A stretch of 33,125 bases of DNA from Gammaproteobacteria bacterium (GTDB taxonomy: Bacteria > Pseudomonadota > Gammaproteobacteria > Xanthomonadales > Rhodanobacteraceae): assembly GCA_021325195.1 (NCBI GenBank), contig JAJPHQ010000113.1:1-33125 (forward strand), read 5' to 3'. Within the stretch, counting starts at the first letter, position 1. Every line of letters starts with the position of its first letter. Under the pieces are notes generated by a model. The model was not told the origin of the DNA. It made no database searches and worked only from the letters and a program-made list of their open reading frames with translations. A program made the translations under genes and the position numbers. Shown here in pieces: positions 1-33,125 of this stretch.

Positions 1-813
1 GAGAACATCATCCAGAAGCTGCTGCAGAAGTGCGACTACGACGTCGAGAAGGCGCAGACCGGCATCGTCTACATCGACGAGATCGACAAGATCTCGCGCA
101 AGAGCGAGAACCCGTCGATCACCCGCGACGTGTCGGGCGAGGGCGTGCAGCAGGCGCTGCTCAAGCTGATCGAGGGCACCATCGCCTCGGTGCCCCCGCA
201 GGGCGGGCGCAAGCATCCGCAGCAGGAATTCCTGCAGGTCGATACCCGCAACATCCTGTTCATCTGCGGCGGCGCGTTCTCGGGCCTGGACAAGGTGATC
301 CAGCAGCGTTCGGAAAGCACCGGGATCGGCTTCTCCGCCGAGATCCGCAGCAAGGAACGCAAGCAGAATGTCGGCAAGCTGCTCGCCAATGTCGAGCCCG
401 AGGACCTGGTGAAATACGGCCTGATTCCGGAATTCGTCGGCCGCCTGCCGGTGGTCGCGACGCTGGACGAACTGGACGAGGAGGCATTGGTCAGGATCCT
501 GACCGAGCCCAAGAACGCGATCACCAAGCAGTTCAAGAAACTGTTCGACATGGAGAGCGTGGAGATCGAGTTCCGCCCCGATGCGCTGACCGCGATCGCC
601 AAGCGCGCGCTCAAGCGCAAGACCGGCGCGCGCGGGCTGCGCACCATCCTCGAGCAGGTGCTGCTGGACACCATGTACGAACTGCCCTCGCTGGAGCACG
701 TCAGCAAGGTGGTCGTGGACGAAGCCGTCATCAACGGGCAGGCCGAGCCCTACCTGATCTATCGCGGCAACCTGCAGCAGCCGCGTGCCGCGGCCGAGGG
801 TGATGCGGCGTAA
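1..813 (+). CDS. clpX: ClpX, ATP-dependent Clp protease unfoldase subunit (5' end missing)
   Basis: ClpX is the AAA+ unfoldase that recognises tagged substrates and threads them into ClpP in the cytoplasm. The window opens inside the gene, so only the last 270 codons are present; the zinc-binding N-terminal domain and Walker A lie upstream. In the fragment, Walker B (IDEIDK) is at residues 25-30, the RKH pore loop at 70-72, the IGF loop that docks on ClpP at 109-111, and the sensor-2 arginine in GARGLR at about 211. These motifs, with lon directly downstream, separate it from HslU and other AAA+ proteins. The frame stays open from base 1 to the TAA at 811-813. clpP is expected just upstream, outside the window. 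Confidence 0.97.
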
Positions 814-936
814 TCGCACGCTCCCTGCCGGCATGCGTTCGCCGCGCAGATCCTGAAATCGCCTGCACCTCGCCGCTCGCCACCGTGCAAGCGCGGCTGA
901 GGCCGTCCGTGGCCGGCGCTTGTGTGATCACCGACG

Positions 937-965
937 CTTGATCCCGGCGTCCTGCGCCTCCATTC
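937..965 (+). promoter_or_regulatory. Candidate sigma-32 (heat-shock) promoter of lon
   Basis: CTTGAT at 937-942 resembles the sigma-32 -35 core CTTGAA, and CTCCATTC at 958-965 matches six of eight positions of CCCCATNT (N counted as a match). The 15-base spacer is within the usual range for this sigma factor. Transcription would begin near 972, about 47 bases before the lon ATG. lon is a classical heat-shock gene, which makes the match more believable. This is a pattern match by eye. Confidence 0.5.
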
Positions 966-1018
966 TGTGGCCATCGCCCGGACGCGGGCCGTTCCGTTTT
1001 CCCGATTCCCGGAAGTCC

Positions 1019-3541
1019 ATGCCAAACGACGCTCCTGAAACCGTGATCGCCACGATCGAACTGCCCGTGCTGCCGCTGCGCGACGTGGTGGTGTACCCGC
1101 ACATGGTGATCCCGCTGTTCGTCGGCCGCGAGAAGTCGATGAAGGCGCTGGAAGCGGCGATGGAAGGCGATCGCCGGGTGCTGCTGGTCGCGCAGAAGGC
1201 GCCCGAGACCGACGATCCCGCCGAGGCCGACCTCAATGCGGTGGGGACCGTGGGCAGCATCCTGCAACTGGTGAAGCTGCCCGACGGCACGGTCAAGGTG
1301 CTGGTGGAGGGGCAGTCACGCGCGCAGCTGCAGCGCTGTTTCGAATCCGGCGGCATGCTGCGTGCGCAGGCGTCCGCGCTGGAACCGGTGTTCGACCGGC
1401 CCTCTCCGGAACTCGAAACCGCAGCGCGGATGCTGGTGGGCCTGTTCGAACAACTGGTGCGCCAGAGTCGCAAGCTGCCCCCTGAAGTGCTGTCCAGCCT
1501 GTCCGGTATCGACGACCTGTCGCGTCTGGCCGACAGCGTTGCCGCACACCTGTCGGTGCGCTTGTCGGACAAGCAGAAGGTGCTGGAAACCGCGGCAATC
1601 GGCGCGCGCACCGAGTTGCTGATCGGACTGGTGGAGAGCGAACTCGACCTGCAGCAGGTCGAGAAGCGCATCCGCGGCCGGATCAAGTCGCAGATGGAGA
1701 AGAGCCAGCGCGAGTACTACCTCAACGAACAGATGAAGGCGATCCAGAAGGAACTGGGCGATCTCGAGGAGGGCGGCAACGACATCGACGAGCTGGCCAG
1801 GAAGATCGACAAGGCCGGCATGCCGAAAGCCGTGCTGGCCAAGGCCAAGGCCGAGTTCAACAAGCTGAAGCAGATGCCGCCGATGTCGGCGGAAGCCACG
1901 GTGGTGCGCAACTACCTCGACTGGCTGACCGGCGTGCCGTGGAAGAAACGCAGCAAGATCAGGCAGGACCTGCGCGTCGCCCAGCAGGTGCTGGACGAGG
2001 ACCACTACGGGCTCGAGAAGGTCAAGGAACGCATCCTCGAGTACCTTGCCGTGCAGCAGCGCGTCAACAAGATCAAGGGCCCGATCCTTTGTCTGGTCGG
2101 GCCGCCCGGCGTCGGCAAGACCTCGCTGGGACGCTCGATTGCGCGCGCCACCAACCGCCAATTCGTGCGCCAGAGCCTGGGCGGCGTGCGCGACGAAGCC
2201 GAAATCCGCGGCCACCGCCGCACCTACATCGGTTCGCTGCCGGGCCGGATCATCCAGAACATGTCCAAGGTGGGCACCAAGAATCCCGTGTTCATGCTGG
2301 ACGAGATCGACAAGATGGCGATGGATTTCCGCGGCGATCCGTCGGCGGCGCTGCTGGAGGTGCTGGATCCCGAACAGAACCACGCTTTCAACGATCACTA
2401 TCTCGAGGTCGATTTCGACCTTTCGGAGGTGATGTGGATCGCCACCGCCAACTCCATGAACATCCCGGCACCGCTGCTGGACCGGATGGAGGTGATCCGT
2501 ATCCCCGGTTACACCGAGGACGAGAAGGTCGCGATCGCGCAGAAATACCTGCTGCCCAAGCAGGTCAAGGCGGCCGGCCTGAAGCCCGAGGAATTGAGCG
2601 TGTCGGAGGCCTCGCTGCGCGACATCATCCGCTACTACACGCGCGAATCCGGTGTGCGCAACCTGGAACGCGAACTCGCGAAGATCTGCCGCAAGGTGGT
2701 CAAGGAGCTCACGCTGGCCGAGACCGGCAAAACGGAGAAGCCGGCGAAGAAGGCCGAGGCGGGTGAATCCGCCGCGGCCCAGCGCAGGACGGCGGCGCGC
2801 AAGAAAGGCGCTGTCAGGGTCGATACCCGCAACCTCGATCATTACTTGGGCGTGCGCCGTTTCGACTTCGGCCGCAAGGAGCAGCAGAACGAAATCGGCC
2901 TGGTGACCGGCCTGGCCTGGACCTCGGTCGGCGGCGACCTGCTCAGCATCGAGGCCACGGTGGTGCCGGGCAAGGGCAAGCTGATCCTGACCGGACAACT
3001 GGGCGACGTGATGAAGGAATCGATCCAGGCCGCGCAATCGGTAGTGCGTGCGCGCAGCGACAAGCTGGGCATCGATGCCGATTTCCACGACAAGTTCGAC
3101 ATCCACGTGCACGTGCCCGAAGGCGCCACGCCCAAGGACGGACCCAGCGCGGGCATCGCGATGTGCACGGCGCTGGTCTCGGCGCTGACCAGGATTCCCG
3201 TGCGTTCCGAGATCGCGATGACCGGCGAGATCACCTTGCGCGGACGGGTGCTGCCGATCGGCGGCCTGAAGGAGAAGCTGCTGGCCGCGCACCGCGGCGG
3301 CATCACCACGGTGATCATTCCGGAAGAGAACCAGAAGGACCTCGCCGACATTCCGAAGAACATCACCGGCGCACTGACCATCCATCCGGTGCGCTGGATC
3401 GATCAGGTGCTGGACCTCGCGCTGGAACATCCGCTGACGCCGGTGCCCGCGCACGAACCGGCCCGGCCCGAAGCTGCGACACCGGTGCCCGAAGCGATAC
3501 GCGAGTCCGGCGATGGCGGTGCGACACCGCGCACGCATTGA
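1019..3541 (+). CDS. lon: Lon, ATP-dependent serine protease La
   Basis: Lon degrades misfolded and short-lived regulatory proteins in the cytoplasm as a homohexamer. The 840-residue product has the LAN substrate-binding domain from about residue 18, Walker A GPPGVGKT at 361-368, Walker B with D428 and E429, and the Ser-Lys dyad S710 (in DGPSAG) and K753 (in GGLKEK), with the same 43-residue spacing as E. coli S679/K722. The ATG at 1019 was chosen over an open extension to 920 because the family N-terminus begins here; a weak GGAAG lies just before it. A Lys/Ala-rich insert (about 569-601) separates the AAA+ module from the protease domain, and the tail is rich in Pro and Ala. It follows clpX after 205 bases and has its own candidate heat-shock promoter. 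Confidence 0.97.
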
Positions 3542-3551
3542 CGCAGAAATC

Positions 3552-3577
3552 CGCGCGCATACGAAGCGTTGCGCGCG
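3552..3577 (+). terminator. Strong hairpin just after lon
   Basis: CGCGCGCA (3552-3559) and TGCGCGCG (3570-3577) are perfect complements. Inside them ACG (3561-3563) can pair with CGT (3567-3569) across a one-base bulge, giving about 11 base pairs starting 10 bases after the lon stop. No T-run follows, so it may be a 3'-end stabilising or Rho-assisted structure and not a simple intrinsic terminator. Apart from this and the hupB promoter, I see nothing else in the 357-base lon-hupB gap (3542-3898). Confidence 0.4.
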
Positions 3578-3720
3578 ACACGTGAGAACGCATTCAGCAG
3601 CCGGCACCTGCCGCGCGAAGCGAGACACGACCGACACTTGCCTTTTGGCACGTTCCGTGTACGCGGATCGAGGCGCGCCGGTTGCAGCATCCGATCGCTG
3701 AAATCCAAGCCCCGCCTTTA

Positions 3721-3749
3721 TTGCGCGCCTTCCGGGCCGCTGGTATAAA
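3721..3749 (+). promoter_or_regulatory. Candidate sigma-70 promoter of hupB
   Basis: TTGCGC at 3721-3726 and TATAAA at 3744-3749 are separated by exactly 17 bases. This is one of the best housekeeping promoter matches in a very GC-rich window. Transcription would begin about 140-145 bases before the hupB ATG, leaving a long leader. A separate strong promoter suits an abundant nucleoid protein. The call rests on sequence matching only. Confidence 0.6.
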
Positions 3750-3898
3750 GACTTCGCCGTGTGTTGCCGGCTTTGCGTACAGCGGCATCGGCACGGGAAG
3801 TGCGACACATCCGGGCGGGCGTCTATCCGGTCAGAACGGGATGTGCCGCGCCCACCGAACATTCCGCGGGCTGCTCGACATCCAATGAGGGAGTCTCC

Positions 3899-4171
3899 AT
3901 GAACAAAGCTGAGTTGATCAACGCGATTTCCGATCATGCCAACCTTTCCCAGGCCGATGCAGGACGTGCGCTCGATGCCGTCACCGATCAGATCAAGCGT
4001 GCGCTGAAGAAGGGCGACGACGTGTCGCTGGTTGGCTTCGGCACCTTCGTCGTGCGCAAGCGCGCGGCGCGCACCGGGCGCAATCCGCGCACGGGAGCCA
4101 CCATCAAGATCAAGGCGTCCAAGGTCCCCGCTTTCAAGGCAGGCAAGGCGCTCAAGGACGCGTTGAACTGA
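3899..4171 (+). CDS. hupB: HU, histone-like DNA-binding protein
   Basis: HU is a small basic dimer that bends and compacts nucleoid DNA. The product is 90 residues, the normal family length. The helical dimerisation body occupies residues 1-45, the GFGTF signature is at 46-50, and the beta arm carries R61-N62-P63, where Pro63 is the residue that intercalates into the DNA minor groove. The ATG at 3899 is preceded by GAGGGAG at good spacing; an upstream in-frame extension to 3761 is rejected. It lies between a candidate promoter and a strong intrinsic terminator, so it is probably a single-gene unit. I choose hupB because of its position after lon; HU-alpha and HU-beta are hard to tell apart from sequence alone. 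Confidence 0.96.
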
Positions 4172-4233
4172 GCAGCACGCTTTTCCGTTGCCGGGAGAGA
4201 CGCTCCCGCGATGATTCCGGCAACTCCTCCACC

Positions 4234-4268
4234 GCGGCCGATGCCTGCAGCATCGGCCGCTTCATTTT
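4234..4268 (+). terminator. Intrinsic terminator of hupB
   Basis: An 11-base perfect stem pairs 4234-4244 (GCGGCCGATGC) with 4250-4260 (GCATCGGCCGC) around a five-base loop. It is followed by TTCATTTT at 4261-4268. It starts 62 bases after the hupB stop. The stem is long, perfect and followed by a T-rich tract, the clearest Rho-independent terminator in the window. Confidence 0.8.
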
Positions 4269-4422
4269 GCAAGCGCGTGAAGCTGTTTCGGATGGGCGTT
4301 ATCCTGCACGTGCCGGCGGCTGCCGGCTTGGCGGGAAATGCCGCAGGCCGTTGGCGGGCGGGCGGCGGCAGGGCCTGTTCCGGACTCGGTCCGGGAATGC
4401 CCCGTCCCGCGCATGCAGACCG

Positions 4423-4497
4423 GGGTGCTTAGCTCAGCGGTAGAGCGTCGCCCTTACAAGGCGAATGTCGCAGGTTCGATCCCTGCAGCACCCACCA
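4423..4497 (+). tRNA. tRNA-Val (anticodon UAC)
   Basis: A complete cloverleaf can be drawn. The acceptor stem GGGTGCT (4423-4429) pairs with AGCACCC (4487-4493). The D arm is GCTC/GAGC, the anticodon stem TCGCC/GGCGA, and the T arm GCAGG/CCTGC with a TTCGATC loop. The anticodon TAC is at 4455-4457, which reads valine GUA and, by wobble, GUG. The variable loop has five bases. CCA (4495-4497) is encoded in the gene. The tRNA stands alone between the hupB terminator and ppiD. Confidence 0.97.
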
Positions 4498-4626
4498 TGA
4501 CGGTGCGCTCGTCCGCGATCGCCGTTGCTGGCCGAATCAAGTCGTATTCCGTTCGCCTCCGCGCGACTTCCGGAAGCGGCCTTGCGCGGCTTCGCTTCCC
4601 GCTGAGGCCCGGTTCCGCGCCTCCCC

Positions 4627-4639
4627 CCTTCCGGGAAGG
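4627..4639. repeat. Small CCTTC/GAAGG hairpin, possibly an interspersed repeat
   Basis: CCTTC (4627-4631) and GAAGG (4635-4639) flank a CGG loop, inside a C-rich then G-rich stretch between the tRNA and ppiD. Short palindromes of this kind are often dispersed in xanthomonad genomes, but no second copy is evident in this window, so repeat status is a guess. Confidence 0.2.
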
Positions 4640-4688
4640 TCGGGACGGGGATGAGGTTTGCGTCCGGCGTCGATGTTCCCGCTTGCCC

Positions 4689-4694
4689 TATAAT
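4689..4694 (+). promoter_or_regulatory. Consensus -10 element (TATAAT) before ppiD
   Basis: A perfect TATAAT lies 29 bases before the ppiD ATG, which implies a leader of roughly 22 bases. No good -35 hexamer is present at the expected distance (the sequence there is GC-rich), so an activator may help, or the match may be chance. AT-only hexamers are uncommon in this background. Confidence 0.5.
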
Positions 4695-4723
4695 TGTTCG
4701 CTTGTCCCGGTGGCGGTTCTTCC

Positions 4724-6637
4724 ATGCTGCAGAAACTCCGCAACGTGTTCGAGGGCTGGGTGGCGAAGGTGATCTTCGCCCTGCTGGTGTTCGTGTTCTC
4801 GTTTTTCGGCATCGAAGGTTACTTTGTCGCCCGCAACGACACCTGGGTCGCCAAGGTCGGCGGCCACGAAGTGTCGCAGCAGGATTTCAGCAACGCGCTC
4901 AACAATTACCGGCAGCAGCAGATGAACACGCCGGGCAATACCATGGATCCCTCGGACTTCGAGAAACCCGAAGTCAAGCGCAAGGTGCTGGACCAGCTGG
5001 TGAACCGGCAGTTGCTGCTGAACGCCAACGACAAGCTGGGCATCAAGGTGCCCGATTCCGCCGTTCGCGCGCAGATCGCGCAGGTGCCGCAGTTCCAGGT
5101 GGACGGCAAGTTCAGTCCCGAAGCGTACCTCGCGATGCTCTCGGCTTCGGGTCTGACCCCGGAGCAGTATCAGGAACAGGTGCGTTCCGATCTGGAAGTC
5201 CGGCAGTTGCCCGGGGCGGTGATGACGACGGCCTTCGCGACACCCGCGGAGGTGGATGATTACCTGCGCCTGCTGACCCAGCAGCGCGACTTCCGCTATC
5301 TGGAACTGCCGCCGCCGGCGCCGCAGGACACCACTGTCACCGATGCGGAAATCGCCGCCTACTACAAGTCGCATCTCTCGCAGTTCATGAGCCCGGAACA
5401 GGTGTCGGTGAACTACATCGACCTCAACGCGGCCGACATGAAGCCGGCCACGCCCATCGACGACGCGACCCTCAAGGCGCGATACGAGAAGGAGAAGTCG
5501 CGCTTCGTCAGTCCCGAGCAAAGGCTGGTGTCGCACATCCTGATCAAGCTGCCGCCCGATCCGACCCCCGCGCAAAAACAGGCGGCGCTCGACAAGGCGC
5601 GGCATGTTTATCAACTGGCCACGGCGCCCGGCGCGGACTTCGCCAGGCTGGCCGAGCAGTATTCCGACGACCTGGGTTCCAGGCGCCAGGGCGGCGATCT
5701 GGGCTGGATCGAGAAGGGCGTCACCGACAAGGCGTTCGAAGCCGCGCTGTTCTCGATGAAGAAGGGCGAGATCTCGCAGCCGGTGCTGACGCCCGAGGGC
5801 TATCACATCATCGACCTGCGCGACATCCGTCCCGGCCAGGTCAAGTCGTTCGCCGAGGTGCGCGACCAGCTTCTGCAGGAGGCCCAGCAGGACGCGCGCG
5901 AAGCGGAATACCGCGACGTCGGCAGCAAGCTCACCGACCTGATCTATCAGGATCCCACGTCGCTGAAGCCGGCGGCGCAGAAACTGGGCCTGACCATCCA
6001 GACTTCACCGCTGTTCACCCGTGACGGAACGCCCAGCGGCGTCGCCGCCAACAAGGCCGTGGTCAAGGCGGCGTTCTCCGACACCGTGCTGGTACAGGGC
6101 AATACGTCCGATCCGATCGATCTCGGCAACGATCACATGGTGGTGATCCACATCAACAAGCACCTGCCGGCGGCGCCCAAGCCGCTGGCCGAGGTCAGCA
6201 ACACGATCCGCCAGGACATCCTCAACGAGCGCGCGGAAGCGCTGGCCAGGCAGCGCGCCGATGCGCTGTTCGCCAAACTGGAAAAAGGTGCGACCCTGGA
6301 TGCGCTGGCCGGCGAGACGGGACAGAAGGTCGAGCAGGCCACCGCTGCCCAGCGCAGCACGCCGGGCATCGATCCTGAACTGCTGGCCGCGGTGTTCCGG
6401 ATGCCGCATCCCGGCAAGGGCGCGGTCAGCCGCGCATTGGTCCCGCTGGCGGACGGGCATTACGCGCTGGTGGAACTGAGCGCGGTCAGGCCGGGCGATC
6501 TTTCCAAGGTGCCGGTGCAGGAGCGCGAATTCCTGCGCGCGCAGATCGGGCAGGTGCTGGGTGCGGAGGAAATGCAGGGCCTGCTCGAGGCATTCAGGAA
6601 GAGCGCCAAGATCCAGCTCGCGCCGCAGCGGTTGTAA
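4724..6637 (+). CDS. ppiD: PpiD-like inner-membrane-anchored periplasmic chaperone (SurA_N plus PpiC domains)
   Basis: PpiD sits at the periplasmic exit of the Sec translocon and helps newly exported proteins fold. The product is 637 residues, close to E. coli PpiD. A short cytoplasmic start is followed by one transmembrane helix at about residues 11-33. The periplasmic part contains a SurA_N-like chaperone domain (about 35-190) and one parvulin domain at about 266-370, recognisable from the SHILIK start and the GGDLGW motif. The ATG at 4724 gives the usual MLQKLRN-type start; a TTG 30 bases upstream would add residues ahead of it. The parvulin domain of the E. coli protein has little isomerase activity, so a catalytic role here should not be assumed. 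It converges with fabI, 99 bases away. Confidence 0.93.
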   Translation: MLQKLRNVFEGWVAKVIFALLVFVFSFFGIEGYFVARNDTWVAKVGGHEVSQQDFSNALNNYRQQQMNTPGNTMDPSDFEKPEVKRKVLDQLVNRQLLLNANDKLGIKVPDSAVRAQIAQVPQFQVDGKFSPEAYLAMLSASGLTPEQYQEQVRSDLEVRQLPGAVMTTAFATPAEVDDYLRLLTQQRDFRYLELPPPAPQDTTVTDAEIAAYYKSHLSQFMSPEQVSVNYIDLNAADMKPATPIDDATLKARYEKEKSRFVSPEQRLVSHILIKLPPDPTPAQKQAALDKARHVYQLATAPGADFARLAEQYSDDLGSRRQGGDLGWIEKGVTDKAFEAALFSMKKGEISQPVLTPEGYHIIDLRDIRPGQVKSFAEVRDQLLQEAQQDAREAEYRDVGSKLTDLIYQDPTSLKPAAQKLGLTIQTSPLFTRDGTPSGVAANKAVVKAAFSDTVLVQGNTSDPIDLGNDHMVVIHINKHLPAAPKPLAEVSNTIRQDILNERAEALARQRADALFAKLEKGATLDALAGETGQKVEQATAAQRSTPGIDPELLAAVFRMPHPGKGAVSRALVPLADGHYALVELSAVRPGDLSKVPVQEREFLRAQIGQVLGAEEMQGLLEAFRKSAKIQLAPQRL

Positions 6638-6698
6638 GCCCGGCGGCGAAGAGGCGAAGAGCGCTCCCGGCTTTACGGCCGCTTCGCGCCAACGAGGT

Positions 6699-6733
6699 CC
6701 GGCAAACCCGGTTTTCCCCTTGCGGCTTGCCGG
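6699..6733. terminator. Weak inverted repeat between convergent ppiD and fabI
   Basis: CCGGCAA (6699-6705) and TTGCCGG (6727-6733) form a seven-base stem around 21 bases, in the gap where ppiD and fabI converge. It could act on either strand, but the loop is long and neither side has a clear T-run. Confidence 0.25.
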
Positions 6734-6736
6734 CAC

Positions 6737-7525
6737 CTACACCTCAAGCCCCGCCATGCCGAGGATGTTGTAGCCGGCATCCACGTAGGTCACCTCGCCG
6801 GTGATGCCCGAAGCGAGGTCGGAACACAGGAAGGCAGCGACGTTGCCGACCTCGTCGATGGTGACGCTGCGCCTGAGTGGTGCGACGTGTTCGACGTGCT
6901 CCAGCATCTTGCGGAAACCGGCGATGCCGGCCGCCGCCAGCGTCTTGATCGGTCCGGCCGAGATCGCGTTGACGCGCGTGCCCTCGGGGCCCAGGTTGTA
7001 GGCGAGATAGCGCACGTTCGCTTCCAGGCTGGCCTTGGCCAGCCCCATCACGTTGTACGAGGCCAGGGCGCGTTCGGCGCCCAGATAGGTCAGGGTGATG
7101 ATCGCGCCGTTGCGTCCCTTCATCAGCGGACGTGCCGCTTTCGCCAGCGCTGCCAGGCTGTAGCTGGAGATATCGTGCGCGATCGTGAAGTTCTCGCGGG
7201 TCAGCCCGTCCAGGAACCCGCCAGCCAGTGCCTCGCGTGGCGCGAAACCGATCGAATGCACCAGGATATCCAGCCCGTCCCAGTGCTTGCCGAGACTTTC
7301 GAACAGCGATTCGATGTCGCTGTCGCGGCTGACGTCGCAGGGCAGCACGATGTTCGAGCCGAACGCCTCGGCCGCCTCGTCCACCCGGTTGCGCAGTTTT
7401 TCCTCTACGTAGGTGAAGGCGAGTTCAGCGCCCTCGCGGTGCATCGCGCTGGCGATGCCCCACGCGATCGAGCGGTTGCTGAGGATGCCGGTGATCAGTG
7501 CGCGCTTGCCTGCAAGAAAACCCAT
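6737..7525 (-). CDS. fabI: FabI, NADH-dependent enoyl-ACP reductase
   Basis: FabI catalyses the last reduction of each fatty-acid elongation cycle and is the target of triclosan and isoniazid-type inhibitors. The product is 262 residues, the E. coli length. It starts with the cofactor segment [19 protein letters not shown], typical of FabI and absent from the FabK and FabV isozymes. The active-site residues are Tyr147, Tyr157 and Lys164 (Y-x6-K within SYNVMGLAK). The ATG at 7525 has GGAG eight bases upstream; an in-frame ATG at 7540 would add five residues and is less likely. It lies 70 bases downstream of the transglycosylase gene on the same strand and may be co-transcribed with gloB and that gene. 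Confidence 0.96.
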
Positions 7526-7595
7526 GCCGCGTTTCTCCATGAGGGTGCTCGCCGCCGACGGCGGACGCGCCATTGTAAGCGAGGCGCGGCGGAAC

Positions 7596-8774
7596 TCAGT
7601 TCGGCGAGTCCAGGCGCAGCATCTGGCCGGGTTGCAGGGCATCGCCGTCCAGGTCGTTCCAGGCCCGCAGCTGGTCCACGCCGATGTGGAAACGCGAAGC
7701 GATCGACCACAGGGTTTCGCCTCGCGTCACGCGGTGATGGTGCGAGGTGTACCGCGGCGGGCCTTCGCTGTGCGCCGGGCGGCCGGCTTCGGCCACCACG
7801 GGCGCCGGGCCGGTCGCGAGCGCGGCCGCCAGCGCGCGCGCGCCTTCGGCCGGAAGCAGCAGCGTGCGCGGGCTGTTTGCCGGCACGGTGCGTCCGAGAT
7901 AACCCGGATTGAGCGCGCGCAGGTGCGCCAACGGCACCCCGGCCATCCGGGCCGCATCCGCCAGCGCGATGCCGGCCGGCACCTCGGCGGTGGCGAGGTA
8001 ATCGTCCGCGTCGGCGGCCGGCAATGCCACGTTGAACCGTTCGGGTTGCCGGATGATGCACGCCAGCGCCAGCAGCTTGGCGAGGTGATTGCGGGTGGTG
8101 GCGCTGACCGGCAGCTTCGGAATCGGCGCGCGGGTGGCGTCCGAATGGTCGGGCAGCATCCGGGCGATCGCGTAGGGCCCCGCGTTGTAGGCCATGTCGG
8201 CCAGTCGCCAGTCACCGAATTCCCTGCCCAGTGATTGCAGCATCGCGGCGGCGGCGGCGGTCGAGGCCACGGGATCGAGGCGCCCGTCGTAGCTGCGGCT
8301 GACCACCAGTCCGTGCAGGCGCGCGGTGTGCGGCATCAACTGCCACATGCCGGCCGGATCGCCGCGGCGGCCGGGCTCACCGGGACGGAATTCGCTTTCG
8401 ACCATCGGCAGCAGCGAGAACTCGGCCGGTACGCCCGCGCGCTGCAACTCGCCATCGACGTACATCAGCAGCGGCAGCATCTGCTGCAACTGTTGCTCGA
8501 AACGTTCGGGATTGCGGGTGTAGAGCCTCGCCTTGTCGCGGATCAGGGCCGAATCGGCGCAGTCGTCCAGCGCGAACCGCGCGATCATCCCGGTCCACGG
8601 CGGGTTGACCGCCTCGGCTTTGGGCAGCGGTGCCAGCGTCGGCGCGGGCGGGGAGGGATGCGCGATCACCAGCACCGGCGGAGCAGGGTGGCGGGGTTGC
8701 GTCGCGCAAGCGGCGAGCAGTGCGCACGCGCCAAGGGTCAACGTGAAGCGTGGCCCGAGGCGGCGCGCGCTCAT
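7596..8774 (-). CDS. MltD-like lytic murein transglycosylase lipoprotein with LysM
   Basis: This enzyme class cleaves the MurNAc-GlcNAc bond of peptidoglycan, releasing 1,6-anhydro ends. The 392-residue product begins with a lipoprotein signal: a hydrophobic run, then LLAAC with the lipidated Cys at residue 23. An SLT domain spans about 100-260. Its catalytic Glu126 is in VESEF, with the [10 protein letters not shown] and YNAGPYA motifs downstream. One clear LysM domain (about 345-390) should bind glycan; a degenerate segment lies between. The ATG at 8774 overlaps the gloB stop by four bases (ATGA), so the two are translationally coupled. The domain order fits MltD, but MltD usually has two clear LysM modules, so I leave the symbol blank. 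Confidence 0.88.
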
Positions 8775-9541
8775 CCCGGGAAGTGGTCCTTGGCGAGGCG
8801 CAGCGCGGCGAAACGCGCCACGCGGTCGGCACCCTCCGCCGCGCCCGGGATGCGTGCGGCGGCAATCGCGTCCACGCGCAGGAAGGGGTTGGCGGCGCGT
8901 TCGCCGTCGATCAGCGAAGGCAGCGTCGGCAGCCCGGACCGGCGCAGCGCCCGCGCGGTTTCCTCGCGCGTCCTGAGCACGGCATTGTCGGGCTCCACCG
9001 TGAGCGCAAACGCCGCGTTGGCCAGCGTGTATTCGTGGCCGCAGCAGACTTGGGTGTTGCCCGGCAACGCCGCGAGGCGGTCCAGCGAGGCCAGCATCTG
9101 CGCCGGTGTGCCTTCGAACAGACGCCCGCAGCCGAGACTGAACAAGGTGTCGCCGCAGAACAGCAGCCCCTCGCCGTGATAGGCGATGTGCGTCCGGGTG
9201 TGGCCGGGGACCTCGATCACCTCGAACTGCGCGGAGGGTGCGGCGAGGGCGATCCGGTCGCCCTCGCCGACCCGGCGCGTGACAAGGCCGATCCGCTCGT
9301 CGTGCGGCGCAAATACCACCGCCTCCGGGAACCGTGCAAGCAGGCCGGCGGTGCCGCCGATGTGATCGGGGTGATGATGGGTCAACAGGATCGCCGTGAG
9401 CCGGCATCCCGATTGGGCGAGCGCCGACAGCACCGGACGCGCCTCGCCGGGATCGACGACCAGCGCACAGCCGGATGCGGCATCGGCCAGCATCCAGATG
9501 TAGTTGTCGCGCAGGGCCGGCAGGGCGCGTAGCTGCGGCAT
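8771..9541 (-). CDS. gloB: GloB, hydroxyacylglutathione hydrolase (glyoxalase II)
   Basis: Glyoxalase II hydrolyses S-D-lactoylglutathione to D-lactate and glutathione, completing methylglyoxal detoxification in the cytoplasm. The 256-residue product is a metallo-beta-lactamase-fold enzyme. The dinuclear metal motif THHHPDH is at residues 54-60, with further ligands H114 (PGHTRTH), D131 (CGDTLF) and H169 (CGHEYT). The C-terminal glutathione-binding HAGH-type domain is present (about 170-256). The ATG at 9541 gives the MPQLRALPAL start usual for the family; an upstream in-frame extension to 9583 is not supported. It is the first gene of a leftward group with the transglycosylase and fabI, and is divergent from the methyltransferase. 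Confidence 0.95.
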   Translation of the reverse strand: MPQLRALPALRDNYIWMLADAASGCALVVDPGEARPVLSALAQSGCRLTAILLTHHHPDHIGGTAGLLARFPEAVVFAPHDERIGLVTRRVGEGDRIALAAPSAQFEVIEVPGHTRTHIAYHGEGLLFCGDTLFSLGCGRLFEGTPAQMLASLDRLAALPGNTQVCCGHEYTLANAAFALTVEPDNAVLRTREETARALRRSGLPTLPSLIDGERAANPFLRVDAIAAARIPGAAEGADRVARFAALRLAKDHFPG

Positions 9542-9597
9542 GGTCCGTCCACGGCAAAACGCGGACCTTACCAGCCGGCACACCCATGATCGTTAGT

Positions 9598-9612
9598 CCG
9601 TCGTTAAGACGG
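9598..9612. promoter_or_regulatory. Short perfect dyad in the gloB/methyltransferase divergent gap
   Basis: CCGTC (9598-9602) and GACGG (9608-9612) surround GTTAA. It lies in the 220-base gap between divergent genes and is immediately followed by a TTGACG (9618-9623). It could be an operator or chance; I see no matching -10 at proper spacing. Confidence 0.2.
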
Positions 9613-9761
9613 CGGGATTGACGCACACTTCGCTTACCCTTTGGTCACGATTCCTTCAAAATGGGAACGGGTGCGCATGGAGTTCTCAGGCCCGGGCGCC
9701 CTTGGCTCGTACCGGCAGGGTGTCTGGCCGCACCCCGTCGAAGCCGCTGGACAGGAATCCG

Positions 9762-10445
9762 ATGCCCGCATCCCCCTCATCGACCGCCGGATCCGAATTC
9801 ACCGCACTGACGGCGGATGTGACGGCCTTGTGCACCCCGCTGCTGACGCGCGTGACCGGAACCCATGCGCTGTTGCTCGATGGGGCGAACGGGGAACCGC
9901 CCGCTTCGACCGGGTACGGACGCTGGACGGTGCTGCGGCCCGACCAGGGGGGTGGCTGGTGCGGTGAGTTGCGGCTGGACACCTCTTACCTGCCCTTCGG
10001 TGACGAGGCTTTCTGTGCCTTGCTGGTCCGCTTCGTCGGAAGCGCGGGCATCGCGCCCGAGGACATCGCGGAGGAACTGGCGCGTGTGCTGGCGCCGCAC
10101 GGGCTGCTGCTGGTGGCGGAGTTGCACCCGCATTCGCTGTGGCATCCGCGGCACGCGGAGGGTGCACTCGCCGGCGGTGCGGCGATGGCGCCGCGCCGCT
10201 GGCTGCGCGCGCTCGCGGCGGTCGGCTTGTGCGTGGATCCGGCCGTGCGTTGCGGTGCGCCGTGGCCGCGCGCGGCCGGCGCGGCCGGACTGCCGCGCTG
10301 GCTGGTGCGGCATCTGGGCGGCGCCTATCTCCTGCAGGCGCGCAAGCGCAGCCTCTCCGGCGTGGTCCTGCGCAAGCAGCCGGTCGCGCGGCGCGCGGTC
10401 GAACACGGCACGCTGGTGCCCGGCGCGCATCGGTTGCGCGCATGA
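9762..10445 (+). CDS. Methyltransferase-like protein of the gloB-rnhA cluster, SAM motif degenerate
   Basis: The 227-residue product resembles the Methyltransf_11-type proteins commonly encoded between gloB and rnhA. The segment with [15 protein letters not shown], the [14 protein letters not shown] strand and the HPHSLWHPR stretch matches their C-terminal half. The N-terminal SAM-binding motif I, normally a glycine-rich ExGxGxG, is not recognisable: the corresponding stretch reads LLLDGANG. It may bind SAM poorly or have another role; the physiological substrate of this family is unknown to me. The ATG at 9762 is preferred over an in-frame extension to 9618. Its stop overlaps the rnhA ATG by four bases. 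Confidence 0.7.
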
Positions 10446-10894
10446 GCCGCGAGGGCGAGGTCGAGGCGTTCACCGACGGCGCCTGTCTCGGCAATCCGGG
10501 GCCGGGCGGCTGGGCGGTGTTGCTGCGCTGGCGCGGGGTGGAAAAACTGCTGGCGGGCGGCGAGGCTTCCACCACCAACAACCGGATGGAACTCATGGCC
10601 GCGATCCATGCGCTGGAAGCGTTGAAGCGGCCGAGCGAGGTGACATTGATCACCGACTCGCAGTACGTCCGGCGGGGCATCGAGGAATGGCTGCCGCACT
10701 GGCGCGCCAACGGCTGGCGCACCGCCGGCAGGAAGCCGGTGAAGAACCAGGACCTGTGGCAGCGTTTGTCCGCTGCCGCGGACCGGCATCGGGTACGCTG
10801 GCTGTGGGTGCGCGGCCATTCCGGGCATCCCGAGAACGAGCGTGTGGACCGCGCCGCGCGCGAGCAGGCAGCGAAGATGAGGGCATCGTCTTGA
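10442..10894 (+). CDS. rnhA: RnhA, ribonuclease HI
   Basis: RNase HI cuts the RNA strand of RNA-DNA hybrids, removing R-loops and primer remnants. The 150-residue product has the complete catalytic set D12 ([11 protein letters not shown]), E50 (NNRMELMA), D72 (ITDSQYV), H126 and D136 ([12 protein letters not shown]), and the basic handle around W83-K101. Length is close to the 155 residues of the E. coli enzyme. The ATG overlaps the preceding stop (ATGA), and the rnhA stop itself overlaps the dnaQ start, so all three genes are probably translated as a coupled set. The rnhA-dnaQ pairing joins two genome-maintenance nucleases, but in most bacteria they are divergent or separate and not overlapped like this. 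Confidence 0.97.
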
Positions 10895-11619
10895 CCCGCA
10901 GGATCGTGCTGGATACCGAAACCACCGGCCTCGAGGTGGGCCGCGATCACCGCGTGATCGAGATCGGCTGCGTGGAACTGGTCGACCGCACACCCAGCGG
11001 ACGCCAGTTCCATCAATACCTCAATCCGGGGCGGCCCAGCGATCCGGGCGCGATCGCGGTGCACGGCATCAGCGACGAATTCCTGCGCGACAAGCCGCGC
11101 TTCGCCGAGATCGTGGACGAGTGGCTGGCCTTCATCGAGGGCGCCGAACTGCTGATCCACAACGCGGCATTCGATGTCTCGTTTCTCGACACCGAACTGA
11201 AACTGGCCGGAGCGCAGTACGGCCGGGTCGGCGACCACGCCGTGATCGTGGATACGCTGGCGCTGGCGCGCGAGAAATATCCGGGCCAGAAAAACACGCT
11301 GGATGCATTGTGCAGGCGGCTGGGCGTGGACAACACCCATCGCGAGCTGCATGGCGCGCTGCTCGACGCCCGTCTGCTGGCCGACGTGTGGCTGGCGATG
11401 ACCGCGGGGCAGGGTGCGCTGGCGCTGGGTGCCGAGGAACCGGCCGCCGCGGCGGCGCGGCCGCGGCCGGCCGCTGCGGACCTCGCGACACGGCCGGTGG
11501 TGCTGCACGCCGACGCCGCCGACATCGAGGCGCATCGCGCGCGGCTGGATGCCATCGACCGGGTCTGTCCCGAGGGCAGCGTGTGGCGGCGCGGAGAAAG
11601 GCCCGACGCGGCTGCCTGA
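10891..11619 (+). CDS. dnaQ: DnaQ, DNA polymerase III epsilon (proofreading) subunit
   Basis: Epsilon is the 3'-5' exonuclease that proofreads for the replicative polymerase. The 242-residue product (E. coli 243) is a DEDDh exonuclease: D8 and E10 in LDTETTG, an Asp in [11 protein letters not shown], and His/Asp in [16 protein letters not shown]. After the catalytic domain, QGALAL follows WLAMTAG, where E. coli has the clamp-binding QTSMAF. The C-terminal tail that contacts the alpha subunit is present. No ATG or GTG is available at the right place; the start is TTG at 10891, overlapping the rnhA TGA as TTGA. A non-ATG start with coupling may keep its level tied to rnhA. It converges with the PP2C gene 43 bases on. 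Confidence 0.95.
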
Positions 11620-11662
11620 TCCCGGGGTTTCCTCGGTCCCCCGGTCCCGGCTGCCGGTTCCC

Positions 11663-12367
11663 TCACCTCACCCGCAACAGCACCACGGTGATGTTGTCGC
11701 TGCCGCCCGCGTCCAGCGCGGCCAGGATCAGGTGATCCACGCATTCCTGCGCGGCCAGGTCGGTGCGGGACAGCAGCGCCGCGATGCCGCGGTCGTCCAC
11801 TTCCTCGGTCAGCCCATCGCTGCACAGCAGAAACTGCATGCCGTGTTCGATGCGCCCGCGCAGCGGCTCGATCTTCAATTCCCCCGGCGGCGTGATGCCC
11901 AGCGCCTGCGTGACCCGGTTGCGTTGCGGATGGGTGCGCGCCTCGTCGGCGCTGATCGCACCCTGTTCGATCAGTTCCTGCACCACCGAATGGTCATGCG
12001 ACAGCCGTTCGAGATCGCCCCGATGCCACAGGTAGATCCGGCTGTCGCCGATCCAGGCCAGTTCGAATTCGTCCCCGCGGGTCCGCAGCGCGGCCAGCGT
12101 GGTGCCCATCGGCAGCACCCCGGCCTGCCGGTTCGACTGCGCGAGGATGGCCTCGTCGGCACGCCGGATCGCATCGGCCAGGCTGCGCCCGGCGACGATT
12201 TCGGCGACCACGGTGTCGCGCGCGATCGCACTGGCGATCTCGCCGTGTTCGTGACCGCCCATGCCGTCGGCGACCAGCCACAGCCCCAGCTCCGCGTCGG
12301 CCCAGTAGGTGTCCTCGTTGTGCCCGCGTCGCAGGCCGGCGTGGGTGGCGTGTCCGAACTCGATCAT
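11663..12367 (-). CDS. PP2C-family serine/threonine protein phosphatase
   Basis: The 234-residue product is a compact, cytoplasmic, metal-dependent (PPM/PP2C) phosphatase with no transmembrane segment. All metal-binding Asp motifs are visible: D19 in HNED, D34 in VADGMGGH, D184 in LCSDGLTEEV and D224 in GSDNITVV. R14, expected to contact phosphate, lies in GLRRGHNED. The length matches stand-alone Stp/PrpC/PppA-type enzymes, which usually act opposite a Hanks-type kinase. No kinase, FHA or type VI secretion gene is in the window, so its partner is elsewhere. It is the last gene of a leftward run (psd, an unknown gene, this one), 116 bases after the unknown gene. Confidence 0.93.
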   Translation of the reverse strand: MIEFGHATHAGLRRGHNEDTYWADAELGLWLVADGMGGHEHGEIASAIARDTVVAEIVAGRSLADAIRRADEAILAQSNRQAGVLPMGTTLAALRTRGDEFELAWIGDSRIYLWHRGDLERLSHDHSVVQELIEQGAISADEARTHPQRNRVTQALGITPPGELKIEPLRGRIEHGMQFLLCSDGLTEEVDDRGIAALLSRTDLAAQECVDHLILAALDAGGSDNITVVLLRVR

Positions 12368-12483
12368 CGGCCGGCATCCTGTTCAAACGTGCGGGTCGCG
12401 CCAGCGCATCGCGGCGGAGCAGGAACGGCGGGACAGGGTAACACGCAGCGCGCGAGGGCTGGGCGGCGCCGCTGCGACGCCGG

Positions 12484-12936
12484 TCAGGCTTCGCGCCCCG
12501 CGGCGGGCAGGCGGGGCGACATTTCCTTGAGCTCGCGCATCACGCGCAGGGTTTGCCGGTGCAGTTCCGCCAGCTCGGGCAGGCTGGCGTCGCGGGTTTC
12601 GTGAAACACCAGCGCGATCCACAGCGCCATGCCCCGCAACCGCACCTGCAGGTTGTCCGAACGCGCGCGCTCGTAACCCAGATCGATGCCCAGGGTCACC
12701 ACGCCGGTGACGGTGTCGGTCTGTGCGCCGTAGAGTTGCGGGTCTTCCGCCTGGGCGATGTTCGAGCATTCACGGTTGACCAGCTCCGTCAGTTGCTGGC
12801 ACTGCGCCGGCGAGAGCTGGCGGATGCCCTGTTCGATCTCGCCGAGCTGGTGGCGCAGGCGGGCCGCACGGCTCATGGCCGTGACGCGGTTGACGATGCG
12901 TTTGAAGTATTCCCCTGCGAGCTTTTGACGCGGCAT
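12484..12936 (-). CDS. Conserved-looking small protein of unknown function
   Basis: I do not recognise this gene. From the ATG at 12936 the product is 150 residues, mostly helical by composition and without signal peptide or transmembrane helix. A basic N-terminal part (about 1-35) precedes a segment with GEIEQGIRQLSPAQCQQL, then a middle part with VTLGIDLGYERARSDNLQVR and a C-terminal helix rich in Leu, Arg and Glu. GTG at 12972 and ATG at 12876 are alternative starts; none has a good ribosome-binding site. Codon use fits its neighbours, and the competing frame on the other strand has no protein-like character. It lies between psd and the PP2C phosphatase on the same strand, so the three may be co-transcribed. 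Reality of the gene is likely; function is unknown. Confidence 0.7.
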   Translation of the reverse strand: MPRQKLAGEYFKRIVNRVTAMSRAARLRHQLGEIEQGIRQLSPAQCQQLTELVNRECSNIAQAEDPQLYGAQTDTVTGVVTLGIDLGYERARSDNLQVRLRGMALWIALVFHETRDASLPELAELHRQTLRVMRELKEMSPRLPAAGREA

Positions 12937-13023
12937 GATCGAAGCGTGACCGTTTCGGCGAAGGGCGTCCACTTCGTTGACCCCGCATTGTGCCCTGTTC
13001 GGAGTTTGGGGACAAACGCCGGA

Positions 13024-13857
13024 TCAGGGCGTTCCCAGCGCCTGTCCGACCTTCACCGGCCGCCCGGGCAGCACGCCGGGATCGATCCGGCCGGCCGGCA
13101 GCAGCACGATCACGGTCGAGCCCATCTCGAAGCGCGCCATCTCGGCAAACCGCGCCAGCCGGAGACCGCGTCCGCGCCAGTCGCTGCGCACGAGGCGCGC
13201 GGCGTACGGGGGCACCTCGGTGCCGTGCCATACGGTGGCAATGCCGGACACCAGCATCGCGCCCACCAGCGCGACCACGAACGGGCCGTGCCGGCCCTCG
13301 AAATGGCAGATCAGGCGCTCGTTGCGCGCGAACAGACGCGGAACCTGCGCGACCGGATCGGGCGCCACGCTGAATAGCCGGCCCGGCACGTGCACGGTTT
13401 CGGCCAGTTCGCCGTCGAGCGGCATGTGCACGCGATGGTAATCGCGCGGCGACAGATAGATCGTCGCGAAACTGCCGTTCCGGTAGCCCTGCGCGGCGGT
13501 TTCGTCGGCCAGCAATTCCGCGACCGTGTAGCTGCGGCCCTTGGCCTGCAGGATGCGACCGTCGGCGATGCGTCCGGCCTGGCTGATCCGGCCGTCGGCG
13601 GGAGACAGCACGGAGTCCGGATCGGCTTCGGGACGGCGCGCGCCTTCCTTCAGCGCACGGGTGAAGAAGGCATTGAAGCTTGGATACGCGCGCGGATCGG
13701 GTTGTGCCGCTTCGTCCATGTCCACGCCGTATGTGCGTATCACCTGCGTGATCAGGAAATCCTTCCACGGCCGCCAGGTCCAGCGCGTGGCCGCGCGCAC
13801 GATCCGGCTCAGGGTCTTCTGCGGCAGCAGGTATTGCAACAGCACACCGGGACTCAT
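13024..13857 (-). CDS. psd: Psd, phosphatidylserine decarboxylase proenzyme
   Basis: Psd makes phosphatidylethanolamine from phosphatidylserine at the inner membrane. The 277-residue proenzyme cleaves itself within GST, and the new alpha-chain N-terminus becomes a pyruvoyl group. Here the motif is EMGSTVIV with the reactive Ser at residue 247; Met replaces the Leu of the textbook LGST. The other residues of the autocleavage triad are Asp88 (SPADG) and His144 (YHRVHMP). The PSFNAFFTR motif near 59-67 is typical. The ATG at 13857 gives the MSPGVLLQYLLPQ start seen in the family; an extension to 13989 is rejected. It is divergent from prmB and heads the leftward group with the unknown gene and the PP2C gene. 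Confidence 0.95.
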   Translation of the reverse strand: MSPGVLLQYLLPQKTLSRIVRAATRWTWRPWKDFLITQVIRTYGVDMDEAAQPDPRAYPSFNAFFTRALKEGARRPEADPDSVLSPADGRISQAGRIADGRILQAKGRSYTVAELLADETAAQGYRNGSFATIYLSPRDYHRVHMPLDGELAETVHVPGRLFSVAPDPVAQVPRLFARNERLICHFEGRHGPFVVALVGAMLVSGIATVWHGTEVPPYAARLVRSDWRGRGLRLARFAEMARFEMGSTVIVLLPAGRIDPGVLPGRPVKVGQALGTP

Positions 13858-13935
13858 CGCGCGAGTGTAACCGGCGGGAGCGGGCAGGGGCCTGCGTGCA
13901 GGCGACTTTCGTCGGGGGCCGCGAGCCGGCTGCTC

Positions 13936-13941
13936 TATACT
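13936..13941 (+). promoter_or_regulatory. Candidate -10 element (TATACT) of prmB
   Basis: TATACT, one mismatch from consensus, ends 25 bases before the prmB ATG, giving a leader of under 20 bases. The expected -35 region is GC-rich and unconvincing. It lies in the 109-base divergent gap between psd and prmB and would serve the long rightward run. Confidence 0.4.
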
Positions 13942-13966
13942 GCGCGATTCTTCGACCGTCGCCGCC

Positions 13967-14890
13967 ATGACCGCCGAACTCGCCACCATCGTGGACCTGA
14001 TCCGCTACGCGGCCAGCCGCTTCAACGCGGCCGGCCTGACGTTCGGCCACAGTCACGACAACGCGATCGACGAGGCCACGCATCTGGTGTTGTCGAGCCT
14101 GCATCTGCCGCCCGATTTGCCTCCGGCCTACGGCCCGGCGCGGCTGACGGCGGAGGAAAGGTCGAGGGTGCTGGCGCTGATCGAGCGCCGGATCGCAACC
14201 CGCGAGCCGGTGGCGTATCTGGTGGGCGAGGCGTGGTTCGCGGGGATGCCGTTCAAATCCGACAGGCGCGCACTGGTGCCGCGCTCACCGATCGCTGAGC
14301 TGATCGAGGACGACTTCTCGCCCTGGCTGGATGGCCGTGAAGTGCAGCGCGCGCTGGACCTCTGCACCGGATCGGGCTGCATCGGCATCGCGATGGCTGC
14401 GCACAATCCGGGCTGGCGGGTCGATCTGGCCGACATCAGCGAGGACGCGCTGGCGCTGGCGCGGGAAAACATCGTGTTCCACCGGCTCGAGGATCGGGTG
14501 CGCGCAATCCGCTCCGACCTGTTCGAGGCTCTCGCTGACGAGCGCTACGACCTGATCGTGTCCAATCCGCCCTACGTCACCGATGCCGAGTATGCGGCGC
14601 TGCCCGGCGAGTATGCGCACGAGCCGAGGCTGGGTCTCGCCGCGGGCAGGGACGGTCTGGACATCGCGTTGCGGATCCTGGACCGTGCGGCCGAACACCT
14701 GACCGGGGACGGCTTGCTGGTCGTCGAGGTGGGCGAGAGCGAACGCGCCCTGAATGCCCTGCTGCCGGAAGTGCCGTTCGTCTGGCTCGAGTTCGAAGTC
14801 GGACAGATGGGCGTGTTCGCGTTGAAGCGGCAGGATCTGGTCGAGCACGCGGCCGCGATCCACGCCGCGGCCCGGACGCGCCCGCGATGA
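13967..14890 (+). CDS. prmB: PrmB, ribosomal protein uL3 glutamine N5-methyltransferase
   Basis: PrmB methylates a glutamine of 50S protein uL3 using SAM. The 307-residue product has an N-terminal helical domain (about 1-100), the SAM motif DLCTGSGCIG at 131-140, an acidic LADIS after the second strand, and the substrate-glutamine motif NPPY at 200-203. The related release-factor enzyme PrmC shares NPPY; the RRALVPRSPIAELI stretch before motif I, with the longer N-terminal part, favours PrmB. The ATG at 13967 follows a candidate -10. Its stop overlaps the GNAT gene start by four bases (ATGA), so the two are coupled. Confidence 0.92.
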   Translation: MTAELATIVDLIRYAASRFNAAGLTFGHSHDNAIDEATHLVLSSLHLPPDLPPAYGPARLTAEERSRVLALIERRIATREPVAYLVGEAWFAGMPFKSDRRALVPRSPIAELIEDDFSPWLDGREVQRALDLCTGSGCIGIAMAAHNPGWRVDLADISEDALALARENIVFHRLEDRVRAIRSDLFEALADERYDLIVSNPPYVTDAEYAALPGEYAHEPRLGLAAGRDGLDIALRILDRAAEHLTGDGLLVVEVGESERALNALLPEVPFVWLEFEVGQMGVFALKRQDLVEHAAAIHAAARTRPR

Positions 14891-15414
14891 TGGAGTGGGT
14901 GACGCCGCGGCTCCGGCTGGACGCCTTGCGGAAGGAGGACGCCGCCGCGCTGTTCGGCTACCGCAGCGATCCCGCGGTCAGCCGTTACCAGGGCTGGAAA
15001 CCGGCTTCCATCGCGGACGCCGCGCGCTTCATCGAGGCGCAGCGACACGTCGTGCCGGATACGCTCCACACGTGGTGGCAGCGCGCGATCCGCCTGCGCG
15101 ATTCGCGCGAGCTGATCGGCGATTTCGGATTGCACTTCAGCGATGCGGTCACGGTGGAACTGGGCATCAGCCTTGCACCCGCGCACCAGCGCCGCGGTTA
15201 CGCGCGCGAAACGCTCGAAGTCGTGCTGGATTTCGTATTCGGCGGCCTGCACAAGCAGCGCGTGATCGCACGGGTGGCGCCGCGCAACTTCATGTGCATG
15301 CGGCTGCTGGAGGGGCTGGGCATGCACCGCCGCGATGGCCAGGGCGAGGACGTGCTGTTCGAACTTCCGGCACGCGAATGGCTGGCGCCGGCAGACGAAG
15401 CCGGCCGCGGGTAA
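14887..15414 (+). CDS. GNAT-family N-acetyltransferase (RimJ/RimL-like)
   Basis: The 175-residue product fits the Acetyltransf_3 branch of the GNAT fold. TPRLRLDALRKEDAAALF at the start is typical of RimJ/RimL-like proteins. Motif A reads LGISLAPAHQRRGYARETL (about 93-111), with the acetyl-CoA pyrophosphate loop in QRRGYA. ARVAPRNFMCMRLLEGLGM matches the motif-B region. The acceptor could be a ribosomal protein N-terminus, an aminoglycoside-like compound or a small molecule; sequence alone does not decide. Two adjacent ATG codons (14887 and 14890) are possible; the first overlaps the prmB stop. Its position after a ribosomal-protein methyltransferase hints at, but does not prove, a ribosomal substrate. 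Confidence 0.88.
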   Translation: MMEWVTPRLRLDALRKEDAAALFGYRSDPAVSRYQGWKPASIADAARFIEAQRHVVPDTLHTWWQRAIRLRDSRELIGDFGLHFSDAVTVELGISLAPAHQRRGYARETLEVVLDFVFGGLHKQRVIARVAPRNFMCMRLLEGLGMHRRDGQGEDVLFELPAREWLAPADEAGRG

Positions 15415-15435
15415 GCTTGCCCCGTCAGTGTCCGC

Positions 15436-15450
15436 GGAGTGGCCGCCGTG
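15436..15450 (+). promoter_or_regulatory. Ribosome-binding site that selects the aroC GTG start
   Basis: GGAG (15436-15439) lies eight bases before GTG at 15448. The other in-frame GTG (15439) would overlap this GGAG and have no site of its own. The chosen start also gives the family N-terminus beginning MSSNTFGK. Confidence 0.65.
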
Positions 15451-16563
15451 TCCTCCAATACCTTCGGAAAGCTTTTTGCAGTGACGACCTTCGGCGAATC
15501 GCACGGCCCCGCGATCGGCTGCGTGATCGACGGCTGCCCGCCGGGCATCGCGATCGCGCCGGAAGACTTCGCGCACGACCTCGCGCGTCGTGCTACCGGG
15601 AAATCCCGCTACACCTCGCAGCGCCGCGAGGCCGACGAAGTGGAAATCCTCTCCGGTGTGTACGAGGGCAGGACCACCGGCACGCCGATCGCGCTGGTGA
15701 TCCGCAACACCGACGCGCGTTCTAAGGATTACGCCGGGATCGCCGACACCTTCCGGCCCGGCCACGCGGATTACACCTACTGGCAGAAATACGGCATCCG
15801 CGATCCGCGCGGCGGTGGACGTGCATCGGCGCGCGAGACCACCATGCGCGTCGCCGCGGCGGTGATCGCGAAGAAATGGCTGAAGGACAGATTCGGCATC
15901 GAGGTGCACGGCTGGCTGGCGCAACTGGGCGGCATCCGGCCCGACCTGCCCGCGGAGGCCGCGATCGATTTCGCCGTGGTGGAAAGCAACCCGTTCTTCT
16001 GGCCGGTCGCGGCGCAGGTGCCGGAACTGGAGCATTACATCAACGCGCTGCGCAAGGCCGGCGACTCGGTGGGGGCGCGCGTCAACGTGGTCGCGACCGG
16101 CGTGCCGCCCGGCTGGGGCGAGCCGGTGTACGGCAAGCTGGACGCGGAGCTGGCGTCCGCCCTGATGTCGATCAACGCGGTCAAGGGCGTGGAGATCGGT
16201 GCCGGTTTTGCCTCGGTTGCCCAGAACGGCAGCGAGCACCGCGACGAAATGCGTCTGGACGGCTTTACGTCCAATCATGCGGGCGGCATACTGGGTGGAA
16301 TAAGCAGCGGGCAGGAAGTCACGGCGTCGATTGCGCTGAAACCGGCTTCCAGCATCCTCATCCCCGGACGCAGCGTGAATCTCGCCGGCGAAGAGGTGGA
16401 AGTGCGCACCAGGGGCCGTCACGACCCCTGCGTCGGCATCCGCGCCACGCCGATCGCCGAAGCGATGGTGGCGCTGGTGCTGATGGACCAGGCGCTTCGC
16501 CACCGTGCGCAGTGCGGCGACGTGGCCGAGGCAAGGCCGCGCCTTCCCGCCTCGGCGCGCTGA
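15448..16563 (+). CDS. aroC: AroC, chorismate synthase
   Basis: Chorismate synthase converts 5-enolpyruvylshikimate-3-phosphate to chorismate, the branch point to aromatic amino acids, folate and quinones, and needs reduced FMN. The 371-residue product starts [19 protein letters not shown], the family signature. [14 protein letters not shown] (near residue 130) carries the substrate-binding arginines, and [17 protein letters not shown] near 330 is the C-terminal signature. The GTG at 15448 is chosen on ribosome-binding site and family start. It follows the acetyltransferase after 33 bases and precedes asd by 37. Its product is the precursor for tryptophan, made downstream by trpF, trpB and trpA. 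Confidence 0.97.
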
Positions 16564-16564
16564 T

Positions 16565-16603
16565 TCACCTCGACACCCCCACTCGAGAGCAGGTGAGCCC
16601 TTG
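16565..16603 (+). promoter_or_regulatory. Stem that can hide the asd ribosome-binding site
   Basis: AGGTGA (16591-16596), a good Shine-Dalgarno four bases before the TTG start at 16601, is the exact complement of TCACCT (16565-16570). The left arm begins two bases after the aroC stop (16561-16563). The pair would close a 20-base loop, and a T-G wobble may extend it. A ribosome ending aroC would cover the left arm and free the site, which suggests translational coupling. The pairing is seen; the role is inferred. Confidence 0.45.
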
Positions 16604-17629
16604 GGCAAGCAGGAGCGTTTCAACGTCGCGATGGTCGGAGCCACCGGTGCGGTGGGTGAATCCTTGCTGTCGATCCTGGAAGAACGCGCGTTCCCGGTTG
16701 GCGAACTCGTGCCGCTGGCCAGCGAGCGCTCGGCGGGCGGCAAGGTGGAATTCGCGGGCCGCGAGGTGCAGGTCCGCGACCTCGCGCAATACGACTTCGC
16801 CGGGATCGACATCGCGTTCTTCTCGGCCGGCGGCCCGGTGAGCCGCCAGCACGCGCCGCGCGCGGCGGCGGCCGGCGCGGTGGTGATCGACAACACTTCG
16901 GAATTCCGTTATGTCGATGACGTGCCGCTGGTAGTCAGCGAGGTCAATCCGCATGCGATCGCCGGCTACACGCGCCGCAACATCATCGCCAATCCCAACT
17001 GCTCGACCATGCAGATGCTGGTGGCGCTGGCGCCGATCCATCGTGCGGTCGGCATCGAGCGCATCAACGTGGCCACGTATCAGTCCGTGTCGGGCGCGGG
17101 GCGTTCGGGCATGGAGGAGCTGGGCCGCCAGACCGCCGAACTCCTCAATTTTCACGAGGTGACGCCGGAGAAGTTCAGCGCCCAGATCGCCTTCAACGTC
17201 ATCCCGCACATCGATGCGTTCCAGGACAACGGCTACACCAGGGAAGAAATGAAAATGGTGTGGGAGACGCGCAAGATCCTGGAAGACGATTCGATTCTGG
17301 TGAACCCCACCTGCGTGCGGGTGCCGGTGTTCTACGGACATTCCGAGGCGGTGCACATCGAGACGCGCGACAAGCTCGACGCCGGCACGGCGCGCGCGCT
17401 GCTGGAGCAGGCCGAGGGCGTGGTGGTGATCGACGAGCGCAGGCCCGGCGGCTATCCGACCCCCGCCGGGCACGCCGCCGGCAAGGACCCGGTCTATGTC
17501 GGCCGGATCCGCGAGGACCTCTCGCATCCCCGCGGGCTGGATCTGTGGATCGTGGCGGACAACATCCGCAAGGGCGCGGCCTTGAACGCCGTGCAGATCG
17601 CGGAAATCCTGATTCGCGAGTATCTTTGA
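16601..17629 (+). CDS. asd: Asd, aspartate-semialdehyde dehydrogenase
   Basis: Asd reduces aspartyl phosphate to aspartate semialdehyde, feeding lysine, diaminopimelate, methionine and threonine synthesis. The 342-residue product has the NADP-binding start NVAMVGATGAVG, the active-site Cys134 in NPNCSTMQM, and the catalytic His247 in VFYGHSEAVH. The short form without the long insert of E. coli Asd resembles the Gram-positive type also found in Pseudomonas as a second copy. No ATG fits: the first is M10 (inside the Rossmann strand). TTG at 16601 has AGGTGA four bases upstream and gives the expected N-terminus, so I take it. The upstream in-frame extension (to 16505) overlaps aroC and is rejected. 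Confidence 0.95.
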   Translation: MGKQERFNVAMVGATGAVGESLLSILEERAFPVGELVPLASERSAGGKVEFAGREVQVRDLAQYDFAGIDIAFFSAGGPVSRQHAPRAAAAGAVVIDNTSEFRYVDDVPLVVSEVNPHAIAGYTRRNIIANPNCSTMQMLVALAPIHRAVGIERINVATYQSVSGAGRSGMEELGRQTAELLNFHEVTPEKFSAQIAFNVIPHIDAFQDNGYTREEMKMVWETRKILEDDSILVNPTCVRVPVFYGHSEAVHIETRDKLDAGTARALLEQAEGVVVIDERRPGGYPTPAGHAAGKDPVYVGRIREDLSHPRGLDLWIVADNIRKGAALNAVQIAEILIREYL

Positions 17630-17660
17630 CGCGATACCCGTTGCGGCAGGAGGAAGAACG

Positions 17661-17987
17661 ATGACAAACAAGCGCGGGATGTCCGCAAGATGGCTCGCGA
17701 TGACGCTCGGACTGGCGGCAGCCGCAGGCGCCGCGCACGCCGCGGATTCGGCCAAGGCCCCGCGCACGGCCGGCTTCCGCGCGCTGTCCGTGCAGGTCAA
17801 GGCGATCGAGGCAAGGATAACGGCCGCGCGCGCGCGCAACGACCAGTTGCACCGGCAGGTCGCCGGCATGGAAAAGCAGGAAGCCGACCGCCAGCAGCAG
17901 TTGCAGCAGCGCGACCGCGAGATCGCCGAACTGCAGAAACAGCTCGAGGCCCTGCAAGCCGCGCATCCGGCTGCCTCGGGCAGGTAG
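17661..17987 (+). CDS. Small exported coiled-coil protein, unknown function
   Basis: I do not recognise a family. The 108-residue product has a signal peptide (basic start, hydrophobic core, AHA-A cleavage near residue 27), then a mature part of about 80 residues. Most of the mature part (about 39-98) is a Gln/Glu/Lys/Arg-rich helix with heptad-like spacing, probably a coiled coil. There is no Cys lipidation site. A strong AGGAGGAAG site precedes the ATG at 17661. It lies 31 bases after asd and 154 before fimV, whose product also has a long periplasmic coiled coil, so an envelope or FimV-associated role is possible but only inferred. Confidence 0.8.
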   Translation: MTNKRGMSARWLAMTLGLAAAAGAAHAADSAKAPRTAGFRALSVQVKAIEARITAARARNDQLHRQVAGMEKQEADRQQQLQQRDREIAELQKQLEALQAAHPAASGR

Positions 17988-18022
17988 CGGAACCCAGGCT
18001 GCCGCCGGCCGGCGGCGGGCCG

Positions 18023-18070
18023 GCCCGGGGTTTCGCCGGGCTTGGTGAAATTCCGTTTGTGGACTACTCT
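18023..18070 (+). promoter_or_regulatory. Candidate terminator-like stem and promoter before fimV
   Basis: GCCCGG (18023-18028) can pair with CCGGGC (18036-18041), closing a seven-base loop. Directly after it, TTGGTG (18042-18047) and TACTCT (18065-18070) are spaced 17 bases apart, as a weak sigma-70 promoter. Each hexamer matches consensus at only three positions. This may separate fimV transcription from asd. Confidence 0.3.
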
Positions 18071-18141
18071 TGCCGCGCGGAGTTGGGGCCGTTTCGAGAT
18101 CGTGCCGGCTTCCGACAGACGCGCTCGCCAGCGGGAACGCC

Positions 18142-20403
18142 ATGCCGATGAAGCCAAGGTTCGCACTCCTTTCGTCCGCCGTACTCCTTGCCCTCGCCTC
18201 GGCGCCTGCGTTGGCCATGCAACTCGGCCAGATCCAGGTGAAGTCGGCGCTCAACGAACCGCTGGTGGCCGAGATTCCGCTGAAGCCGGACAACCTGGCG
18301 GAATTGCAGGGGCTGACGGTCGGGCTTGCCTCGAACCAGGACTTCGCGCGGGCCGGCCTCACGCGCAGCGGCGTCGATGACCTGCTGCGCTTCCAGGTGG
18401 TCACCGACAGCAGCGGCAGCAAGGTGATCCTGGTCACCAGCACCCAGCCGATCACCGATCCCTATCTCGATTTTCTGTTGCAGGTGAACACCAGGCAGGG
18501 CAAGCAGGTCCGCGAATTCGTGGTGCTGCTGGATCCGATGATCGCCTCGCCCGCACCGGCGGTGCAGGCCGCGCCGGTAGCCAGCGCGCCCGCAGCGGCG
18601 CCCGCACCCGTGCCTCCTCCGGAAGCCGCAGCGCCGCCGCAGCCGGCGGTGACCAGGTCGCCACCGCCCCCGGCCACGCCGCAACCCGCGCAACCCGCGG
18701 CACCGCAGGCCTTCCCGCCGCCGCGTCCGGTCGTGCATCAGCCTTTGCGGTTCGGCCCGGTGCCGCGCGGCGACACGCTGTACCACATCGCGCAGCAGTT
18801 GCGCCCCGATTCGTCCGTCAGCATTAACCAGATGATGCTGGCGCTCAAGGCCGCCAACCCCGATGCGTTCTTCAAGGACAACATCAACAACCTGAAGGCG
18901 GGCGCGATCCTGCGCATTCCGGCCCGCGACGACATCGACCGGATCAGCATCGCCAGGGCCAACGCCGAAGTGCACCGCCAGTACGAGGATTGGCGTGGCA
19001 CGCGTGCGCGCGCCGCGACGGTGGTGGCGGGTTCGGCGGCACAGGCCGCATCGGCGCCCGCGGCGGGTCGTGAGGCGGCGCCGGAATCCGACCGCCTGAC
19101 GCTGGTGCCGCCGGCCGGCAGCGGCGGTTCGGCCACCAGCCGTCCCGGCGTCAACGGCGGCACCGGCAATGCCACCGTTGCCGGTCTGAAGCAGCAACTC
19201 GAAACCGACAGGGAAACGCTGACCAGCCTGCAGCAATCCAACCGCGATCTCGAATCGCGCGTGGAGAATCTGAAGGACATTTCCGAAAAGAGCGGCAAGC
19301 TGCTGAGCCTGAAGGATGCCACCGTGGCGGAATTGCAGCGCAAGCTGGCGGCGGTGCAGGCGCAGTCCGGAAAGGCCGCAGCGTCGGCGGCACCGGCTGC
19401 CTCGGGCATGCTGGCTGCGGCAACGCCGGCAGCGGCTTCGACGGCGCATGCCGCCGCGGCCGCCGCGAGCTCCAGCGCGCCGGTTGTCGCTGCGGCGGCC
19501 TCTTCCCACGTTGCCGCGGCGCACTCGGTGGTTGCGTCTGCAAAACCGCAAACCGTCAAACCGGAACCGGCCGTGCGTGCCGCCGCGAAAACCGTGCCGG
19601 CTGCGGCAACACCCTGGTACGGCCGCGGCCTCACCTGGCTGCTCGGCGGCCTGGTCGTGCTGGCGCTGATCCTGCTGGGCCTGCTGCAGCGGCGCCGGCG
19701 TGCGGCGGCGCCGGTCCTGCAGGCACCGCCGGCGGCGAAAGCCGGGGATTCCGCCGCACCGTTGCCGGCCGAAACCGGCGAGCACGGCTACGTGGATTCG
19801 CTGCGCGCGCAGATCGAGCAGGATCCGCACAATCTCGATCTGCGCCTGGAACTGTGCCGGCTGTATTTTGCGCACGACGAGGCCGCGAATTTCGAGGCCG
19901 CAGCCGAGGCCATGCGCGCGGTGGTGGAGAATCCGCACGGCCCCGAATGGCAGGAAGTGGTCGCGATGGGCCAGGATCTGCTGCCCGATCATCCGCTGTT
20001 CCAGACCCTGCGTGCGGATGCCGGCACGGAGCATGGCTACGCGTTCGGCACGGAACATGAAACCGGTGTTGACGATGACGGTGGAAGCTTCCGGCCGGAT
20101 GCGGCCGGCGGTTCCGGCAGCGCGGTTTCCGATTCCGAACGCGCGGCCGCCGACCAGCTGCTGTCGTACTACCAGCAACCGGAACCCGCTGCGGCGTCTT
20201 CGCTGCGGGAGCCGGAGGCCGCGCCCGCGGCGGCCGGCTATCCGTACGGCGACGATGCGGTCGACACCAAGCTCGACCTCGCACGGGCGTACATGGACAT
20301 GGGCGATCCGATCGGCGCGCGTGCCATGCTGGAAGAAGTGCTGGAAGAGGGCACCCAGCTCCAGAAGGACGAGGCGCAACGGCTGCTGGAAAGCCTGGGG
20401 TGA
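18142..20403 (+). CDS. fimV: FimV, inner-membrane peptidoglycan-binding polar hub protein
   Basis: FimV organises type IV pili, cAMP signalling and polar localisation in related bacteria. The 753-residue product shows the full layout. A signal peptide with cleavage after ALA comes near residue 25, followed by the FimV N-terminal domain opening with MQLGQIQVKSALNEP. Next are a Pro/Ala-rich linker (about 140-205), a LysM domain (208-263) and a coiled coil (347-410). After an Ala-rich stretch there is one transmembrane helix (499-516), cytoplasmic TPR-like repeats, and the conserved C-terminal FimV domain (706-753) with TKLDLARAYMDMGD. The ATG at 18142 is chosen; M3 at 18148 is equally possible. 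The gene sits between asd and truA, as in Pseudomonas. Confidence 0.95.
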   Translation: MPMKPRFALLSSAVLLALASAPALAMQLGQIQVKSALNEPLVAEIPLKPDNLAELQGLTVGLASNQDFARAGLTRSGVDDLLRFQVVTDSSGSKVILVTSTQPITDPYLDFLLQVNTRQGKQVREFVVLLDPMIASPAPAVQAAPVASAPAAAPAPVPPPEAAAPPQPAVTRSPPPPATPQPAQPAAPQAFPPPRPVVHQPLRFGPVPRGDTLYHIAQQLRPDSSVSINQMMLALKAANPDAFFKDNINNLKAGAILRIPARDDIDRISIARANAEVHRQYEDWRGTRARAATVVAGSAAQAASAPAAGREAAPESDRLTLVPPAGSGGSATSRPGVNGGTGNATVAGLKQQLETDRETLTSLQQSNRDLESRVENLKDISEKSGKLLSLKDATVAELQRKLAAVQAQSGKAAASAAPAASGMLAAATPAAASTAHAAAAAASSSAPVVAAAASSHVAAAHSVVASAKPQTVKPEPAVRAAAKTVPAAATPWYGRGLTWLLGGLVVLALILLGLLQRRRRAAAPVLQAPPAAKAGDSAAPLPAETGEHGYVDSLRAQIEQDPHNLDLRLELCRLYFAHDEAANFEAAAEAMRAVVENPHGPEWQEVVAMGQDLLPDHPLFQTLRADAGTEHGYAFGTEHETGVDDDGGSFRPDAAGGSGSAVSDSERAAADQLLSYYQQPEPAAASSLREPEAAPAAAGYPYGDDAVDTKLDLARAYMDMGDPIGARAMLEEVLEEGTQLQKDEAQRLLESLG

Positions 20404-20432
20404 TGCAGGCAGGAAGGACGAGGAAGGCCTGA

Positions 20433-20446
20433 GCGCGGGCCCGCGC
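20433..20446. other. 14-base GC palindrome after fimV
   Basis: GCGCGGGCCCGCGC is a perfect palindrome in the 92-base fimV-truA gap. It could form a five-pair stem with a GGCC loop. No T-run follows, and such palindromes arise easily in GC-rich DNA. Confidence 0.25.
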
Positions 20447-20495
20447 GTGCAGCTTCCGCCATCCCTTTCCCGCTTCCCGCCTTCCGTTCCCGTCC

Positions 20496-21284
20496 ATGCG
20501 CATCGCCCTCGGCATCGAGTACGACGGCACCGGTTTTCTCGGCTGGCAGCGCCTGGCGCACGGGCCAAGCGTGCAGGCGGCGGTCGAGAAAGCCCTGTCG
20601 TTCGTGGCCGACCATCCGGTCGAAGTGACTTGCGCGGGCCGCACCGATGCCGGCGTGCACGCGCGTTGTCAGGTCGTGCATTTCGACAGCGATGCGCGGC
20701 GCGACGCGCGCGCCTGGGTGCTGGGCGCGACCACCCGCCTGCCGCATGCCGTTGCGGTACTGTGGGCGCGTGAAGTACCGGACGATTTTCATGCGCGTTT
20801 TTCCGCCCGCTCCCGGCGCTACCGCTACGTGATCCTGAACCGCGCGGTCCGTCCCGCGCTGGAGGCGCGCCATGCCGCGTGGGAACGGAGGCCGCTGGAC
20901 GCCGAAGCGATGCACCGGGCCGCGCAGGCGCTGACCGGCGAGCACGATTTCTCGGCGTTCCGGGCGGCCTCCTGCCAGTCGCCGCACGCCCGGCGCACCG
21001 TCACGGACATCCGCGTGTGGCGGGAAGGCCAACACGTGCTGATGGAGATCGAGGCGAATGCCTTTTTGCACCACATGGTGCGCAACATCGCGGGTTCGCT
21101 GCTGGAAGTCGGGCGCGGCGAGCGGACCGGTGCATGGCTCGCCGGACTGCTGGCAACCGGCGACCGCGCGGCGGCGGGCGTGACCGCGCCGGCGCAGGGT
21201 CTCACCTTCCTCGGCCCCCGCTATCCGGCACAATGGGGACTTCCGCCCGAAGTCTCCCTGCAGGACTGCGCCTCGCGCGACTGA
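20496..21284 (+). CDS. truA: TruA, tRNA pseudouridine(38-40) synthase
   Basis: TruA converts U38-U40 of many tRNA anticodon arms to pseudouridine. The 262-residue product has the catalytic Asp51 in [11 protein letters not shown], the RYRYVILN strand, the EHDFSAFR motif and the [19 protein letters not shown] signature. The start [18 protein letters not shown] is the normal family N-terminus. No clear Shine-Dalgarno is seen before the ATG. It follows fimV by 92 bases and precedes trpF by seven, so truA and trpF are almost certainly co-transcribed. The pair is conserved in Pseudomonas, where truA-trpF-accD-folC is contiguous. Confidence 0.97.
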
Positions 21285-21291
21285 AACCGGC

Positions 21292-21945
21292 ATGTTCCGT
21301 ACCCGCGTGAAAATCTGCGGCATCACCCGCATCGAGGATGCGCTGCTCGCGTGCGAACTGGGCGCGGACGCAATCGGGCTGGTGATGACGCCGTCCAGCC
21401 CGCGTTGCGTGTCCATCGAACGCGCGCGCGCGATTCGCGACAGCTTGCCGGCCTTCGTGGATGCGGTGATCCTGGTGCACGATTTGCCGGCGGAGCAGGT
21501 GCGGGACGCGGTGCGCGGCGTGCGGCCCGATCTGGTCCAGTTTCACGGCAGTGAAGACGCGGCGTTTTGCGAATCCTTCGCCTGCCGGTACATCAAGGCG
21601 ATCGGCATGGACGGAGACGTCGATGTACGGGCGCTCGCCGCGGTTCATCCGGCGGCGAGCGGCTTCGTGCTGGACGGCCATCCGCCCGGGCAGCAGGGTG
21701 GACAGGGCAGGCGTTTCGACTGGTCGCGCATTCCGCGCGGCCTCGGCCGGCCGATCATCCTGGCCGGCGGCTTGAATGCCGGCAACGTCGCCGAAGCGAT
21801 CCGTGTGGTGCGGCCGTGGGGGGTGGATCTGGCCAGCGGCGTCGAATCCTCGCCCGGCATCAAGGATGCCGCGAGCATGCGCGCATTCTTCGCGGCGGTC
21901 GCGTCAGCGGAAGCGGAAAGCCGCTCCGCAGACCAACGCGAATGA
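21292..21945 (+). CDS. trpF: TrpF, phosphoribosylanthranilate isomerase
   Basis: TrpF performs the Amadori rearrangement of phosphoribosylanthranilate in tryptophan synthesis. The 217-residue TIM-barrel product has the general base Cys9 in VKICGIT, the general acid Asp128 in FVLDG, the LAGGLNAGNV phosphate loop, and the DLASGVESSPGIKD motif. It is a stand-alone enzyme, unlike the TrpC-TrpF fusion of E. coli. It begins seven bases after truA and is followed by trpB after 61 bases. trpE, trpG, trpD and trpC are not in the window, so the tryptophan pathway is split between loci, as in Pseudomonas. Confidence 0.97.
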   Translation: MFRTRVKICGITRIEDALLACELGADAIGLVMTPSSPRCVSIERARAIRDSLPAFVDAVILVHDLPAEQVRDAVRGVRPDLVQFHGSEDAAFCESFACRYIKAIGMDGDVDVRALAAVHPAASGFVLDGHPPGQQGGQGRRFDWSRIPRGLGRPIILAGGLNAGNVAEAIRVVRPWGVDLASGVESSPGIKDAASMRAFFAAVASAEAESRSADQRE

Positions 21946-22006
21946 ACGCAAGGCCGGCTTTTTACTCGTGCCCATTCGCGGATTGATTTGAAAAACGAGC
22001 GATACC

Positions 22007-23215
22007 ATGCAGATTGCCGATTACCATGCCTATCCCGATGCACACGGCCGCTTCGGTCCCTACGGGGGCACCTTCGTCGCCGAGACCCTGATTGCGCCGC
22101 TGGAGGAACTCACCGCCGCCTACACGCGCCTGCGCGACGATCCGGCGTTCCAGCGAGAATTCACCGACGATCTGAAGCACTACGTCGGCCGTCCTTCGCC
22201 GATCTATCACGCCAGGCGTCTGTCGCAACAGGTCGGCGGGGCACAGATCCTGCTGAAGCGCGAGGACCTGAACCACACCGGCGCGCACAAGATCAACAAC
22301 ACGGTCGGGCAGGCGCTGGTGGCGCGCGCGATGGGCAAGCGCCGGATCATCGCCGAAGCCGGCGCAGGCCAGCACGGCGTGGCGACCGCCACGGTGTGTG
22401 CGCGTTTCGGCATGAAATGCGTGGTGTACATGGGCGCGGTGGACATCGAGCGCCAGAAGATCAACGTGTACCGGATGAAACTGCTGGGCGCCGAAGTGGT
22501 GCCGGTGAGGTCCGGTTCGCAGACGCTCAAGGACGCGCTGAACGAGGCGCTGCGCGACTGGGTGACCAACGTCGCCGACACCTTCTACATCATCGGCACG
22601 GTGGCAGGGCCGCATCCGTATCCGATGATGGTGCGCGATTTCAACGCCGTGGCGGGGCGCGAGGCGCGCGCGCAGATGCTGGAGGAATACGGCCGCCTGC
22701 CGGACGTGCTCACGGCCTGCGTGGGCGGCGGTTCCAACGCGATCGGCCTGTTCCACGCCTTCCTCAATGATCGCGATGTGCGAATCGTCGGCGCGGAAGC
22801 GGCGGGGGAGGGTCTGGCCACGGGCCGGCACGCAGCCTCGCTTGCGGCAGGCCGCCCCGGCGTGCTGCACGGCAACCGCACGTACGTTCTCTGCGATGAC
22901 GACGGCCAGATCACCGAAACGCATTCGGTCTCGGCGGGTCTCGACTATCCCGGCGTCGGCCCCGAGCACGCGTTCCTGAAGGACACCGGCCGTGCCGAGT
23001 ATGTGGGCGTCACCGATGACGAAGCCCTCGCGGCGTTTCACCTGCTCTGCGAAACCGAGGGCATCCTCGCCGCACTGGAATCCAGTCACGCGGTGGCACA
23101 GGCGATCAAGCTGGCGCGCGACTATCCGAAAGACGCGCTGATCCTGTGCAATCTTTCCGGCCGCGGCGACAAGGATGTGCATACGATTTCGAAACGGGAA
23201 GGGATGGAGCTGTGA
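22007..23215 (+). CDS. trpB: TrpB, tryptophan synthase beta chain
   Basis: TrpB condenses indole with serine to give tryptophan, using PLP, in an alpha2-beta2 complex with TrpA. The 402-residue product has the [14 protein letters not shown] start, the PLP Schiff-base Lys95 in HTGAHKINN, the AGAGQHG loop and the phosphate-binding GGGSNAIG. The length and the single-domain form show it is the regular TrpB1, not the TrpB2 variant. Only a weak purine-rich sequence lies before the ATG. Its stop codon (23213-23215) lies inside the first unit of a heptamer repeat that separates it from trpA by 97 bases; in most operons these genes touch or overlap. Confidence 0.98.
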
Positions 23216-23304
23216 GACGCGAGACGTCCGCTCGCTGTGCTCGCTCAGACGTGAGATGGGAAGCACGCTACGGCTGTACGTCTCACGTCTCACGTCTCAC
23301 GTCT
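23214..23304. repeat. Heptamer repeat with inverted copies between trpB and trpA
   Basis: ACGTCTC occurs three times in tandem (23278-23298), followed by a partial unit to 23304. The reverse complement GAGACGT occurs at 23221-23227, after a variant GAGACGC at 23214-23220. AGACGTGAGA (23247-23256) is complementary to TCTCACGTCT, which itself occurs in three registers (23281, 23288, 23295). Several alternative hairpins are therefore possible. The left end overlaps the trpB stop, and the right end stops eight bases before the trpA ATG, where no Shine-Dalgarno is visible. It is not a CRISPR, since units are adjacent without spacers. Confidence 0.85.
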
Positions 23305-23312
23305 AACTCGCC

Positions 23313-24125
23313 ATGAACCGAATCGATGTTTGTTTCAGCAAACTGGCCGCAAGCAAAAGCGCCGCGCTGATTCCCTTCATCACCGCCGGCGACCCGCTGC
23401 CGGAGGCGACGGTTGCGGTGATGCACGCGCTGGTCGGGGCGGGCGCCGACCTGATCGAACTGGGGATGCCGTTCTCCGATCCGATGGCGGACGGTCCCGT
23501 GATCCAGCACGCCGACGAACGCGCGTTGCGCCGTCATGTCGGCATCGCCGACATCCTCGGCTGGGTGCGCACGTTCCGCGAGCGCGACGCCGGAACGCCG
23601 GTCGTGCTGATGGGGTATCTGAACCCGATCGCGATCCACGGCATCGAGCGCTTCGCGGGCGAAGCGCGTGAAGCCGGCGTCGATGGCGTGCTGGTGGTGG
23701 ATTGTCCGATCGAGGAGGATGCGTTCCTGCAGCCGTTGCGGGACGCCGGCCTCGAACGCATCCTGCTGGTTGCGCCGACCACTTCGGAAGCACGTCTGGC
23801 GCGCGCGATCGATGCCGCGGAAGGCTACCTCTACTACGTGTCGTTCGCGGGCATCACCGGCGCGTTGAAACTGTCGGTACCCGATGTCGCGGCACGCGTC
23901 GCGAACCTGCGGGCGCGCGCCGGTGTGCCGGTCGCGGTCGGTTTTGGCATCAAGGACGGCGCCAGCGCGAAAGCGATCGCCGGATTCTGCGATGCGGTGG
24001 TGATCGGCTCGGCGCTGGTGGAGCGCCTCGCGGATGCCGCCGACGTCCATGCCGCATGCGAAAGGGCGCAGACCTTCCTGGCGCCGATCCGCAAGGCGCT
24101 GGACGAAGGCAGGTCCTTGCGCTGA
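23313..24125 (+). CDS. trpA: TrpA, tryptophan synthase alpha chain
   Basis: TrpA cleaves indole-3-glycerol phosphate to indole and glyceraldehyde-3-phosphate and passes indole to TrpB through a tunnel. The 270-residue TIM-barrel product carries both catalytic acids, Glu49 in LIELGMPFSDP and Asp60 in MADGP, at the same numbers as E. coli. FITAGDP near residue 22 and the VGFGIKDG phosphate loop are also present. No ribosome-binding site is visible before the ATG at 23313; the upstream sequence is the heptamer repeat. Expression may thus depend on the folding of the repeat or on ribosomes arriving from trpB. Confidence 0.97.
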   Translation: MNRIDVCFSKLAASKSAALIPFITAGDPLPEATVAVMHALVGAGADLIELGMPFSDPMADGPVIQHADERALRRHVGIADILGWVRTFRERDAGTPVVLMGYLNPIAIHGIERFAGEAREAGVDGVLVVDCPIEEDAFLQPLRDAGLERILLVAPTTSEARLARAIDAAEGYLYYVSFAGITGALKLSVPDVAARVANLRARAGVPVAVGFGIKDGASAKAIAGFCDAVVIGSALVERLADAADVHAACERAQTFLAPIRKALDEGRSLR

Positions 24126-24156
24126 TCCGGGATTGCCTGTGCGGATTCGTTGCCGG

Positions 24157-24187
24157 TTGACATTCGTTGTATGCTTTCCGATTGAAT
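24157..24187 (+). promoter_or_regulatory. Possible promoter before accD
   Basis: A perfect TTGACA (24157-24162) is followed, after 19 bases, by TTGAAT (24182-24187). The better -10 look-alike TATGCT (24170-24175) is only seven bases from TTGACA and cannot pair with it. The 81-base trpA-accD gap is AT-richer than its surroundings, which supports a promoter, but the spacing is poor. Confidence 0.3.
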
Positions 24188-24206
24188 CCGTTGCCGGAAC
24201 CTGCCC

Positions 24207-25070
24207 GTGTCCTGGCTGCAGAAACTGACATCGCCGCGCATCCGCACCGAAGGCACGCCCCAGAAGGGCAAGGTGCCGGAAGGCGTGTGGGAGAAATGCG
24301 CCGGCTGCGGCGTGGTGCTGTACCGTCCGGAGCTGGAACGCAACCTGATGGTGTGTCCCAAGTGCGGGCATCACCATCCGATCGGCGCACGCATGCGGCT
24401 GGCGTCGTTCCTGGACGAAGGCGGCAGCGAGATCGCCGCGAACCTCGCGCCGGTCGATGCGCTGAAGTTCAAGGATTCCAGGCGTTACCGCGACCGCATC
24501 CTGGCCGCGCAGAAGGCCAGCGGCGAGAAGGATGCGCTGGTGGCGATCGAGGGCACGCTGAAGGCGATGCCGGTGATCGCCTGCGCATTCGAGTTCTCCT
24601 TCATCGGCGGCTCGATGGGATCGGTGGGCGGCGAGAAGTTCGCCCGTGCCGGCGAACGCGCGCTGGCAGGCAGGCTGCCGCTGGTGTGCTTCTCGGCCAG
24701 CGGCGGAATGCGGATGCAGGAAGGCCTGTTGTCGCTGTTGCAGATGGCCAAGGTGTCGGCGGTGCTGGGCCGCCTGCGCGCTGCGGGCGTGCCCTACCTC
24801 AGCGTGCTGACCAACCCGTCCACCGGCGGCGTCTCGGCCAGCCTGGGCATGCTGGGGGACATCAACATCGCCGAGCCCAAGGCGCTGATCGGCTTCGCCG
24901 GTCCGCGCGTGATCGAGCAGACGGTGCGCGAAACGCTGCCCGAAGGTTTCCAGCGTTCCGAATTCCTGCTCGATCATGGCGCGATCGACATGATCGTCGA
25001 TCGCCGCCAGATGCGCGATCGCATCGCCGATCTGCTGGCGATCCTGATGCAGCGCGCGAAGGTGGCGTAA
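24207..25070 (+). CDS. accD: AccD, acetyl-CoA carboxylase carboxyltransferase subunit beta
   Basis: AccD and AccA transfer the carboxyl group from biotin to acetyl-CoA, making malonyl-CoA for fatty-acid synthesis. The 287-residue product has the four-Cys zinc ribbon C31, C34 (CAGC), C50, C53 (CPKC) and the crotonase-fold carboxyltransferase domain. [22 protein letters not shown] and [16 protein letters not shown] carry the acyl-CoA-binding loops. The GTG at 24207 gives the family start MSWLQKL. It precedes folC by 144 bases, containing two inverted repeats. In E. coli the zinc ribbon also binds accA/accD mRNA; that control could operate here, but I have no direct sign of it. Confidence 0.97.
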
Positions 25071-25092
25071 GCCCTTGCGCGGTCAGCCTGGT

Positions 25093-25119
25093 GGCATGCA
25101 TCGCATGTGTCTGCATGCC
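25093..25119. other. GGCATGCA/TGCATGCC dyad after accD
   Basis: GGCATGCA (25093-25100) and TGCATGCC (25112-25119) are perfect complements around 11 bases. It begins 22 bases after the accD stop. It could be a 3'-end stem or an operator-like dyad. No T-run follows. Confidence 0.35.
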
Positions 25120-25154
25120 GGTGCTTCGCGCCATGACGGGCGAATGACACCCAT

Positions 25155-25191
25155 GTCTTTTTCTGCGCGCGAGACGCGCACGGAAAAAGAC
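25155..25191. other. Long imperfect hairpin between accD and folC
   Basis: GTCTTTTTC (25155-25163) pairs with GAAAAAGAC (25183-25191). Inside it, TGCGCG (25164-25169) pairs with CGCGCA (25175-25180) around a CGAGA loop, with a two-base bulge on the right. In total 15 pairs form in 37 bases. CACCC (25148-25152) and GGGTG (25202-25206) flank it. The T-run is in the left arm and the A-run in the right, so it is not a standard terminator on either strand. It may be an RNA processing site, a folC leader structure or a relic of a small mobile repeat. Confidence 0.55.
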
Positions 25192-25214
25192 AAGGACGTC
25201 GGGGTGCGCACGCC

Positions 25215-26525
25215 ATGAAAACGCTCGACGAATGGCTGCAATACCAGCAGCGCATCCACGCGCGCGGTATCGAGCTGGGGCTGGAGCGTGTGCGCGAGGT
25301 ATGGCGGAGGATGGGCGCGCCGCGGCCGGCGCCGGTCGTGATCACGGTCGGCGGCACCAACGGCAAGGGCTCGACCGTCGCGTTTCTGGAAGCGATGCTG
25401 CGCGCAGGCGGGATGCGTGTCGGCGCGTACACCTCGCCGCATATCCTGCGCTACAACGAGCGGGTGCGCATCGACGGCGCCGAGGCGGCCGATGACGCCC
25501 TGGTCGCGGCATTCGGGCGCATCGAAACCGCCCGCGGCGAAACGTCGCTGACCTATTTCGAATTCGGCACGCTGGCCGCATTCGACGTGTTTGCAAAAGC
25601 CGGGCTCGATGTCGCGCTGCTGGAAGTGGGGCTCGGCGGACGGCTGGATGCGGTGAACATCATCGATGCCGACTGCGCGATCGTCACCACGGTCGACCTC
25701 GACCACATGGAATACCTCGGCAATGATCGCGAGCTGATCGGACGCGAGAAGGCCGGCATCTTCCGGGCGGACAAGCCGGCGATCGCGGGCGAAAGCGACC
25801 CGCCGCGCAGCCTGGTCGAACACGCGCGGAACCTGGGCGCCAGGCTGGAAGTGTTCGGACGCGACTTCGGCTGGACACCTCAGGCCGACGGGCTGCAGTG
25901 GTGGCATCGCGGGGCGCGCGATCCGGCCGCCGGGTCATCGCAACAGGCGGACGCGCCGATCGCGCTGCGGGGTGCGCTGGCGCTGGAAGGCGCGTTCCAG
26001 TACCACAATGCCGCGGCGGCGATCGCCGCGCTGCGCGCGCTGGGCGATCGCGTGCGCTGGGATCCCTCGGCCTTGGTGAAACCGGTGCAGGCGGATGCAC
26101 CCCTGCTGGCCGGGCGCCTGCAACGCATCGCCGGATGCCCCGACCTGATCGTGGACGTGGCGCACAACCCGCAGGCCGCGCGCGCGCTGGCGCTGTGGCT
26201 GGACCGGCACCCGGCGAAAGGCGTCACGCACGCCGTGTTCGGGGCGCTCGGCGACAAGGACATCGAGGGCATCGCCGCGGCGCTGGGCCCGCGCATCGCG
26301 CACTGGCACCTGGCCGGGCTGGAGGCGGAATCGCCCCGCGGCGCCTCCGTGTGCGAACTGTCCGCGCGGGTACGCCGTGCCTTGCCGGGGGCGTCGTGCA
26401 GCGAGCATCCGGATGTCGTCACGGCGTTGTCGGCGGCGTGCGATGCGGCCAGAACCGGGGATCGCATCCTCGCGTTCGGATCGTTTTTCGTCGTGGCGTC
26501 GGTGCTGCGCGCCTGCCGCGTATAA
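25215..26525 (+). CDS. folC: FolC, bifunctional dihydrofolate synthase / folylpolyglutamate synthase
   Basis: FolC adds glutamate to dihydropteroate and then further glutamates to reduced folates, trapping them in the cell. The 436-residue product is a Mur-ligase-like ATPase with P-loop GTNGKGST at 47-54, the YTSPHI motif near 73, the TYFEFGTLAAFD segment, and LLEVGLGGRLDAVN with TTVDLDHMEYLG, which bind Mg and ATP. The C-terminal domain starts with DVAHNPQAARAL near 315. The stop TAA (26523-26525) lies inside a perfect TATAAT that may serve the next gene. The place between accD and the SPOR gene is the usual one in gammaproteobacteria. Confidence 0.96.
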   Translation: MKTLDEWLQYQQRIHARGIELGLERVREVWRRMGAPRPAPVVITVGGTNGKGSTVAFLEAMLRAGGMRVGAYTSPHILRYNERVRIDGAEAADDALVAAFGRIETARGETSLTYFEFGTLAAFDVFAKAGLDVALLEVGLGGRLDAVNIIDADCAIVTTVDLDHMEYLGNDRELIGREKAGIFRADKPAIAGESDPPRSLVEHARNLGARLEVFGRDFGWTPQADGLQWWHRGARDPAAGSSQQADAPIALRGALALEGAFQYHNAAAAIAALRALGDRVRWDPSALVKPVQADAPLLAGRLQRIAGCPDLIVDVAHNPQAARALALWLDRHPAKGVTHAVFGALGDKDIEGIAAALGPRIAHWHLAGLEAESPRGASVCELSARVRRALPGASCSEHPDVVTALSAACDAARTGDRILAFGSFFVVASVLRACRV

Positions 26526-26526
26526 T
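26521..26526 (+). promoter_or_regulatory. TATAAT overlapping the folC stop codon
   Basis: A consensus -10 hexamer contains the folC TAA and lies 29 bases before the SPOR-gene ATG. No good -35 is seen at the expected distance. It could be an internal promoter for the SPOR-cvpA-purF end of the run. Confidence 0.45.
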
Positions 26527-26555
26527 CGCCGCAAGCCTGTCACGAGGCCGCGCCC

Positions 26556-27530
26556 ATGGAACCGTCCCTGAAAGTCCGTCTGCTAGGCGCCGCCGTGCTG
26601 ATCGCCCTGGCGGTGATCTTCATCCCGATGCTGTTTTCCGGCTCGAACGAAATCACCGGCCCCAGCCTCAACGCGCCTGCGCCGCCGGACCAGCAGTTGC
26701 AGACGCGCACGCTGCAGGTCGGGCCGGGCGCTGCGTCGGCGGGTTCCAGCACCGCCGCGGCGGTTGCCGACCCCGACCACGTCGCCACGCTCGACCTTGA
26801 CAAGGCCGGCGCGCAACCCGCCACCGCGACGCTCGCGGCGGCATCGTCGGGTGCACCGGTGTCGCCCGCCTCGCCAGCGGCACCGGCCGTTTCCTCCGTG
26901 CCGGCACAGGCCGGGCCGGCGCGGACAGAACCCGCCAAGACCGCCGCGCTTTCCGGGACAGGGCCGGCGGCTCAACCGTTGCCCGGCGGTGCCGGGGCCG
27001 CGGCCACCTTGGCTTACACCATCAATCTGGGGGTGTATGCCGACCGCGCCAACGCCGACAGGCTGATCGCGAATGCGCGCAAACAAGGTTTCAGCGCGAG
27101 CGGCGCGCCGGAAACCTTGCACGGCAAGCCGGTGACGCGCGTTCGGGTCGGGCCGTTCGCAAGTCGCGCCGCGGCCGAGGCCGCGCGGCTGAAACTGAAA
27201 GCCGCCGAGCCGGGTGTGCCGATGGCGGTGGAGGCGGGCGCCGCCACCCAGACCGCCGATGCAACGCCTGCCGCATTGCCCGCGGGCAAGCCGGGTGGCT
27301 GGGCGGTGCAGCTCGGCGCATTCAACAACCAGAACCAGGCCAACATGCTGCGTGACCGCTTGCGGCAGCAGGGTTTCGACGGTTACGTGGACAGCGTGTC
27401 TTCTGCCGGCGGGACCTTGTGGCGTGTGCGTGCAGGCCCGGTCACCGCGCGTGACGCCGCCGAAACGCTGCGCGCGCAGATCGCGCAGCGGATGAAGATC
27501 AACGGCCTCATCGTGACGCAGTCGCGATGA
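26556..27530 (+). CDS. DedD-like inner-membrane protein with two SPOR domains
   Basis: SPOR domains bind denuded glycan strands at the division septum. The 324-residue product has a short cytoplasmic start, a transmembrane helix at about 6-27 (LLGAAVLIALAVIFIPMLF), a long Pro/Ala-rich periplasmic linker, and two SPOR repeats at about 154-227 (YTINLGVYADRANAD) and 248-324 (WAVQLGAFNNQNQAN). E. coli DedD has one SPOR domain; the double form is less common. The folC-SPOR-cvpA-purF order supports a DedD equivalent. It begins 30 bases after folC, behind a TATAAT hexamer that may give it its own promoter. Confidence 0.9.
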   Translation: MEPSLKVRLLGAAVLIALAVIFIPMLFSGSNEITGPSLNAPAPPDQQLQTRTLQVGPGAASAGSSTAAAVADPDHVATLDLDKAGAQPATATLAAASSGAPVSPASPAAPAVSSVPAQAGPARTEPAKTAALSGTGPAAQPLPGGAGAAATLAYTINLGVYADRANADRLIANARKQGFSASGAPETLHGKPVTRVRVGPFASRAAAEAARLKLKAAEPGVPMAVEAGAATQTADATPAALPAGKPGGWAVQLGAFNNQNQANMLRDRLRQQGFDGYVDSVSSAGGTLWRVRAGPVTARDAAETLRAQIAQRMKINGLIVTQSR

Positions 27531-27664
27531 GGCCGCGCTGAGCCGCGTATTCCGAGCAGAACGGCGATCATGGCAATTCGCTCCCCGCGCCGGCCTCCTT
27601 TCCCATGGGGCGAGGTGGACAAGCGCGGTGCCTGGCAGGTGAGGAAGGTGTACGGATACGCGCC

Positions 27665-28279
27665 GTGAATGACGCCGACTACGCGATCCTCGCCGTGCTG
27701 GGCCTGTCCATGCTGTTCGGGCTGTTTCGCGGTTTCGTGGGCGAGGTGCTGTCGCTGGCATGCTGGATCGCGGCGTTCTGGGTGGCGTGGGCGTTCGGTG
27801 CACGGGTCGCCGCGTTCTACTCGGGCTTCCTGCACGAACCCGTCGCCTGCATCGTCGCCGGCTATCTCACCTGTTTCCTGGGTGTGCTGGTCGCGGGCGC
27901 GCTGGTCGGCTGGATAATGCGGAAGCTGCTGCGTGGCGGGGGGCTCGGCGGCGGCGACCGTTTCCTGGGCATGCTGTTCGGGTTGGCGCGCGGGTTGCTG
28001 CTGGTCACCGGCGCGGTGCTGATGCTGGGCTTCACGCCGCTGCCGCACGAGGCACCTTGGTGGCGGCACTCGCTGTTGCTGCCGGGTTTCGAGCAGGGTG
28101 CGGGCTGGCTGTCGAGGCAGTTGCCCCCCGAGGTGACGAAATATCTGGAAATCGGCGGCAAGGCCTTGCCGATGTTGCCGAACGTACCCATATCGTCCCT
28201 GCCCGGGGCGCCCGATCCTGCGCCCGCGTCGTCGGCGGCGCCAAGGCCGGAGGGCGCGCCGGTTCACCATGGCCGGTAG
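27665..28279 (+). CDS. cvpA: CvpA, colicin V production-family membrane protein
   Basis: CvpA is a small inner-membrane protein needed for colicin V production and for tolerance to bile salts and other envelope stress; its molecular role is unsettled. From GTG at 27665 the product has 204 residues with four hydrophobic segments (about 5-23, 25-47, 60-82 and 100-122) and a Pro/Ala-rich cytoplasmic or periplasmic tail. The NDADYAILAVLGLSMLFGLFRGF start is typical of the family. An upstream start at 27605 would add 20 unlike residues. The ribosome-binding site is weak. It sits upstream of purF, as in E. coli and Pseudomonas. Confidence 0.9.
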   Translation: MNDADYAILAVLGLSMLFGLFRGFVGEVLSLACWIAAFWVAWAFGARVAAFYSGFLHEPVACIVAGYLTCFLGVLVAGALVGWIMRKLLRGGGLGGGDRFLGMLFGLARGLLLVTGAVLMLGFTPLPHEAPWWRHSLLLPGFEQGAGWLSRQLPPEVTKYLEIGGKALPMLPNVPISSLPGAPDPAPASSAAPRPEGAPVHHGR

Positions 28280-28379
28280 CGTGATATGGGACAATGGCGC
28301 GCCGCGAACCGCCCGTGCCAACCCGTTCCGGAGAATTCGGGTCGATGTGGCTTTCCAGCCTCATCGAGTCAATGGGGCG

Positions 28380-28403
28380 GCATCGCCGGCAGCATGGCGA
28401 TGC
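28380..28403. other. Perfect 8-bp hairpin upstream of purF
   Basis: GCATCGCC (28380-28387) and GGCGATGC (28396-28403) are perfect complements around an eight-base loop, in the 194-base cvpA-purF gap, 70 bases before the purF ATG. No T-run follows. I did not find a PurR-like box or a purine riboswitch core here. Confidence 0.4.
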
Positions 28404-28473
28404 GGGGTTCGTGGGTGTCTGATCGTGCGGGTGCGAAGCGGAACCGGCTCGCTCCTCTGAGGCGCAAAGGTCC

Positions 28474-29949
28474 ATGTGCGGAATCATCGGCATCGTCGGC
28501 AAGAGTGAAGTCGCCACCGCGTTGTACGACGCGCTGACGGTGCTCCAGCACCGCGGCCAGGACGCGGCCGGCATCGCCACCTTCGACGGCAGGCGCCTGC
28601 ACATCCGGCGCGGGCCGGGGCTGGTGCGCGACGTGTTCAGCGCGCGCGACATGCAGGAACTGCGCGGACATGCCGGCATCGGGCATTGCCGCTATCCCAC
28701 CGCGGGCGCCGAGGGCTCGGAGGAGGCGCAGCCGTTCTACGTGAATTCTCCCTATGGCATCGCCTTCGCGCACAACGGCAACCTGATCAACACCGAACAG
28801 TTGCGGCGCGAGATGTTCGAGGACGACCGCCGCCACATCAATACCGATTCCGATTCCGAGATCCTGTTGAACGTGCTGGCACACGAACTGCAGATCCAGG
28901 AACGCCATGCACTCACGCCCGACGAACTGTTCAAGGCGGTGGCCGGCCTGCACGCACGTGCGAAGGGCGGCTACGCCTGCGTCGCGCTGATCGTTGGCTA
29001 CGGCCTGCTGGCGTTCCGCGATCCGCACGGCATCCGCCCGCTGGTGCTGGGCGAGCGCGACACGCCGCAGGGCAGCGAATACGCGTTTGCGTCCGAATCG
29101 GTGGCATTCGACATCCTGGGTTTCAGGCGCGTGCGCGACGTGGCGCCGGGCGAGGCGGTGTTCGTCGGTCTGGACGGCAGGCTGTCGGCACGCCGCTGCG
29201 CGGAAGGCGCGGTGCACGCCCCGTGCATCTTCGAATACGTGTATCTCGCGCGGCCCGATTCGATGATCGAGGACGTGTCGGTGTACAAGGCGCGCCTGCG
29301 CATGGGCGAGAAGCTGGCCGCCAAGATCCTGCGCGAACGCCCCGCCCACGACATCGATTCGGTGATCCCGATTCCCGACACCTCGCGCACCGCGGGCTCG
29401 ACGCTGGCGACCATGCTGGGCGTGCCCTTCCGCGAGGGCTTCGTCAAGAACCGCTACATCGGGCGCACCTTCATCATGCCCGGGCAGGGTGAGCGGGTGC
29501 GTTCGGTGCGGCGCAAGCTCAATCCGATTCCGCTGGAGTTCCGGGGCAAGAACGTGCTGCTGGTGGACGACTCGATCGTGCGCGGCACCACGTCGAAGCA
29601 GATCGTGCAGATGGCGCGCGAGGCAGGCGCGAGGAAGGTGTATTTCGCCTCGGCCGCGCCGCCGGTGCGCTACCCGAACGTGTACGGCATCGACATGCCG
29701 GCCGCTGCCGAGCTGGTCGCGCACGGCCGCACGGTCGAAGAGGTGCGCGAGTGGATCGGCGCCGACTGGCTGGTCTATCAGGACCTGCCCGACCTGATCG
29801 ACGCCGTGGCCGAGGGCAACGAGCAGCTCAAGCACTTCGACGATTCCTGTTTCTCCGGGAACTACGTTACCGGCGTCGAACAGGCCTACCTGCAGGAACT
29901 GGAATTCGCGCGGTCGGACGAGGCCAAGGCGCAGCGGCGCAGCGCCTGA
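28474..29949 (+). CDS. purF: PurF, amidophosphoribosyltransferase
   Basis: PurF starts de novo purine synthesis by making 5-phosphoribosylamine from PRPP and glutamine. The 491-residue product has the Ntn glutaminase nucleophile Cys2 directly after the initiator Met, so no propeptide is cleaved. The glutaminase half spans about 1-230, with GHCRYPTAG near 70-78 and AHNGNL near 99-104. The phosphoribosyltransferase half carries the PRPP loop [13 protein letters not shown] at 361-373. This is the E. coli-type enzyme without the Bacillus Fe-S cluster. AAAGG precedes the ATG at good spacing. A DUF2235 gene follows after 142 bases. Confidence 0.97.
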
Positions 29950-30018
29950 GTGATCCGCGCGGTTCGTGCGCGAGGGCACACTCCATGCCGGCATTGCGGT
30001 TCAGGCATGCGGCTCGGG

Positions 30019-30047
30019 TTCCGCTCCGTCGATCGCTCGTCTATGAT
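30019..30047 (+). promoter_or_regulatory. Candidate promoter of the DUF2235-DUF455 pair
   Basis: TATGAT (30042-30047), one mismatch from consensus, follows TTCCGC (30019-30024) at 17 bases. The -35 is poor. Transcription would begin about 38 bases before the ATG at 30092, consistent with a separate unit after purF. Confidence 0.35.
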
Positions 30048-30091
30048 CCGGCGAACGTGGCGGCAGCGGCGCCGCGCGGGGAGTGCTGGCG

Positions 30092-31198
30092 ATGCCGATG
30101 CGGCGACTCGTCGTGCTGTTCGACGGTACCTGGAACAAGGTGCAAACCCACACCAACGTGGAACGGCTGTGGCGGCTGGTCGCGCCGGTTGACGGCGGCG
30201 GCCGCGAGCAGATCTGCAAATACGTGGTCGGCGTCGGTGTCGCGCCGGGCATCAAGCATCTCCTGGGTGGCGCGTTCGGACTGGGCCTGTCCGACAACGT
30301 GCAGCAGGGCTACCAGTGGCTGTCGGAGCAGTGGCGCGACGGCGACGAGATATGGCTGTTCGGCTTCAGCCGCGGCGCTTATACGGCACGCAGCCTGGGC
30401 GGCCTGATCCGCAAGTGCGGATTGCTGAAACCCGACGCGCAGGCGCGGGTCGCGCGCGCGGCGGTCGATCAGGCCTACGGCCTTTATCGCAACGACCTGC
30501 ATCCGGACGACCCGCAGATGGTCGCCTTTCGTGCCGCCAATTCGCGCGAGGCCGGGATCCGCTTCATCGGCGTGTGGGACACGGTCGGTGCGCTGGGCAT
30601 CCCCGAGGTGGGCTCGTGGTTCCCGTTCGCGCGCAGCCGTTACGCGTTCCACGACACCGAACTCAGCAAGATCGTGCAGTACGCCTATCAGGCCCTGGCG
30701 CTGGACGAACACCGCGCCGATTTCGCGCCGACCAAATGGACGCGCCCGGCGCAGACGCTGGCGCCCGGCCAGTCGCCCACCGCGCGGAAACCGGAGCAGA
30801 TCGATGTGGAGCAGCGCTGGTTCGTGGGCGCGCATTCCGACGTGGGCGGCGGCGAGCAAACCGATGGCGCGGGACACAGCCCCGATACCTTGCCGGAAAT
30901 CGCGCTCTCATGGCTGCAGGCCAAGGCTGCTGCAGCCGGGCTGGCGTTCGACGAAGCGTACGTGCCGGCGCCCGGTGCCGAACGTGCGGTGCCCAACGAT
31001 TCCTACGCCGAATTCATGTACGGCCTGTACCGGGTGTTCAAGCGGCCCTACGAGCGCGTGATCGGCGGCGGCGTCAACGAAACCATCGACGATTCGGTCT
31101 GGAAGAAATGGAACGAGGATGCCGGCTACCGCCCGTTGTCCCTGGAAACCGCGATGCAGGCCGGTTTGGTCGTGCAGGGTTCCGGTGCCGTGAAATGA
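30092..31198 (+). CDS. DUF2235 alpha/beta hydrolase (Tle1-like phospholipase family)
   Basis: DUF2235 proteins are predicted serine hydrolases; the family includes type VI secretion phospholipase effectors of the Tle1 type and also house-keeping members. The 368-residue product begins RRLVVLFDGTWN, the family start. The nucleophile elbow GFSRGAYTAR has Ser93. D163 (GVWDTVGALG) and H248 (GAHSDVGGG) complete a plausible triad. There is no signal peptide or transmembrane segment. The ATG at 30092 has GGGGAG nine bases upstream; GTG at 30083 and ATG at 30098 are alternatives. No VgrG, Hcp, PAAR or obvious immunity gene is adjacent, so an effector role is not supported here. Its stop overlaps the DUF455 start. 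Confidence 0.88.
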   Translation: MPMRRLVVLFDGTWNKVQTHTNVERLWRLVAPVDGGGREQICKYVVGVGVAPGIKHLLGGAFGLGLSDNVQQGYQWLSEQWRDGDEIWLFGFSRGAYTARSLGGLIRKCGLLKPDAQARVARAAVDQAYGLYRNDLHPDDPQMVAFRAANSREAGIRFIGVWDTVGALGIPEVGSWFPFARSRYAFHDTELSKIVQYAYQALALDEHRADFAPTKWTRPAQTLAPGQSPTARKPEQIDVEQRWFVGAHSDVGGGEQTDGAGHSPDTLPEIALSWLQAKAAAAGLAFDEAYVPAPGAERAVPNDSYAEFMYGLYRVFKRPYERVIGGGVNETIDDSVWKKWNEDAGYRPLSLETAMQAGLVVQGSGAVK

Positions 31199-31989
31199 CG
31201 CTGTTCGGCATGGCGAAACACTGCCTCGACTGCACCGCGCCGGAAGCAAAGGTCGTTCTGACACGGCAGGCATTCGATGCGCTACGCGCGGGCGAGCTGC
31301 CGCCGCACGATGACGGCGCGCGACCCGCGCCGATCGGCACTCCGGGCCGTCCCGACCGGCCGCGTCTGGTACCACCGCGGGAATTGCCGCATCGCGGGCT
31401 CGGCAGCGAGGAAGGCCGCGCCGCGCTGGTGCACGCGGTCGCGCACATCGAATTCAACGCGATCAATCTTGCGTGGGATGCGGTGTACCGCTTCCGGGGC
31501 ATGCCCGATGATTACTACCGCGACTGGGCTTCCGTCGCGCACGACGAGGCGCGGCATTTCACGATGTTGTCCGCACGCCTCGCGCAGCTCGGCCGCGCCT
31601 ATGGCGATTTCGACGCCCACGACGGTCTGTGGGAAATGGCCGTCAAGACGTCCGGTTCGTGCCTCGCGCGGATGGCGCTGGTGCCGCGGGTGCTGGAAGC
31701 GCGCGGGCTGGACGTCACGCCCGGCATGATCGCACGCCTGCGCGCGGTCGGCGACGACGCCACCGCCGAGATCCTGGAAGTGATCCTGCGCGAAGAGGTG
31801 CGGCACGTTGCCTCCGGCACGCGCTGGTTCCGCTGGTGCTGCGAACGGGAGGGGCGCGATCCCGATGCGACCTTCGCGGAACTGCTGCGTGCATACGTGC
31901 CCGGCGGCCTGAAAGGCCCGTTCAACCTCGACGCGCGCCGCGCCGCCGGATTCGGCGATGCGGAGTTGTCGCGGCTGGCGAACGTTTGA
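31195..31989 (+). CDS. DUF455 ferritin-like protein
   Basis: DUF455 proteins have a ferritin-like four-helix fold and unknown function. The 264-residue product shows a plausible di-iron set: E86 in HIEFN, E118 and H121 in DEARH, E168, and E201 and H204 in EEVRH. These are the two ExxH motifs and lone glutamates typical of diiron oxidases and tRNA hydroxylase MiaE-like proteins. The N-terminus has Cys10 and Cys13. No signal peptide is seen. The ATG at 31195 overlaps the DUF2235 stop (ATGA), so the two are translationally coupled and probably work together. It converges with the cytochrome gene only 12 bases on. Confidence 0.88.
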   Translation: MTLFGMAKHCLDCTAPEAKVVLTRQAFDALRAGELPPHDDGARPAPIGTPGRPDRPRLVPPRELPHRGLGSEEGRAALVHAVAHIEFNAINLAWDAVYRFRGMPDDYYRDWASVAHDEARHFTMLSARLAQLGRAYGDFDAHDGLWEMAVKTSGSCLARMALVPRVLEARGLDVTPGMIARLRAVGDDATAEILEVILREEVRHVASGTRWFRWCCEREGRDPDATFAELLRAYVPGGLKGPFNLDARRAAGFGDAELSRLANV

Positions 31990-32001
31990 ACGCAGCCGAA
32001 T

Positions 32002-32505
32002 TCAATGTTCCGCGGGCTGAACCTGCGGCGGTGGCGGCAACACCAGCTTCAGGTACGGCGGCGGCGCGTCCTGCCCGGGCGGCACCCAGTCGTGCGCGGG
32101 CTTGCCGGCCGGTCCCAGCGAGCGGATGTAGGCGTACATGTCCGCCAGATCCCTGTCGCTCAGATAGCGGAACGTCCACCACGGCATCGCCGGGCGCGCC
32201 TTCAACGTGCGCGCCTTCTGGATCCACTGCTTCAGGGTCAGATTCTGGAAGTAGAGCCGCAGGTTGGGCGGGTAGGTCGTGCCCCACGGCCCCTGGAAAT
32301 TGAAGCCGCCGCCGGTCAGCAGCACGTCTCTGGGCGCCTGTCCGCCGTTCTGCGCCCATCCGGGCGTGTGGCAGTCATTGCAATTGCCGTAGCCGACCAG
32401 GAATTCGCCGTGCTTGATGGATTTCTGACTGGCGGGCGCGGCGGCGGCCGTGTGCACGAAAGCGGCCAGCAGTGCGCTGGCCGCCAAGGTCAATACCGCT
32501 TTCAT
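32002..32505 (-). CDS. Exported small c-type cytochrome
   Basis: The 167-residue product has a signal peptide (MKAVLTLAASALLAAFVHTA, cleavage near residue 23) and one haem-binding motif CNDCH at 42-46. Met107 in PAMPWW is the likely second axial ligand. The LSDRDLADMYAYIRSLGPAG stretch is the usual C-terminal helix of class I cytochromes c. The tail is Pro-rich. It should act as a periplasmic electron carrier or as an oxidoreductase subunit, but no partner is next to it. The ATG at 32505 follows a purine-rich stretch; the open frame continues upstream to 33036 but overlaps the amidohydrolase and is not coding there. Confidence 0.92.
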   Translation of the reverse strand: MKAVLTLAASALLAAFVHTAAAAPASQKSIKHGEFLVGYGNCNDCHTPGWAQNGGQAPRDVLLTGGGFNFQGPWGTTYPPNLRLYFQNLTLKQWIQKARTLKARPAMPWWTFRYLSDRDLADMYAYIRSLGPAGKPAHDWVPPGQDAPPPYLKLVLPPPPQVQPAEH

Positions 32506-32646
32506 TGTGGATTCCCCCTCTCTCCTTGTGGCCCGCAGTCCCGACGACGGTGGCCACGTCCGGAGTATTCGCCAGCGGCACGCGCCGCGCAAGTGCCCTG
32601 CCCCGGGTGTACGCTCAATGTTTTCGCAGCAGACCGGAGGGGCGCC

Positions 32647-33125
32647 ATGTCGATGCGGAAGGGCTTGATCGTGCTGGCTACGTGCGCGATGGCGGCCGTG
32701 GCATGGGCGGCACGGCCGCCGCAAGCACCCGCCGCCGGAGCCGTCACCGGCGTATTCCTCCTCACCGCCGATCGCGTGTTCGACGCACGCAGCGAACAGG
32801 CGCACGCGGGCTGGGCGGTGCTGGTGGAAGACGGCAGGATCGCCGCGGTCGGGCCGCGCGGTTCGATCAAGGCGCCCGCCGATGCAAAGACCATCGACTT
32901 GCCCGGCACCACGCTGCTGCCGGGCCTGATCGACGCGCACTCGCACATCTTCCTGCACCCGTACAACGAGACGCTTTGGAACGACCAGGTGCTGAAGGAA
33001 CCGCTGCCGTACCGCACGATCGAGGCGGTCAACCACGTGCGCGACACGCTGATGGCGGGCTTCACCGCGCTGCGCGACCTCGGCACCGAAGGCGCGGGTT
33101 ACGCCGACGTGCAGGTGCAGAAGGC
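32647..33125 (+). CDS. Exported metal-dependent amidohydrolase (3' end missing)
   Basis: An open frame runs from ATG 32647 to the window end (159 codons). The first 27 or so residues look like a signal peptide (MRKGLIVLATCAMAAVAWA core). FLLTADRVFDARSEQAHAG and VLVEDGRIAAVGP are the small beta-sandwich of the amidohydrolase fold, and LPGLIDAHSHIFLHP has the HxH metal motif that starts the TIM barrel. This matches the imidazolonepropionase-like exported peptidase/prolidase-type group. GGAGGGG lies just before the ATG. It is divergent from the cytochrome gene across 141 bases. The substrate cannot be told from this part. Confidence 0.88.
   Translation, partial: MSMRKGLIVLATCAMAAVAWAARPPQAPAAGAVTGVFLLTADRVFDARSEQAHAGWAVLVEDGRIAAVGPRGSIKAPADAKTIDLPGTTLLPGLIDAHSHIFLHPYNETLWNDQVLKEPLPYRTIEAVNHVRDTLMAGFTALRDLGTEGAGYADVQVQK

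Follow-up and report, generated by a model that had tools for sequence, protein, structure and literature searches.

A putative palindromic element of facing tandem heptamer arrays between trpB and trpA in a member of the Rhodanobacteraceae

The window considered here is the whole stretch of DNA that was analysed, 33,125 nucleotides in length, and within it two genes whose names are backed by Pfam, trpB (PALP) and trpA (Trp_syntA), are separated by a short inverted repeat. The parts of this junction are as follows.

22007–23215, plus strand: trpB, an open reading frame; its TGA stop (23213–23215) lies inside the first repeat unit, GTGAGAC
23209–23227, plus strand: outer left arm, inverted repeats I1–I3, with an exact repeat core at 23214–23227; forms the predicted hairpin base and overlaps the trpB stop
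23228–23277, plus strand: spacer between the outer arm and the array, read from the letters
23247–23256, plus strand: inner (second, weaker) left arm AGACGTGAGA, inverted repeat I8, complementary to the array in three registers and hardly paired in the predicted ensemble
23278–23304, plus strand: right arm, three copies of ACGTCTC followed by ACGTCT, reading GTGAGAC on the other strand
23313–24125, plus strand: trpA, an open reading frame with its ATG 8 nt past the array

The ACGTCTC copies start at 23278, 23285 and 23292, with the partial copy ACGTCT running to 23304, and the inverted copies GAGACGCGAGACGT at 23214–23227 overlap the trpB stop; the units are GTGAGAC and GCGAGAC. An earlier note on this DNA described three heptamers and a partial one with inverted copies upstream, covering the trpB stop and ending eight nucleotides before trpA, and the letters agree with it at each point, as they do with its remarks that the repeat separates the two genes and that one left arm could pair with three registers of the right arm, the inner arm being complementary to TCTCACGTCT at 23281, 23288 and 23295. 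The arrangement also exceeds what shuffled sequence yields: three exact tandem 7-mers are present at a single place in the window and in none of 30 dinucleotide-shuffled windows, and the 14-mer ACGTCTCACGTCTC, with up to two mismatches, has 4 matches in the window against 0.23 expected and a maximum of 1 in 100 shuffles. Within its own genome (2.92 Mb in 118 contigs) the exact tandem 14-mer is found only at trpB–trpA, and the plasmid records searched gave no match. The sole Rfam match, mir-2058, reached 25.1 bits where the gathering score is 90 and was discarded.

One long helix formed by the outer left arm and the array dominates the predicted RNA ensemble, with 16.9 expected pairs to the array for the outer arm and 0.02 for the inner arm, and forbidding the outer arm raises the minimum free energy from −64.3 to −42.0 kcal/mol, a cost of 22 kcal/mol. 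The minimum free energy of the gap is −41.7 kcal/mol against −32.2 (sd 3.3) kcal/mol for shuffles, 12 of 1000 of which are as low, and the fold of 23200–23330 has a z of −2.1 with 4 of 200 shuffles as low, so that the predicted fold of the junction beats chance to a moderate degree only. The folding check proposed in the earlier note predicts one long hairpin, in which the inner-arm alternative is barely populated and a balance between the two left arms is not supported; given this dominance of the outer arm, a two-state switch at trpB–trpA appears unlikely. No terminator-like or promoter-like sites were found between 23100 and 23450 (the scan being limited to sigma-70-type promoters), no T-run was found downstream of the right arm in the letters, and the repeat does not have the GC hairpin followed by a T-run of an intrinsic terminator.

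TrpA is present in 225 of the 233 genomes of the family; the junction figures cover the 150 places listed, of which 144 are readable, the other six being trpA loci without a readable trpB end. The end of the gap was taken as the first aligned TrpA residue at 120 short loci and from the distance of the TrpA motif at 30 long loci, and six junctions whose measured gap fell between −1 and +5 are overlaps when read by their letters. Among these listed places the two genes overlap by 4 nt at 101 of the 144 readable junctions (97 ATGA and 4 GTGA), which are empty sites at the species level, and gaps longer than 12 nt are found at the other 43. Gaps above 80 nt number 34, of which 23 have an arm score of at least 12 (22 short-unit arrays, and an inverted repeat of another kind in G033), and 12 lack clear short-unit arms, among them those in G007, G009, G010, G029, G039, G144, G193 and G232. 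About eight different units occur among the 22 armed short-unit gaps; the units at trpB–trpA, assigned by eye, are these.

GTGAGAC: the genome described here (G000)
GGGACC: G001
ACACGGATCA, a 10-mer: G003
GGTCAAA: G138
GGGACTC: G139
GGGAATC: G099
GGGATTC: G094, G101, G149, G196 and G200, with G198 under the threshold; gap lengths of this type include a predicted N-terminal extension of TrpA
AGTGAGA-like: four g6 genomes, G159, G161, G169, G185, G195 and G207, with a double copy in G142, and G186 and G188 just under the threshold

Three members of the genus to which this genome belongs have three different units at this junction, and the units of two g18 species also differ. The comparison of sister species that the earlier note suggested finds no conservation of the element at this junction within the genus, and most junctions read overlap. 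ATGA stands on both sides of only 2 of the 23 armed gaps, too rarely for a target-site duplication to count as proof of insertion. By eye, the GGGATTC-type elements of G094 (L096) and G101 (L088) contain an ATG in the trpA frame, and the right arm would there encode a new TrpA N-terminus.

Within the junctions the two arms match each other while the unit varies from species to species. Compared with the reverse-complemented right half of the same gap, the left half scores a mean of 16.0, and compared with right halves from other species 8.6; the own-half mean is reached by none of 10000 permutations, the arms not having been preselected. A permutation within genomes is left out of the evidence, being biased through the picking of arms by their own match. 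With eight representatives, one per unit family and picked by us for clear arms, every left half matches the right half of its own gap best, and the identity alone of the 40320 permutations reaches the diagonal. Inside one unit family, arms from different loci match as well as arms from the same locus, and one element of G003 (L388:192–290, contig C12) combines a GGGACC left arm with a GGGAAAC-type right arm, mixing two unit families; arm identity thus appears to be mainly a property of the unit family.

The arms also have a fixed polarity. Of the 23 armed trpBA gaps, 21 have a purine-rich left arm; the exceptions are G033, with its inverted repeat other than a short-unit array, and G142, in our reading because the halves of its double element are split across two copies. 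Among the places listed, GGGACC neighbours within 300 bp comprise 14 convergent, 0 divergent and 1 direct, all 14 inverted pairs facing inward. GTGAGAC arrays of three units, among the 117 listed from many phyla, have a convergent partner within 250 nt in 21 cases, a divergent one in 1 and none in 95 (binomial p 1.1e-5), so that 21 of 22 inverted pairs among these matches face inward. Convergent GGGAATC pairs are present in 8 of the 233 family genomes and divergent ones in none, the arms of the convergent search being slightly broader than those of the divergent one. This inward polarity exceeds what a hairpin alone demands.

Relatives of the array are dispersed. The degenerate pattern GKGARWC in three tandem copies gives 8 matches at 6 places in the genome described here, against 0 for the reversed control, with neighbouring genes named from Pfam.

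The trpB–trpA junction
3′ of a RecG gene
5′ of a TsaD-family (TsaB-like) gene
A gap between atpD- and atpC-like genes
A gap between atpH- and atpA-like genes
5′ of a gene without a Pfam family

A facing partner of the same kind is present at three of these six places (trpBA and both atp gaps) and at none of five GGGACC places in this genome. The atp elements, on contig C57, are facing GGGAGAC-type elements (L021:1487–1582 in the atpD–atpC-like gap and L022:1472–1521 in the atpH–atpA-like gap), and the genes beside them encode subunits of one complex, too. The earlier note held that identical arrays scattered through unrelated gaps, with no conservation at trpBA, would indicate a neutral dispersed repeat, and this holds in part: in this genome identical ACGTCTC pairs occur only at trpBA, and it is their degenerate relatives that are scattered. 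Such dispersal, and the absence of the element from this junction in most relatives read of the genus and family, favour a dispersed insertion over a conserved regulator.

Across the family, the GKGARWC pattern is found in 73 of 233 genomes and 18 of 26 genera, with the reversed control also matched in 11 of 233, strongly in G219 (53+51), G213, G035 and G032; the control matches in these four perhaps represent another tandem unit family. The exact 14-mer occurs in one further family genome, at two places in G033, at one of which facing arrays separate frames that by eye are response-regulator-like and histidine-kinase-like. Of the 233 family genomes, 29 contain AGAAGTGAGAGAAAGC (control 0). 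Six of 17 genomes tested have GGGACCR pairs, all six belonging to the genus of the genome described here (47 in G003, 36 in G001, 29 in G012, 17 in G007, 6 in G000 and 1 in G014), with up to 8 reversed-control matches per genome (in G007), so that the low counts mean little; ACACGGAT pairs number 14 in G003, 10 in G007 and 2 in G014 (control 0). GGTCAAA pairs number 3 in G138 and 2 in G139 (control 0). On these sequence counts, several unit families coexist. A scan of 84,980 species for three tandem GTGAGAC units gave at least 117 stretches in many phyla, those listed not being a random sample, compared with about 0.1 that we estimate for a random 21-mer in 257 Gb; by record title the matches listed come from Bacteroidetes, Marinimicrobia, Chloroflexi, Gemmatimonadetes, Streptomyces and further groups, and most are single arrays. 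At family loci, 28 of 136 arrays have a motif resembling AAAAGC, AAGAGC or AGAAGC within 25 nt on their inside and 3 have one on their outside; some of these loci are related to each other, and one or more of the arrays are spurious, consisting of masked bases. A core motif common to the phyla was not found among the GTGAGAC stretches listed, AAAAGC lying within 25 nt downstream of 4 of 117 and upstream of 0 of 117.

Some relatives lie inside coding sequence. The GGGACC pairs of sister genomes sit in open frames, a statement to be read with the tendency of GC-rich DNA to leave several frames open, and Pfam names the proteins at six such copies.

L384, G001: lipoyl – E3-binding – acyltransferase protein, the arms lying in its two linkers
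L381, G001: MeaB
L386, G001: NAD synthase
L389, G003: Mur ligase
L393, G003: LpxB
L399, G012: DNA polymerase A exonuclease domain

Facing GGGACC arrays bracket the E3-binding domain in L384 (195–399, G001; Pfam) and, by eye, in L391 (174–395, G003). In alignments to PDB chains the repeat-coded segments are unaligned, namely query residues 52–85 of LpxB, between chain positions 243 and 254, and query residues 51–73 of the NAD synthetase, between chain positions 456 and 461. As 7 and 3 have no common factor, an array of 7-nt units contains one and the same set of seven codons whichever frame is read; GGGACCG is stop-free on both strands, and GTGAGAC has TGA in all three sense frames. The genome described here has a two-unit GGGACC array in an apparent coding frame (L397, G000:C58:7135).

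The closest system found in the literature searched is that of the GGGAATC repeats of Xanthomonas, of which two genomes have 186 and 183, forming 70 and 75 convergent pairs; among aligned genes these repeats favour positions near stops and starts (Rehm et al. 2015, PMC4692102). The trpB–trpA copy shares with them tandem heptamers near the stop and start of aligned genes, often in convergent pairs and dispersed in the genome. It differs in having no GGGAATC among its tandem units, which are GTGAGAC and GCGAGAC, and in lacking a set of four quadruplex-forming G-tracts, no such pattern being present in 23200–23312, and its family has many units in one architecture and at one junction; neither trpBA nor in-frame insertion as such is a subject of the available text of PMC4692102. 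By these sequence features the repeat is best described as a quadruplex-incapable variant of the Xanthomonas heptamer repeats. Rickettsia palindromic elements, about 150 bp in length, lie in frame within unrelated conserved genes (PMC10969869), a habit matched by the GGGACC relatives in sister genomes, but the unit of the copy studied here has stops in all sense frames; compared by description only, tandem short-unit arms are not part of the account in the available text. MITEs, REP and ERIC-type sequences are similar as dispersed, non-coding inverted repeats in transcribed gene gaps, and the terminal inverted repeats (I1–I3) and species-level empty sites are those expected of a MITE, but here the arms are tandem short units whose sequence varies by locus and species. 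The TAACTGA repeats of Beggiatoaceae are also intergenic heptamers near start codons with few Shine-Dalgarno sites and a patchy distribution across phyla, but are described as almost solely direct arrays of one fixed unit (PMC4679880), in contrast to the facing pairs and many units seen here. Among the matches listed from the open-access literature searched (subscription papers and preprints being outside this scope), none describes unit-diverse facing heptamer elements, the trpBA case or quadruplex-incapable variants.

We consider it likely that a dispersed palindromic DNA element, its two arms being tandem arrays of a short (usually 7-nt) unit that face each other, was inserted here and split an overlapping trpB and trpA, as suggested by the arms in 22 of the 34 long gaps, the overlaps at most readable junctions, the related arrays at 6 places in this genome and in 73 of 233 family genomes, the matching of arms inside each gap, the facing pairs in the two atp gaps, the inward polarity, the in-frame copies in conserved genes of sister genomes and the dominance of outer arm and array in the predicted hairpin. 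The earlier note also allowed for a mobile or slippage-prone repeat having arrived at this site, which agrees with the overlap in most relatives read and with the dispersed relatives of the repeat. Against insertion stand the Xanthomonas repeats, 83% of which hold their place between two species, with no mobile-element link seen and with stable surroundings stressed (PMC4692102), as well as the scarcity of facing partners among the GKGARWC and GGGACC places of this genome, the mixed units of L388, the matching of arms across loci, the 12 long gaps without clear arms, the control matches in 11 genomes and a fold just moderately above shuffles. There is a small but appreciable chance that the arrays grew in place after the overlap was lost otherwise, through slippage and hairpin-templated copying without any insertion. 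Array length and unit do vary strongly among species, slippage of bacterial heptamers has already been proposed (in the discussion of PMC4692102), and some gaps are armless or one-armed (G012, G007); however, the unit families are dispersed in their carrier genomes, whereas arrays grown in place need not share units with distant loci, slippage alone would not predict strict inward polarity, and in-frame copies lie inside intact conserved genes.

The remaining alternatives concern what the element does. That it is a selected RNA switch or rheostat, in which left arms compete for the right array and repeat number tunes the TrpA:TrpB ratio, is improbable: both left arms are complementary to the array, the flanking gene products act 1:1, and MacGregor suggested translational roles for heptamers upstream of start codons, but the pairing is almost entirely one-sided in prediction (0.02 against 16.9 pairs, and 22 kcal/mol to ban the outer arm), the element is unconserved in the genus with a unit that changes from species to species, and related arrays occur in unrelated gene gaps. 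That the junction is an intrinsic terminator or contains an internal promoter for trpA is very improbable, since the stable hairpin between two genes is accompanied by neither a terminator-like site, a T-run nor a promoter-like site of the sigma-70 type scanned for. A DNA or RNA G-quadruplex, as suggested for the GGGAATC repeats, whose placement and architecture are the same, is scarcely credible here: the gap contains two isolated GGG runs only, no more than 5 of the 23 armed trpBA gaps have the capacity to form one, and in control oligonucleotides of PMC4692102 a G-to-T change at the second G (GTGAGAC as compared to GGGAGAC) abolished the CD change.

On the preferred reading of an insertion, rather than growth in place, the trp mRNA would fold into a single long hairpin whose base includes the trpB stop, the trpA start lying shortly after the right arm. 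The products of the two genes act 1:1. Termination–reinitiation through the overlap would be lost, along with the use of a Shine-Dalgarno sequence that for that route would lie inside trpB. The 20 nt before trpA contain a Shine-Dalgarno-like match of at most 3 nt, compared to 6 nt at 80 of 95 overlapping junctions and fewer than 4 nt at none of the 95, in support of the earlier note's suggestion that the trpA Shine-Dalgarno was removed. In E. coli gene pairs reinitiation was lowered by 80–90% or abolished at a distance of +38 nt, and the same paper (PMC10666635) also refers to work in which coupling spanned 73 nt and more. Since reinitiation falls with distance and the Shine-Dalgarno match is weak, the element should either uncouple trpA or hold stop and start together at the hairpin base, so that TrpA would be translated less efficiently, or remain partly coupled since the hairpin keeps the stop near the start. 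The element may be a tolerated insertion, and a selected regulatory role is not required.

These observations bear on the role and spread of bacterial heptamer repeats, which the one detailed study identified here connects with G-quadruplexes; across the differently spelled elements at trpB–trpA the shared property is the complementarity and polarity of the arms, not G-tracts. We speculate, while regarding it as unlikely, that they belong to a widespread unnamed class of bacterial elements in which the unit is free across loci, species and phyla while complementarity, inward polarity and a mostly 7-nt period are kept, and for which addition of repeats at staggered nicks would fit better than transposition or slippage: the fixed polarity, and pairs bracketing coding sequence such as the E3-binding domain, would fit telomere-like addition of repeats to the 3′ ends of two staggered nicks, one on each strand. 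The family also provides a natural experiment, in that the genes for a 1:1 complex overlap in most relatives read and are split by different hairpins in others, which would allow a direct test of a hairpin as a substitute for gene overlap in translational coupling.
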